Positions 1 through 48,320 of a stretch of 48,320 nucleotides of DNA are shown here, piece after piece. The notes beneath the pieces were generated by a model that was given only the letters and a program-made list of their open reading frames with translations, was not told the origin of the DNA and did not search any database. The position numbers were made by a program, and so were the translations under genes. The stretch is from Melioribacteraceae bacterium (GTDB taxonomy: Bacteria > Bacteroidota > Ignavibacteria > Ignavibacteriales > Melioribacteraceae), in assembly GCA_027030245.1 (NCBI GenBank), contig JALVFE010000002.1, forward strand, positions 1 through 48,320, given 5' to 3'. Numbering within the stretch: the stretch's first letter is position 1; the number at the start of each line of letters is the position of its first letter.

Positions 1-1
1 G

Positions 2-97
2 ATTTTCTATAATAGAAATAGAATTCATTCGGCTTTGGGTTATATTTCACCGGTTGAGTTTAGAGAAAAATTTGAAACGAATGAAAATGTGTATTAA
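2..97 (+). pseudogene. 3' end of an IS3-family transposase (OrfB, rve domain), cut by the window edge
   Basis: Reading from base 2, the frame gives about 31 residues ending at TAA (95-97), with the block FYNRNRIHSALGYISPVEF. That is the hallmark C-terminal end of the IS3/IS150-type integrase (YN..R.H..LGY.SP..F). The catalytic DDE part would lie upstream of the window, so I cannot tell whether the full element is intact. The matching right end is seen just downstream at 103-127. Confidence 0.85.
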
Positions 98-102
98 TTT
101 TC

Positions 103-127
103 TGTCTACTTTTTGGGGCGCTGATCA
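103..127. repeat. Probable right terminal inverted repeat of the IS3-family element
   Basis: Six bases after the transposase stop lies a 25-base block that reads, on the - strand, TGATCAGCGCCCCAAAAAGT and onward. It starts with TGA (ends in TCA on +), as IS3-family ends do, and contains a C-run. The left end is outside the window, so the inverted repeat cannot be confirmed here. Confidence 0.65.
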
Positions 128-308
128 ATTATGATATTTTATAAATCTTAATCTATCATAAGAATCATAATAATCTGCGTTACTATTTTGATAATATTAT
201 AAGCACACTTCACTATTACACACCAAAAATAATCTCCACTTATCGAATTTTACAAGTTTTTGTCGTAATTCTACAAGCAGAGATTTTCCTAACAATTTAC
301 ATTACAAT
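128..308. other. AT-rich spacer between IS end and first small ORF
   Basis: About 180 bases of AT-rich sequence. I see no gene, hairpin or confident promoter in it. Confidence 0.5.
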
Positions 309-542
309 ATGATTTTGAACGAAATAACAACCTATAAAACCGGCGTAAGTGGTTTAATAATAATCTTTCTGCTCGCAATTATTATACAAGAAAAATTTAC
401 GTGGATTATCGGCATAGTTTTAATACTAAGTATACTAATTGTCAGAGCAAACCTTGGGGAAGTTACCAAGAAAAGTGAATTATTCTTTGTTTCCTTTCTG
501 ATAGTAATAATAAGCTTTGTAATTATTCTAATGTTTATCTAA
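309..542 (+). CDS. Small hydrophobic membrane protein, unknown function
   Basis: 77 residues with three hydrophobic stretches (about 14-26, 31-46 and 57-76), a charged linker EVTKKSE before the last one, and almost no soluble part. No family is recognised. No clear ribosome binding site precedes the ATG, which is not unusual in this phylum. It lies between an IS end and the fibre genes, so it could be a small real gene or a chance AT-rich hydrophobic frame. Confidence 0.4.
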   Translation: MILNEITTYKTGVSGLIIIFLLAIIIQEKFTWIIGIVLILSILIVRANLGEVTKKSELFFVSFLIVIISFVIILMFI

Positions 543-603
543 AAAAATAAACGTTTTGCAAAAATATGAACCATCTTATCGTAATAAACACAATGAGGTA
601 AAA

Positions 604-2745
604 ATGAAACTATCAATAATCAAATCGATTATTTTAGTACTATTTTTTATTAATGGAGTTCTGTTTTCGCAAGTACCGCAGACAATAAGTTACCAAGGTG
701 TACTAACCGATACCGACGGTGCAATAGTTCCCGACGGCGATTATTCAATAGTATTTACTCTTTACGATGCTCTTACTGGCGGCACAAACTTATGGACGGA
801 AACACAAACAGTAACCGTTTCCGGTGGTCTGTTTAACGTAATTCTCGGTAGCGTTAATCCGATTAACTTGGAATTCGATAAACAATATTGGTTAGGAATT
901 TCCATTGAAGGCGGAGACGAACTTACTCCGAGAACAGAACTTACATCTTCCGCTTATTCATTAAACACGAGAAATATTCCGGATAACATTGTAACGGCGG
1001 AAAAAGTTGCCGATGGGAATTTAGTCAGGAGTATAAATTCACTTAAAGATAATATAACACTTGCCGCAGGCAGTAATGTTAATATTTCGGAATCCGGCAA
1101 TACAATAACTATTTCAGCAACCGGCGGTTCTTCCGGCGACAACTTGGGTAACCATACTGCAACGCAAAATATTAAATTAAACGGGCATTGGCTTTCCGGG
1201 GACGGAGGTAATGAGGGAGTTTATGTTAAAAATAATGGCTATGTCGGAGTAGGTACTTCATCACCAAGCGCCGCTTTACACGTAAATGATAATGACGGAG
1301 TTTTATTCCAAGGAGCTTACGGAAGCGGAACCGCATTAAACCAGGGCGCCGGTACGAGAATGATGTGGTATCCTAAAAAAGCCGCTTTTAGAGCAGGGTA
1401 TGTTGGTAGTACTCAGTGGGATGATGCCAATATTGGTAATTATTCAACAGCAATGGGAAAAAACACAACCGCCAGTGGATATTCTTCAACAGCAATGGGT
1501 GACGGAACAACCGCCAGCGGATATTCTTCAACAGCAATGGGTTACGGAACAACCGCAAGCAGAGATATTTCCACAGCAATGGGTAACGGAACAACCGCAA
1601 GCGGAAATTATTCCACAGCAATGGGCAGCGGAACAACTGCCAGCGGATATTATTCAACAGCAATGGGTTACGAAACAACCGCAAGCGGAGATAATTCCAC
1701 AGCAATAGGTTACGAAACAACCGCAAGCGGAAATAGGTCCACAGCAATGGGTGATTACACAACTGCCAGCGGAGATAATTCAACAGCAATGGGGAGCGCA
1801 ACAACCGCAAGCGGAGATAATTCAACAGCAATGGGTTTCGCTACAAAAGCAGAGAGTTATATTTCATTAGCTGTAGGAAGATATAATAAAGGCGGTGGAA
1901 CTCCAAATAATTGGATAAGTTCAGACCCGTTATTTGAAATTGGTAACGGAACATCTTCCAATAGATCTAATGCGGTAACAGTTCTTAAAAACGGTAATGT
2001 AGGCATTGGCACAGCAACACCGGCACACAAACTGCAATTACATAATACTTCTTCCGGTTATGTATACACCTCTTTTACAAATTCCACTACCGGTTCAGCC
2101 GACGGGAGCGGTGTTCTAATAGGACTTGATGCCGGTGAAGATTTTAGAATCCATTCCTTCGAAAATAATAATATTAAGTTTTATATAAATGATGCCGAAA
2201 AGATGCGGATTGCCAGCTCCGGTAATGTAGGCATTGGCACAACATCTCCGGATTATAAACTGGAAGTAAACGGTTCGGCAGGTAAACCCGGCGGCGGTTC
2301 TTGGACTAACAGTTCCGATATACGCTTAAAGGATGTAAAAGGTAAATATAACCGTGGTTTAAAAGATATATTAAAATTAAAACCAATTAAATTTAATTAT
2401 AAAGTAAACAACCCCCGCAATCTGCCAAGCGATATAGAATATGTGGGTTTTATAGCTCAAGAAGTAGAAAAAGTATTCCCCGAAGCAATTAGCAAAGGCA
2501 AAGACGGTTACTTGGATTTTAATATGCATTCAATAAATGTAGCAATGGTTAATGCAATAAAAGAACAGGAAGAAAAAATCAAGAATCAAGACACGAGAAT
2601 TAAGCAATTGGAAAAAGAAAACCAAAAATTAAAAACGGTTATTGAAGAAAACAACGATCTGAAAAACGAAATAAGAATTATTAAAGCTGCCTTAAATAAA
2701 TTAATGCATCAACAGCCGCATATTGCACTAACAAAAGCGAGGTAA
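604..2745 (+). CDS. Secreted fibre protein with YadA-head-like repeats and C-terminal S74 intramolecular chaperone (tail-fibre domain)
   Basis: 713 residues from ATG 604, preferred over an upstream in-frame ATG at 556 because GAGGT sits just before it and a Sec signal peptide (about 1-23, ending LFSQ) follows directly. The N-terminal domain (about 25-185) has the ISYQGVLTD..G and WLGI..E....PR features common in Bacteroidota tail-fibre-like proteins. Residues about 280-419 are ten 14-residue repeats (STAMG..TTASG), a YadA/haemagglutinin head pattern. Residues about 570-645 are a Peptidase_S74 chaperone with SDIRLK (Ser571/Lys576) and FIAQEVEKVFPEA, followed by a coiled coil (about 655-705). 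By family knowledge such proteins trimerise and may release the chaperone by autocleavage. No T9SS sorting domain is present, so surface anchoring is unexplained. The 2748 gene follows after two bases. Confidence 0.85.
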   Translation: MKLSIIKSIILVLFFINGVLFSQVPQTISYQGVLTDTDGAIVPDGDYSIVFTLYDALTGGTNLWTETQTVTVSGGLFNVILGSVNPINLEFDKQYWLGISIEGGDELTPRTELTSSAYSLNTRNIPDNIVTAEKVADGNLVRSINSLKDNITLAAGSNVNISESGNTITISATGGSSGDNLGNHTATQNIKLNGHWLSGDGGNEGVYVKNNGYVGVGTSSPSAALHVNDNDGVLFQGAYGSGTALNQGAGTRMMWYPKKAAFRAGYVGSTQWDDANIGNYSTAMGKNTTASGYSSTAMGDGTTASGYSSTAMGYGTTASRDISTAMGNGTTASGNYSTAMGSGTTASGYYSTAMGYETTASGDNSTAIGYETTASGNRSTAMGDYTTASGDNSTAMGSATTASGDNSTAMGFATKAESYISLAVGRYNKGGGTPNNWISSDPLFEIGNGTSSNRSNAVTVLKNGNVGIGTATPAHKLQLHNTSSGYVYTSFTNSTTGSADGSGVLIGLDAGEDFRIHSFENNNIKFYINDAEKMRIASSGNVGIGTTSPDYKLEVNGSAGKPGGGSWTNSSDIRLKDVKGKYNRGLKDILKLKPIKFNYKVNNPRNLPSDIEYVGFIAQEVEKVFPEAISKGKDGYLDFNMHSINVAMVNAIKEQEEKIKNQDTRIKQLEKENQKLKTVIEENNDLKNEIRIIKAALNKLMHQQPHIALTKAR
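1441..1860 (+). repeat. Ten tandem 42-bp repeats coding the fibre head
   Basis: Ten in-frame 14-codon units, each starting around (T/A)(A/C)NTCNACAGCAATGGG and coding xSTAMGxxTTASGx. The last unit is the most diverged (FATKAESY). Because 42 is a multiple of three, other frames also stay open here and give spurious ORFs on both strands. Tandem arrays of this kind can gain or lose units by slippage. Confidence 0.9.
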
Positions 2746-2747
2746 AA

Positions 2748-4466
2748 ATGAAATTATCAAGAATCAGATCGATTATTTTAGCGCTATTCTTCATTAGCGG
2801 AGTTCTGTTTCCACAAGTACCGCAGACAATAAGTTACCAAGGCGTACTAACCGATACCGACGGTGCAATCGTTCACGACGGCAATTATCCAATAGTATTT
2901 ACTCTTTACGATGCTCTTACCGGTGGCACAAACTTATGGACGGAAACACAAACAGTAAGCGTTTCCGGTGGTCTGTTTAACGTAATTCTCGGTAGCGTTA
3001 ATCCGATTAACTTGGAATTCGATAAACAATATTGGTTAGGAATTTCAATTGAAGGCGGAGACGAACTTACTCCGAGAACAGAACTTACATCTTCCGCTTA
3101 TTCATTAAACACGAGAAATATTCCGGATAACATTGTAACGGCGGAAAAAGTTGCCGATGGGAATTTAGTTAGAAGTATAAACTCACTTAAAGATAATGTA
3201 ACACTTGCCGCAGGCAGTAATGTTAATATTTCGGAATCCGGCAATACAATAACCATTTCGGCAACCGGCGGCGGAATTAGTTCCTTAGACGGTGTATCCA
3301 ACGATGGCGGTAATATCGATTTGGTTGCAGGCAGTAATATAACAATTACTCCGGACGATGCAAATAATAAAATAACAATTGCCGCAACCGGCGGTTCTTC
3401 CGGCGATAACTTGGGTAATCATACAGCAACGCAAAATATCAGATTAAACGGGCACTGGCTTTCCGGGGACGGAGGTAATGAAGGGATTTACGTACACGGT
3501 AGTGGTAAAGTAGGAATCGGAAGTAATAATCCTCTCGTTGAATTTGATGTACACGGTACTACAAGAGCAACAACGATACGAGCAGGAAATCCCGTTAGCA
3601 GCTATGGCGCCGGAGATATTGCCGCTGTAAATAATATTATTGCCGATGATAATATTACTGCCGGGGATGATATAACCGCCAACGGAGTTATTAAAACGGG
3701 CACGCCATCTTCCAGTTATACGACAGGCGACATTGTAGCTGCTCATGATTTAAAAGCCGATTTAAGTATTTATTCCGGTAGTTTTATTCGCGCCGGAACT
3801 TCTTTAGAAGCAGGTACTTTTATTAATTCCTCAGGTAATATTGTCTCATCAAACGGAGCAATTCTAACCGGCACGCCTACTACGTCATACGGTAACGGAG
3901 ATATAGTTGCCACCGATGATTTAAAATGCGATGATGATATTTATGCCGGAGATGATATAATATCTAACGGAGTTATAAAAGCCGGTACACCTCCTTATAA
4001 TGATGAAAAAATCCCCGGCGACATCACAGCCGAACATAGAATATACGTTGGAGATGCCGCTATTATATCGGGACGCGCCAGTATAAATGGCGGTGATTTT
4101 TATAACGTTGGAACTTATGCTCTTTATGTTTATGGCGATGCCTATGCAACCGGTTCTTGGAATAGTTCCGATATAAAATTCAAAAAAAATATAAAGGAAA
4201 TTGGAAATATTACGGAAAAACTAAAAAGATTAAGAGGCGTTTCATTTTATTGGAAGGTTGATGAATATAAAGAGAGGGAATTTTCGGATAAAAAGCAATT
4301 CGGGTTCATTGCCCAAGAAGTGGAAAAAGTCTTTCCGAATCTAGTAAAAACCGATGAAAACGGTGAAAAAGCCGTAAACTATATTGAGATAATACCATTA
4401 CTTCTTGAGGCATATAAACATCAACAAAAAGAAATAGAAGAACTTCGTAGTTTGATTAATCATTAA
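2748..4466 (+). CDS. Second secreted fibre protein with S74 intramolecular chaperone, paralogue of the preceding gene
   Basis: 572 residues with a signal peptide (about 1-23, ending LFPQ). The first ~180 residues are almost identical to the upstream paralogue. A 41-residue module (GGNIDLVAGSNITITPDD) is then added before the shared segment LGNHTATQNI..NGHWLSGDGGNEG. The shaft (about 260-440) has imperfect repeats around IKTGTPSSSY..GDIVA.DDL..DD.I.AGDDI, unlike the YadA repeats next door. The C-terminal S74 domain starts near SDIKFKKNI (Ser474/Lys479) and has FGFIAQEVEKVFPNLV, then a short coiled coil. The start codon lies two bases after the previous stop, with GAGGT overlapping that stop, so the two are co-transcribed. 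Probably a surface fibre; a binding target cannot be inferred. Confidence 0.85.
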   Translation: MKLSRIRSIILALFFISGVLFPQVPQTISYQGVLTDTDGAIVHDGNYPIVFTLYDALTGGTNLWTETQTVSVSGGLFNVILGSVNPINLEFDKQYWLGISIEGGDELTPRTELTSSAYSLNTRNIPDNIVTAEKVADGNLVRSINSLKDNVTLAAGSNVNISESGNTITISATGGGISSLDGVSNDGGNIDLVAGSNITITPDDANNKITIAATGGSSGDNLGNHTATQNIRLNGHWLSGDGGNEGIYVHGSGKVGIGSNNPLVEFDVHGTTRATTIRAGNPVSSYGAGDIAAVNNIIADDNITAGDDITANGVIKTGTPSSSYTTGDIVAAHDLKADLSIYSGSFIRAGTSLEAGTFINSSGNIVSSNGAILTGTPTTSYGNGDIVATDDLKCDDDIYAGDDIISNGVIKAGTPPYNDEKIPGDITAEHRIYVGDAAIISGRASINGGDFYNVGTYALYVYGDAYATGSWNSSDIKFKKNIKEIGNITEKLKRLRGVSFYWKVDEYKEREFSDKKQFGFIAQEVEKVFPNLVKTDENGEKAVNYIEIIPLLLEAYKHQQKEIEELRSLINH

Positions 4467-4485
4467 AATAAATACAGGTAAAAAA

Positions 4486-5043
4486 ATGAAAGGACAAATT
4501 ATATACATAATAATATTATTGTTATTGCTTGGCAGTCTTACGGATATATTTCCTCAATATGCAATAAACAAAAGCGTTACGGGCAACGGAAGTAGTTTTA
4601 TGCAAAACGGCAGCCAAGTAGTTAATGGTACGCTTGGGCAAACACTAATTGGCATGAATACGAATTCAACACAACAAAATCATATCGGGTTTTGGTATCA
4701 AGTGAATTCTGTTGTTACAGCTGTAGAAAATGAATTTGATAATTTGCCAACTGAATTTAGATTATACCAAAACTACCCTAACCCATTTAACCCGACAACA
4801 ACAATAGAATATTCAATCCCAACTTCCTCCCCTTTGGCAAAGGGGAGGACCGAGGAGGGGTTCGTAACTTTGAAAATTTACGATGTGCTGGGAAGAGAAG
4901 TTGCAACCCTTGTAAATAAAAAACAATCACCCGGCATTTATGAGGTAACATTTGATGCAAGTAACTTACCAAGCGGAGTTTATATTTACAAAATACAAGC
5001 CGGTTCTTTTACGCAAAGCAGAAAACTTTTATTGATGAAATAA
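4486..5043 (+). CDS. Small secreted protein with T9SS type-A sorting domain carrying a palindromic-repeat insert
   Basis: 185 residues: signal peptide (about 1-24, ending FPQ), a short domain of about 65 residues (NGSQVVNGTLGQTLIG...GFWYQV) seen in many T9SS cargo proteins, then a C-terminal sorting domain (about 90-185) with LYQNYPNPFNPTTTIEYSIP, KIYDVLGREVATLVN, SGVYIYKIQAGSF and a KLLLMK end. Between strands SIPTSS and FVTLKIY there are ten extra residues, PLAKGRTEEG, coded by a palindromic repeat at 4828-4863. It should be exported by Sec, then across the outer membrane by T9SS, and anchored or released. It follows the fibre genes by 19 bases and may be part of that operon. The mature function is unknown. 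Confidence 0.8.
   Translation: MKGQIIYIIILLLLLGSLTDIFPQYAINKSVTGNGSSFMQNGSQVVNGTLGQTLIGMNTNSTQQNHIGFWYQVNSVVTAVENEFDNLPTEFRLYQNYPNPFNPTTTIEYSIPTSSPLAKGRTEEGFVTLKIYDVLGREVATLVNKKQSPGIYEVTFDASNLPSGVYIYKIQAGSFTQSRKLLLMK
4828..4863 (+). repeat. Palindromic repeat element inside a T9SS sorting-domain coding region (copy 1)
   Basis: CCTCCCCTTTG and CAAAGGGGAGG form an 11-bp inverted repeat around a central G, followed by ACCGAGGAGGGG. It lies in frame in the 4486 gene and codes the insert PLAKGRTEEG. Homologous copies are at 6419-6456 and, on the - strand, about 47066-47102. Confidence 0.8.
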
Positions 5044-5058
5044 AATAGAGAAAAGAAA

Positions 5059-6651
5059 ATGGAACCTAAAAAATATTTAATACAGAAAAGACTCATCATA
5101 TTTCTATTGTTGATTCTTTTTAATATTCAGCAGAAAAACTATTCGCAACTAATTCAACCTGAAGATTTGGTTTATAAGGGCGCGTTCTTAACTCCCGAGT
5201 GGGTTTCCGATACGGAATTTTGGGAATACGGAGGAATGGCTATGACATACTACCCGTTGGGCGATCCGGATGGTCCCAATGACGGATATCCGGGTTCAAT
5301 TATTGGCGCCGGATATGACGCTCTTCAATATTTTTCCGAAATAAGTATTCCCGAACCGGTTATTTCTCCTACAAAAAACATAAATGAATTAAATACTGCT
5401 AAAACATTGCAGCCGTTTTCGGATGTAACAGGCGGTCTGTTTGCTCCGCTGCTTGCAGAAATGCCGAGAGTTGGAGTTGCTTATCTACCGAAACAAGCCG
5501 GACAAACTTCGGATAAACTTTACTACTGTTGGGGAGCGCATTTTCAAGAAGCCGGAGAAAGCAGCGATATGCCGTCTCATTCGTGGAGTAATTTGGATTT
5601 ATCAAATCCGCAAACAACCGGTGCTTGGTGGATTGATTGTGCCTCAAATTATTCGGGGAATGATTATATGTTCACAATTCCCAAAGAATGGGCGGATGCA
5701 AATACGCCTGGAATGAGATTGGTTTCGGGAAGATATAGAGATGGCGGTTGGTCAGGATACGGTCCTTCGCTATATGCTTTCGGTCCTTGGTTAGACGGTA
5801 ATCCGCCGCCAAACGGCGATACTCTTACTACAATCACATTATTACAATACACCGACAATTACAACGGCGAACCGGATACTGTTTATCAGTTAAATAATTA
5901 CGCTCATTCCGATGAATGGTCGGGTGGAGCTTGGTTGACTGCCGGAAATAATTCTGCGGTAATTTTTGTTGGTACGAAAGGAATTGGCGATACTTGGTAC
6001 GGCAACGAAAACGGACCTTGTCTCGATTGCGATAACAGAGGCTGGTGGAGTACGGAATTCCAAGGACAGATTCTTTTTTATGATCCGAGAGATTTTGCAA
6101 AAGTCGCTAAAGGAACCATGAAGCCTTACGAACCTCAACCTTATGCCGTAATGAATATTGATAACGTACTTTTTTATATTCGGTCCAGTCAGCAGTGGTA
6201 TCATGTAGGGGCAGCATGTTACGATTCGCAAAATCATTTTCTTTATATTTTTGAAAGCGGAAGATTTGAAGATGATAGAACTTTAGTTCATGTTTGGGAA
6301 GTGAAAGAATCAACAACTGATGTTGAAAGTAACGGAATTCTACCAACCGAATTTAAGTTATACCAGAACTATCCAAATCCGTTTAACCCGACAACCACGA
6401 TAGAATATTCAATCCCAACTTCCTCCCCTTTGGCAAAGAGGAGGACCGAGGAGGGGTTCGTAACTTTGAAAATTTACGATGTACTGGGAAGAGAAGTTGC
6501 AACCCTTGTAAACAAAAAACAATCACCCGGTATTTACAAAGTAACATTTGATGCAAAGTCCGCCGCAGGCGGATTACCAAGCGGGGTTTACATTTATCAA
6601 ATACGCGCCGGTTCTTTTGAGCAAAGCAAAAAACTTTTATTGATGAAATAA
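5059..6651 (+). CDS. Large secreted T9SS cargo protein, unknown function
   Basis: 530 residues: signal peptide (about 1-31, ending NYSQ), a mature domain of about 390 residues rich in W, Y, G and P (for example SGYGPSLYAFGPWLDGNPPPNGD, GPCLDCDNRGWWSTEFQGQILFYDPRDF), and a type-A sorting domain (about 430-530). The repeated GPWxxG, ILFYDP and HVWEVK pieces suggest a beta-propeller or sandwich, but I recognise no enzyme family. The sorting domain carries the same ten-residue palindrome-coded insert as the 4486 gene, here PLAKRRTEEG because one base of the palindrome has changed. It begins 15 bases after the previous stop. Confidence 0.75.
   Translation: MEPKKYLIQKRLIIFLLLILFNIQQKNYSQLIQPEDLVYKGAFLTPEWVSDTEFWEYGGMAMTYYPLGDPDGPNDGYPGSIIGAGYDALQYFSEISIPEPVISPTKNINELNTAKTLQPFSDVTGGLFAPLLAEMPRVGVAYLPKQAGQTSDKLYYCWGAHFQEAGESSDMPSHSWSNLDLSNPQTTGAWWIDCASNYSGNDYMFTIPKEWADANTPGMRLVSGRYRDGGWSGYGPSLYAFGPWLDGNPPPNGDTLTTITLLQYTDNYNGEPDTVYQLNNYAHSDEWSGGAWLTAGNNSAVIFVGTKGIGDTWYGNENGPCLDCDNRGWWSTEFQGQILFYDPRDFAKVAKGTMKPYEPQPYAVMNIDNVLFYIRSSQQWYHVGAACYDSQNHFLYIFESGRFEDDRTLVHVWEVKESTTDVESNGILPTEFKLYQNYPNPFNPTTTIEYSIPTSSPLAKRRTEEGFVTLKIYDVLGREVATLVNKKQSPGIYKVTFDAKSAAGGLPSGVYIYQIRAGSFEQSKKLLLMK
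6419..6456 (+). repeat. Palindromic repeat element inside a T9SS sorting-domain coding region (copy 2)
   Basis: Nearly identical to the copy at 4828-4863 but with AAAGAGGAGG in place of AAAGGGGAGG, so one stem pair is lost and Gly becomes Arg. The reading frame is kept. Confidence 0.8.
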
Positions 6652-6699
6652 CTTAGATGGAAACAAAAAAATATTTAACAACAAAAATGGTGTGTAATT

Positions 6700-8172
6700 A
6701 TGAAATCATTAAGATTTTTATCTATAGCTTTGGCAGTTTTAATTTTTATTTATTCAAATTTATTTTCTCAGCAAAAATTTTTAGATAATTTAACTAAATT
6801 ATATTCTACAGAACATTTTTACTTAAAGGGAAAACTTGCTAAAAATTATTCGCAATATAAAGATTTTAATCTGAATAATATCTTTGGATACAGAATAATA
6901 AACCAAATCAAACAAACAAATATTCCCCTCGAATTAGCTACCTCAAAAAGTAAAAGCCCTAGAATAGTTATGAATAAAAATATACTTGATAATAATTTTC
7001 TTTTAAGAGAAAAGATTATGCAAAAATGGGATAGTACTAATTGGACGAATAGTGAAAAATATACTTATATATATGATGAGCATAATAATAATATTGAATT
7101 TCTGTTGGAATTCTGGGTGGAGGATGATTGGTTCAAAGAATCTAGAATTACTTATACTTATGACGAGAATAATAATCTAATAGAATATTTCTATGACGTA
7201 TGGAATAATGACAATTGGGAAAGACACATTAAAATTAATTATACGTATGATGAGAACAACAATAATGTTGAATTAATCAGACAAGACTGGAATGGTGAGG
7301 AATGGCTGAATTATCTAAAAAACACATACACTTATACGGGTAATAACAAAACCATACATTTAAATCAAATATGGGATGGTACTGAATGGGTCAATTGCTA
7401 TAGAATACTATACGAATATAATAACCATAATATTATGATTGAATATCTTCTACAACTATGGGAAGATAGTAATTGGGTGAATAATCTGAAGGAGACCTAC
7501 GCTTATGATGTAAATAATAATAATATGATTGAAAAACTACAGCAAACATGGGAAGATAGTATTTGGGTAAATAAAGGAATGAATTATTACAGTTACAATG
7601 CACATAATAATTTGATTGAGTATCAATACAAAATTTGGGAAAATGGAGAGTGGATAAGTCGTGATATTAGAACTTACATTTATGATGATAATGATAATAT
7701 GATTGAGTATTTACATCAAAAAGTAGAAGGTACTGAATTGAGAAATAATGATAAGAAAAAATACACTTATGATGAGAACAATAACTTGATTAAAGAAATA
7801 TGGCAAAATTGGGAAGGAACAGAATGGTTGAATGATAGGAGGTTTTTATATAGTTATCAGGCGATAACAGATGTAGAGTTCAACAATCAAATCACACTAA
7901 AATTTGAACTTTCTTATAATTATCCAAATCCGTTTAATCCAAGTACGACAATTAGCTATACATTGCCTCAAGATAGCTTTGTTCAATTAATTGTATATAA
8001 CATTCTCGGCAAAGAAGTTGCAACTCTTGTAAACAAAAAACAATCACCCGGTATTTACAAAGTAACATTTGATGCAAAGTCCACCGCAGGCGGATTGCCA
8101 AGCGGAGTTTACTTATACAAACTTCAAGCGGGTAGTTTCGTTCAAACCCGGAAAATGATTTTGATGAAATAA
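6700..8172 (+). CDS. Secreted T9SS cargo protein built of about ten Trp/Tyr/Asn-rich 29-residue repeats
   Basis: 490 residues: signal peptide (about 1-24, ending LFSQ), a charged linker to about 105, then nine to ten repeats of about 29 residues with the pattern W....W......YTYDENNN.IEY (about 107-390). The C-terminal sorting domain (about 400-490) has NYPNPFNPSTTISYTLP, YNILGKEVATLVN, SGVYLYKLQAG and KMILMK. The repeats resemble YD/RHS-type beta-hairpin repeats, though I cannot assign a family firmly. This sorting domain lacks the palindrome insert, yet its last third is almost base-identical to that of the 5059 gene, which suggests mosaic exchange. A hairpin resembling a terminator follows. 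Confidence 0.75.
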   Translation: MKSLRFLSIALAVLIFIYSNLFSQQKFLDNLTKLYSTEHFYLKGKLAKNYSQYKDFNLNNIFGYRIINQIKQTNIPLELATSKSKSPRIVMNKNILDNNFLLREKIMQKWDSTNWTNSEKYTYIYDEHNNNIEFLLEFWVEDDWFKESRITYTYDENNNLIEYFYDVWNNDNWERHIKINYTYDENNNNVELIRQDWNGEEWLNYLKNTYTYTGNNKTIHLNQIWDGTEWVNCYRILYEYNNHNIMIEYLLQLWEDSNWVNNLKETYAYDVNNNNMIEKLQQTWEDSIWVNKGMNYYSYNAHNNLIEYQYKIWENGEWISRDIRTYIYDDNDNMIEYLHQKVEGTELRNNDKKKYTYDENNNLIKEIWQNWEGTEWLNDRRFLYSYQAITDVEFNNQITLKFELSYNYPNPFNPSTTISYTLPQDSFVQLIVYNILGKEVATLVNKKQSPGIYKVTFDAKSTAGGLPSGVYLYKLQAGSFVQTRKMILMK

Positions 8173-8182
8173 CCTCTTTGAT

Positions 8183-8214
8183 TTCGGGGGCGGTTCTTAA
8201 ATAATCGCCCCGAA
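8183..8214 (+). terminator. Possible terminator after the fibre/T9SS cluster
   Basis: TTCGGGGGCG and CGCCCCGAA can pair (one bulged G) around a 13-base loop, followed by CTTTTA. The T-run is weak, so this is a plausible rather than certain intrinsic terminator. Confidence 0.5.
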
Positions 8215-8243
8215 CTTTTACTTCCCCTTCGCCCTAAATTTAT

Positions 8244-8272
8244 TTGACATTTGTAAAATTTTACAATATTTT
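8244..8272 (+). promoter_or_regulatory. Promoter with a 16-bp palindrome filling its spacer, upstream of the OmpA-family gene
   Basis: TTGACA (8244-8249) and TATTTT (8267-8272) are 17 bases apart. The spacer contains the perfect palindrome TTGTAAAATTTTACAA (8251-8266), a typical position for a repressor operator. The 8345 gene begins about 70 bases further on. Confidence 0.5.
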
Positions 8273-8344
8273 ACTTTTATAAACCATCTTTCATTTCTCT
8301 ATAAAAACGGAAAGAATTATAAACCATTTAGAAAGGAGAATATA

Positions 8345-9625
8345 ATGTTTATTAAAAAAGTGATTTTTGTGTTCGCCGGTTTAATTCTTTTATCTTCTAC
8401 AACAAATGCACAATTCGATAATTTGTTCAAAAAAGCAAAAGAAAAAGTAAAGAGAAAAATCGAACGTGAAGTTGATAAAGCAATGGACGAAGGAATCGAA
8501 GAAGCCGACAAAGCAGTTAAAGAAGGAGTTTCGGGTGATTCGGAAAAAGAAGAGAAAAACAATCAGTCCGGTGAAGAAAATGATTCTTCCGTTGAATCCC
8601 AAAACGAAAGTCTAAGCGACAACGACAGCGGAGAAAATAAAGAAGAATTAAAACTTTGGTCGAAATACAATTTTGTACCCGGAGATAAAATTATTTTTGA
8701 AGATAATCTGGCTGGCGAAGAAAACGGGGAATTCCCTTCACGTTGGGATTTGGTTGCCGGAAATGCCGAAAATGCTGTCCTTGGAGACGAAAATGTGATA
8801 AGTTTTAAGAGTCCGAACACAATAATAAAACCTCTGATGGATAGAGAAACATATTTACCGGAAGTTTTTACGCTTGAATTCGATGCGTATTTTGATAAGG
8901 ATTCATATTTTCGAACACAAAGGTATCAGATTAGGTTTTTCGACGGAAGTAGTTACTTTACCTTTATATCCAAAAAGAAAAGATATTATATTGAAATCAG
9001 ACCTAACGGCGTTATAATGAATAAAATGGGAGAGCTTAAAAATATACCTCATAATATTAAAAAATCCTTTAATGGCGCTTGGAAACATATTGCAATAGCT
9101 TTTAACAAACGCTCATTGAAAATTTTCATCGACCAAGACAGATTTCTAAACGTTCCTAATCTTGGATACAAACCCGAAATGTTTTCAATCGGTGTAAATT
9201 ACGATGCCAGGTATATAAAAAAGAGCGCAATAAAAAATATCCGGTTAGCGGAAGGCGGGAAAAAATTATACGACAGAATTATCGCCGACGGTAAATTCGT
9301 TACAAGGGGAATTTTATTCGACGTTAACAAAGCAACCATCAAACCGGAATCGATGGGAGTGATCAACAAAATCGTGAAATTAATGAAAGAGCATCCCGAT
9401 TTGAAATTCAGAATTGAAGGACACACGGATAGCGACGGTGACGAAGATTTTAATCAAAAACTTTCCGAAAAACGGGCGGAAGCGGTAAAGAACGCATTAG
9501 TAAATGCCGGTATCGATTCTTCACGACTTGAAACAAAGGGATTCGGCGAAAGCAAACCCGTTGCAGATAATTCAACCCCAGAAGGCAAAGCAAACAACAG
9601 AAGAGTGGAATTCGTTAAAATTTAA
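8345..9625 (+). CDS. OmpA-family outer-membrane/peptidoglycan-binding protein with charged coiled coil and lectin-like middle domain
   Basis: 426 residues; GGAGAATATAATG gives a good ribosome site. The signal peptide (about 1-23, ending TNAQ) is followed by a strongly charged helical stretch (about 27-60) and an acidic linker. A domain of about 180 residues (about 110-300; FTLEFDAYFDKDSYF, WKHIAIAFNKRSLKIFIDQ) looks like a LamG/concanavalin-type sandwich. The C-terminal OmpA domain (about 318-426) has ILFDVNKATIKPES, IEGHTDSDGDEDFNQKLSEKRAEAVKNAL and NRRVEFVKI, the peptidoglycan-binding fold. By family it tethers the outer membrane or a surface domain to the cell wall. It has its own promoter and is probably a single-gene unit. 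Confidence 0.85.
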   Translation: MFIKKVIFVFAGLILLSSTTNAQFDNLFKKAKEKVKRKIEREVDKAMDEGIEEADKAVKEGVSGDSEKEEKNNQSGEENDSSVESQNESLSDNDSGENKEELKLWSKYNFVPGDKIIFEDNLAGEENGEFPSRWDLVAGNAENAVLGDENVISFKSPNTIIKPLMDRETYLPEVFTLEFDAYFDKDSYFRTQRYQIRFFDGSSYFTFISKKKRYYIEIRPNGVIMNKMGELKNIPHNIKKSFNGAWKHIAIAFNKRSLKIFIDQDRFLNVPNLGYKPEMFSIGVNYDARYIKKSAIKNIRLAEGGKKLYDRIIADGKFVTRGILFDVNKATIKPESMGVINKIVKLMKEHPDLKFRIEGHTDSDGDEDFNQKLSEKRAEAVKNALVNAGIDSSRLETKGFGESKPVADNSTPEGKANNRRVEFVKI

Positions 9626-9856
9626 TTATACGTCGTATTTATTAAACAGCTCCTTTCTTACGGGACAAGTGCAAATTACTTCGTCACCGAAATAAAGAAA
9701 ATACGCACAATAAAACGTATTAACGGAAATAAAATGGATTTCGCAATTTACGCAATCTTTAACCGGGCATAACGGCGGGGTTTCTTCATTTAAGCACACA
9801 TAATTTCTTTGGCACTTGTCCGCACTCTCTAAAGTATCCGGCGCTACTTTGTACAT
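9626..9856 (-). CDS. Small cysteine-rich protein, unknown function
   Basis: 76 residues with eight cysteines at 15, 21, 30, 35, 38, 50, 62 and 64, including CPVKDCVNC and CTCPVRKEL. The spacing looks like a metal- or Fe-S-binding module rather than chance. It is convergent with and abuts the OmpA-family gene. No signal peptide is visible, so it should be cytoplasmic. No family is recognised; the cysteine pattern is the main reason for calling it real. Confidence 0.6.
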   Translation of the reverse strand: MYKVAPDTLESADKCQRNYVCLNEETPPLCPVKDCVNCEIHFISVNTFYCAYFLYFGDEVICTCPVRKELFNKYDV

Positions 9857-10123
9857 AATTAAAATCTAAACTTCATATTTTTAGTGTAAATTATGAATAA
9901 CCTTGAAAAATATCAACACTTCTAAGATTTAAAATTTTAAAAAAAAGAACAGCTTCATTCAAATTACAAGAATTTATGTATCCTTTCGTTATTTCTTAAA
10001 TCAACGTAGAGCATCCGTTTCCCGACAACGCTTACTAAAATGTGATTTTTTGTGACGCATATCATCCCGCCGGATTTTTTACTTGACAAGCGGAATTGGT
10101 TTTTGTATTTTTACTTTGAAAAT
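9857..10123. other. Intergenic region, promoter region of the membrane protein/regulator operon
   Basis: About 270 bases of AT-rich sequence between divergent genes. A TTGACA (10083-10088) with TATTTT 17 bases downstream (10106-10111) is a plausible promoter for the 10152 operon. I see nothing else in it. Confidence 0.45.
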
Positions 10124-10135
10124 TAAAGTACTTTA
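10112..10135 (+). promoter_or_regulatory. Operator site 1: TACTTTG-N5-TAAAGTACTTTA
   Basis: TACTTTG (10112-10118), five bases, then the perfect 12-bp palindrome TAAAGTACTTTA (10124-10135), just upstream of GGAGG and the ATG at 10152. The same arrangement with the same spacing recurs at 11057-11080. It is probably bound by the winged-helix protein encoded at 10742-11041. Confidence 0.65.
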
Positions 10136-10151
10136 TGCAACGGAGGTTCAA

Positions 10152-10742
10152 ATGAACGAACAACAAGCATTGCAAGATTTATCATATATAAAAGAAATAA
10201 TGCGCGACAGCAGAAAAGCATTCGTCGATAACGGAATTGGCTATATTGTTTGGGGCATTATAATTGTACTTGGCTTATTGTCTACGTATTTTTTTGTAAT
10301 TTACGATGTTGAAGCCTACGGTCTTAACTGGATTATATTGGTTACCATAGGATGGATATTTTCGATCGTAGGCGCTAAAAAAGAAAGGGAAAAAAAGAAA
10401 GCCGCAACTTTCGCGGAGAAAATTTTGGGAGCCGTGTGGTTTTCCGCCGGCGTTGCAATGACAATTATTGGATTCCTGGGACCAATATCGGGAGCAATTC
10501 GCGATGTTTTTATCAGTCCCGTCATTTCCATAATACTTGGCATGGCATATTTTGTAAGCGGTTTTATTTACGGCGCCAAGTGGATTACCTTGCTTTCGTT
10601 GGGATGGTGGGCAGGCGCAATATTGATGTTTTTCTGGCCCGGAATGCAAGTTTTTTGGATAATGATCTTTATGATGATTTCACTGCAAATAATACCCGGA
10701 ATTATTCTTTATAAACAAGCTAAAGCGGAGTTGGCGCAGTAA
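10152..10742 (+). CDS. Integral membrane protein paired with a winged-helix regulator
   Basis: 196 residues from ATG 10152, chosen because GGAGGTTCAA precedes it; an upstream in-frame start at 10083 lies inside the promoter region. A soluble N-terminal segment (about 1-25; LSYIKEIMRDSRKAF) is followed by five to six hydrophobic helices, with a Lys/Glu-rich cytoplasmic loop near residues 74-85 (KKEREKKKAA). No named family is recognised beyond the common pairing of such proteins with winged-helix regulators in Bacteroidota. Its stop overlaps the regulator's start (TAATG), so translation is likely coupled. It may sense or modulate whatever the regulator controls; this is inference. Confidence 0.7.
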   Translation: MNEQQALQDLSYIKEIMRDSRKAFVDNGIGYIVWGIIIVLGLLSTYFFVIYDVEAYGLNWIILVTIGWIFSIVGAKKEREKKKAATFAEKILGAVWFSAGVAMTIIGFLGPISGAIRDVFISPVISIILGMAYFVSGFIYGAKWITLLSLGWWAGAILMFFWPGMQVFWIMIFMMISLQIIPGIILYKQAKAELAQ

Positions 10743-11041
10743 TGAAGGATTTCGATTATCATCAGCTTAACGATATAATCCATTCCAGAATCAGATTGGC
10801 AGTTATGTCGGTTTTAATAGCCGTTGACGAAGCGGAATTTAATTTTCTGAAAGAAAAAGTTAAAACAACCGACGGAAACCTGAGCGTTCATCTCCGGAAA
10901 CTCGAAGACGCCGGATATATCAGCGTTAAAAAAGCGTTCATTAACAGAAAGCCCGTAACCACTTATAAGCTTACGGGGAAAGGTAGAAAAGCATTCGAGA
11001 CTTATGTGGAAAATCTGGAAAAATTAATTAAAGGGAAATAA
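10742..11041 (+). CDS. Winged-helix DNA-binding transcriptional regulator (MarR/PadR-like, HTH_34 type)
   Basis: 99 residues forming one winged-helix domain. It opens with LNDIIHSRIRLAVMSVL, has the recognition helix DGNLSVHLRKLEDAGYISV, the wing KKAFINRKPVTTYKLTGKGRKAFETY, and a short C-terminal dimerisation helix. This matches the small stand-alone winged-helix family usually found behind membrane proteins. It overlaps the upstream gene by one base. The same unusual palindromic site stands before its own operon and before the next transcription unit, which makes autoregulation plus control of the 11103-14447 genes the simplest reading. Confidence 0.85.
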   Translation: MKDFDYHQLNDIIHSRIRLAVMSVLIAVDEAEFNFLKEKVKTTDGNLSVHLRKLEDAGYISVKKAFINRKPVTTYKLTGKGRKAFETYVENLEKLIKGK

Positions 11042-11056
11042 ATTTTTTTACGAATA

Positions 11057-11080
11057 TACTTTGTTTTTTAAAGTACTTTA
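11057..11080 (+). promoter_or_regulatory. Operator site 2: TACTTTG-N5-TAAAGTACTTTA
   Basis: TACTTTG (11057-11063), five T residues, then TAAAGTACTTTA (11069-11080), the same sequence and spacing as site 1. It lies between the regulator stop and AAGGAGCG of the 11103 gene. Confidence 0.65.
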
Positions 11081-11102
11081 CACCACAATCAAGGAGCGAA
11101 AA

Positions 11103-12227
11103 ATGAAAATCAAAACAGCAATAACAATATTAATTTTAATGTTTAATTCCATTTGGGCAACACAACAAACTCATCCTTTGCTGGAAAAAGCAATAAAGCT
11201 TTCGGAAAAAGCATTTATTAATAATGATGCAAGCCTATATAATCAATCGGCCGCTTTGTGCGAAAGGATAATTTCTGCCGAACCGGAAAATTCTCTGGCA
11301 AAATATTTTTTCGCTTATAACCAATACAGGATATTACAATTCCCGGAAAACGGGGATAACCGTTTCCAATCGATCTACGAATCCGCAACAAAAATGCTTG
11401 CGGATATTGAACACAACAAACAATTACTACCGGAAGCGAAAACTTTAACCGCTGCTTTAACTATGATGAAACTCGCCAATAATCCGGCAGAAGCGCCGGC
11501 TTTGTCTTCACGGATTTACACTTTACTCGGTGAAGCAGCCGCAATCGATTCATCAAATCCGCGTATTTATTTAATTAAAGGCATTATGCTTTTCCACACT
11601 CCAAAGATGTTCGGCGGAAGTCTTCAAAAAGCCTTGGAGAATTTTGACAAATCGATTTCCATTTTCGAACACTCGGCAAAACAAACTATTAATTGGGGTT
11701 ATTTGGAAACGCTCGCATGGAAAGGGCAAGCGCTTGCAAAATTAGGAAAAACCGGAGATGCAAAATCCGTTTATAAAAAAGCTTTAAACGTTAAACCGGA
11801 ATTCGGGTGGGTGAAAAATGCTCTTCTTCCCGGATTATTGAAAGAAAATCAAGAGCAAAAGAAACGCACGGCTAAGTTGACCGTAATAATTACGGGATTG
11901 AACAACGACAAAGGAAACGTAAGAGTTGCTCTTTGCAACTCAAAGGAAAATTACACAGGTGAAAAACCTTACCGCGCGGAAATAGCTAAAATTAAAAACG
12001 GAACCGCAAGCTGCACTTTCGAAAATATTCCTTACGGAACTTACGCCGTAAAATTTTACCACGATGAAAATCTTAACGAAGAGCTCGATAAGAATTTGTT
12101 CGATATGCCGACCGAAGAATACGGCTTTTCAAATAACGCAACGGGAAATTTCGGTCCGGCAAGTTTTGAAGACGCAAAATTCGAAATAAACGAACCGGAA
12201 AAAACAATTACGATCACAGCTCAATAA
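11103..12227 (+). CDS. Secreted TPR-like protein with C-terminal DUF2141 domain
   Basis: 374 residues from ATG 11103, preceded by AAGGAGCG. The signal peptide (about 1-20, ending WAT) is followed by about 225 residues of helical TPR-like repeats (KAIKLSEKAFINNDASLYNQSAALCERIISAEPEN; GDAKSVYKKALNVKPEFGWVKN). The C-terminal domain (about 257-374) is DUF2141: LTVIITGLNNDKGNVRVALCN, ASCTFENIPYGTYAVKFYHDENLNEELDKN and the NNA.G.FGP.SFEDA signature. DUF2141 is a secreted beta-sandwich of unknown role. The TonB-dependent receptor starts 15 bases later, so both are in one operon under operator site 2; a role as its periplasmic or surface partner is plausible. Confidence 0.8.
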   Translation: MKIKTAITILILMFNSIWATQQTHPLLEKAIKLSEKAFINNDASLYNQSAALCERIISAEPENSLAKYFFAYNQYRILQFPENGDNRFQSIYESATKMLADIEHNKQLLPEAKTLTAALTMMKLANNPAEAPALSSRIYTLLGEAAAIDSSNPRIYLIKGIMLFHTPKMFGGSLQKALENFDKSISIFEHSAKQTINWGYLETLAWKGQALAKLGKTGDAKSVYKKALNVKPEFGWVKNALLPGLLKENQEQKKRTAKLTVIITGLNNDKGNVRVALCNSKENYTGEKPYRAEIAKIKNGTASCTFENIPYGTYAVKFYHDENLNEELDKNLFDMPTEEYGFSNNATGNFGPASFEDAKFEINEPEKTITITAQ

Positions 12228-12242
12228 CAAAGGAACAAAACG

Positions 12243-14447
12243 ATGAAATTATTCCGTAAAGTATTATTGTTACTATTCACCGCAAATCTGATAATCGCTC
12301 AAAACAAAACGGTAATTTCGGGAACCGTTTCCGGTGAAAACGGGAAACCGCTTCCTTACGTTAATGTTTACTTGTTACAAACTTTGGATGGCGGAATGAC
12401 TAATGAAAACGGCAAATTCGAATTTGTAACTTCATTGAAAGGTAAAGCCGTTATTGTTGCAAGCATGGTCGGTTATAAAAAATTCCAAAAAGAAATTTCC
12501 CTCGGAAAAAACCGCCGCGTAAAGTTGAAGATAACTCTCCGGCCGTCAATCGTAAAACTATCCGAAGCAATAGTTACGGGAAGTTCGTTCGCTTCGGAAA
12601 AAGGAAAAGGGGTAGTAATTAAATCTCTCGATGTTCTTACAACGCCGGGCGGTGCGGCGGATATTTATCAATCGCTTAAAACCATGCCCGGTTTAACGCA
12701 AGTTTCGGAAAGTGCCGAATTGTACGTCCGGGGCGGCGATCCTTCCGAAACCGTTACATTAATCGATCAAGCGCCGGTTTATCATCCGTATACGCTGGAA
12801 TCGGCCTACGGCGGATTGTTTTCCAATTTAAACACAGCGGCGGTTGGGAACATGTATTTTTCAAGCGGCGGCTTTTCGGTAAAGTACGGAAATGTTCTTT
12901 CCGGAGTTCTGGATATTGAAACCAAAAATTTTCCGGAAGCACGGAATTTTAACGTTGGACTTTCGATGGCTTCGGCGGAATTAAACGCAGAGCTGCCTTT
13001 ATATTCCGAAAACTTGGGCTTTAGAATTTATGCACAACAAAGTTTTACCAAACCGATTATGTGGCTTAACGGTTCGCTCGATGAATTCACAACGACGCCG
13101 GTTTCGAAAAATTTGAGTGCTTCGTTAATTTATAAATACTCGGGCACCGGCAGATTGAAACTTTTCGGTTTGTTCGCAAACGATCTTCAAGGCGTTAAAG
13201 TTAAGCGGGCGGAATTTAACGGGGCTTTCAACGGTAACAGCCGGAATACATTAATTAACTTGCAACAGACCGATATCGTCTTTTCCGACATTGTTATGAA
13301 AAACGATGTTTCGTTCAGCTCATTTAAAAACACTTGGCGTATTGGTATTCTGGACTTAACAAAGTATGACGACGTTTTCCAAATCCGGAGCGACTTGGAA
13401 AAAATTTTTTCGCCCGATACAAAAGTTCTTGCCGGGTTTGAATTTCAACAAAGGAAAGAAACTTACGAAGGAACCGTTCCCGCCAAGGATTACGATATAA
13501 GAAAAGAAAGCGAAGGAACAATTTTGAATGAATTAAGCACGGTAACAAGACTCGGAATTTACGCCGAAACCGATAAACTTAATTTGTTCGGAATAAAAAA
13601 GCTTTACGGAATAGCCGGTTTACGGTCTGATTATTCACCCGGATCCGGATTCGTTACATTTGATCCAAGGTTTGCAACCGGTTATAAATTAAGCGAAAAC
13701 TCAACCGTTAAATTCGGTTGGGGAATTTTTCACCAGATACAGGGCAGCGGATTATTCACGGAAAAAAATATTAATCAACGGCTACTCCCGATGCAGGCAA
13801 CACATTATGTGATTTCATACGATTATAATTTTTCCGGTAACGGCTCGTTCAGATTGGAAGCATATCACAAAAAATACCGGAATCTTCCTTTGGAAAACGA
13901 TGCCGGTGAATTCACAAACGACGGCTACGGTTTTGCAAACGGTATAGATCTGATTTTCAAAGGAGAACTTCCGTTCGGTATTAACGGTTGGATTTCTTAC
14001 GGATTTATAAATACAAAACGAAAATGGAAAGACTACAAACAAATTACGGTAAGCGATTTCGATATTACCCACAATTTTTCTTTGGTAACTAAATATAACA
14101 TTTCAGCAATGTGGCAACTGGGAATAAATTTCAAATACGCAACCGGAAAGCCTTATACACCTGTCGTCTCGGCAGTTTATATAAAAGAATACAATATTTT
14201 CAAACCGATCTACGCCGCAAAAAATTCCGACCGATATCCCGATTACAAAAGACTCGATTTCAGAATAACACATCTGAACAGATTGTTCGATAAATACTTT
14301 GCTGTTTTCTATGTTGAAATGTTAAATATTCTGAATTTTAATAATCTTTTCGGTTATTCTTACAACCGCGATTACACAAAGAAGTTAAAAATCAAAAGTT
14401 ATTTCGGAAGAAGAACAATCGTTTTCGGCACAAGCATTTCATTTTAA
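12243..14447 (+). CDS. TonB-dependent outer-membrane receptor with carboxypeptidase-like regulatory domain
   Basis: 734 residues: signal peptide (about 1-19, ending IIAQ), CarboxypepD_reg-like domain (about 22-105; ISGTVSGENGKPLPYVNVYL, GGMTNENGKFEF), plug domain (about 110-225; VVIKSLDVLTTPGGAADIYQSLKTMPG, ELYVRGGDPSETVTLIDQAPVYHP), then a beta-barrel to the C-terminal aromatic residue (TSISF). It imports a ligand across the outer membrane with TonB energy; the substrate cannot be told from sequence. At 734 residues it is shorter than SusC-type receptors and has no SusD neighbour. It is co-transcribed with the TPR-DUF2141 gene. Confidence 0.9.
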   Translation: MKLFRKVLLLLFTANLIIAQNKTVISGTVSGENGKPLPYVNVYLLQTLDGGMTNENGKFEFVTSLKGKAVIVASMVGYKKFQKEISLGKNRRVKLKITLRPSIVKLSEAIVTGSSFASEKGKGVVIKSLDVLTTPGGAADIYQSLKTMPGLTQVSESAELYVRGGDPSETVTLIDQAPVYHPYTLESAYGGLFSNLNTAAVGNMYFSSGGFSVKYGNVLSGVLDIETKNFPEARNFNVGLSMASAELNAELPLYSENLGFRIYAQQSFTKPIMWLNGSLDEFTTTPVSKNLSASLIYKYSGTGRLKLFGLFANDLQGVKVKRAEFNGAFNGNSRNTLINLQQTDIVFSDIVMKNDVSFSSFKNTWRIGILDLTKYDDVFQIRSDLEKIFSPDTKVLAGFEFQQRKETYEGTVPAKDYDIRKESEGTILNELSTVTRLGIYAETDKLNLFGIKKLYGIAGLRSDYSPGSGFVTFDPRFATGYKLSENSTVKFGWGIFHQIQGSGLFTEKNINQRLLPMQATHYVISYDYNFSGNGSFRLEAYHKKYRNLPLENDAGEFTNDGYGFANGIDLIFKGELPFGINGWISYGFINTKRKWKDYKQITVSDFDITHNFSLVTKYNISAMWQLGINFKYATGKPYTPVVSAVYIKEYNIFKPIYAAKNSDRYPDYKRLDFRITHLNRLFDKYFAVFYVEMLNILNFNNLFGYSYNRDYTKKLKIKSYFGRRTIVFGTSISF

Positions 14448-14514
14448 TTCAATAACGGAGTAATTAATTTTATTTATCTTTAATAATAAAATAAGATTAT
14501 ACCGGAAAAATTAA

Positions 14515-15555
14515 ATGAAGTTGTTATTAATTTTAATAGTTCTCCTAACCGGTTGCGGCGGTAATAAATTTTTGCAAAACTCAAGCAAAGAAAATTCCGC
14601 CGTAATCCAAACCGGATTAAGTCCGTTAAAGAAAAGCGATTCTTTAATCACTGTTAACGCAAAAGATTCAAACGGCATTCGTATTTTACGGCGTTGGGAA
14701 TTCGAACGGTACGAACCGGAGAAAAATAAAATAATCGGGTTTTGGCCGGAATGTTGCGGAAACAAAAAGTTTGCGTATCTTAAAGAATACCGTAATATTT
14801 GGGGCTTTAACGCTGTTGTTGTTACGGCTCAAGAGAAATCAATAAAAATGGCATTGCGAAGCGGTTTTGAGTTGAACAATATTTTCACGACCGTACATCA
14901 ATTTAAAACCGTGAGCAAAATTAAAGAAGTTGTTAACACCGTAAATTCGAAATTATACTACATTGACGAACCGCTGGAACGCGGGGATTATTCACCGGAA
15001 GATCTGATTGAAATTGCAAACTATATTTCAAATAAAAGGCCGGACGCAAAATTAATATTGGGAAGTTACCAGAAAACCTGGTGGCTTTACAAATTCTTTC
15101 CGCCGCAGACTTACGCTTCCGCATACAACGAAGTATTAAAAAATACTTCCAATGTTCAAATTATGTGCGATCAATATTCCGGCGATCAAATTCCCGAGTG
15201 GGAAAGCTTTTACGAAACTTACGGGACGGACAAAGTTTACGGTCAGTTTATTCATTCCAAAATCGATTCGGCGGAATATTCAACACTGTTAGACACAACA
15301 AATATCAAGTCGAAGACCAAACGGATATTTTATTTTCACGGGGCTAGCGGTTCCCCCGATAAAACACCGGAGTTTTGCCAAGCCGCTTGGCAGCAAGGAT
15401 GGTTGAAAAAAATCGAACGGGAATTTGTTTATTATTTGAAATGCAAAGAGAAAAAGAACAATTGCGATAAACCAAACGCAAAATGGGAAGTGGTAAAAAC
15501 CGTAAAGACAAATAATCTCAGAACAGCAAAACATCGAAAAGCGTTACTTAAATAA
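14515..15555 (+). CDS. Lipoprotein, possibly with a TIM-barrel glycoside-hydrolase-like fold
   Basis: 346 residues with a lipoprotein signal (LLTGC, Cys about 14). The body shows alternating strand/helix elements that suggest a barrel: KIIGFWPECC, WGFNAVVVTA, LYYIDEPLERG, DAKLILGSYQ, VQIMCDQYSGD, KVYGQFIHSK, RIFYFHGASG. The acidic residues after strands (IDEP, CDQY) are where barrel hydrolases carry catalytic acids, but no family is recognised. It starts 67 bases after the receptor gene with no terminator seen between, so it may belong to the same operon. It is convergent with valS. Confidence 0.65.
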   Translation: MKLLLILIVLLTGCGGNKFLQNSSKENSAVIQTGLSPLKKSDSLITVNAKDSNGIRILRRWEFERYEPEKNKIIGFWPECCGNKKFAYLKEYRNIWGFNAVVVTAQEKSIKMALRSGFELNNIFTTVHQFKTVSKIKEVVNTVNSKLYYIDEPLERGDYSPEDLIEIANYISNKRPDAKLILGSYQKTWWLYKFFPPQTYASAYNEVLKNTSNVQIMCDQYSGDQIPEWESFYETYGTDKVYGQFIHSKIDSAEYSTLLDTTNIKSKTKRIFYFHGASGSPDKTPEFCQAAWQQGWLKKIEREFVYYLKCKEKKNNCDKPNAKWEVVKTVKTNNLRTAKHRKALLK

Positions 15556-15602
15556 CAGTTCCCGTTGTTTGCAAAACTTTTATGTTCTTTCGGTTCTTTA
15601 AA

Positions 15603-18224
15603 TTAATTCAAGTCTTCCAAAATTTTCTTTAATTTGACTAACTGCCCTTCCCAATTTTCTTTTTTGTTTTTTTCTTTCTCAACGATTTCTTTGGGCGCGT
15701 TATTTACAAATTTTTCGTTAGAAAGTTTTTTCTCAACGCCCTTCAAAGCATTTTCCAGCCGGTTAATTTCTTTTTCGATCCTTGCACGTTCAACATCCAA
15801 ATCAATTACTCCGGCAAGCGGAACGAAGATATCGCAGTTTTTAACCACAGCCGATGCGCTTTGAGCGGGTTTTGTCAGAGCAGGATCAACCGTAAGTTCG
15901 TTTATTTTCGCAAGCGATTTTATATAAACGTGACTTTCCTCTTTTAAGGAATCCGTTTTCAATAACACATCAATTTTCTTGGAAGGCGGAATGGACAACT
16001 CGCCTCTTATGTTTCTTATTGCAGTGATAATATTCTGCACAAACTCCATTTCCGCTTCTGCAGATTTGGAAATTTTAGATTCGTCGAATTCCGGAAATGC
16101 GGAAACAGAGATACTTTCGCCTTCGGCTCTTTCGGATATCAAATGCCACAATTCTTCCGTTATAAACGGCATAAAAGGATGAGCAAGTTTAAGCGATTCT
16201 TCGAAAAGAACAAGCGCACGCGATAATGCAGCTGATTTTACTTCTTCGTTACCGGAATAAAATTTAACTTTGCTCAATTCCAAGAACCAATCGCAGAAGT
16301 CATTCCAAATATAGGAATAGATAACCCGCGCGGCTCCGGTAATATCAAAGCGTTCCAATGCATCTTCGAATTGTTTTACTGCGTTTTGGAAACGTGAAGT
16401 TATCCATTCGTCAATAAAATCAATATGTTTATCGATTAACGAATCATCCGTTTCGATTTGTTGAGCGTTCATCAACAGAAACCGCCCGGCATTCCAAATT
16501 TTGTTTGCAAAGTTTCTGCCCAACTCGGTTTTATCGGTACTGAATAGAACATCTTGCCCCAAAGGAGCGATATAATTAATCGTAAACCTTAAAGCATCGG
16601 CGCCGTAATCTTTAATTACGTCCAGCGGATCCGGAGAATTGCCGAGCGATTTGCTCATTTTTCTTCCTTGAACATCGCGGATAATACTTGTAAAGTATAC
16701 GTCTTTGAAGGGGATTTCGTGCATGAATTCCATTCCCGCCATAATCATTCGCGCTACCCAGAAGAAAATTATATCGGGACCCGTAACAAGCAAGTCGGTC
16801 GGATAATAATAATCCTGATCTTCCTTCGTCGTAAAAACATCTTGCGCCCACAACCAACTGGAAGCCCATGTATCCAAAACGTCTTCGTCTTGTCGCCAGT
16901 TTTCTATGTCTTCAGGCGGCTCAACGTCGCAATAAATTTCTTTGGTTTCTTTATGATACCAAACCGGAATTCTGTGTCCCCACCAAAGCTGTCGGGAAAT
17001 GCACCAATCTTTAATATTGGTCATCCAATGCTCGTAAGTTTTAACCCAATGCTGCGGATGAAATTTAATTTTGCCTTCGCGTACAACTTGTAAAGCCGGT
17101 TGGGCAAGACTATCCATTTTCATGAACCATTGTTCGGAAAGATAAGGTTCAATCGGAACATTGCCCCGCTCCGAATAACCGACGTTTGTTGTGTAGTCTT
17201 CTATTTTCTCCAGCAGACCTAACTCTTCGAACTTTTTAACAACCCGTTTTCTTACTTCGTATCTGTCCAAACCGCGTAAATCTTCGGGAACGTTTTCGTT
17301 GGTCGTTGCATCGGGATTAAAAATGTTGATAATTTCAAGGTTGTGGCGTTGACCCATTTCGTAATCGTTAACATCGTGAGCGGGAGTAACTTTAACCGCG
17401 CCGGTACCGAATTCTATATCGACGTATTCATCGGCAAATATTGGTATTTCACGGTTTACTATGGGCAGAATAACTTTTTTACCGACCAAATGTTTATAAC
17501 GTTCGTCTTTCGGATTTACTGCAACTCCTGTATCGCCGAGCATTGTTTCGGGTCGCGTTGTAGCAACAACCAAAAATTCATCGCTGTCTTTTACGGGATA
17601 TTTGAAATACCAAAGTTTTCCTTGAACGGTTTTGTAAATCACCTCTTCGTCGGAAATAGCCGATTTGGAAGCGGGATCCCAGTTTACCAATCTATAACCT
17701 CTGTAAATCAATCCTTTTTTGTAAAGCTTAACAAAAGCTTCAATCACTTTTCTGTAATAGTGATCGTCCATCGTAAAACGTTCGCGTTTCCAATCGCAGC
17801 TCACTCCCAACTTCCGTAATTGCGTGGTTATGATATTTCCGTATTTTTCTTTCCATTCCCAGCAATATTTTAGAAATTCTTCCCTACCGATTTCATATTT
17901 ATCTATTCCTTGTTCTTTTAAATACTTAACTACTTTCGTTTCTGTAGCAATAGAAGCGTGATCGGTTCCCGGCACCCAAAGAGCATTAAATCCTTTCATC
18001 CGTTTGTAGCGGATATACAAATCTTGAATGGAATTGTTAAGAATGTGTCCCATTGTAAGCATGCCGGTAATGTTCGGCGGGGGAATTACAATCGTGTAAG
18101 GGACTTTCGATTCGTCCGGCTCTGAATGATATAAATCGTGATCTTCCCAATACTTATACCATTTGTCTTCAACTTCATTCGGATTATATGCTTTTGGAAT
18201 ATCCGTTAACTTTTTTACTTTCAT
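15603..18224 (-). CDS. valS: Valyl-tRNA synthetase
   Basis: 873 residues, normal length for class I ValRS. The HIGH motif is MGHILN within PPPNITGMLTMGHILNNSIQ (about residues 48-67), KMSKS is RKMSKSLGN (about 521-529), and the editing domain contains TTRPETMLGDTGVAVNPKDERY. An anticodon-binding domain follows, and the C-terminal arm (about 808-873) is the coiled coil that contacts tRNA (DVERARIEKEINRLENAL). It charges tRNA-Val in the cytoplasm. Single-gene unit, convergent with the lipoprotein gene. Confidence 0.97.
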   Translation of the reverse strand: MKVKKLTDIPKAYNPNEVEDKWYKYWEDHDLYHSEPDESKVPYTIVIPPPNITGMLTMGHILNNSIQDLYIRYKRMKGFNALWVPGTDHASIATETKVVKYLKEQGIDKYEIGREEFLKYCWEWKEKYGNIITTQLRKLGVSCDWKRERFTMDDHYYRKVIEAFVKLYKKGLIYRGYRLVNWDPASKSAISDEEVIYKTVQGKLWYFKYPVKDSDEFLVVATTRPETMLGDTGVAVNPKDERYKHLVGKKVILPIVNREIPIFADEYVDIEFGTGAVKVTPAHDVNDYEMGQRHNLEIINIFNPDATTNENVPEDLRGLDRYEVRKRVVKKFEELGLLEKIEDYTTNVGYSERGNVPIEPYLSEQWFMKMDSLAQPALQVVREGKIKFHPQHWVKTYEHWMTNIKDWCISRQLWWGHRIPVWYHKETKEIYCDVEPPEDIENWRQDEDVLDTWASSWLWAQDVFTTKEDQDYYYPTDLLVTGPDIIFFWVARMIMAGMEFMHEIPFKDVYFTSIIRDVQGRKMSKSLGNSPDPLDVIKDYGADALRFTINYIAPLGQDVLFSTDKTELGRNFANKIWNAGRFLLMNAQQIETDDSLIDKHIDFIDEWITSRFQNAVKQFEDALERFDITGAARVIYSYIWNDFCDWFLELSKVKFYSGNEEVKSAALSRALVLFEESLKLAHPFMPFITEELWHLISERAEGESISVSAFPEFDESKISKSAEAEMEFVQNIITAIRNIRGELSIPPSKKIDVLLKTDSLKEESHVYIKSLAKINELTVDPALTKPAQSASAVVKNCDIFVPLAGVIDLDVERARIEKEINRLENALKGVEKKLSNEKFVNNAPKEIVEKEKNKKENWEGQLVKLKKILEDLN

Positions 18225-18337
18225 TTTTCGCTCGAAATTTTTCTCATTGAATTTGCAAATATAAAAAAATCGGAGTTTGGATGTTCACATCATTCTTTGC
18301 AGAAATAAAATTCCGATTATCTTTAATTTTTAATTAT

Positions 18338-19246
18338 TTAACTTTCTTTAACCGGTTTATTACTTATTTCGATATGTTGATATAAAATTCCCCCAATAAT
18401 AAAAATCAATCCGATTATTGAAGAAGGCAGAATTTTTTCATTTAAAATAAGCGCTATAAAAATCAACGAAATAAACGGCGAAAGGTAAGCCAGAGTTGAT
18501 GTTTTAGCTTTATCTTTACTTAATTGCAATCCTTTCATCCAAAGGAAAAAGGTAATCCCCATTTCGAAAAGTCCTACGTAAACAGCGCCAAGCAAAAAAG
18601 TTGCGTCTTTAATTTCAAACGAATCGAAGAGTAAAATGTAAATTCCCGAATAAATACAGCCGGTTAAAAATGCCGCGAACAACTTTACGGAACTATCGCG
18701 TTCATCTTTCAGATTCAGAATCCAAAAAGTAGCCCAAATTAACGAACTGCCGGTTGCCAATATTACTCCGTAAAGATTATGAAACTCGAGTGAAAAAATT
18801 TTTCCCCGCGTGGAAATTATTAACACTCCGGCGAACGAAATTATCAATCCCGTTAATGTTTTAACGGTCAATTTATGTTTAAGAAATAAGGAAGCAAATA
18901 CCGCGATAGCAATCGGCCAAGTGTAATTCAACGCTTGTGCCTCTTGCGCGGGCAACAAAGAATAAGCTTTGAACAACACAAGGTAATAAAGAAACGGATT
19001 AATAAAACCGAGAAGTAAATTTCTTTTTATATTCTCGCCTTGGAAAAGCATACTTAATTGTTTGCGGGAATTTCTCAAAGCAATTAAAAACAAAACCACC
19101 GAGCTCGTAAACGAAGCATAAAACAACAATTGAATATAATTCATTCCCTTAAGCGAAAGCTTAAATGCCGTTGCCACGGTTGACCAAAGCAGAACGGCGG
19201 CAACAGCGTAAAGAAAAGCTTTTGTATTTTCCGGAATCAATTTCAT
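18338..19246 (-). CDS. EamA/DMT-family membrane transporter
   Basis: 302 residues from ATG 19246; a TTG two codons upstream is also in frame. Ten hydrophobic helices fall in two EamA repeats (about 10-135 and 150-295), with PAQEAQALNYTWPIAIAVFASLFLKHKL and STLAYLSPFISLIFIALILNEKI as the repeat signatures. The family exports or exchanges small metabolites such as amino acids; the substrate is not predictable here. Single gene, divergent from aat. Confidence 0.9.
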   Translation of the reverse strand: MKLIPENTKAFLYAVAAVLLWSTVATAFKLSLKGMNYIQLLFYASFTSSVVLFLIALRNSRKQLSMLFQGENIKRNLLLGFINPFLYYLVLFKAYSLLPAQEAQALNYTWPIAIAVFASLFLKHKLTVKTLTGLIISFAGVLIISTRGKIFSLEFHNLYGVILATGSSLIWATFWILNLKDERDSSVKLFAAFLTGCIYSGIYILLFDSFEIKDATFLLGAVYVGLFEMGITFFLWMKGLQLSKDKAKTSTLAYLSPFISLIFIALILNEKILPSSIIGLIFIIGGILYQHIEISNKPVKES

Positions 19247-19340
19247 TCGCAAACAGCATACAATTGGAAATAAATTATTTGTTAAAGTTAGTTTTTCTTA
19301 TTATTTATTGCCCGATTAATTTTAATAAAGAAAATCCGGA

Positions 19341-19931
19341 ATGGACTTACTCGATCCCAAAGATTTGCTGAAACCCCGAAATATGCTAAGGCTTTATTCC
19401 ATCGGAGCATTTCCTATGGCCGACGAGAACGGTCAGATAAATTGGTATCTGCCGGAAATCCGTACTATCATTCCGCTCGATAATTATAACGTTCCCCGCT
19501 CGTTAAGAAAATTCATGGAGAAAGCGGATTTCAAATACGAATTCGACAAAAACATACTCGGCGTAATCAGAGTTTGCGCATCGCGTGAACATACGTGGAT
19601 TTCGGAAGAATTGATAGAAGCATACAAAGGCTTAATTGATACCGGAAATATTCACTCAGTTGAAGTTTACCAAAAAAATAAGTTGGTCGGCGGTCTTTAC
19701 GGCGTAACGTATAAAGGCGCGTTTTTCGGTGAATCGATGTTTTCCAAAGTATCTCAAGCATCCAAATCGGCTTTGGTAATATTAATCAAACATCTGAAAA
19801 AACAAGGTTTTGTGTTACTCGACGTGCAATTCCAAACCGAGCATTTGAAAATGTTCGGCGCAACGGAAATCAGCTTCAAAGAATTCGAAAACCTTTTGGA
19901 AAAAGCTTATGAGAGAGACGTAATGTTTTAG
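19341..19931 (+). CDS. aat: Leucyl/phenylalanyl-tRNA--protein transferase
   Basis: 196 residues. Family signatures: YSIGAFPMADENGQINWYLPEIRTIIPLD at the N-terminus, the transfer site region VYQKNKLVGGLYGVTYKGAFFGESMFSKVSQASKSAL, and LLDVQFQTEHLKMFGATEISFKEF. It adds Leu or Phe to N-terminal Lys/Arg of proteins, marking them for the N-end rule. Single gene between divergent and convergent neighbours; two hairpins follow it. Confidence 0.95.
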   Translation: MDLLDPKDLLKPRNMLRLYSIGAFPMADENGQINWYLPEIRTIIPLDNYNVPRSLRKFMEKADFKYEFDKNILGVIRVCASREHTWISEELIEAYKGLIDTGNIHSVEVYQKNKLVGGLYGVTYKGAFFGESMFSKVSQASKSALVILIKHLKKQGFVLLDVQFQTEHLKMFGATEISFKEFENLLEKAYERDVMF

Positions 19932-19976
19932 ATATAAATTTTTATAATTATAAAACAAAAGACTTTAACATATTTT

Positions 19977-20007
19977 TCCGGTTTGCCGGAACTTTGCCCG
20001 CAAAGTT
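19977..20007. terminator. Two adjacent hairpins after aat (bidirectional terminator candidate)
   Basis: TCCGG-TTTG-CCGGA (19977-19990) is followed directly by AACTTTGC-CC-GCAAAGTT (19990-20007), then TATTTGTTCT. It lies in the convergent gap between aat and the lipoprotein gene, the right place to stop both transcripts; T-runs are short. Confidence 0.5.
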
Positions 20008-20065
20008 ATTTGTTCTACAAGTAAATCCGGATACTTCGATTACAATTTTCGAAACTTCCGCTTCC

Positions 20066-20488
20066 CTACTCCTTTTTCAAATCGAATTCTTTTTCCGCTT
20101 TCGCCTCTTGTTCGGAAATTAAATCTTTTACATCAAAGACCAGTTTATATTTTCCTTCGTCGAAATTAGAACCTAAAGCAATTTGCGATTCTATTTTCAC
20201 TTCGTCCGATTCGTCTTTGGTTATTTCTTCAATCGTGCCCAAATCGATTTGTTTAATGGTGTCACCTTTCGGAGTAACCAAATCGACTTGATAAAACAAA
20301 TTTACCGTAAAGCTTTCACCGTTTTCCGTTTTCTTAAAGTTTTCGGCAAATACCGTGGCTGTTACTTCCCAAGAATCTTCAACGTAAAATGCAAAGACTT
20401 CGGGATTTTTTAATTCTAATTTCTCTTCTTTTTTCGAGCAGGAAATCAGAAGAATTACCGGAATTAAAATCACAAATAATTTTCTCAT
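20066..20488 (-). CDS. Small lipoprotein, unknown function
   Basis: 140 residues with lipobox LLISC (Cys about 17), then SKKEEKLELKNPEVFAF and a mostly beta domain containing WEVTATVFAENF, KGDTIKQIDLGTIEEI and KYKLVFDVKDLISEQEA. It may be an immunoglobulin-like fold; no family is recognised. GGAG stands six bases before the ATG. A strong hairpin with a T-run lies immediately upstream, between serC and this start, so expression probably depends on read-through or a promoter inside serC. Confidence 0.75.
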   Translation of the reverse strand: MRKLFVILIPVILLISCSKKEEKLELKNPEVFAFYVEDSWEVTATVFAENFKKTENGESFTVNLFYQVDLVTPKGDTIKQIDLGTIEEITKDESDEVKIESQIALGSNFDEGKYKLVFDVKDLISEQEAKAEKEFDLKKE

Positions 20489-20500
20489 AAGTACTCCGCT

Positions 20501-20534
20501 AAAAAAACGCCGGTCTTAATTAATAAAACCGGCG
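20501..20534 (-). terminator. Rho-independent terminator after serC, directly in front of the lipoprotein start
   Basis: On the - strand CGCCGGT and ACCGGCG form a 7-bp GC-rich stem around a 13-base AT loop, followed by seven T residues (20501-20507 as A on +). It begins 8 bases after the serC stop and ends 12 bases before the next ATG. Confidence 0.8.
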
Positions 20535-20542
20535 CTAGTATT

Positions 20543-21622
20543 TTAATTATTCTTTTTGAAATCGCTCATGAATTGAACCAAATCTTCCACGCCTTTTTTG
20601 GGGAAAGCGTTATAAATTGACGCACGCAAACCTCCGACGGAACGGTGCCCTTTCAAACCGACAAAGCCTTTGGCTGTCGCTTCTTCAATAAATTTCTTTT
20701 CAAGTTCTTCCGAGTGCATTCTGAAAGTTACGTTCATCAACGAACGGTCTTCTTTTGCCGCAGTGCCCCGGTAATAACCGTCGCTTTCGTCAATAAAATT
20801 ATAAAGTATCTCCGCTTTTTCAACGTTTCTTTTATACATTACATCCAATCCGCCCATATTCAAAAGCCATTTGTAAACCAGTCCGATTATATAAACCGTG
20901 TAAGAAGGCGGAGTGTTGTAAAGTGAATTTTTACCCGCGTGAACACTGTAGTTAAGATAAGTATGCAATTCGTCGGATGAACGTTCCAACAAATCGTTTC
21001 TGATAATTACCAGAGTTGCTCCGGCGGGACCCATATTTTTTTGCGCACCGGCGTAAATCAATCCGTATTTGTTAACGTCGATTTTTTTATGCAAGATATC
21101 CGACGAAGCATCGCAGACAAGCGGAACATCGCCAACTTCCGGCTCGGATTTAAATTGAGTTCCGAATATTGTATTGTTTGAAGTAAAGTGAACGTAAGAA
21201 GCGTCATCGCTTAAATTAAATTGTTTGGGAATATAATTAAAATTTGAATCTTCGGAAGTAGCCGCAATGTTCACTTCGCCGACCCGCTTGGCTTCCTTAA
21301 CTGCTTTTTTCGACCAAGCGCCGGTAACGATATAATCGGCTTTATTTTTAGGCGGCATTAAATTTAACGGAACCATTGAAAACTGAAGCGTTGCGCCGCC
21401 TTGCAAAAACAAGATGGTGTAATTATCCCCAATATCCAAAAGTTTACGCAAGTCGTTTTGCGCAGCAACAAAAATATCGTTGAAGTTTTTGGAACGGTGA
21501 CTCATTTCCATCACCGACATTCCGGCTCCGGGATAAACAAGCAATTCTTCTTGAGCTTGTTTTAATACTTCTTCAGGCAATACGGCCGGACCCGCGCTGA
21601 AATTATAAACCCGTTTTTCCAT
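20543..21622 (-). CDS. serC: Phosphoserine aminotransferase
   Basis: 359 residues. Class V aminotransferase signatures: MEKRVYNFSAGPAVLP at the N-terminus, FLQGGATLQFSMVPLNL, the PLP-lysine segment YGLIYAGAQKNMGPAGATLVIIR, and GHRSVGGLRASIYNAFP at the C-terminus. It converts 3-phosphohydroxypyruvate with glutamate to phosphoserine (serine and vitamin B6 pathways). AAGGAA precedes the ATG. It lies 35 bases downstream of the DUF1015 gene, so the two are probably one operon; serA is not in the window. Confidence 0.96.
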   Translation of the reverse strand: MEKRVYNFSAGPAVLPEEVLKQAQEELLVYPGAGMSVMEMSHRSKNFNDIFVAAQNDLRKLLDIGDNYTILFLQGGATLQFSMVPLNLMPPKNKADYIVTGAWSKKAVKEAKRVGEVNIAATSEDSNFNYIPKQFNLSDDASYVHFTSNNTIFGTQFKSEPEVGDVPLVCDASSDILHKKIDVNKYGLIYAGAQKNMGPAGATLVIIRNDLLERSSDELHTYLNYSVHAGKNSLYNTPPSYTVYIIGLVYKWLLNMGGLDVMYKRNVEKAEILYNFIDESDGYYRGTAAKEDRSLMNVTFRMHSEELEKKFIEEATAKGFVGLKGHRSVGGLRASIYNAFPKKGVEDLVQFMSDFKKNN

Positions 21623-21657
21623 TTTCGTTTTCCTTGTTTTAATTATTTTAATTTTAA

Positions 21658-22893
21658 CTAAATTTCATGAACCAAAAGTCCGTCTCTCAATTTAGGTTCG
21701 AACCAAGTCGATTTTGGCGGCATCGTTTCCCCGGCGTTCGAAATGTTTATCAAGTCATCTACCGATACCGGATACATTGAAAATGCAACAGCCGCTTTTC
21801 CTTCGTTTACCAGTCTTTCCAATTCTTCCGTGCCCCTTATTCCGCCGATAAAATCAATTTTATCGCTTGTTCTCGGGTCTTCAATTCCTAAAACGGGATT
21901 CAACAAATAATTTTGCAGAATGCTTACATCCAAATTTTCTCCCACTGTTTTACCTTCTTTTACGTTTTCGTTCGGTTTTAACAAATACCATTGTTTATTC
22001 AAATACATCCCGATAGATATCCGTTCGGCAGGCGAAGGATTTTCGGTCGGTTCCACCGTAAAATTTTGTTTTACTTTTTCTAAAAATTGTTCTTCCGTAT
22101 TACCGTTCAAATCAAACACAACCCTGTTGTAAGGCAGAATCTTCAATTGTTCGGCGGGAAACAAAACGGCAAGGAAATAATTATATTCTTCTTCACCCGT
22201 GTGATTTTTATTTTTCTCCGCCATAACTTTTTGAGCGCGGGCTGCGCTTGCCGCGCGATGGTGTCCGTCCGCAATATATAACTTATCCACATTAGCAATT
22301 TCGGAGACGATGAGTTCATTATATTCATCGGGAAGAACCCAAACCGTATGTGTAACCGAATCGTTTGCGGTGAAATTATACAAAGGTTCTTGTTCTTTCA
22401 TGGTTTTATTAACGACTTCGTTGATTTTTTCAACTCCTTTGTATGTTAAAAATACCGCGCCGGTTTGAGCTTTCGTTGTAACTATATGATTTGTTCTGTC
22501 GTCTTCTTTTACTTTCCGTGTTTTTTCATGTTTCATTATTATATCGTTGTTGTAATCTTCAACGGAAAAAGTAGCCGCAATACCGACTTGCTCTTGTTCT
22601 CCCCAAACAAGTTTGTAAAGATAGAAATGCGGATTCTCATCTTGAAGCATTGGCGCTTCTTTCTTTAGTCTTTCGTAATTTTCTTTTGCCTTTTCATAAA
22701 CTTTTTTATCGTAAGGATCAACTTTCTCGTCAAGCTCTATTTCCGAACGCGTAACTCTTAAAAAATTTATCGGGTTTCCTTTTGCCAATTCCGCTGCTTC
22801 GCGTCTGTTAACTACATCGTAAGGAACGCTTGCAACAAGGTGGGCAACTTCTGGATCGGGTCTTACTGCGTTGAAAGGTCTTATAACCGCCAT
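21658..22893 (-). CDS. DUF1015 family protein
   Basis: 411 residues from ATG 22893, set by AAGGAG five bases upstream; a GTG two codons earlier is in frame but overlaps that site. Family signatures: IRPFNAVRPDPEVAHLVASVPYDVV, NHIVTTKAQTGAVFLTY, LYIADGHHRAASA (the DGHHR block) and LQNYLLNPVLGIEDPRTSDKI. DUF1015 proteins are widespread near serine-biosynthesis genes, as here beside serC, but their biochemical role is not established to my knowledge. Likely cytoplasmic. Confidence 0.9.
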   Translation of the reverse strand: MAVIRPFNAVRPDPEVAHLVASVPYDVVNRREAAELAKGNPINFLRVTRSEIELDEKVDPYDKKVYEKAKENYERLKKEAPMLQDENPHFYLYKLVWGEQEQVGIAATFSVEDYNNDIIMKHEKTRKVKEDDRTNHIVTTKAQTGAVFLTYKGVEKINEVVNKTMKEQEPLYNFTANDSVTHTVWVLPDEYNELIVSEIANVDKLYIADGHHRAASAARAQKVMAEKNKNHTGEEEYNYFLAVLFPAEQLKILPYNRVVFDLNGNTEEQFLEKVKQNFTVEPTENPSPAERISIGMYLNKQWYLLKPNENVKEGKTVGENLDVSILQNYLLNPVLGIEDPRTSDKIDFIGGIRGTEELERLVNEGKAAVAFSMYPVSVDDLINISNAGETMPPKSTWFEPKLRDGLLVHEI

Positions 22894-23284
22894 ACTCACT
22901 CCTTTGGTATAATTAAAAATTCAGTTGAATATTTCAAACAAACAAAATTTTATATCAGTAAATCTACATTTTTATAAGAGATAAACAAGTGTTATTTCTT
23001 AAAAGAAAAGACTAAAAAAGAAAAGGATTTTCAATCGTTTGGGGAAGATAGTTTTAATAATCTAAAATATAATACTATTCAATTATTGAATATTTAACAT
23101 CTTTGGTGATTTTACTTTCTTCATCGCTAATTCACAATAGCTATGCAAATCAAGTGTAAAATAATTACGGAATGATTAAATAAAAGCTTTCCGCACTAAA
23201 AATCATTCCAAATAACCGTTATTTAGCTTAAACTTTGTAAAATATTTTAAATTCACTATTTTAGCAAAAAGCATTCCAAACTTT
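22894..23284. other. Intergenic region between divergent DUF1015 and DUF3109 genes
   Basis: About 390 bases, strongly AT-rich. It holds an inverted repeat GGAATGATT (23169-23177) / AATCATTCC (23201-23209) with a 23-base loop, which could be a weak hairpin or a spaced operator. The promoters for both flanking units should be here but none stands out. Confidence 0.45.
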
Positions 23285-23851
23285 ATGAACAGTAAATTTC
23301 TCGATATAGACGGGATTTTAGTTTCCCGGGAACTTTTGGAGCGCAAATTTGTTTGTGATCTCGCAAAGTGTAAAGGCGCATGTTGCACGATGGAAAGCGA
23401 TTACGGTGCGCCGTTGCTTGAAGATGAAATCGAACAAATTACACCGATTTTGGACAAAGTATTTAAATATTTACCGCAAGAAAGTGTTGAAGAAATTAGA
23501 AAAAACGGATTTTGGGAAAAGAAAGAAGGAACTTTACTCGTAAAATCGATAAACAGAAGAGATTGCGTTTTTGTTTATTACGAAGGTGATATTGCTAAAT
23601 GTGCTATAGAGAAAGCATACAATGAAAACGAGGTTGATTTTCCCAAGCCGATTTCATGTCACCTTTTTCCGGTTAGAGTTGCGGAATTCGGCGGACCCGT
23701 ATTGAAATTTGAAGAATATACGGAGTGCAAGCCGGCGTTGGAAAAAGGTGAACGGGAAAACGTTAATGTGCTCGATTTTCTTAAAAATTCTATTATCAGA
23801 AGTTACGGTAAAACATTCTTCAAAAAAATACAGAAAGTAAACGGGAATTAA
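23285..23851 (+). CDS. DUF3109 family cysteine-cluster protein
   Basis: 188 residues with the cysteine pattern of DUF3109 (YkgJ-like): FVCDLAKCKGACCTMESDYGAPLLEDE near the N-terminus, then DCVFVYYEGDIAKCAIEKAY, PKPISCHLFPVRV and EYTECKPALEKG. Such clusters probably bind zinc or an Fe-S centre; function is unknown. It is the first gene of a + strand run: rpoN starts three bases after its stop. Confidence 0.88.
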   Translation: MNSKFLDIDGILVSRELLERKFVCDLAKCKGACCTMESDYGAPLLEDEIEQITPILDKVFKYLPQESVEEIRKNGFWEKKEGTLLVKSINRRDCVFVYYEGDIAKCAIEKAYNENEVDFPKPISCHLFPVRVAEFGGPVLKFEEYTECKPALEKGERENVNVLDFLKNSIIRSYGKTFFKKIQKVNGN

Positions 23852-23854
23852 AAA

Positions 23855-25321
23855 ATGTTATCGTTAAATCACAAATTATTACAAACACAAAAACTATCGC
23901 CACAGCAAATACAATATCAAAAGTTGTTGCAATTAAATACGCTTGCTCTCGAACAGCGGATTAAAACCGAACTCGAGCTAAATCCTATTTTGGAGGAAAC
24001 TCAAACCGAAGAAATGGAATTGACGCTCGATCAGAAAGAAGATTCACCGGATGAAAAATCCGAAGAGACTGCAGAAGAAACAGCGGAAAAAACGGAAGAT
24101 GAATTCGACGTTGAAGATTTTATGAACGACGCGGAACTCGAAGAAAACCGCATTAACCGCAGTCCGGACGACGAAGACAAAATTCAACCGGTTACGCCCG
24201 TTCGCGTTTCATTGCAAGAAAGGTTAATCGAACAATTACACGAGCTTGATTTACCGGAAGAACAAATTATATTGGGCGAAGTGATTATCAGCAGTCTGGA
24301 TAAAGACGGATACTTTCGCGAAGATTTGGAAAAAATAGTTGAGGACTTAAAATTATTTGAGCACATTGAAGTTTCGCTGGAAGATGCGGAAAAAGTTTTG
24401 AAGATGATTCAAACACTCGAGCCGGTAGGTATTGCCGCACGAAATTTGCAAGAATGCCTTCTGGTGCAAATCCGTAATTCTTCGTATGATCCGTATTACT
24501 CGTATCTCGCAGAAAAAATATTAAGCGAACATTACGATGACTTTGTGAACAAAAGGTTTAACGTAATTCAAGAGAAAATGGAACTAAGTCGGGATACGCT
24601 GAAAGCAACGCTGGATTTGATTCAAAAACTTAATCCCAAACCCGGCGCAGGCTCTATCGATACGCCGGAAGCAAATCAAATCACCCCGGATTTTATAATT
24701 GAGAAAGTTGACGATAACTACATAATTACACTCAACGACAGAGGAGTGCCTTCGGTTACAATCAGTAAAACTTACCTTGAAATGTTGAACAGCAAAAAAC
24801 GGAAGCGCAAAATAAACAAACGGGAAAAAGAAACTCATAAATTTCTCCGCGAAAAATTCGAGTCGGCAAAATGGTTTATCGCTTCTATTCAACAGCGAAG
24901 GGAAACGTTGATGAAAATTATGCGGGCTATCGTAGAAAAACAATACGACTTCTTCGAATACGGTCCAAAAGCACTAAAACCAATGATATACAAAGACATT
25001 GCCGACGAAATCGGAATGGATATTTCCACTATCAGCCGCGTGGTTAACGGTAAATACGTTCAAAGCCCCGTCGGTATCCACGAATTGAAATATTTCTTCA
25101 GCGAAGGATTAACAACCGATTCGGGAAGCGAAATCTCCAACAAACACATTAAGGAATTAATAAAAGAGATAATCGATAACGAACCGAAAAACATGCCCTA
25201 CAGCGACGACAAAATCGCGAAAATGCTTAAGGAAAAAGGCATTCATATTGCCAGGCGAACCGTTGCTAAATACAGGGAACAAATGAAAATTCCCGTTGCG
25301 CGGTTAAGAAAGGAATTATGA
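23855..25321 (+). CDS. rpoN: RNA polymerase sigma-54 factor
   Basis: 488 residues. The Gln/Leu-rich activator region (about 1-46; KLLQTQKLSPQQIQYQKLLQ) is followed by a long acidic segment (about 50-105), the core-binding domain (ERLIEQLHELDLPEEQ... LEPVGIAARNLQECLLVQI), the DNA-binding HTH (DIADEIGMDISTISRVVNGKYVQSP) and the RpoN box ARRTVAKYRE near residue 473. It directs polymerase to -24/-12 promoters with an enhancer-binding ATPase; none is encoded in the window. Its last four bases overlap the next start (ATGA). Confidence 0.97.
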   Translation: MLSLNHKLLQTQKLSPQQIQYQKLLQLNTLALEQRIKTELELNPILEETQTEEMELTLDQKEDSPDEKSEETAEETAEKTEDEFDVEDFMNDAELEENRINRSPDDEDKIQPVTPVRVSLQERLIEQLHELDLPEEQIILGEVIISSLDKDGYFREDLEKIVEDLKLFEHIEVSLEDAEKVLKMIQTLEPVGIAARNLQECLLVQIRNSSYDPYYSYLAEKILSEHYDDFVNKRFNVIQEKMELSRDTLKATLDLIQKLNPKPGAGSIDTPEANQITPDFIIEKVDDNYIITLNDRGVPSVTISKTYLEMLNSKKRKRKINKREKETHKFLREKFESAKWFIASIQQRRETLMKIMRAIVEKQYDFFEYGPKALKPMIYKDIADEIGMDISTISRVVNGKYVQSPVGIHELKYFFSEGLTTDSGSEISNKHIKELIKEIIDNEPKNMPYSDDKIAKMLKEKGIHIARRTVAKYREQMKIPVARLRKEL

Positions 25322-25956
25322 ATCTGTTATTTGACGGTATTGTTATTGTGGGACTTTTCGCAATTTTCGGTGTCTCGCATTCGGTTCTTGCATCCAACGG
25401 GGTGAAACGCCGGATTTTAGAGCAGTTCGGAAATAAGATAGCTTTTTACAGATTGTTTTATAATTTATTTTCCACCGTTGTGTTCTTTGCTATTTATTAC
25501 TTCTCACCGAAACCGGATGTTTACATTTACGATTTGGATTATCCTTTCGATATAATAATCGTAATTTTACAGATTTTCGCCTTAATCGGATTTTTCTGGG
25601 CAGGCTCCTTTATCGACGTAAGAGAATTTCTGGGAATTAAACAAATACAACGGTATTTCAACGGAACTTACAATCCCGATGAATTGGACGAGCACCTTAC
25701 TTTCATTGTTGAAGGACCGTTTAAATATAGCCGGCACCCGATTTACTTTTTCTCCATTTTGTTTTTAGGACTTCGACCGCAAATGGATTTTTTCTATTTC
25801 GTGTTTTTTCTCTCAATGGTCGCTTACTTCATAATCGGTTCCAAATTCGAAGAAAAGAAACTTATAGAAAGATTCGGTGTAAGATACATTAACTATAAAA
25901 AAACCGTACCGGCAATTGTTCCATACAAAATTTTTAACACAAAATACGAAACTTAA
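25318..25956 (+). CDS. Membrane protein related to isoprenylcysteine carboxyl methyltransferase / NnrU
   Basis: 212 residues with five to six hydrophobic segments and the C-terminal block EGPFKYSRHPIYFFSILF, then SKFEEKKLIERFGVRYINYKKTVPAIVPY, the signature of the ICMT/PEMT membrane methyltransferase fold (RHP, E..L...FG..Y..Y...VP...P). The substrate is unknown; NnrU/MddA-like relatives are alternatives. It overlaps rpoN by four bases, which implies coupling. Confidence 0.8.
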   Translation: MNLLFDGIVIVGLFAIFGVSHSVLASNGVKRRILEQFGNKIAFYRLFYNLFSTVVFFAIYYFSPKPDVYIYDLDYPFDIIIVILQIFALIGFFWAGSFIDVREFLGIKQIQRYFNGTYNPDELDEHLTFIVEGPFKYSRHPIYFFSILFLGLRPQMDFFYFVFFLSMVAYFIIGSKFEEKKLIERFGVRYINYKKTVPAIVPYKIFNTKYET

Positions 25957-25959
25957 ATA

Positions 25960-27792
25960 ATGAACCCGATTAAACACTTCTTAATTTTACTGATTTTATT
26001 TCACGGTCTTACTTCCGCGCAAACCAAAAACAAAATACTTGCGAAAGCAGGCAACCGCGTGATAACCGAAAAGGAATTTATCGAACGTTTTGAATTTGTT
26101 CCGCAGCTTAACCGTAACCGGGCAAACACGGAAAAGAAAAAAGAAGAATTGCTCAAAACGATAATCGCCGAAAAACTTTTCGCTCAAGAAGCCGAAAGGG
26201 AACGGCTCGATACAACTGAAATAATGAAATATTCATTTCCGGCAATGGAAAAAATGTATATCAGAGATGCGCTTTACAAAAACGAAATCAAAAACAAAGT
26301 AGAAGTAAACCCGGCGAAAATAAAATCCGGGTTGAAAAAATATTATAAAGTTTTAAATGTAAATTACATTTATTCAAAGAACGAAAACGAAATCAAAGAA
26401 ATTTACGAAAAACTTCTTGCCGGAGCCGCTTTCGATAGTTTGTTGAACGGTCGCACCGAATCTTTCAATCAACCTTACAAAGTTGAATACGGTAAAATGA
26501 TGGAAGACGTTGAAGACACCCTTTACGCTTTGAAGCCCGGCGAATTTACCGCACCGGTTCAATCGCCCGACGGTTGGTACATTTTCAAATTGGAAAGCAT
26601 CGAGCAAAAGCAAATTCCCGCAAACAAATCTTTTACCGCTATTGAACGGGAAGTGGAAAAAATTGAAAAAGAAAGAACTGAAGACCGCGTTTATCAAAAT
26701 TACTACAGGAAATTTTTCGGGGACAAACAGGTTTCGGCAGACGGAACGATATTCTGGAGTTTAGTCGATAAACTTACAGCAGAACTTAAGAGAAACAAAA
26801 ACTTAAACGGCTTGAACGATGGCGATAAAATCGTTTTCGACTCGAATAATTTACAAAATATCGAGAAAGCTTTCGGAGCCGATTCGCTGAACATGCCTTT
26901 CATTAAATTTCCGGGTAAGCCCGTAAGCTTGCGTCAATTTTTACGCGAATTCATGTTCGAAGGATTTTATTCTTTTTCAACTGATGCAAAAACAATTGCT
27001 TCCCAGTTAAACTCGAGAGTAAAAAGATTCATCGAAATGGAGTTGCTTGCACGGGAAGGATTAAAAAAAGGATTGAATTCTTCTCCTTCGGCGAAACCGT
27101 ACATACAAATGTGGCGGGATAATTATTTGGCTCAATTATATAAACGGAAATTAATCCGCTCGGTCAACGTAACTGACGAAGAAGCAAAGGAAAAATATCT
27201 GCAAGAGAATAAAAAATTCAAACCGGTAAAAGAAGTAAATATTATCGAAATATTAACCGACAGCCTGGACGTAGTTGCGGAAATTTTGAAAAAACTGGAC
27301 GAAGGGGCGGACATCCGAGAGCTTGCAAGAATTCACACCAAAAGAAAATGGACAAAAGACAAAGGCGGTGAATTCGGATTTTTTCCGGTAACCATGTACG
27401 GCGACTTGGGAAGAATTGCCGGCGAATTGGAAATCGGGGAAATTTACGGTCCGCTTGAACTCAACGAAGGATATTCAATTTTCAAAGTAATCGGCAAGCG
27501 TGAACCCGAAATTCAATCACCGGAGTCTTTTGAAAAAGTTAAACAAAAAATAAAACAACAACTGAAAGTACAAAAAACGGAAAAATTATTAACTGAAAAA
27601 GCTGTTGAATTGGCAAAAAAATACGGCGTTTCGGCGGATTTTCAAACGCTTAAATCCGTAAAAGTTAATAATCTTAATATGTTGGTTTATAAATATTTCG
27701 GATTCGGAGGCAGAATACTTGCTTTCCCCGTTACTCCGCCGTTTTATAAATGGTACGATAAATTCAAATCCGGGGAAAAAGTTCTGCCCTAA
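25960..27792 (+). CDS. SurA/PpiC-type periplasmic peptidyl-prolyl isomerase with two parvulin domains
   Basis: 610 residues: signal peptide (about 1-20, ending TSAQ), an N-terminal chaperone helix region (NRVITEKEFIERFEFVPQLNR), a first parvulin-like domain (about 120-220; GKMMEDVEDTLYALKPGEFTAPVQSPDGWYIFKL) and a second, better conserved one (about 420-515; GGEFGFFPVTMYGDLGRIAGELEIGEIYGPLELNEGYSIFKVI). Such proteins fold outer-membrane barrels in the periplasm. It starts three bases after the previous stop; hslV follows. Confidence 0.88.
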   Translation: MNPIKHFLILLILFHGLTSAQTKNKILAKAGNRVITEKEFIERFEFVPQLNRNRANTEKKKEELLKTIIAEKLFAQEAERERLDTTEIMKYSFPAMEKMYIRDALYKNEIKNKVEVNPAKIKSGLKKYYKVLNVNYIYSKNENEIKEIYEKLLAGAAFDSLLNGRTESFNQPYKVEYGKMMEDVEDTLYALKPGEFTAPVQSPDGWYIFKLESIEQKQIPANKSFTAIEREVEKIEKERTEDRVYQNYYRKFFGDKQVSADGTIFWSLVDKLTAELKRNKNLNGLNDGDKIVFDSNNLQNIEKAFGADSLNMPFIKFPGKPVSLRQFLREFMFEGFYSFSTDAKTIASQLNSRVKRFIEMELLAREGLKKGLNSSPSAKPYIQMWRDNYLAQLYKRKLIRSVNVTDEEAKEKYLQENKKFKPVKEVNIIEILTDSLDVVAEILKKLDEGADIRELARIHTKRKWTKDKGGEFGFFPVTMYGDLGRIAGELEIGEIYGPLELNEGYSIFKVIGKREPEIQSPESFEKVKQKIKQQLKVQKTEKLLTEKAVELAKKYGVSADFQTLKSVKVNNLNMLVYKYFGFGGRILAFPVTPPFYKWYDKFKSGEKVLP

Positions 27793-27852
27793 TTTTTTGT
27801 AAGTTTGAACAAAGAATTAATTATTTTTCGGAAACAAATTTTAGAGGATAAA

Positions 27853-28395
27853 TTGAAAGAAAAAGTAAGATCCACGACGATTATAGGGTTGATTCATAAC
27901 GGCTCGGCGGCAATCGGCGGAGACGGACAGGTAACTCTTGGCAATACCGTCGTTAAGCACAATTCGGTTAAAATCCGGAAATTGCTAAACGGAAAAGTAC
28001 TTACCGGTTTTGCGGGTTCCGCGGCAGATGCCTTTACGCTCTTGGGCAGATTCGAAGAAAAACTGGAACAGTACAGCGGTAATGTTAGTCGCGCCGTTGT
28101 TGAATTGGCAAAAGATTGGCGAATGGATAAATATCTGCGCCGTTTGGAAGCAATGCTGGCTGTTGTTTCGGAAGACAAAACATTTATAGTTTCGGGAAAC
28201 GGAGATGTAATAGAACCGGACGATAACATAATCGCAATCGGTTCGGGTGGAATGTACGCGCTTGCCGCAGCTAAAATGCTGGTGAAATATTCCGACTTAA
28301 ATGCCGAAGAAATTGTTCGCGAAGCTTTAAAAACCGCAGCGGATATTTGTATTTATACCAACGATAAAATTAACGTTGAGACAATAACGAAATAA
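27853..28395 (+). CDS. hslV: ATP-dependent protease HslVU peptidase subunit
   Basis: 180 residues if translation starts at TTG 27853 (AGAGGA five bases upstream); a longer version from TTG 27805 (196 residues) has no ribosome site. Family features: [60 protein letters not shown] and [19 protein letters not shown]. The catalytic nucleophile should be the Thr after RS (Thr8 from the TTG start), so a propeptide of about seven residues must be removed, whereas most HslV proteins have only Met before the Thr. It forms a threonine-protease dodecamer with HslU; hslU follows within nine bases. Confidence 0.93.
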
Positions 28396-28404
28396 GGTTT
28401 GAAC

Positions 28405-29769
28405 ATGAAAACTTATAAAATGGAAAATTTGACTCCAAGGCAAATTGTAAAAGAATTGAACAAATATATAATCGGGCAAGACGAAGCCAAACGCGCCGTT
28501 GCCATTGCTTTGCGTAACAGATGGCGAAGACAAATGGTTGACGAATCGATACGTGAAGAAATAATGCCGAATAATATAATTCTGATTGGACCGACAGGCG
28601 TAGGAAAAACCGAAATTGCAAGACGATTGGCAAAACTTACGGGCGCTCCGTTCTACAAGGTTGAAGCATCCAAATTTACCGAAGTAGGTTACGTCGGTAG
28701 AGACGTCGAATCGATGATAAGGGATTTAACCGACCTTGCCGTTAATATGGTTAAAGCGGAAAAAACCGAGTTGGTAAAAGAAAAGGCAAACAAACTTGCC
28801 GAAGAGAGAATACTCGATTTATTGATTCCGCCCGTTAAGCGTTCCGTTACTTCCGCAGGAGATAATTCCGAAGAAGTTCTCCAAAACGAAAAAACCCGTG
28901 AATGGATGAGAGAAAAGTTGCACAAAGGCGAGCTGGACGATAAGATGGTCGAATTTGATACCACGACCGGAGCCGTGGGAATGCAAGTTTTGGGACCTTT
29001 CGGAATGGACGACATGGGAATTAACATTCAAGAAATTGTAGGCAGCATAATGCCGAAAAAAAGAAAGAAGAGAAAAACAACGATTAAAGAAGCTAGGCGA
29101 ATCCTATCGCAAGAAGAAGCTCAAAAACTAATCGATATGGAAGAAGTCCAGAAAGAAGCCATCCGCAGGGTGCAAGATTCCGGTATTGTTTTTATCGATG
29201 AGATAGATAAAGTTGCAGGTTCCGATAAATCGAAAAGCGGACCCGATGTTTCGCGCGAAGGAGTTCAGAGGGATTTATTACCGATCGTGGAAGGTTCTAC
29301 CGTAAATACAAAATACGGTCCGGTTAAAACCGACCATATTTTATTTTTAGCTTCCGGCGCTTTCCATGTTGCCAAACCGTCTGATTTAATTCCGGAACTT
29401 CAAGGCCGTTTCCCGATAAGAGTCGAATTGAATAGTCTAACCGAAGAAGATTTTATTAAAATTCTTACTTTACCTGAAAACGCTTTGTTAAAACAATATG
29501 CGGCTTTGCTTAAAACCGAAGGCGTGGAAATTACATTTTCGGACGACGCCATCAGGGAAATTGCAAAAACCGCCACGCTGGTAAACGAAGAAGTTGAAAA
29601 TATCGGAGCGCGCCGCCTTCATACAATTTTAACTACTTTGCTCGAAGATATCTTATTTAACGTTCCGGATGAAATTCCTTCCGATAAAATTGAAGTAACG
29701 GGCGAGATGGTTAAAGAAAAATTGGATAAAATTGTGAAGAACCGCGATTTGAGTAAATATATTCTGTAA
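28405..29769 (+). CDS. hslU: HslVU ATPase/unfoldase subunit
   Basis: 454 residues from ATG 28405; a TTG two codons upstream is in frame but AAGG spacing favours the ATG. Signatures: [34 protein letters not shown], Walker [10 protein letters not shown], the Clp/Hsp100 pore motif [10 protein letters not shown], Walker [22 protein letters not shown] and the C-terminal NIGARRLHT sensor. The I domain (about 120-240) is present. It unfolds proteins and feeds them to HslV. It is the last gene of the rpoN-hslU run, closed by a strong hairpin. Confidence 0.97.
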
Positions 29770-29812
29770 ATTTGTACAACGAAACTTATTGTTAAAAATC
29801 AACAACGAAATG

Positions 29813-29842
29813 AAAAAACCGGGCATTATAACCCGGTTTTTT
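29813..29842. terminator. Bidirectional intrinsic terminator between hslU and dps
   Basis: AAAAAACCGGG, an 8-base loop and CCCGGTTTTTT form a perfect 11-bp stem with T-runs on both strands. It ends the hslU transcript (+) and the dps transcript (-). Confidence 0.92.
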
Positions 29843-29844
29843 GT

Positions 29845-30285
29845 TTAATAATTGCTTTTCAACATCCAAACCGCTTTTTCAAGCCATTGAACGAAATCGT
29901 CTGCCATGTTTACGGTAGTATTATCTTTTTCAATTCCGGCTAAATCGGAAGTATGACGTAATTCATTTGCCAAATACTCGAAATCTTTAATTAAACCGTT
30001 AACAACATCTTCCGTAGTGAAAGTGTTTTTCTCTTCTTCTTTGATAGCGGAATTTTCCAAATAATCTTTCATTGTGTTGAACGGCTTACCACCGAGTTGA
30101 AGAATTCTTTCGGCTATATCATCATATTGAACCGCGAAAAAACTGTAATATTCTTCGGTAACCCTGTGAATCTCGAAAAATTGCGGACCTTGAATATTCC
30201 AATGGTAGTTATGTAATTTAACGTACAATACCTGCACGTCGGAAAGGTTTTTGTTAAGCTGAGCGATTAATTTGTTTTCACCCAT
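29845..30285 (-). CDS. dps: Dps-family ferritin-like DNA-protection protein
   Basis: 146 residues. The dinuclear-iron motif of Dps is clear: LHNYHWNIQGPQFFEIHRVTEE followed by FFAVQYDDIAERILQLGG. The C-terminal helix EKAVWMLKSNY completes the four-helix bundle. It stores iron with peroxide as oxidant and shields DNA. GGAGAACG precedes the ATG. The palindrome TAATAATTATTA lies about 50 bases upstream, as it does at perR, so it is probably PerR-controlled. Confidence 0.93.
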   Translation of the reverse strand: MGENKLIAQLNKNLSDVQVLYVKLHNYHWNIQGPQFFEIHRVTEEYYSFFAVQYDDIAERILQLGGKPFNTMKDYLENSAIKEEEKNTFTTEDVVNGLIKDFEYLANELRHTSDLAGIEKDNTTVNMADDFVQWLEKAVWMLKSNY

Positions 30286-30332
30286 TTTCGTTCTCCTATT
30301 AAATTAGTTATTAAATATTATTTGCTATTAAG

Positions 30333-30344
30333 TAATAATTATTA
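30333..30344 (-). promoter_or_regulatory. Probable PerR/Fur-family box upstream of dps
   Basis: Perfect palindrome TAATAATTATTA, the same 12 bases as upstream of the PerR-like gene. It is close to the PerR consensus of AT-rich inverted repeats. Confidence 0.6.
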
Positions 30345-30367
30345 TTGATTATGTACAAAAAAAATGA

Positions 30368-30491
30368 GGCTGTCTCCAACCCGTCATGCTTTCCCTAATA
30401 CTTTCGGGATCAGCATCTAATATTTTGAAAAAAGCTTAAAAATAGATCCCGAAACAAGTTCGGGATGACGATTTTTAAATTTGAGACAGCC
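30368..30491. repeat. MITE-like element with GGCTGTCTC / GAGACAGCC ends
   Basis: A 124-bp unit bounded by inverted repeats (30368-30376 and 30483-30491; 11 of 12 bases match if extended). Inside is a copy of the dispersed GTCATGCT...ATGAC palindrome family (30383-30470). It lies between dps and the peroxiredoxin gene and carries no gene. Confidence 0.7.
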
Positions 30492-30525
30492 CAAAAAATC
30501 ACCCGCAAAAATTGCGGAGTATTAA

Positions 30526-31173
30526 TTAAATGCTTTTCTTGCTGAAGTACCAGTCAACGTAATCGTAACCTTCGCTTGCTCTCTTTTCGGCTTCTTCTTG
30601 AGTTGCCGGCGGAGGAACGATAACTTTGTCGCCCGGATGCCAATTTTCCGGAGTAGCAACGCCGAATTTATCGCTTGTTTGAAGCGCTTCTACAACTCTA
30701 AGAATTTCATCGATACTTCTACCGTTTGTTAACGGATAATAAACCATTGCGCGTAAAATTCCTTTGTCGTCAATAACGAATACCGCTCTAACCGTAGAAG
30801 TATCCGCCGCCCCGGGATGAACCATTCCGTATAAAGTTGCTACTTTCATATCCAAATCGGCAATAACCGGGAAAGGAATTTCGACATCGAATTTTTCTTT
30901 AATATTTCTCACCCATGCCAAATGCGAATAAATACTGTCAATACTCAAACCGATTACTTGAGTGTTCAATTTCTTGAATTCATCGAATTTCTTAGCAAAA
31001 GCAATAAATTCCGTTGTGCATACTGGCGTAAAATCCGCCGGATGCGAAAACAATACAACCCATTGACCTTTGTAATCTGACAATTTAATTTCACCGTGAG
31101 TTGTTTTTGCTGTAAACTCCGGTGCCGGTTCATTTAATCTTGGCAAAGAAACAACTTGAGCTTGTTCTTCCAT
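30526..31173 (-). CDS. Peroxiredoxin (Prx6-like)
   Basis: 215 residues. The peroxidatic cysteine lies in [18 protein letters not shown], with the Prx6-type C-terminal extension ([36 protein letters not shown]). It reduces hydrogen and organic peroxides. No second cysteine is visible after the peroxidatic one, which fits a 1-Cys enzyme. The gene lies 61 bases downstream of the PerR-like gene on the same strand, so co-transcription is likely. Confidence 0.94.
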
Positions 31174-31234
31174 TTCTTCGTTTCTCCTATTTTTGTTTTT
31201 GTTTGTTAATTAATCAGTTTATCTAAAATAAGGG

Positions 31235-31675
31235 TTAATTCGATTCTTTTGCACGGCATTCGGAACAAATAACATTAAAGTGAATGCTGTAATCCAAAAG
31301 TTCGTTCCCTTGTAAAATATGCTCCGGTATTTTAATGGAATTTAATTCCGGATCCATCACATCAATTATTTTATTACACCTTACGCAAACCACGTGATGA
31401 TGCGGTTCGGTAATCGGATCGTAACGGACGGAATTATGCAACGGAGTAACGACAGAAACAATTCCGTGTTTTTCGAATGTTTCGAGCGTTTTATAAACCG
31501 TAGCCAATGAAATCGTCGGATGTTCCGCTTTTATTTTTTTATATATGTCTTCCGGTCTGGGATGAGACTTATCATCCATTAAGGCTTTAAAGATGGAAAG
31601 CCTTTGCGGAGTTACGCTAAGTCCCAAAGTCCGGCATTTTTGTACGAAATTTTCTATTGCTGCTTGAGTTGTCAT
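31235..31675 (-). CDS. perR: Fur-family regulator, PerR-like
   Basis: 146 residues: winged helix (LSVTPQRLSIFKALMDDKSHPRPEDIYKKIKAEHPTISLATVYKTLE) and metal/dimer domain with two CxxC zinc pairs (CVRC and CSEC). The residues that PerR uses to hold its peroxide-sensing metal have clear counterparts: His in SHPRPEDIY, Asp in RYDPITEPHHHVV, the His cluster itself, and Asp rather than Glu in KIIDVMDPE. That Asp favours PerR over Fur. Neighbours are a peroxiredoxin and Dps, the classic PerR targets. Its own promoter contains the same palindrome as dps, implying autoregulation. Confidence 0.88.
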   Translation of the reverse strand: MTTQAAIENFVQKCRTLGLSVTPQRLSIFKALMDDKSHPRPEDIYKKIKAEHPTISLATVYKTLETFEKHGIVSVVTPLHNSVRYDPITEPHHHVVCVRCNKIIDVMDPELNSIKIPEHILQGNELLDYSIHFNVICSECRAKESN

Positions 31676-31693
31676 TCCACAACCATTATTAAT

Positions 31694-31705
31694 TAATAAT
31701 TATTA
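31694..31705 (-). promoter_or_regulatory. Probable PerR box upstream of perR
   Basis: Perfect palindrome TAATAATTATTA, immediately downstream of the -10 element, where a bound repressor would block initiation. It is identical to the site at 30333-30344. Confidence 0.65.
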
Positions 31706-31709
31706 TCCA

Positions 31710-31738
31710 ATAATAATGATAATCGAAGAAAAAGTCAA
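31710..31738 (-). promoter_or_regulatory. perR promoter
   Basis: On the - strand TTGACT (31733-31738) and TATTAT (31710-31715) are separated by 17 bases. A further inverted pair ATTATC / GATAAT spans the -10. Confidence 0.6.
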
Positions 31739-31795
31739 GTTTTAAAGCAACTTTTTCTAATTTAAAACATCTCTAAAACAAAAGAACGGTAAGAT

Positions 31796-32320
31796 TTGGA
31801 TAAAAATTCGCAAAAAATAGTTCATTTTACCATCATTTATAACAAATTTAAGCGAAAAGTATACAACTATACTTTAAGAATGGTTTCAGACAAGAATTTA
31901 TGCGAAGATATCGTTCAAAACGTATTTATGAAGCTTTTTGAAAATCTAGATTCGATAAGAAATAAAAACGGAATAAACAGTTGGATTTTTACGACTACAA
32001 GAAACGAGATTTACGGTTTTTTCAGAGAAAAGAAAATTAAAACCGACCGGCACGGAAAAGATAACTTGGAAAATATTTCTCAACCGTCAAAACTCGATTT
32101 GCTTTCAAGTTACGACATGAAAGAATTGAAAGAATTAATTCTTTCGGAATTGGATCAAATGCCCGCCGAACAAAAAGAAGTATACTTGTTAAAAGAATAC
32201 GGCGGTCTTTCGTACAAAGAAATTGCAGGAATTTTAGGAATTGAAGTAAGTTTGGTTAAAAGCAGACTTTATAAAGTGCGTCAAAAATTAATTAACCAAA
32301 TAGGTAATCTTATACTTTAG
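31796..32320 (+). CDS. ECF-type RNA polymerase sigma factor
   Basis: 174 residues starting at TTG 31796; the first ATG would remove part of sigma region 2, so the TTG start is preferred. Region 2 is FKRKVYNYTLRMVSDKNLCEDIVQNVFMKLFENL..NGINSWIFTTTRNEIYGFFRE; region 4 is MPAEQKEVYLLKEYGGLSYKEIAGILGIEVSLVKSRLYKVRQKL. It is followed by its probable anti-sigma factor, 12 bases downstream. The signal that releases it is unknown. Confidence 0.9.
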   Translation: MDKNSQKIVHFTIIYNKFKRKVYNYTLRMVSDKNLCEDIVQNVFMKLFENLDSIRNKNGINSWIFTTTRNEIYGFFREKKIKTDRHGKDNLENISQPSKLDLLSSYDMKELKELILSELDQMPAEQKEVYLLKEYGGLSYKEIAGILGIEVSLVKSRLYKVRQKLINQIGNLIL

Positions 32321-32332
32321 TAAAAAACAACA

Positions 32333-32809
32333 ATGGCAAATAAAATGAACCAGGAAAAAATATTTTCGATAATCGACGAATATTTCGACGGCGAACTGAC
32401 GAAGGAAGAGGAAATCTATTTGTTCACACAACTTTCCCGGAACGAAAAAGCCCGCGATTATTTCAAACGCAACAATGCGTTGAAAACGGCGCTACAATCT
32501 TCGGTTGAAGATTTCCCGGAAAACTTGGAGGTGAAAATTCTCAACTCTGTTTCCGGAACCAAGGGAATTAACGAAAATTATATTAAAAAATATCTGCCTG
32601 CCGGCGTTTTTGCTTTGCTCGCACTAATTCTTTCGCTTGTTTCGTTTTTCCTTTATTCACAAACCACAACTTACAAGGAAAAATTAGATGAGACGATTTG
32701 GCAGGTAAATCAACAGCAAAAAATGATACAACTTCTGTTTAACAGTCTGCCCACAACAGAAGTGAAGGGGCGACTAAAAAACCAGGTGATTGTAACACCA
32801 AAAATGTGA
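32333..32809 (+). CDS. Probable membrane anti-sigma factor
   Basis: 158 residues: an N-terminal helical domain (IIDEYFDGELTKEEEIYLFTQLSRNEKARDYFKRN) typical of anti-sigma factors but lacking the HxxxCxxC zinc motif, one transmembrane helix (about 86-107; LPAGVFALLALILSLVSFFLYS) and a short periplasmic tail with a coiled region. ATG 32333 is used; ATG 32345 is an alternative. It sits between the ECF sigma gene and a TonB-C lipoprotein gene in one operon. Confidence 0.78.
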   Translation: MANKMNQEKIFSIIDEYFDGELTKEEEIYLFTQLSRNEKARDYFKRNNALKTALQSSVEDFPENLEVKILNSVSGTKGINENYIKKYLPAGVFALLALILSLVSFFLYSQTTTYKEKLDETIWQVNQQQKMIQLLFNSLPTTEVKGRLKNQVIVTPKM

Positions 32810-32817
32810 GGTAAAAA

Positions 32818-33618
32818 ATGAAAAGGTATTTTATTGTTTTAATCTTAATACTAACCGTATTTTCTTGCGAAAGGAAAAAGGATTTTGAAATAATTAAACC
32901 AGTACAAACGAATTATCCTTTTGTTAACGGTTTACATTTTGCGGATAAAAACCAGGAACCGGAAGTTGATTCTTTAATTAATAAAATTAGAAAAATATTA
33001 AACGAAGATTTTGATCATACCGACAAAAGACCCGTAATGTTCGATTATGTTCTGTATGTAAATCCAAACGGGAAAATTGAAAAAATCGTTGTGCTGGAAA
33101 GCTTATCGGATAAGGTTGACAACCTGGTTGCCCAGACTGTTAAAAAATGGAAATTGCAACCACTCTTGGAAAAAAAACCTATCGGTTCCAGAACGGAACT
33201 TAAATTCGGGTTTGTCAAATCAGGAGATAAATATAAACTCTTCATCGATTACAGGAATCCGCTTATGCGATACGTAAACCTTCCGAACGATACTTATCAA
33301 ATTTCTGCCGAACAAATGCCCGAACCCGTAGGTGGATTAAAAGCCATTCAAGAAAAAGTTGTTTATCCAGAATTGGCAAGAAAAGCCGGAATAGAAGGCA
33401 GGGTTTTCGTAAAAGCATATATTAATGAAAAAGGTATCGTGGAAAAAACAGAAATATTAAAAGGAATAGGAGCAGGTTGCGACGAAGCCGCGATGAAAGC
33501 GGTAAAAGAAACAAAGTTTATTCCCGCGAAACAGCGAGGAAAACCCTTGAAAGTGCAGGTTTCGGTTCCAATATTATTTAAACTCTCAAACGGGGAAGAA
33601 AGCAAAAAGAAAAATTAA
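32818..33618 (+). CDS. Lipoprotein with two TonB C-terminal-like domains
   Basis: 266 residues with a lipobox VFSC (Cys17) instead of the usual TonB inner-membrane helix. Residues about 75-145 (YVLYVNPNGKIEKIVVLESLSDKVDNLVAQTVKKWKLQP) and about 165-255 (YPELARKAGIEGRVFVKAYINEKGIVEKTEILKGIGAGCDEAAMKAVKETKFIPA) both look like TonB_C domains; the second is the better match. No proline-rich linker is present. It may be a periplasmic or outer-membrane TonB-like adaptor rather than an energy transducer. It lies 9 bases after the anti-sigma gene and ends the operon at a strong hairpin. Confidence 0.8.
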   Translation: MKRYFIVLILILTVFSCERKKDFEIIKPVQTNYPFVNGLHFADKNQEPEVDSLINKIRKILNEDFDHTDKRPVMFDYVLYVNPNGKIEKIVVLESLSDKVDNLVAQTVKKWKLQPLLEKKPIGSRTELKFGFVKSGDKYKLFIDYRNPLMRYVNLPNDTYQISAEQMPEPVGGLKAIQEKVVYPELARKAGIEGRVFVKAYINEKGIVEKTEILKGIGAGCDEAAMKAVKETKFIPAKQRGKPLKVQVSVPILFKLSNGEESKKKN

Positions 33619-33642
33619 CACATCTCCCTTCGATGCAAAATT

Positions 33643-33673
33643 AAAACCGCTACAATTCCGTTGTGGCGGTTTT
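33643..33673. terminator. Bidirectional terminator overlapping the methyltransferase stop
   Basis: AAAACCGCTACAA and TTGTGGCGGTTTT pair over 13 bp with one G-T pair and a TTCCG loop. It ends the ECF operon (+) and overlaps the last codons of the methyltransferase gene (-). Confidence 0.85.
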
Positions 33674-34261
33674 CACTCCCACATAACGGATTACGCTTGC
33701 TTTACCTTTGTGTCCGGCGCTCTCTTCCAACTCAACAATATATTTGCCGAATTTTTCAATATCCAAATCTTGAAAATCGGTGTAAACATCTTCCAGCGAA
33801 TATAATAAATCTATGTTGCGCGGACCGCCGGTTCCGTATTTCAACTGATCTTTATCGAACACTTCCATTATAATCCTTCCGCCCGCCTTTAGCGAACCGA
33901 TCGCTTTACCGTGAACTTTTTTTCTCAATTCTTCGGGCAAATGCAAAAAAACTATTACAACCAAATCATAATAATTTTCGCGGGGAGAGAAGTTTTCCAG
34001 GTTTTCAAGAGTATAATTTATTTCCACATTGTTTTTCTCGGCAAGGGCAAGCGCTTTTTTACGTCCTTCTGCGCTGTAATCCACGGCATCAACTTGCCAA
34101 CCGAGTTTTGCCGCGTAAACCGAATTGCGTCCTTCACCTTCACCCAAGAATAAAGCTTTGCCCGGCGCAAGTTTATCTATTTCTTCTTTGAAGAATGTGT
34201 TCGGCTCGGTTCCGTAGAAATACTCATCTGCCGAGAACCTTTCGTCCCAAAAGTTTTTCAT
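33650..34261 (-). CDS. Class I SAM-dependent methyltransferase (TehB-like)
   Basis: 203 residues with motif I ALFLGEGEGRNSVYAAKLGWQVDAVDYSAEG (Gly-rich loop and acidic residue after strand 2), motif post-I AEKNNVEINYTLENL, and YDLVVIVFLHLPEELRKKVHGKAIGSLKAGGRIIMEVF. The FWDERFSADEYFYGTEPNTFF start is typical of the tellurite-resistance/thiopurine-like methyltransferase group. The substrate is unknown. Single gene. Confidence 0.88.
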   Translation of the reverse strand: MKNFWDERFSADEYFYGTEPNTFFKEEIDKLAPGKALFLGEGEGRNSVYAAKLGWQVDAVDYSAEGRKKALALAEKNNVEINYTLENLENFSPRENYYDLVVIVFLHLPEELRKKVHGKAIGSLKAGGRIIMEVFDKDQLKYGTGGPRNIDLLYSLEDVYTDFQDLDIEKFGKYIVELEESAGHKGKASVIRYVGVKTATTEL

Positions 34262-34334
34262 TTTTTAAACGGATTTCTAAATGGATTTTTTAAGATAAAT
34301 AAAAGATTCAAAACTAAACAACAACGGTAAAAAA

Positions 34335-35165
34335 TTAATATCCAAATTCGTTGCCGATAAATTCGGCTTCGTTAAAATCGCTTAAATAATCTTCGCGCAT
34401 TAAATTATTATTTTCTATAATTTCTTGCGCAAGTTGCTTGTATGCAATCGAAATTTTGGCGTGTGGATATTTAAGAATTACCGGTGTTTGATAAAACGTG
34501 GAATCCTCAGCCGAAGTATTTTTAGGAATGGCGGTTGTCAACATAAAATTGGGGTACAATTTATATAGTTCTTTTTTCACTTTGAGGGAGGCGCGCGTGT
34601 TATATTCGTACATTGTTAATAAAATTCCCTCAACTTTAAGTTTATTGTTAGACGTTTCGGAAACTTTAACCACGTGTTCTACCATTCTGCTTACCGCATC
34701 AACCGAATAAAAACTGGATTTAACCGGAATCAAAACCGAATCGGCAAGATTTAATACGTTGGAAGTTAAACCGACCAAATTCGGAGCGCAATCGATAATA
34801 ACAAAATCGTAATCGGGAAAATTTTTAGGGAAAATATTTCTCAGCATAAAAGCATCAAAGCTTATATCGGCCAAGAATAATTCTTCTTCGAATGAAATTT
34901 TTCTGAACGGAATTATATCCAAATTGGGAATTTCCGTTGAATTAACAATTTCTTCGAATTTAACGATAAAATTCAGTGCATCGTAAAGTGTTCCCACACT
35001 TTTATAATCGTTTACACCGAAAGACAAGGCTACATGATTAGAAGTATCCGTATCAATCAAAAGTGTTTTCTTGTTATTTTGTGCTAATGCGAGGGCTAAA
35101 TTGACGGCTGTAGTTGTTTTTCCTACGCCGCCTTTCGGCGAAGAAACGGCAATAACTTTTCCCAT
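34335..35165 (-). CDS. ParA/Soj-family ATPase, orphan
   Basis: 276 residues from ATG 35165 (AAAGGGA upstream); an upstream in-frame start at 35240 would put 25 unlikely residues in front of the universal MGKVIAVSSPKGGVGKTT. Deviant Walker A KGGVGKTTT (11-19), signature Lys present; Walker B YDFVIIDCAPN; LLIDTDTSNHVA. ParA proteins position DNA or protein cargo. No parB follows, so its partner is unknown; a plasmid-partition origin is not supported by the chromosomal neighbours. Confidence 0.85.
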   Translation of the reverse strand: MGKVIAVSSPKGGVGKTTTAVNLALALAQNNKKTLLIDTDTSNHVALSFGVNDYKSVGTLYDALNFIVKFEEIVNSTEIPNLDIIPFRKISFEEELFLADISFDAFMLRNIFPKNFPDYDFVIIDCAPNLVGLTSNVLNLADSVLIPVKSSFYSVDAVSRMVEHVVKVSETSNNKLKVEGILLTMYEYNTRASLKVKKELYKLYPNFMLTTAIPKNTSAEDSTFYQTPVILKYPHAKISIAYKQLAQEIIENNNLMREDYLSDFNEAEFIGNEFGY

Positions 35166-35240
35166 AAAATTCCCTTTGTGAATAATACTCCCAAAATTAA
35201 CGGGCAAGTTAACAAAAAATTTTGGATTTTTCTGTAACAA

Positions 35241-35425
35241 AGATTGTTATTTTTGCTATTTTAGATACGAAAATCAGTTGTATTAAATTAGTGGCGCCGG
35301 GAAAGATTATACGCCTAATTTAATTTGGAACGGAACCCAATTTAAAAAAGTAAAAGGGTAGCAGGGGTTTTGGTTTGTTGAAATGTTGAGTATTTTTAAA
35401 TTAAAGAAATTATTTTTTTTGACAA
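35241..35425. other. Intergenic region between divergent parA-like and GroES-like genes
   Basis: About 185 bases, AT-rich apart from GGCGCCGGGAAAG near 35293. A purine-rich stretch (AAAAGTAAAAGGGTAGCAGGGG) precedes the GroES-like gene. I see no gene or RNA fold I can support. Confidence 0.4.
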
Positions 35426-35794
35426 ATGATTATTGATACATCAAAAATCGTGGTTATAGGAGACCGGGTACTGATTAAACCCGAAGAAGATTTGGAAAAA
35501 ACCAACAGCGGTTTATATCTCCCGCCTGGCGTTAAGGAACGGGAAAAAGTTCAAGGCGGATATGTTTTAAAAGTGGGTCCAGGTTACCCTATTGCAAATC
35601 CTTCAGAAGACGATGAACCTTGGAAAGAAAACAATTCAAGTAAATTCATTCCGCTGCAAGTTCAAGACGGTGATTTTGCCCTTTATCTTAAACGCGACGC
35701 CGTAGAACTTGAACTCGAAAATAAAAAACTGGTAATTGTTCCCCAATCTGCAATATTAATGGTTCTGCGGGACGAAGATTTATTGAACTTCTAA
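35426..35794 (+). CDS. GroES/Cpn10-family protein, stand-alone
   Basis: 122 residues, longer than the usual 95-100. The Cpn10 fold is clear: VVIGDRVLIKPEEDLEKTNSGLYLPPGVKEREKVQGGYVLKVGPG at the N-terminus, including the mobile loop with the hydrophobic triplet LYL, and FALYLKRDAVELELENKKLVIVPQSAILMVLRD at the C-terminus. About 20 extra residues (PIANPSEDDEPWKENNSSKF) are inserted in the roof/loop region. No groEL follows, so this is not the main groESL operon. It may be a specialised second co-chaperone. Confidence 0.85.
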   Translation: MIIDTSKIVVIGDRVLIKPEEDLEKTNSGLYLPPGVKEREKVQGGYVLKVGPGYPIANPSEDDEPWKENNSSKFIPLQVQDGDFALYLKRDAVELELENKKLVIVPQSAILMVLRDEDLLNF

Positions 35795-35864
35795 TCTTTT
35801 CAACTCTATATTTTTTAACAAATTATTTTTATATTTCCCGCAATAATTTTTAATTTAGGTGAAA

Positions 35865-37490
35865 ATGGAAGAACGATTCGAACAATTTCTAAAGGAAATT
35901 ACCGGGAAAATCATACCCCTTACAAGAGATGCCCACATTGCATATTTCAACGCATCGATCAGCGGAAAACCGGAGGATTATCAAAAAGCCTCGGATCTCG
36001 AGTTAAAACTAAGTAAAATTTACTCCGATAAAAACACTTTTAACGAGTTGAAAGATTTTAAGGAAAAGAAAGATGAAATGGAAGATCTTTTCTTAAAACG
36101 ACAGCTCGATTTACTTTATAATACATATCTTTCCCATCAAATGAACGAAAGCCTTCTGGAAGAAATAATTAAACTTTCGACAGAAGTAGAAAAAAAATTC
36201 GCCACTTACCGCGCTTCGTTAAACGGAGAAAAATTAACCGATAACCAAATAGATGAAATTCTCGAAAATTCAACCGACTCGGTTAAACTCGAAAAAACAT
36301 GGAAAGCAAGTAAGAAAATAGGCGAAGAAATTGTTAACGATGTTTTAACCTTGGTAAGCTTACGGAACCGCGGTGCCCGCGAGCTCGGTTTTCCCAATTA
36401 TTTCGAAATGAGTTTGGAATTAAATGAACAAAATTCCGATGACATCTTAAAAATTTTCGATGTACTCGATTCGAAAATCTCAGGAGAATTCGAAAAAATC
36501 AAATCGAAAATAGACGAGCATCTTTCGAGACGGTTACATCTTTCTCCCGAAAAATTAATGCCTTGGCATTATCAGGATAAATTTTTTCAACTCGGTCCCA
36601 AAATTCACAATGTAGATTTGGATAAATATTTCGAAGATAAAGACATCGTTGAACTTTCCAGAAAATTTTACAACGGGTTGGATTTAAACATCGACGATAT
36701 TTTGAAAAACAGCGATTTATATGAGAAGGAAGGGAAATACCAACACGCTTATTGCACGGATATTGACAGAAGCGGCGATGTAAGGATTTTGTGTAACATT
36801 AAACCTAATTATAAATGGATGGGAACGATGTTGCACGAATTGGGTCATGCCGTTTACGATAAGTACATTAATCCGGATTTACCTTGGTTGCTACGAACCC
36901 ATTCACATATTTTTACAACGGAAGCAATTGCAATGCTTTTCGGCAGGTTTGCGTCAAACCCCGAATGGTTAAAAGACATGGACATTGCACCCGAAAGTGA
37001 AATTGAGTCCGTTGCGGACGAATGCATCGAATCACTTAAAACCGAACAAATTATCTTTTCAAGATGGGTGCAAGTTGTCTTCCGGTTCGAAAAAGAAATG
37101 TATGCAAATCCGGAGCAAGAACTTAACGCTTTGTGGTGGGAACTTGTAGGGAAATATCAAAAACTACGAAAACCCGAAGGAAGGGATAAACCCGATTGGG
37201 CGGCAAAAATTCACATTTCACTTTATCCGGCATATTACCATAATTACATGCTCGGCGAACTTCTCGCTTCCCAATTGTATTATTACATTAAAGATAAAGT
37301 ATTAAAGCAACCGGAAAAGAAAACCGTCAGCTTCGTCGGTGAAAAAGACGTAGGAAATTATTTGAAAAATCTGTTTTTCAATTACGGTGCGGTTTATCCG
37401 TGGAATGAACTTATACGTAAATCAACCGGCGAGGGTTTGAATCCGCAATATTACGCGGCACAGTTTGTAGAAAACGGTCGCAACAAATAG
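35865..37490 (+). CDS. Zinc metallopeptidase of the M2/M3 (thermolysin-fold, HExxH) type
   Basis: 541 residues from ATG 35865, with TAGGTG five bases upstream; GTG 35859 is in frame but overlaps that site. The active site is MLHELGHAVYD (HELGH at about 324-328), followed by THSHIFTTEAIAMLFGRF, where the third zinc ligand Glu is expected about 25 residues on. The long helical N-terminal half (KRQLDLLYNTYLSHQMNESLLEEIIKLSTEVEKKF) resembles angiotensin-converting-enzyme-like M2 and M3 oligopeptidases. No signal peptide, so a cytoplasmic oligopeptidase. Single gene. Confidence 0.85.
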   Translation: MEERFEQFLKEITGKIIPLTRDAHIAYFNASISGKPEDYQKASDLELKLSKIYSDKNTFNELKDFKEKKDEMEDLFLKRQLDLLYNTYLSHQMNESLLEEIIKLSTEVEKKFATYRASLNGEKLTDNQIDEILENSTDSVKLEKTWKASKKIGEEIVNDVLTLVSLRNRGARELGFPNYFEMSLELNEQNSDDILKIFDVLDSKISGEFEKIKSKIDEHLSRRLHLSPEKLMPWHYQDKFFQLGPKIHNVDLDKYFEDKDIVELSRKFYNGLDLNIDDILKNSDLYEKEGKYQHAYCTDIDRSGDVRILCNIKPNYKWMGTMLHELGHAVYDKYINPDLPWLLRTHSHIFTTEAIAMLFGRFASNPEWLKDMDIAPESEIESVADECIESLKTEQIIFSRWVQVVFRFEKEMYANPEQELNALWWELVGKYQKLRKPEGRDKPDWAAKIHISLYPAYYHNYMLGELLASQLYYYIKDKVLKQPEKKTVSFVGEKDVGNYLKNLFFNYGAVYPWNELIRKSTGEGLNPQYYAAQFVENGRNK

Positions 37491-37589
37491 TCCGCAAGCC
37501 CCATTTCTTTGTACTACTTTGCAGTAACCACTTTGCAATCCGGTTAATGCACAAGTGATTCGCGCATTTACAGAAAACGCAAACAATTT

Positions 37590-38408
37590 CTAATTATAAA
37601 ACACAGCCGATAAATATCCCACCACTTCGGAAGTATCGCCGGTAGTTTCCCCCGAATCGTTTCTGTAAATAACTTCGGAGTTACCAACGTTTTTCAAACC
37701 GAGCGCTTTCATCGTGGAAACGATACCGCCGCCGCCACAAGCTTCGCATGTTCTTCTTTCCAAATCGTTTTGTAATCCTTCGTAATCAAAATCGTTTATT
37801 CTTTTTTCCACACGCGAATCCAGAATTTCGGCTTCTTCGCGCGGATAAAAATGGGAAAGATCGGAACTGGCAACAATCAATGTATCTTCATCTGTGTACT
37901 CGGCAAGTTTACTCGCAAGTTCATCAACGAAAATCCGGCTTTGATCTCCCATAACAACCGGCAAAAGTTTAAAATCTTTTAATACTGTTTGCAAAAAGGG
38001 TAGTTGCACTTCCAAAGCGTGTTCGGCTCTATGACCTTGAACCCCGGCAAAAATTGTTTTACTGTTGTTAATTAATTTCTCGCGCAAATCCTTATCAACT
38101 TCAATTATTCCAAGCGGAGTTTCGTATGCATCGCCGCTGTAAATTGATATACCTGGAAAGTATTCTCTGTGACTCGGTGAAATAACAACCACCGTTTTGT
38201 ATTCTTTGTCCGCAATTGTATTATAACCGTAAGCCGCTGTTTTGCCCGAATAAACATACCCCGCATGCGGTGCAACAATTCCGTAAACTTTGTCGTACCT
38301 TTTTTCCGGCTTGTAAATATCGAGCAACAATCTTACTTCTTTTTCCAATTGTTCTCTATCGCCCGGATAAAACATTCCGGCAACAGCAGGTTTCCTAACT
38401 ATGCTCAT
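37590..38408 (-). CDS. amrB: AmmeMemoRadiSam system protein B (MEMO1 family)
   Basis: 272 residues. MEMO signatures: IVRKPAVAGMFYPGD, YGIVAPHAGYVYSGKTAAYGY, VVVISPSHREYFPGISIYSGDAYETPLG, LIVASSDLSHFYPREEAEILDSR and ACGGGGIVSTMKALG. The family adopts an extradiol-dioxygenase-like fold of unknown chemistry. Its start lies inside the end of the AMMECR1 gene (14-base overlap). The third member of the system, a radical SAM protein, is not in the window. Confidence 0.93.
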   Translation of the reverse strand: MSIVRKPAVAGMFYPGDREQLEKEVRLLLDIYKPEKRYDKVYGIVAPHAGYVYSGKTAAYGYNTIADKEYKTVVVISPSHREYFPGISIYSGDAYETPLGIIEVDKDLREKLINNSKTIFAGVQGHRAEHALEVQLPFLQTVLKDFKLLPVVMGDQSRIFVDELASKLAEYTDEDTLIVASSDLSHFYPREEAEILDSRVEKRINDFDYEGLQNDLERRTCEACGGGGIVSTMKALGLKNVGNSEVIYRNDSGETTGDTSEVVGYLSAVFYN

Positions 38409-38973
38409 GTTTCACCCCCACTTCTTTTTCGGAAAAAACTTCCGCAGTAAACAAACTAATTTTAAGTTGCTTTTGTTTCCAACAATCGCCGTACAGACCT
38501 GCTTTTTCACAAAGTGCGCTTAAAAATTGTTCTTTGTTCATGTTATGTTCAATAGGAACTTGCGGAAGCAATAAAGCCCTTCTTCCCGGTTCTTCCAGAA
38601 TTAAACCGTGTTTACCGACAATTATATCATCGTATGAATTCATCGGGAATGGTTCCGATAAAATCGATATTTCAATGTCCACCAAATCAACTTCGTTTTC
38701 GGAAAGCGGAGGAAATCTCGGATCGTTAATTGCGGCGCTGATTGCGGCATCGCAAACGGTTTCGTACAAAGGCTTATCGGAAACAATATATCCGATACAA
38801 CCGCGCAATTTTTTATTGATTGTAAGTGTTACGAACGCACCGAGGTGTTTAGCAAGAACGGGATATTTTTGGTAATCGGGCGGTGGAATTTTTTCTCCTG
38901 TAAAAATCGATTCAATGGATTTTCGTGCGGCGTTAAGGAGAATTTTACGTTCTTCAATATTTGTCAATGCCAT
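38395..38973 (-). CDS. amrA: AmmeMemoRadiSam system protein A (AMMECR1 family)
   Basis: 192 residues from ATG 38973, with GGGGGT just upstream. AMMECR1 signatures: FVTLTINKKLRGCIGYIVSDKPLYETV, DPRFPPLSENEVDLVDIEISILSEP, GKHGLILEEPGRRALLLPQVPIEHNM and the C-terminal KISLFTAEVFSEKEVG. Function unknown; it occurs with MEMO1 and radical SAM partners. It overlaps the MEMO1 gene by 14 bases. Confidence 0.93.
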   Translation of the reverse strand: MALTNIEERKILLNAARKSIESIFTGEKIPPPDYQKYPVLAKHLGAFVTLTINKKLRGCIGYIVSDKPLYETVCDAAISAAINDPRFPPLSENEVDLVDIEISILSEPFPMNSYDDIIVGKHGLILEEPGRRALLLPQVPIEHNMNKEQFLSALCEKAGLYGDCWKQKQLKISLFTAEVFSEKEVGVKHEHS

Positions 38974-39008
38974 ATTTACCCCCAATATTATTTTTGCTTA
39001 ATCCAAAA

Positions 39009-40451
39009 TCATAATAATAAAAACCAACTCAAAGGTAAATAGATTACACGTCTATTATCGTTAAATTCAGGTTGATTTATTTTGGAGTTAATTAAAACAC
39101 CATATCTGTAATTACCGAATGCTTTTATTTGTCCGTTTTTAAATTTTCCAATACCAATTTCTAACAAAACGGGCAAATCCAAAGATTCGATAACAAAATC
39201 AGGATTTTTTCCACCCCCGTAACCGTAACTTATCATACCCTCGGATAAATTGCGTTTTAAATACATAGCAACTATATCTTCGTATAATTTAGCTTTTAAC
39301 AATGAATGTAATTTTTCACCATAAATACGGCTATAAAGAGCGTGCCTTAATGACGGAGACATGAAGAAAACTTTTTTGGAAATGCCCGTTCTAGATTTAA
39401 TTCCACCGTATGGTAAAAATACATTTAATATTTCCGCATTATTTAATGAAACAATAATCTTTTCAATTTCTTTTTCTTTAATTCTAAAATCTTTTGACAA
39501 AGACTGAAAATTAATTTCATCACTCAAAACCAACCGGAATAAAATCCGGTTTATTGTTTCATAGTATTCAATGCCCGGTATCGAAATATCTTTAAATAAA
39601 ATTCTGTCGAATAATCCCAAAACTCTTTCAATAATCAACGTTCTATTTGAAATAGGTAAAAATCTGGCAATGTTATGATAACTGATATATTCGTCTATTA
39701 AATAAGTTACATTTTTCCCCAACACAATTTCCGAAGTATCTAAATATGTCTTGATAGTGTTGCTTATTCTTTTAATTTTTGATTTTATATCCGGATATTT
39801 CTCACTGAAAAAAATATAGCTGTTTAGTTTATTGGTTAATTCTCTTGGAGGGAAAATAATTTTTTCGCTTTTTTCAAACCAAGATTTCACCAGAATGAAT
39901 TCGGAAAAACTGAAAGGAAAAATTTTAATCACAGTCCATCTTGAAGCCAAATCCGAGCTGCTATGCAAAAGCAAGGCGGAACTACCTGTAGCAATAACAA
40001 AAATTTTTTTACCCTTTTCATATAAAATTTTCAAATCCTTTTGCCATCCTTCCGTTTCGTGGACCTCATCGATCAGAAGCATAAAACTTTCTTTAAGAGA
40101 ATTGAGAGAACATTTAAATATCTCCTTTTCGAAGATATTTATGATATCAAAAAGATTAGCTTCCAATCTGTTTAAATCATCAATACTTATAAAATATATA
40201 TTGGTAGTATGATTATTGTAAACGTAATTTGCCGTTTGCCACATTAAAGTGGTTTTACCCACTCCTCTTAAACCGGAAAGGGCAATCATCCGGGGATGTT
40301 TCCCTTTTTGAAAAAAATCCCCGGCGTATTTTCTCAGTAAAACAAAAGCGTCTCTTGTAGGAAGTTTTTCGCCACGTTCGTCTTTAATTTCGCTTGCCAG
40401 TCTTGATTTGGTTATTTTATTATTTTTAATATATTCAAGCAATGGATTCAT
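39009..40451 (-). CDS. AAA-type ATPase with C-terminal DUF4143-like domain
   Basis: 480 residues. Walker A GLRGVGKTT (60-68), Walker B ESFMLLIDEVHE, sensor IFVIATGSSALLLHSSSDLASRW, then a winged-helix segment and a C-terminal nuclease-like region (ISYGYGGGKNPDFVIESLDLPVLLEIGIGKFKNGQIKAFGNYRYGVLINSK) typical of DUF4143. This fold is found in many mobile or accessory ATPases whose role is unclear. The gene and its downstream neighbour are more AT-rich than the surrounding core genes, which may indicate transfer. Confidence 0.85.
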   Translation of the reverse strand: MNPLLEYIKNNKITKSRLASEIKDERGEKLPTRDAFVLLRKYAGDFFQKGKHPRMIALSGLRGVGKTTLMWQTANYVYNNHTTNIYFISIDDLNRLEANLFDIINIFEKEIFKCSLNSLKESFMLLIDEVHETEGWQKDLKILYEKGKKIFVIATGSSALLLHSSSDLASRWTVIKIFPFSFSEFILVKSWFEKSEKIIFPPRELTNKLNSYIFFSEKYPDIKSKIKRISNTIKTYLDTSEIVLGKNVTYLIDEYISYHNIARFLPISNRTLIIERVLGLFDRILFKDISIPGIEYYETINRILFRLVLSDEINFQSLSKDFRIKEKEIEKIIVSLNNAEILNVFLPYGGIKSRTGISKKVFFMSPSLRHALYSRIYGEKLHSLLKAKLYEDIVAMYLKRNLSEGMISYGYGGGKNPDFVIESLDLPVLLEIGIGKFKNGQIKAFGNYRYGVLINSKINQPEFNDNRRVIYLPLSWFLLL

Positions 40452-40496
40452 TTTTAAACATTAATATTTAAATATTTATAACCTATAAAATTATGA

Positions 40497-41336
40497 TTAG
40501 TATTTCTGCAGTTTTATTTCAAAAATAACAACTTCGCGTTTTTCTATTAATACAATTACCCAATTTTTATAGCAAAAGAACGAATCGGGTGCGTAAGCAT
40601 TTGTATTTGTATTAAGTATAGCCGAATATTTTTCTTCACCCGTGGTAATATCCGTAACATAAAATTTATTTGTTAAGTTATCGTCTCCGGTTTTCGCATG
40701 AAAATTAAAAAGCAACAAATCTTTTATAACGGCAAATTCAACATTACCGGAATATTCCGAATTTCCCAATCTCAATTTGATAATTTCTTTTATACTATCA
40801 TCTATATACGAATTTTTTTCGTCAAAATTTTCGGTAAAAACATAATCTCCGTAATCGGTTTCTTCTTCCGCCAGGTTTTTTAATCTGGTTAAATCATTCG
40901 CATCTGTCTCAAGTTCGCTGACTATCTCACCGCTTTTATAATCTAAAATAAAGAATTTGTTCCCTTCAAACAATTCTTTTGATGCGTAAAGTTTATCTTT
41001 ATAAATAAACAGAAAGGTAAATTCCATTGTTTGCCAAAGTATTTTTTGAGTATTGATATCGAAAGCAATAATTTCGCGGTGACCCGGCAGGTCGGGTTTT
41101 ACAAAGTGGTGAAAGAATATAATATCGTCGTGAATTTTCTCAATGCCTATCCAATACTTTTCTTCGAACTGAAATTTCTTGAAAAGCTCTTTGCCGGTAT
41201 GCAGATCCACGCAACTAAAAAAAACTTCTTTTTTATCCGTATCTCGTGTTTCAATTACGAGTTTATCCGAATCCGTAATTAAAAGTCGCCAAATCTGATT
41301 TCCGTCGCTGAATTTAAAGTGTTTATTAAAATCCAT
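40497..41336 (-). CDS. DUF4905-like protein, PQQ-propeller-like
   Basis: 279 residues with repeated strand motifs reminiscent of a small beta-propeller: IWRLLITDSDKLVIETRD, VFFSCVDLHTGKELFKKFQFEEKYWIGIEKIHDDIIFFHHF, REIIAFDINTQKILWQ, KFFILDYKSGEIVSELE, KFYVTDITTGEEKYSAIL. This resembles DUF4905 of Bacteroidota. No signal peptide. Function unknown. It lies 6 bases downstream of the tryptophanase gene on the same strand and may be co-transcribed. Confidence 0.7.
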   Translation of the reverse strand: MDFNKHFKFSDGNQIWRLLITDSDKLVIETRDTDKKEVFFSCVDLHTGKELFKKFQFEEKYWIGIEKIHDDIIFFHHFVKPDLPGHREIIAFDINTQKILWQTMEFTFLFIYKDKLYASKELFEGNKFFILDYKSGEIVSELETDANDLTRLKNLAEEETDYGDYVFTENFDEKNSYIDDSIKEIIKLRLGNSEYSGNVEFAVIKDLLLFNFHAKTGDDNLTNKFYVTDITTGEEKYSAILNTNTNAYAPDSFFCYKNWVIVLIEKREVVIFEIKLQKY

Positions 41337-41342
41337 TTTCTA

Positions 41343-42719
41343 TCAACTTATCGGTTTAAATCTTGCTGTAAAATGTCTTAACATCGGGGCTTCGTAAACA
41401 ATTTCGTATCCTTTTAATCTATCCCGGTTTTCGTATGCTTCAATTAAGACTTCGGCAACGTAATCTATATGACTTTGCGTATAAACGCGGCGCGGAATTG
41501 CAAGTCGCACCAATTCCATCGGCGGAGAGATAAGTTCTCCGGTTTCGGGATGATACTTACCGAACATCACACTTCCGATTTCAACGGCACGCACACCGCC
41601 GCTAATGTAAATTTCGCAGACTATTGATTGGCCGGGATATTGATTAGGCGGAACATGGGGCAAAAATCTTTTTGCATCAATATAAATCGCATGTCCGCCA
41701 GGCGGTTCGATAATGGGAATTCCCGCTTCCAAAATTTTTTCCCCGAGATATTCGGTGCTTCTGATTCTATACTGCAAATAATGTTCGTCCAAAACTTCTT
41801 CAAGCCCTTGGGCAACGGCTTCCAAATCCCTTCCGGCAAGTCCGCCGTAGGTCGGGAATCCTTCCGTAACAATCAATAAGTTTCTGCATTGCATTGCAAG
41901 GTTTTCGTCGTTCATAGATAAGAAACCGCCGATGTTTACAAGGGCATCTTTTTTAGCGCTCATCGTTGCGCCGTCCGCATAAGAAAACATTTCTTGCGCA
42001 ATTTCCAAAACCGATTTGTTTTCGTAACCTTTTTCCCTTTTTTTAATAAAATATGCGTTTTCGGCAAAGCGGCAAGCATCGAGGAAAAGGGGTATTCCGT
42101 ATTTATCGCATACGGCTCGCACATCTTTTATATTTTGCATAGAAACGGGCTGACCACCACCGGAATTATTTGTTACTGTTATCATAACCAACGGGATGTT
42201 TTCTTTTCCGGTTTTTTGTATAAAATTTTCCAGCGCTTCCACATCCATATTACCTTTGAAATCGGCTCTGATTTCGGGATGTTTTCCTGTTTCGTTTAGC
42301 AGGTCAATCGCTTCAGCGCCGGTAAATTCAACGTTCGCACGCGTAGTATCGAAATGGGTATTGTTGGGAATATATTTTCCTATTCCCCCGACGATGGAAA
42401 ACAAAATTTTCTCGGCTGCTCTTCCTTGATGTGTGGGAATTATAAATTTGTGACCTGTAATTTTTTTCACAATAGATTCAAACTTATAAAAGCTCCGCGA
42501 TCCGGCATAAGATTCGTCGCCTTCCATCATTGCAGACCATTGCTTTGCGCTCATCGCAGACGTGCCGCTATCGGTAAGCAAATCAATCAACACATCTTCG
42601 GCGTGAATTAAAAACGGATTATATCCGGCATCTTCCAATATTTTTTTTCTTTCTTCTTTGGTGGTGAACTTTATCGGCTCAACGGATTTGATTTTGAAAG
42701 GTTCAATAATTGTTTTCAT
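41343..42719 (-). CDS. tnaA: Tryptophanase (PLP-dependent beta-eliminating lyase)
   Basis: 458 residues, full length. PLP lysine in ADGATMSAKKDALVNIGGF; IDLLTDSGTSAMS near the N-terminus; IPTHQGRAAEKI. Two residues that separate tryptophanase from tyrosine phenol-lyase favour tryptophanase: Asp in HFDTTR (Thr in the lyase) and Ile in VRAVEIGS (Arg in the lyase). LVNIGGFLSMND is more lyase-like, so indole production is likely but not certain. It splits tryptophan to indole, pyruvate and ammonia. No tnaC-like leader was found upstream. Confidence 0.92.
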   Translation of the reverse strand: MKTIIEPFKIKSVEPIKFTTKEERKKILEDAGYNPFLIHAEDVLIDLLTDSGTSAMSAKQWSAMMEGDESYAGSRSFYKFESIVKKITGHKFIIPTHQGRAAEKILFSIVGGIGKYIPNNTHFDTTRANVEFTGAEAIDLLNETGKHPEIRADFKGNMDVEALENFIQKTGKENIPLVMITVTNNSGGGQPVSMQNIKDVRAVCDKYGIPLFLDACRFAENAYFIKKREKGYENKSVLEIAQEMFSYADGATMSAKKDALVNIGGFLSMNDENLAMQCRNLLIVTEGFPTYGGLAGRDLEAVAQGLEEVLDEHYLQYRIRSTEYLGEKILEAGIPIIEPPGGHAIYIDAKRFLPHVPPNQYPGQSIVCEIYISGGVRAVEIGSVMFGKYHPETGELISPPMELVRLAIPRRVYTQSHIDYVAEVLIEAYENRDRLKGYEIVYEAPMLRHFTARFKPIS

Positions 42720-42904
42720 AAAAAATCCCTTTTTTATTCAAAACATACTTTTTTGAATTTTGTTTGGCAAGTTAAATGTGATTAATTACAATAATTTTGT
42801 ATCGAACGGATTACAACGCTTTCGAGAAATTCCAAATAACAAATCCCAAATTTCAAGACGTGAGACGTGAAAAGTGAAACGCAAGACGCAAGATGCGAGA
42901 CGTA

Positions 42905-42926
42905 GGGGACGAAAATCTTCGTCCCC
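42905..42926. repeat. Word hairpin, GGGGACGAA stem
   Basis: 9-bp perfect stem with AATC loop, preceded by GACGTA. Related, decayed copies at 44894-44914 and 45392-45410 share the stem word. Confidence 0.65.
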
Positions 42927-43070
42927 GAAAAAATTTTCATTCGTGAATTCGTGGCAATTTCCCAAGAGCACAAGCCGATCTGACCTAATATTGTTAGGCG
43001 CTCAATTAAAATTATTCGTACCACTCCGCTGAAGTTTTAATTATATGTTAGAATGATTGTTCTATAAATA

Positions 43071-43143
43071 TGTCACGCCATACACGTTTGCAAAAAGAGA
43101 TATAGAGTTCGCTTTAGATCCCGAAACCAGTTTGGGATGACAT
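43071..43143. repeat. Dispersed palindrome, copy B
   Basis: Starts TGTCACGCC and ends with AGATCCCGAAACCAGTTTGGG, ATGACA; the second half is a palindromic arm shared with the other copies. Confidence 0.65.
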
Positions 43144-43153
43144 ATTCTTTAAT

Positions 43154-43253
43154 CTGTCATGCTGTCCCGAAAGCTTTCGAGATCAGCATCTGATTAAATC
43201 ATGAGTTCATTTTAAATCCCGAAACGATCCGCCGAAGGCGGACGGGATGACAG
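43154..43253. repeat. Dispersed palindrome, copy C
   Basis: CTGTCAT at the left and ATGACAG at the right form the terminal inverted repeat. Inside are ATCAGCATCTGATT and a GATCCGCCGAAGGCGGAC arm. About 100 bp. Confidence 0.75.
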
Positions 43254-43377
43254 AAAAAAATTCCAAAAGACAAATTCCAAATCCCAAGATCAAACTAGAA
43301 TACCAGCCGCCGGAGGCAGGTTGGTTTAGCATCTAAAAATCAGAATTCTTGATTATTTTGAAAATAACAAGTTTAGA

Positions 43378-43395
43378 TGTCAAGTATACTTGACA
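43378..43395 (+). promoter_or_regulatory. Perfect 18-bp operator palindrome overlapping the -35 of the Xre operon
   Basis: TGTCAAGTATACTTGACA, a perfect palindrome whose right half ends in TTGACA (43390-43395). TACATT follows 17 bases later (43413-43418), giving a good promoter that a bound dimer would block. The Xre-type regulator gene starts at 43439. Confidence 0.75.
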
Positions 43396-43438
43396 ATATG
43401 TAAATAATACATTACATTTCAATAAAAAAAATAGCATT

Positions 43439-43654
43439 ATGGATAAAGAATTAAAAAATCATTTAAAACTTAAAAGATTGCAAAACGGGGATATCACTCA
43501 AGATGAACTGGCTAAAAAGTTGGGTGTATCCCGACAAACAATAAATGCAATAGAAAACGGAAAGTTTAATCCTTCGGTGAAATTAGCCTTAAAAATGGCA
43601 AAATTGTTCGGTTGCCCTGTTGAAGAAATTTTTGAATTAAAAGAGGAGGAATAA
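43439..43654 (+). CDS. Small Xre-family transcriptional regulator
   Basis: 71 residues, one HTH domain: LKLKRLQNGDITQDELAKKLGVSRQTINAIENGKFNPSVKLALKMAKLFGCPVEEIFEL. It belongs to the short YozG/SinR-like group usually found before a small membrane protein. A perfect 18-bp palindrome covers its promoter, so it probably represses itself. The next gene starts one base after its stop, with GAGGAGGA at the end of this gene. Confidence 0.92.
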   Translation: MDKELKNHLKLKRLQNGDITQDELAKKLGVSRQTINAIENGKFNPSVKLALKMAKLFGCPVEEIFELKEEE

Positions 43655-43655
43655 A

Positions 43656-44000
43656 ATGATATTCAGATTTTATTTCCAAGTCATCGTTGGTGCAATTTGT
43701 TTAATTGGTATTTTGCTTTTCGGTGAAAAAGGAATTTCCCTGCTCGCAATTTTTGCTCTGCTTCCTTTAATAATGAGATTAAGAAAAACGCCGAAGTTAG
43801 ACGAGCGCGAACTTCAACTTTTTTACAAAATAGGAAATATTACGTTGGGAATAACAATTTTATTATTGGTGGCAATCGACCTTTTATCCGATACGGTAAT
43901 ATATGGAATGAAAGTCGGTGATTTTTGGATGGAGTTGAGCGTTAGTGCAATTTTGTTTTTTCAAGGCTTAGTCGGTCTGATAATTTTCAAACTCCAGTAA
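43656..44000 (+). CDS. Small integral membrane protein paired with the Xre regulator
   Basis: 114 residues with three to four hydrophobic segments (about 7-38, 64-84, 92-112) and a conserved-looking loop KTPKLDERELQLFYKIGN between them. The DERE loop resembles the DUF2178-type membrane proteins that are regularly coded behind such Xre regulators. Function unknown; it may act as a co-sensor. Strong SD overlaps the upstream gene. Confidence 0.8.
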   Translation: MIFRFYFQVIVGAICLIGILLFGEKGISLLAIFALLPLIMRLRKTPKLDERELQLFYKIGNITLGITILLLVAIDLLSDTVIYGMKVGDFWMELSVSAILFFQGLVGLIIFKLQ

Positions 44001-44094
44001 AACACAATTAAAATTCAAACGTCTTATTAACGGTAAAAGTTTTATATTAGTTAATTGTAATTCAGAATAAAAAACTAAGGTCAGGAGAGAACAA

Positions 44095-44886
44095 ATGGAT
44101 GAGTTAAACGGACAAAACGAAAACACGAGTGAATTAAACCACACAGATAAAATGGTGGGCGTTTTTACCGAACCGAATGCTACCTTCACTGCAATCTCCA
44201 AGTTTGCGGTTAAAAATTCCGATTGGCTTATTCCTATTCTTGTGGTTATCATTGTATCCGTGGCGGCAAATTTGGCAATGATGAGCAATCCTATAATCAA
44301 AGCAACCATAATGGAAAAATCTATTAATCAAGTACAGAAAAATTTACAGGAAGCGGTAGAAGCGGGCAGACTTTCCCAAGAAAAAGCCGATGAACAACTT
44401 GAGAAAATACGGGATAACATGGAAAGAAGTATGGGCAGCCCTATACTTTCTTTCGTAGGACCTTTTCTTTACACTTTTATTACGTTTTTTATTATATCCG
44501 GAATATTCTTTCTCTTTGCCAAATTCGCTTTGGGCGGAGACGGAACATATTCCACATCGATGGTTGCTTACGGTTTACCGCATTATATAATTGTCGTTCA
44601 AACCATCATAATATTAATTTTAGCGCTTGCTATGGACAGACCGTTCAGGGATTTAAGTGTTGCGACTTTTCTCGATTACGACAGAACAACTATCGCCGGT
44701 TTTCTGCTCGGTAGATTGGATGTTTTCGCAATATGGTTTTACTCGGTTGTAAGCATTGCATACGCAAGGATGTTTAAATCCGAAAGTACGGGAAAATACT
44801 TTGCAATGATTTTCGGATTATGGATTGGATTTGGATTATTAATGTTTATCGGCGCAAAATTTCTGCCGTTTTTACGCGGATTTTAA
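44095..44886 (+). CDS. YIP1-family membrane protein
   Basis: 263 residues, GGAGAGAACAA before the ATG. A cytoplasmic N-terminus with MVGVFTEPNATFTAI (the F..P..tf..i entry of Yip1 domains) is followed by five hydrophobic helices and a charged coiled segment (INQVQKNLQEAVEAGRLSQEKADEQLEKIRDN) between the first two. Bacterial Yip1-like proteins have no established role. It could share the Xre operon's transcript (94 bases apart) but has its own upstream AT-rich region. Confidence 0.82.
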   Translation: MDELNGQNENTSELNHTDKMVGVFTEPNATFTAISKFAVKNSDWLIPILVVIIVSVAANLAMMSNPIIKATIMEKSINQVQKNLQEAVEAGRLSQEKADEQLEKIRDNMERSMGSPILSFVGPFLYTFITFFIISGIFFLFAKFALGGDGTYSTSMVAYGLPHYIIVVQTIIILILALAMDRPFRDLSVATFLDYDRTTIAGFLLGRLDVFAIWFYSVVSIAYARMFKSESTGKYFAMIFGLWIGFGLLMFIGAKFLPFLRGF

Positions 44887-44935
44887 ATTAAAAGGGACAG
44901 AAATCTTTCGTCCCAGATACTCAATATTGAAAGCA

Positions 44936-45037
44936 TGTCATGCTGTCCACTGCAAGCAGATTATTTCAGCATTTGATTTAAATTACGCGTTCTTTTTAGA
45001 TCCCGAAACGATCCGCCGAAGGCGGACGGGATGACAG
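44936..45037. repeat. Dispersed palindrome, copy D
   Basis: Left end CATGTCATGCTG, right end with GATCCGCCGAAGGCGGAC then ATGACAG. The right arm is base-identical to copy C. Confidence 0.75.
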
Positions 45038-45048
45038 GTTCTGTTCTG

Positions 45049-45205
45049 TGTCATGCTGAACTCGTTTCAGCATCTACTAAATTATTAGTCAAATTTAGTT
45101 CTTGGTCAGAAAAACGATGTTCACTCTGCTTGAGTTCGTTTTGTGATAGATAGAGAGTTCTTCTTAGATCCCGAAACGATTCGCCGTTGGCGGACGGAAT
45201 GACAG
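45049..45205. repeat. Dispersed palindrome, copy E
   Basis: Left end TGTCATGCTGAACTCGTTTC, right end AGATCCCGAAACGATTCGCC, GGCGGACGGAATGACAG. Longer than the other copies because of a central spacer of about 90 bases. Confidence 0.7.
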
Positions 45206-45443
45206 TTAATAAATTCCAAATTCCAATCGACAAATGACCGATGACAAGTGACTAATGACAAATTATTCTGTGAACAATCTGTGTTTAATCTGTGTATATC
45301 CGTGGTTTATTCTTCAGCCACAATGAATACAAAGGAAAAAATTCAAATTCCAAATAACAAATCTCAAATTACAATTTGCGTTTGACGTAGAGGACGCAAA
45401 CCTTGCATCCTTATTTATTTCACCAAATGAAGTGCGAAGGCAA

Positions 45444-46343
45444 TTAAATTCCCAAATTTAGAAAAGCCGTTAAATTCATACGCAATTGAATTTCACTTAA
45501 ACTTTTAAAGTAATCATGATAGGTTAATCCGTAATCTACGGTAAACCATTCATTCATAAAAGTTCGCAGACCGGCGCTAACGGAAGTCTTTCTTCTCGAA
45601 TAAAGACTTACAGTTTTCAAATCGAAAAGAAGATTAGACGAAGAGTAAACTTCAAATATGAATTTTGTTCTTTCGTTTACCGGAAAATCTATTCCACCGA
45701 AATAATTCAACATTTTCAAATTACCGTTATCGTTTCCCGGAAATGCACCGCCCGACTCCACATTAAAATTCCGGTATCCGACAATCCCGTATGATAATCC
45801 CGCGCTTACATTTGTCGCTCCGAAAATTCTTTTTGTAAAAACACCGTAAAATCTAAAAGCGGAAACGTCAAAATTAAATTCGCTTAGTCCCGCTTTTGAA
45901 CCTTCCGGTAATATGGTTTTCATTCCTTCTTCATTTACGTTAAAATTCAGAATATTAATATTGGTTTCTGCTCCGACGGAAAAACCGGGAGTAAAAACAT
46001 TTTCATTGAAAAGTTTGATTTTAATTCCGGCAATATTTTCATTTGCTTTAAAATTCATCGATGTAAAATTTTGAGGAACAGTTTTAACCTGAAATTCTAA
46101 AAAGCCCCCGAAACCAATACCAACGGCGCTGTTAAAACTTTCGATTCCGCTATCGTTGAAATTGCTTCCCATTGAGAATGCAAAATCGAAGGGGCGCAAA
46201 ACCCGGTAGGTTGACGTGTAAAACAATTGATTAACTGTGTGCTCGAAAACAAAAATATCGGATTGTTCAGTTTTGTAATTTGATGATTGAGCTTGTAAAA
46301 CAGTAAAAGAATACAATAACAAAATCAAAGTCCCGAATTTCAT
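45444..46343 (-). CDS. Outer-membrane beta-barrel protein, unknown function
   Basis: 299 residues with signal peptide (about 1-19, ending LQAQ). Alternating strands with aromatic girdles (FDFAFSMGSNF, AVGIGFGGFLEFQVK, TPGFSVGAETNINILNF, VSAGLSYGIVGYRNF, FIFEVYSSSNLLFDLK, SVSAGLRTFMNEWFTVDYGLTYHDYF) suggest a 12- to 14-stranded barrel. No specific family (YjbH-like is possible). Single gene, divergent from the NifX-like gene. Confidence 0.75.
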   Translation of the reverse strand: MKFGTLILLLYSFTVLQAQSSNYKTEQSDIFVFEHTVNQLFYTSTYRVLRPFDFAFSMGSNFNDSGIESFNSAVGIGFGGFLEFQVKTVPQNFTSMNFKANENIAGIKIKLFNENVFTPGFSVGAETNINILNFNVNEEGMKTILPEGSKAGLSEFNFDVSAFRFYGVFTKRIFGATNVSAGLSYGIVGYRNFNVESGGAFPGNDNGNLKMLNYFGGIDFPVNERTKFIFEVYSSSNLLFDLKTVSLYSRRKTSVSAGLRTFMNEWFTVDYGLTYHDYFKSLSEIQLRMNLTAFLNLGI

Positions 46344-46495
46344 TTTCCGCTCAAATTAATTTGAATTTACTTTCAATTAATTGAAAACGGACATCCGAAT
46401 TTTGTTTTGTATCACAATTAGGAATATTTTTTATTTTCTTTTACTTTCATAAGTTTAGGGTATAAAATATTTCTTATTTATCAAAGGAGAAAAAG

Positions 46496-46894
46496 ATGAA
46501 AGTAGGCGTGGCAACAGGAAATTATAAAAACGTTGTCGGTCATCCCGGCAGATGCAAAGGATTCATCGTATTTACCGTTGAAGACGGTAAAATTACAAAT
46601 AAAGAAGAAAGGGAAAACATATTCCGGCACAATCACGATCACCATCATGAACACAATCATGACCATTCCGATCATCATCACGGTAACGGTCACGATCATA
46701 ATCATGCTCATGCTGCATTGGGAAGATCGATTGCGGAAATGCTGCAAGATTGCGATTATTTCATTGCAAAAACGATGGGACAGGGTTTCATAAACCAGTT
46801 AAATTATTTTAACATCAAACCCGCTATTGTTGAAAATACCAATGATGCGGAAACAGCCGTAATGAAGTTAGTTGAACATTTGAAGGAAAAATAG
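46496..46894 (+). CDS. NifX/NafY-family (dinitrogenase FeMo-cofactor-binding-like) protein with a histidine-rich insert
   Basis: 132 residues; AAGGAG before the ATG. The fold is recognised from MKVGVATGNYKNVVGHPGRCKGFIVFTVEDGKI at the start and GRSIAEMLQDCDYFIAKTMGQGFINQLNYFNIKPAIVEN at the end. Between them residues 45-73 contain 15 His in 29, alternating with Asp and Asn, which is a metal-binding segment. No nif gene is in the window, so a role in nitrogenase assembly is unsupported; metal handling or a relative of the archaeal MTH1175 type is more likely. Confidence 0.85.
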   Translation: MKVGVATGNYKNVVGHPGRCKGFIVFTVEDGKITNKEERENIFRHNHDHHHEHNHDHSDHHHGNGHDHNHAHAALGRSIAEMLQDCDYFIAKTMGQGFINQLNYFNIKPAIVENTNDAETAVMKLVEHLKEK

Positions 46895-46969
46895 ATACAA
46901 AGGACACGGTGTAATTTCTCCCCGAATACTTTTGCTTAACTGTTGCCGAGGTCGATACCCCGGCAAGCG

Positions 46970-47113
46970 TATTGTTACGGTATTAGTTGCGTGTGATTGT
47001 TTTTTATTTACAGGCATTGCGATTTCCCGAGTGAGAATGTTATAGATTTTGAGGGTAACGAACCCCTCCTCAGTCCTCCCCTTTGCCAAAGGGGAGGAAG
47101 CAGGTTTGATTGT
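46970..47113 (-). pseudogene. Decayed T9SS sorting-domain fragment 1
   Basis: On the - strand the frame reads TIKPASSPLAKGRTEEGFVTLKIYNILTREIAMPVNKKQSH, which aligns with the sorting domains at 4486-5043 and 5059-6651 and includes the palindrome-coded insert. The NPFNP entry is lost, DVLG has become NILT, and the domain breaks off after KKQS. No mature protein is attached. Confidence 0.75.
47066..47102 (-). repeat. Palindromic repeat element in T9SS remnant (copy 3)
   Basis: CCTCCCCTTTGCCAAAGGGG-AGG as seen on +, the reverse complement of copy 1, with CCTCAGTCCTCCCC in place of the CCTCGG variant. The stem is intact in this copy although the host gene is dead. Confidence 0.75.
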
Positions 47114-47249
47114 TTTACTCCGACAAATTAGCGTACAATTAAATCTTTAACTTATTCCCAAGAAAATAAGGATTTTGCCGGTTGGTATCTGGTGGAGAAG
47201 ATTTGTCTTTTACTCCCCGGAAATATAGTTTCTTACTCTTGCTCATAAT

Positions 47250-47286
47250 CTTAATCTTGCCCTAAAAATATTTGATCAAGATTAAG
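47250..47286. repeat. Hairpin in the T9SS graveyard
   Basis: CTTAATCTTG (47250-47259) and CAAGATTAAG (47277-47286) form a perfect 10-bp stem with a 17-base loop. No T-run; it separates the two T9SS remnants. Confidence 0.55.
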
Positions 47287-47334
47287 AGTAAGATCATGAT
47301 TAAGAATTTATTTACTATATGTTCACTGTTGCAG

Positions 47335-47500
47335 AGCTTGATACCTTGGCAAAAATAATGTTACATTGAAATTTTCATGTGGTTATTTTTATTCAATGTT
47401 TTTATTCCTTTTCCCGGAACATCGTAAACAATGAGTTTCACTTTTTCCCTCTCGCTTTTTATGTCTGACGGTATTTCATATTTAATTGGTATCTGCCGGA
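47335..47500 (-). pseudogene. Decayed T9SS sorting-domain fragment 2
   Basis: On the - strand: PIKYEIPSDIKSEREKVKLIVYDVPGKGIKTLNKNNH, corresponding to TTIKYEIP...VKLIVYDVLGKEIKTLVNKNH of intact domains, then frameshifts. Sequence flanking it (ACTGTTGC.GAG.T.GATACC) repeats that flanking fragment 1, so both come from one duplicated unit. Confidence 0.65.
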
Positions 47501-47558
47501 GAGGAGAAATTTTTCCCAACATTGATTTTTAACGTCGGCAAAATTTTTACAGTAAAAA

Positions 47559-47580
47559 TGTCGAGGCGCGGGCCTCGACA
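47559..47580. repeat. Word hairpin TGTCGAGGC
   Basis: TGTCGAGGC and GCCTCGACA form a perfect 9-bp stem with a GCGG loop. Confidence 0.65.
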
Positions 47581-47682
47581 TCAGTGCAAATGCCATACTT
47601 CTTCCGGGTGCCAAGCTCCATACCAAGGCATTGTCTGAACATGATTAAATCTTTAACTTTTTCTTATTGAAGATTGAACCCC

Positions 47683-47886
47683 GCGACTTCAGTCGCTGGA
47701 TAAGAAACACAAACCAAAAAGAAAGGAACCGATTCATCGGTTTCCGTGGTGACTACCATATTTTAGCCAACGAATGCGACATGGAATTTTCCATTACAAA
47801 ACCCGTTGAAACGGTTCCGGTTTATCTTTTTATGCTTATTCACTGGCTCACGGGGTTATCGCTTTTCCCACGGATAAATCCGTGGG
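47683..47886. repeat. Cluster of four REP-like hairpins
   Basis: GCGACT-TC-AGTCGC (47683-47696), AACCGAT-TC-ATCGGTT (47727-47742), CCGTT-GA-AACGG (47803-47814) and CCCACGGAT-AA-ATCCGTGGG (47867-47886) follow one another with two-base loops. Short GC-rich hairpins with tiny loops in clusters are typical of REP/BIME arrays mobilised by RAYT (TnpA-REP) transposases. No RAYT gene is in the window. Confidence 0.65.
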
Positions 47887-47912
47887 GTTAGCGTGTGTTG
47901 AGAAGTAAGAAG

Positions 47913-47942
47913 TGTAGGGACAAGGCATGCCTTGTCCCTACA
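47913..47942. repeat. Perfect 30-bp palindrome
   Basis: TGTAGGGACAAGGCA followed directly by its exact reverse complement TGCCTTGTCCCTACA. It begins 18 bases beyond the stop of the T9SS gene at 47960 and could also end its transcript, though no T-run follows. Confidence 0.8.
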
Positions 47943-47959
47943 AATTTGGTCATTTGATA

Positions 47960-48320
47960 CTATTTCATCAAAATCATTTTCTTCGTTTGGGAAAATCCCC
48001 CAGCGGTAAGTTTGTAGAAATATAAACCGGTCGGGAGATTTGCGGCATTAAAGTTAACCGAATAATAGCCCGGCGATTTTGCTTCGTTTACAAGTGTTGC
48101 AACTTCCCTTCCAAGAACATCGTATACAATAAGTTTTACGTCTTTCGTTTCACGTTTTGCATTTCCCGGAATTTCATATTTAATTGTAGTAGTAGGGTTA
48201 AACGGATTAGGGTAGTTTTGGAACAGAATAGCATTTTCCGCTAACGGTTTGTCTACCGATATATTTTGTGTTTTTCCGGTATATTGTTTTCCTATAACAT
48301 TCGTCTCCGATTCTATTGTT
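47960..48320 (-). CDS. C-terminal part of a T9SS cargo protein (5' end outside the window)
   Basis: The - strand frame gives 119 residues to a TAG at 47960-47962 and runs open to the window edge. It has a complete type-A sorting domain: LFQNYPNPFNPTTTIKYEIP, LIVYDVLGREVATLVN, SPGYYSVNFNAANLPTGLYFYKL and KKMILMK. The loop after KYEIP is GNAKRETKD rather than the palindrome-coded insert found elsewhere. The cargo part is not visible, so the function is unknown. Confidence 0.85.
   Translation of the reverse strand, partial: TIESETNVIGKQYTGKTQNISVDKPLAENAILFQNYPNPFNPTTTIKYEIPGNAKRETKDVKLIVYDVLGREVATLVNEAKSPGYYSVNFNAANLPTGLYFYKLTAGGFSQTKKMILMK

Follow-up and report, generated by a model that had tools for sequence, protein, structure and literature searches.

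Dispersed palindromes of bacterial genomes have a described precedent in the REP/REPIN elements and their RAYT proteins: repeats of 20-40 bp with a mark at one end only, some of them in genes, which flank the gene for a small DNA-cutting protein (PMC3733652). The Rickettsia palindromic elements (RPEs) are a second precedent, with several families of palindromes of ~150 bp that lie in frame in apparently working genes (PMC10969869). The domain DUF559 has been linked to Vsr-like proteins (PMC12907096) and assigned to the EDxHD homing family (PMC9403480).

Here we describe F1, a 39-bp element with three copies in the window, by which we mean the whole 48,320-nt stretch of DNA under analysis, from a Melioribacteraceae genome of 3.81 Mb (G000). 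F1 resembles the REP elements in being a dispersed palindrome within the 20-40 bp class: there are 26 copies in G000 at up to three mismatches (none for the pattern read backwards, which served as control), and 44 copies at up to one mismatch in 14 of the other 78 genomes of the family, making 15 of 79 genomes with G000 included. It differs from the REP/RAYT systems in that the copy at 4825-4863 has neither GTAG nor CGTC at an end, in that its partner gene encodes DUF559, with a Vsr/EDxHD fold, where RAYT systems have a Y1 transposase, and in that those of its copies which lie in genes are nearly confined to a single loop of a single domain family. With the RPEs, compared here by description only, it shares in-frame palindromes and the existence of several families; F1 differs in its length of 39 bp, in standing beside a nuclease gene at some loci, and in not occurring in many unrelated genes, although DUF559 with palindromes does enter unrelated genes. 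The original prediction had named the RPEs as precedent; the closest machinery seems instead to be a DUF559-nuclease element, plus one of REP/RAYT type for a few other inserts. EDxHD enzymes such as I-Bth0305I are alike in the sequence of the catalytic domain, in fold, and in that a conserved gene has its site filled in some cases and empty in others; unlike the EDxHD homing endonucleases, the DUF559 insert reads as an extra domain, matches no intein model and has palindromic flanks. Small dispersed repeats of cyanobacteria, reportedly described by Elhai and colleagues in 2008 as very small mobile repeats, also lie in and between genes.

Palindromes in the loops of T9SS sorting domains

The F1 copies of the window (Table 1) read TCCTCCCCTTTGGCAAAGGGGAGG-ACCGAGGAGGGGTTC or a one-base variant thereof. 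The same palindromic element had been noted in frame in two genes, at 4486 and 5059, as well as in a dead copy; all three were recovered, each with an extent of 39 bp, and the ten residues that it was said to add appear as a lengthening of the loop from 5 to 15 residues. One arm, CCTCCCCTTTG, occurs six times in the window at up to one mismatch, against a shuffle mean of 0.43, and none of 100 shuffles reached six. The sorting domains of both genes pass the TIGR04183 and PF18962 cut-offs, and PF18962 is above its cut-off in all three window proteins scanned. The gene at 6700, previously described as having nothing between the strands, does have an empty F1 loop (YTLPQDSFVQL); its second in-frame palindrome, at the other loop, had gone unmentioned. 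The inserted segment is probably a surface loop between two beta strands, a placement that draws on the strand pattern and on knowledge of the family because the predicted structure of the domain was poor (mean pLDDT 51), with the loop not placeable in space. An exact 27-mer search of a contig collection gave no match.

Table 1. Palindromic inserts and sorting domains of the window.
Feature	Position (strand)	Context	Remarks
F1	4825..4863 (+)	in frame, sorting domain of gene 4486-5043	palindrome of 25 bp (4825-4849), then G-rich tail ending at 4863; encodes SSPLAKGRTEEGF
T9SS sorting domain (TIGR04183/PF18962) of gene 4486	4774..5031 (+)		profile match
F1, one mismatch in an arm	6421..6459 (+)	in frame, sorting domain of gene 5059-6651	encodes SSPLAKRRTEEGF
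T9SS sorting domain of gene 5059	6370..6639 (+)		profile match
Second palindrome, TCCGCCGCAGGCGGA	6559..6573 (+)	in frame, another loop of the gene 5059 sorting domain	KSAAGG
T9SS sorting domain of gene 6700	7921..8160 (+)		F1 loop empty, second loop filled
Second palindrome, TCCACCGCAGGCGGA	8080..8094 (+)	in frame, sorting domain of gene 6700	KSTAGG
F1	47060..47098 (-)	remnant of a broken sorting domain	
Sorting domain	47972..48214 (-)		F1 loop occupied by a different, non-palindromic insert, PGNAKRETKD

The F1-bearing remnant of a broken sorting domain is seemingly present twice in the genome, at 47075 of the window and at C26:74480 (L003), one of them near a contig end. Elsewhere in the window, the gene at 556 has 42-nt tandem repeats (STAMGxGTTASGxx; 1397-1900) of surface-protein-like character, and a further dispersed inverted repeat, TAGATCCCGAAACNAGTTYGGGATGAC, lies at 30443-30469 and 43115-43141.

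Each of the 26 copies in G000 was read: 21 lie in one sorting-domain loop and in the same frame, two in remnants and three elsewhere. Sorting domains above the TIGR04183 cut-off number 107 in this genome, four of them in the window, and most are without F1; since only 21 of the 107 carry it, the objection that the family had this loop ancestrally does not hold. The loop could be delimited in 87 domains, the remaining 20 being dropped where the loop pattern did not fit, and was short (5-6 residues) in 48 and long (at least 9) in 39. The long loops contain F1 (21), F2 (6; peptide LNPPFxKGG, DNA CCCCCCTTTnnnAAAGGGGGG), F3 (1; CCCTCTCCCTCGGGGAGAGGG), F4 (1), F5 (2; GTAGGGGACGAAAATTTTCGTCCC), F6 (1; GTAGGGTCAAAGCATGCTTTGACCCTA) and other inserts (7). 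A palindrome score of at least 8 is reached by 31 of the 39 long loops, the other eight lying below it, versus 0 of 87 control windows of the same domains; all six frames are free of stops in the window copy and in 13 of the 21 F1 loops, versus again 0 of 87. One sorting-domain loop has repeatedly received several unrelated palindromes in frame. In the orthologue of gene 5059 in G003, whose cargo is 77% identical, this loop is empty, so that an empty orthologous site does exist, and the orthologue in G005 has another insert at the F1 position.

The second palindrome, TCCRCCGCAGGCGGA, is shared by genes 5059 and 6700, and as TCCGCCGCAGGCGGA, TCCRCCGNAGGCGGA and variants it lies in frame in at least nine sorting domains, in a loop other than that of F1. 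On contig C33, two adjacent and closely similar sorting domains differ at this second loop in that one has this 15-mer palindrome in place of AAT. Exact TCCGCCGNAGGCGGA sites number 24 in G000; the TCCRCCGNAGGCGGA palindrome is also seen elsewhere in the window, at 43228-43242 and 45012-45026.

Three inserts of the F1 loop, two of F5 and one of F6, carry GTAG. These palindromes (C20:53767, C40:124809 and C10:8868) have the look of RAYT-type REP elements and are similar to one at L297 372-400, which is separated by 1.1 kb from a RAYT-like (Y1_Tnp) gene. There are five Y1_Tnp matches in G000, and no F1 arm was found in the 1.5-kb flanks of any of the five genes. With F1 and the GTAG-tagged F5 and F6 in the same place, the loop seems to capture mobile palindromes of two kinds or more.

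F1 in related genomes and palindromes around DUF559 genes

All 44 copies in the relatives were read. The palindrome is not confined to the sorting domain, 35 of these copies and three of the 26 in G000 lying outside it, and 33 of the 44 fall outside every open frame accepted by our filter. Eight copies (in G006, G035 and G047) are in frame in the same sorting-domain loop and one more is in a truncated domain (L214); the sorting-domain copies read, 21 in G000 and these eight, keep one frame. At L211, in G035, which belongs to another genus, F1 is reversed yet in frame in the loop. Open frames outside sorting domains account for L083, where F1 is fused to a DUF559 frame, and for L080 and L205, which are ORFs of doubtful reality. 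The loop inserts show differing left ends, and other genera carry different inserts; other repeats in the loops of relatives include AGACGTTGCATGCAACGTCT and GTAGAGACGTTCCATGGAACGTCTTTAC. A second loop survey of 29 loci, mostly from relatives with one from G000, yielded 22 parsed loops, of which 19 had at least nine residues; by score, six of these 19 are palindromic and 13 are not. The loop of L268 is 36 residues long (ARSEATRQS...RSARNDSEIN) and is perhaps another dispersed repeat. The proposal of a mobile, coding-compatible repeat in a tolerant loop of the sorting domain is thus supported by the dispersed copies, the single frame and the empty orthologue.

By coordinates, 10 of the 44 copies in relatives have a DUF559 gene no more than 240 bp away, against a background of ~0.03% of the sequence by a rough estimate assuming 93 genes and 900 bp for each. 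A single copy of the 26 in G000 adjoins a DUF559 gene (L006, ~35 bp), and the other flank of that gene has a related but different palindrome. F1 also takes part in doublets (L008 ~960-1040, L020 ~985-1070), in which two different palindromes are arranged as tail-palindrome-spacer-palindrome-tail with outward G-rich tails and no DUF559 between them; these are REPIN-like, REPINs being doublets of REP elements.

Within the family, 30 genomes contributed one DUF559 locus each; at 26 of these loci a G+C-rich palindrome is at most 160 bp away, and four, including an HsdR locus (L090), have none at the threshold. A broader set comprised the best 80 of 574 confirmed DUF559 loci from named genomes, and hence those nearest to the query; they are mostly from Bacteroidota, together with Calditrichaeota, Komeilibacteria, Acidobacteria, Pseudanabaena, Phycisphaerae and others. 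In 63 of these best 80 of 574 a palindrome lies within 250 bp of DUF559 (28 on both sides, 17 upstream only, 18 downstream only) and in 17 there is none at the thresholds used, whereas 11 of 72 other gaps have one (Fisher p ~1e-15). The density of palindromes at the best 80 is 2.83/kb near DUF559, 0.62/kb in other non-coding sequence and 0.05/kb inside reading frames. A pyrimidine 5' arm, as in F1, is present in 90 of the 112 palindromes near DUF559 in this best-80 set. An initial expression for the tail matched 4 outward and 9 inward among 101 near palindromes with a pyrimidine arm; pattern and distance were then widened from the printed sequences, and with the pattern so chosen after inspection an F1-type G-rich tail is found on 71 of the 101 (best 80 of 574 loci), against 3.2% of shuffled flanks. 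At several loci near-identical units with matching outer sequence stand on both flanks of DUF559, inverted at L126 and L129 and direct at L121 and L180.

A DUF559 profile matched 3hrl, a Neisseria endonuclease-like structure (E 2.4e-30), and 3r3p, the homing endonuclease I-Bth0305I (E 4.4e-4); a structural model (pLDDT 88) retrieved by Foldseek 3hrl, 3r3p (E 4.2e-5) and Vsr 1cw0 (E 4.4e-3). Homology of the catalytic domain and the modelled fold point to DUF559 being an EDxHD/Vsr-like nuclease, with cleavage predicted. In the parts of the open-access literature on DUF559 (PF04480) that were covered, no tie of the domain to palindromes was found.

DUF559 in frame within conserved genes

Methionine synthase (MetH) holds a stop-free, in-frame DUF559 in six genomes of the family (G017, G022, G023, G054, G055 and G065), and DUF559 is found at the same MetH linker in a Raineya MAG. 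Palindromes flank the inserted DUF559 in five of the six family genomes, namely the five measured (G017, G022, G023, G054 and G065). A MetH fragment has a strong match in 73 of the 79 family genomes and any match in 75; G011 and G047, which match only short proteins of ~220 aa, are left out of the 73, and genomes outside those read were judged by open-frame length alone, several frames ending at contig ends. The linker could be parsed at 25 of 32 MetH loci, with seven unparsed: 16 linkers are empty (36-38 residues), seven hold an insert and the other two are slightly lengthened by extra residues, which at L224 (G021) may be the scar of element ends without DUF559. Three genera (g7, g8 and g32) have both filled and empty members. 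In both L093 and L161, Pfam places DUF559 between domains of MetH, with its relative MTES_1575 a further, weak match in L093.

Other enzymes are entered as well. DUF559 lies in frame with palindromes in Eco57I-type enzymes (on both sides at L138 and L171, downstream only at L155), in the MmeI enzyme of L177, and ahead of a SpoU methylase at L118, there with palindromes downstream only; in HsdR (L090) it is in frame and no palindrome is above threshold. Several repeat-like peptides are seen around DUF559 at L138, L155, L171 and L177. No intein or splicing model matched MetH of L093 or L161 or the other DUF559-bearing enzymes (Pfam, E at most 1e-5, a level at which more diverged splicing domains could escape).

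Origin and spread of the inserts

The reading we favour, with a probability of roughly 0.6, is that F1 is a terminal unit of a small, mobile element of palindromic type built around a DUF559 gene, and that such units persist in the tolerant T9SS loop and spread by recombination between paralogues. The proposed family of elements would be REP-like and would depend on a nuclease resembling Vsr and I-Bth0305I, with DUF559 providing mobilisation. The unit would be a palindrome with one pyrimidine and one purine arm, CCTCCCCTTT-nnn-AAAGGGGAGG, and with the G-rich tail GGWGGGGTT after it; the complete element would have units around the DUF559 gene, and solo units and doublets would be its numerous short forms. 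DUF559 would cut at or near the units, which repair would then copy. The unit has few stop codons, and a copy whose length is a multiple of three would therefore, once inside a gene, simply be translated; the six open frames of the window copy and of most F1 loops help to explain this coding compatibility. The T9SS sorting domains, 107 in G000, would offer a large family of targets whose loop between two beta strands is tolerant and presumably neutral for secretion, and recombination between paralogous domains would multiply the inserts.

The tree of the sorting domains, built without the loop on 213 columns, is weak. On it the domains with a filled loop group together, needing 5 changes of state where shuffling gives 28.7 on average, and those with F1 do so to some degree (14 changes, shuffled mean 19.0), in keeping with a single ancestral insertion multiplied only by gene or domain duplication. 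However, at least four of the F1 changes are forced by well-supported forks, the scatter of F2 is no different from chance (6 rows, 6 changes), the loop is shared by unrelated families, and the reversed copy in G035, the different left ends and the different inserts of other genera all speak against that history, which is largely contradicted and in our estimation very improbable. Repeated insertion with loop exchange among paralogues is the simplest reading, the exchange accounting for part of the spread of F1. The opposite extreme, of 21 copies as 21 insertions, was also considered and is ruled out by the tree, because loops have been shuffled among paralogues. Selection might retain any insert if a longer loop were useful, whether for recognition by the secretion machinery or as an mRNA hairpin, and this would suit the weakly supported tree group with nearly all inserts, where the loop is long in 37 of 40 domains, as well as the 19 long loops among 22 parsed in the second survey, mostly in relatives; yet the inserts have no obvious common residue pattern, empty domains exist (the gene at 6700, the G003 orthologue) and F1 is also found outside reading frames, as in the 33 copies in relatives mentioned above, and we consider a benefit of this kind rather unlikely.

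For the movement of the palindromes there are two further candidates. DUF559 could home into palindromes that were there before it, the palindrome being its target and spreading otherwise, by hairpin-mediated recombination or through a transposase in trans. In favour of this are the kinship of DUF559 with a homing nuclease, a class of enzyme whose genes insert at the sites it targets, and the excess of palindromes over DUF559 genes, 26 to 2 in G000; the near-identical flanking units with matching outer sequence (L121, L126, L129, L180), however, are like element ends, and the 16 empty MetH linkers, at 36-38 residues, have no extra sequence, leaving homing a possible explanation that we would not expect to prevail. 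Alternatively, the palindromes might be REP elements of the usual sort, with RAYT (Y1) transposases to move them, as the five Y1_Tnp matches and the resemblance of the GTAG-bearing F5 and F6 inserts to a palindrome 1.1 kb from such a gene would suggest; F1, lacking both GTAG and any arm near those five genes, makes this improbable.

We give even odds to the view that DUF559 with flanking tailed palindromes is an unrecognised class of mobile DNA which crosses phyla, combines a protein of homing-nuclease fold with palindromic ends poor in stops, enters conserved genes in frame without splicing, as an additional domain (MetH, Eco57I-type and MmeI enzymes), may leave in-frame scars, and sheds solo units that fill loops, the one in the T9SS signal among them. 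GC-rich palindromes translated within proteins are common in environmental genomes, and the element described here would be a candidate machine for such dispersed palindromes read as peptides. In-frame insertion of mobile DNA becomes testable in one protein loop with more than 100 natural sister domains in a single genome, G000, and for DUF559 a role in a mobile element is suggested, as against the Vsr-like repair or homing nuclease of the published descriptions cited above.
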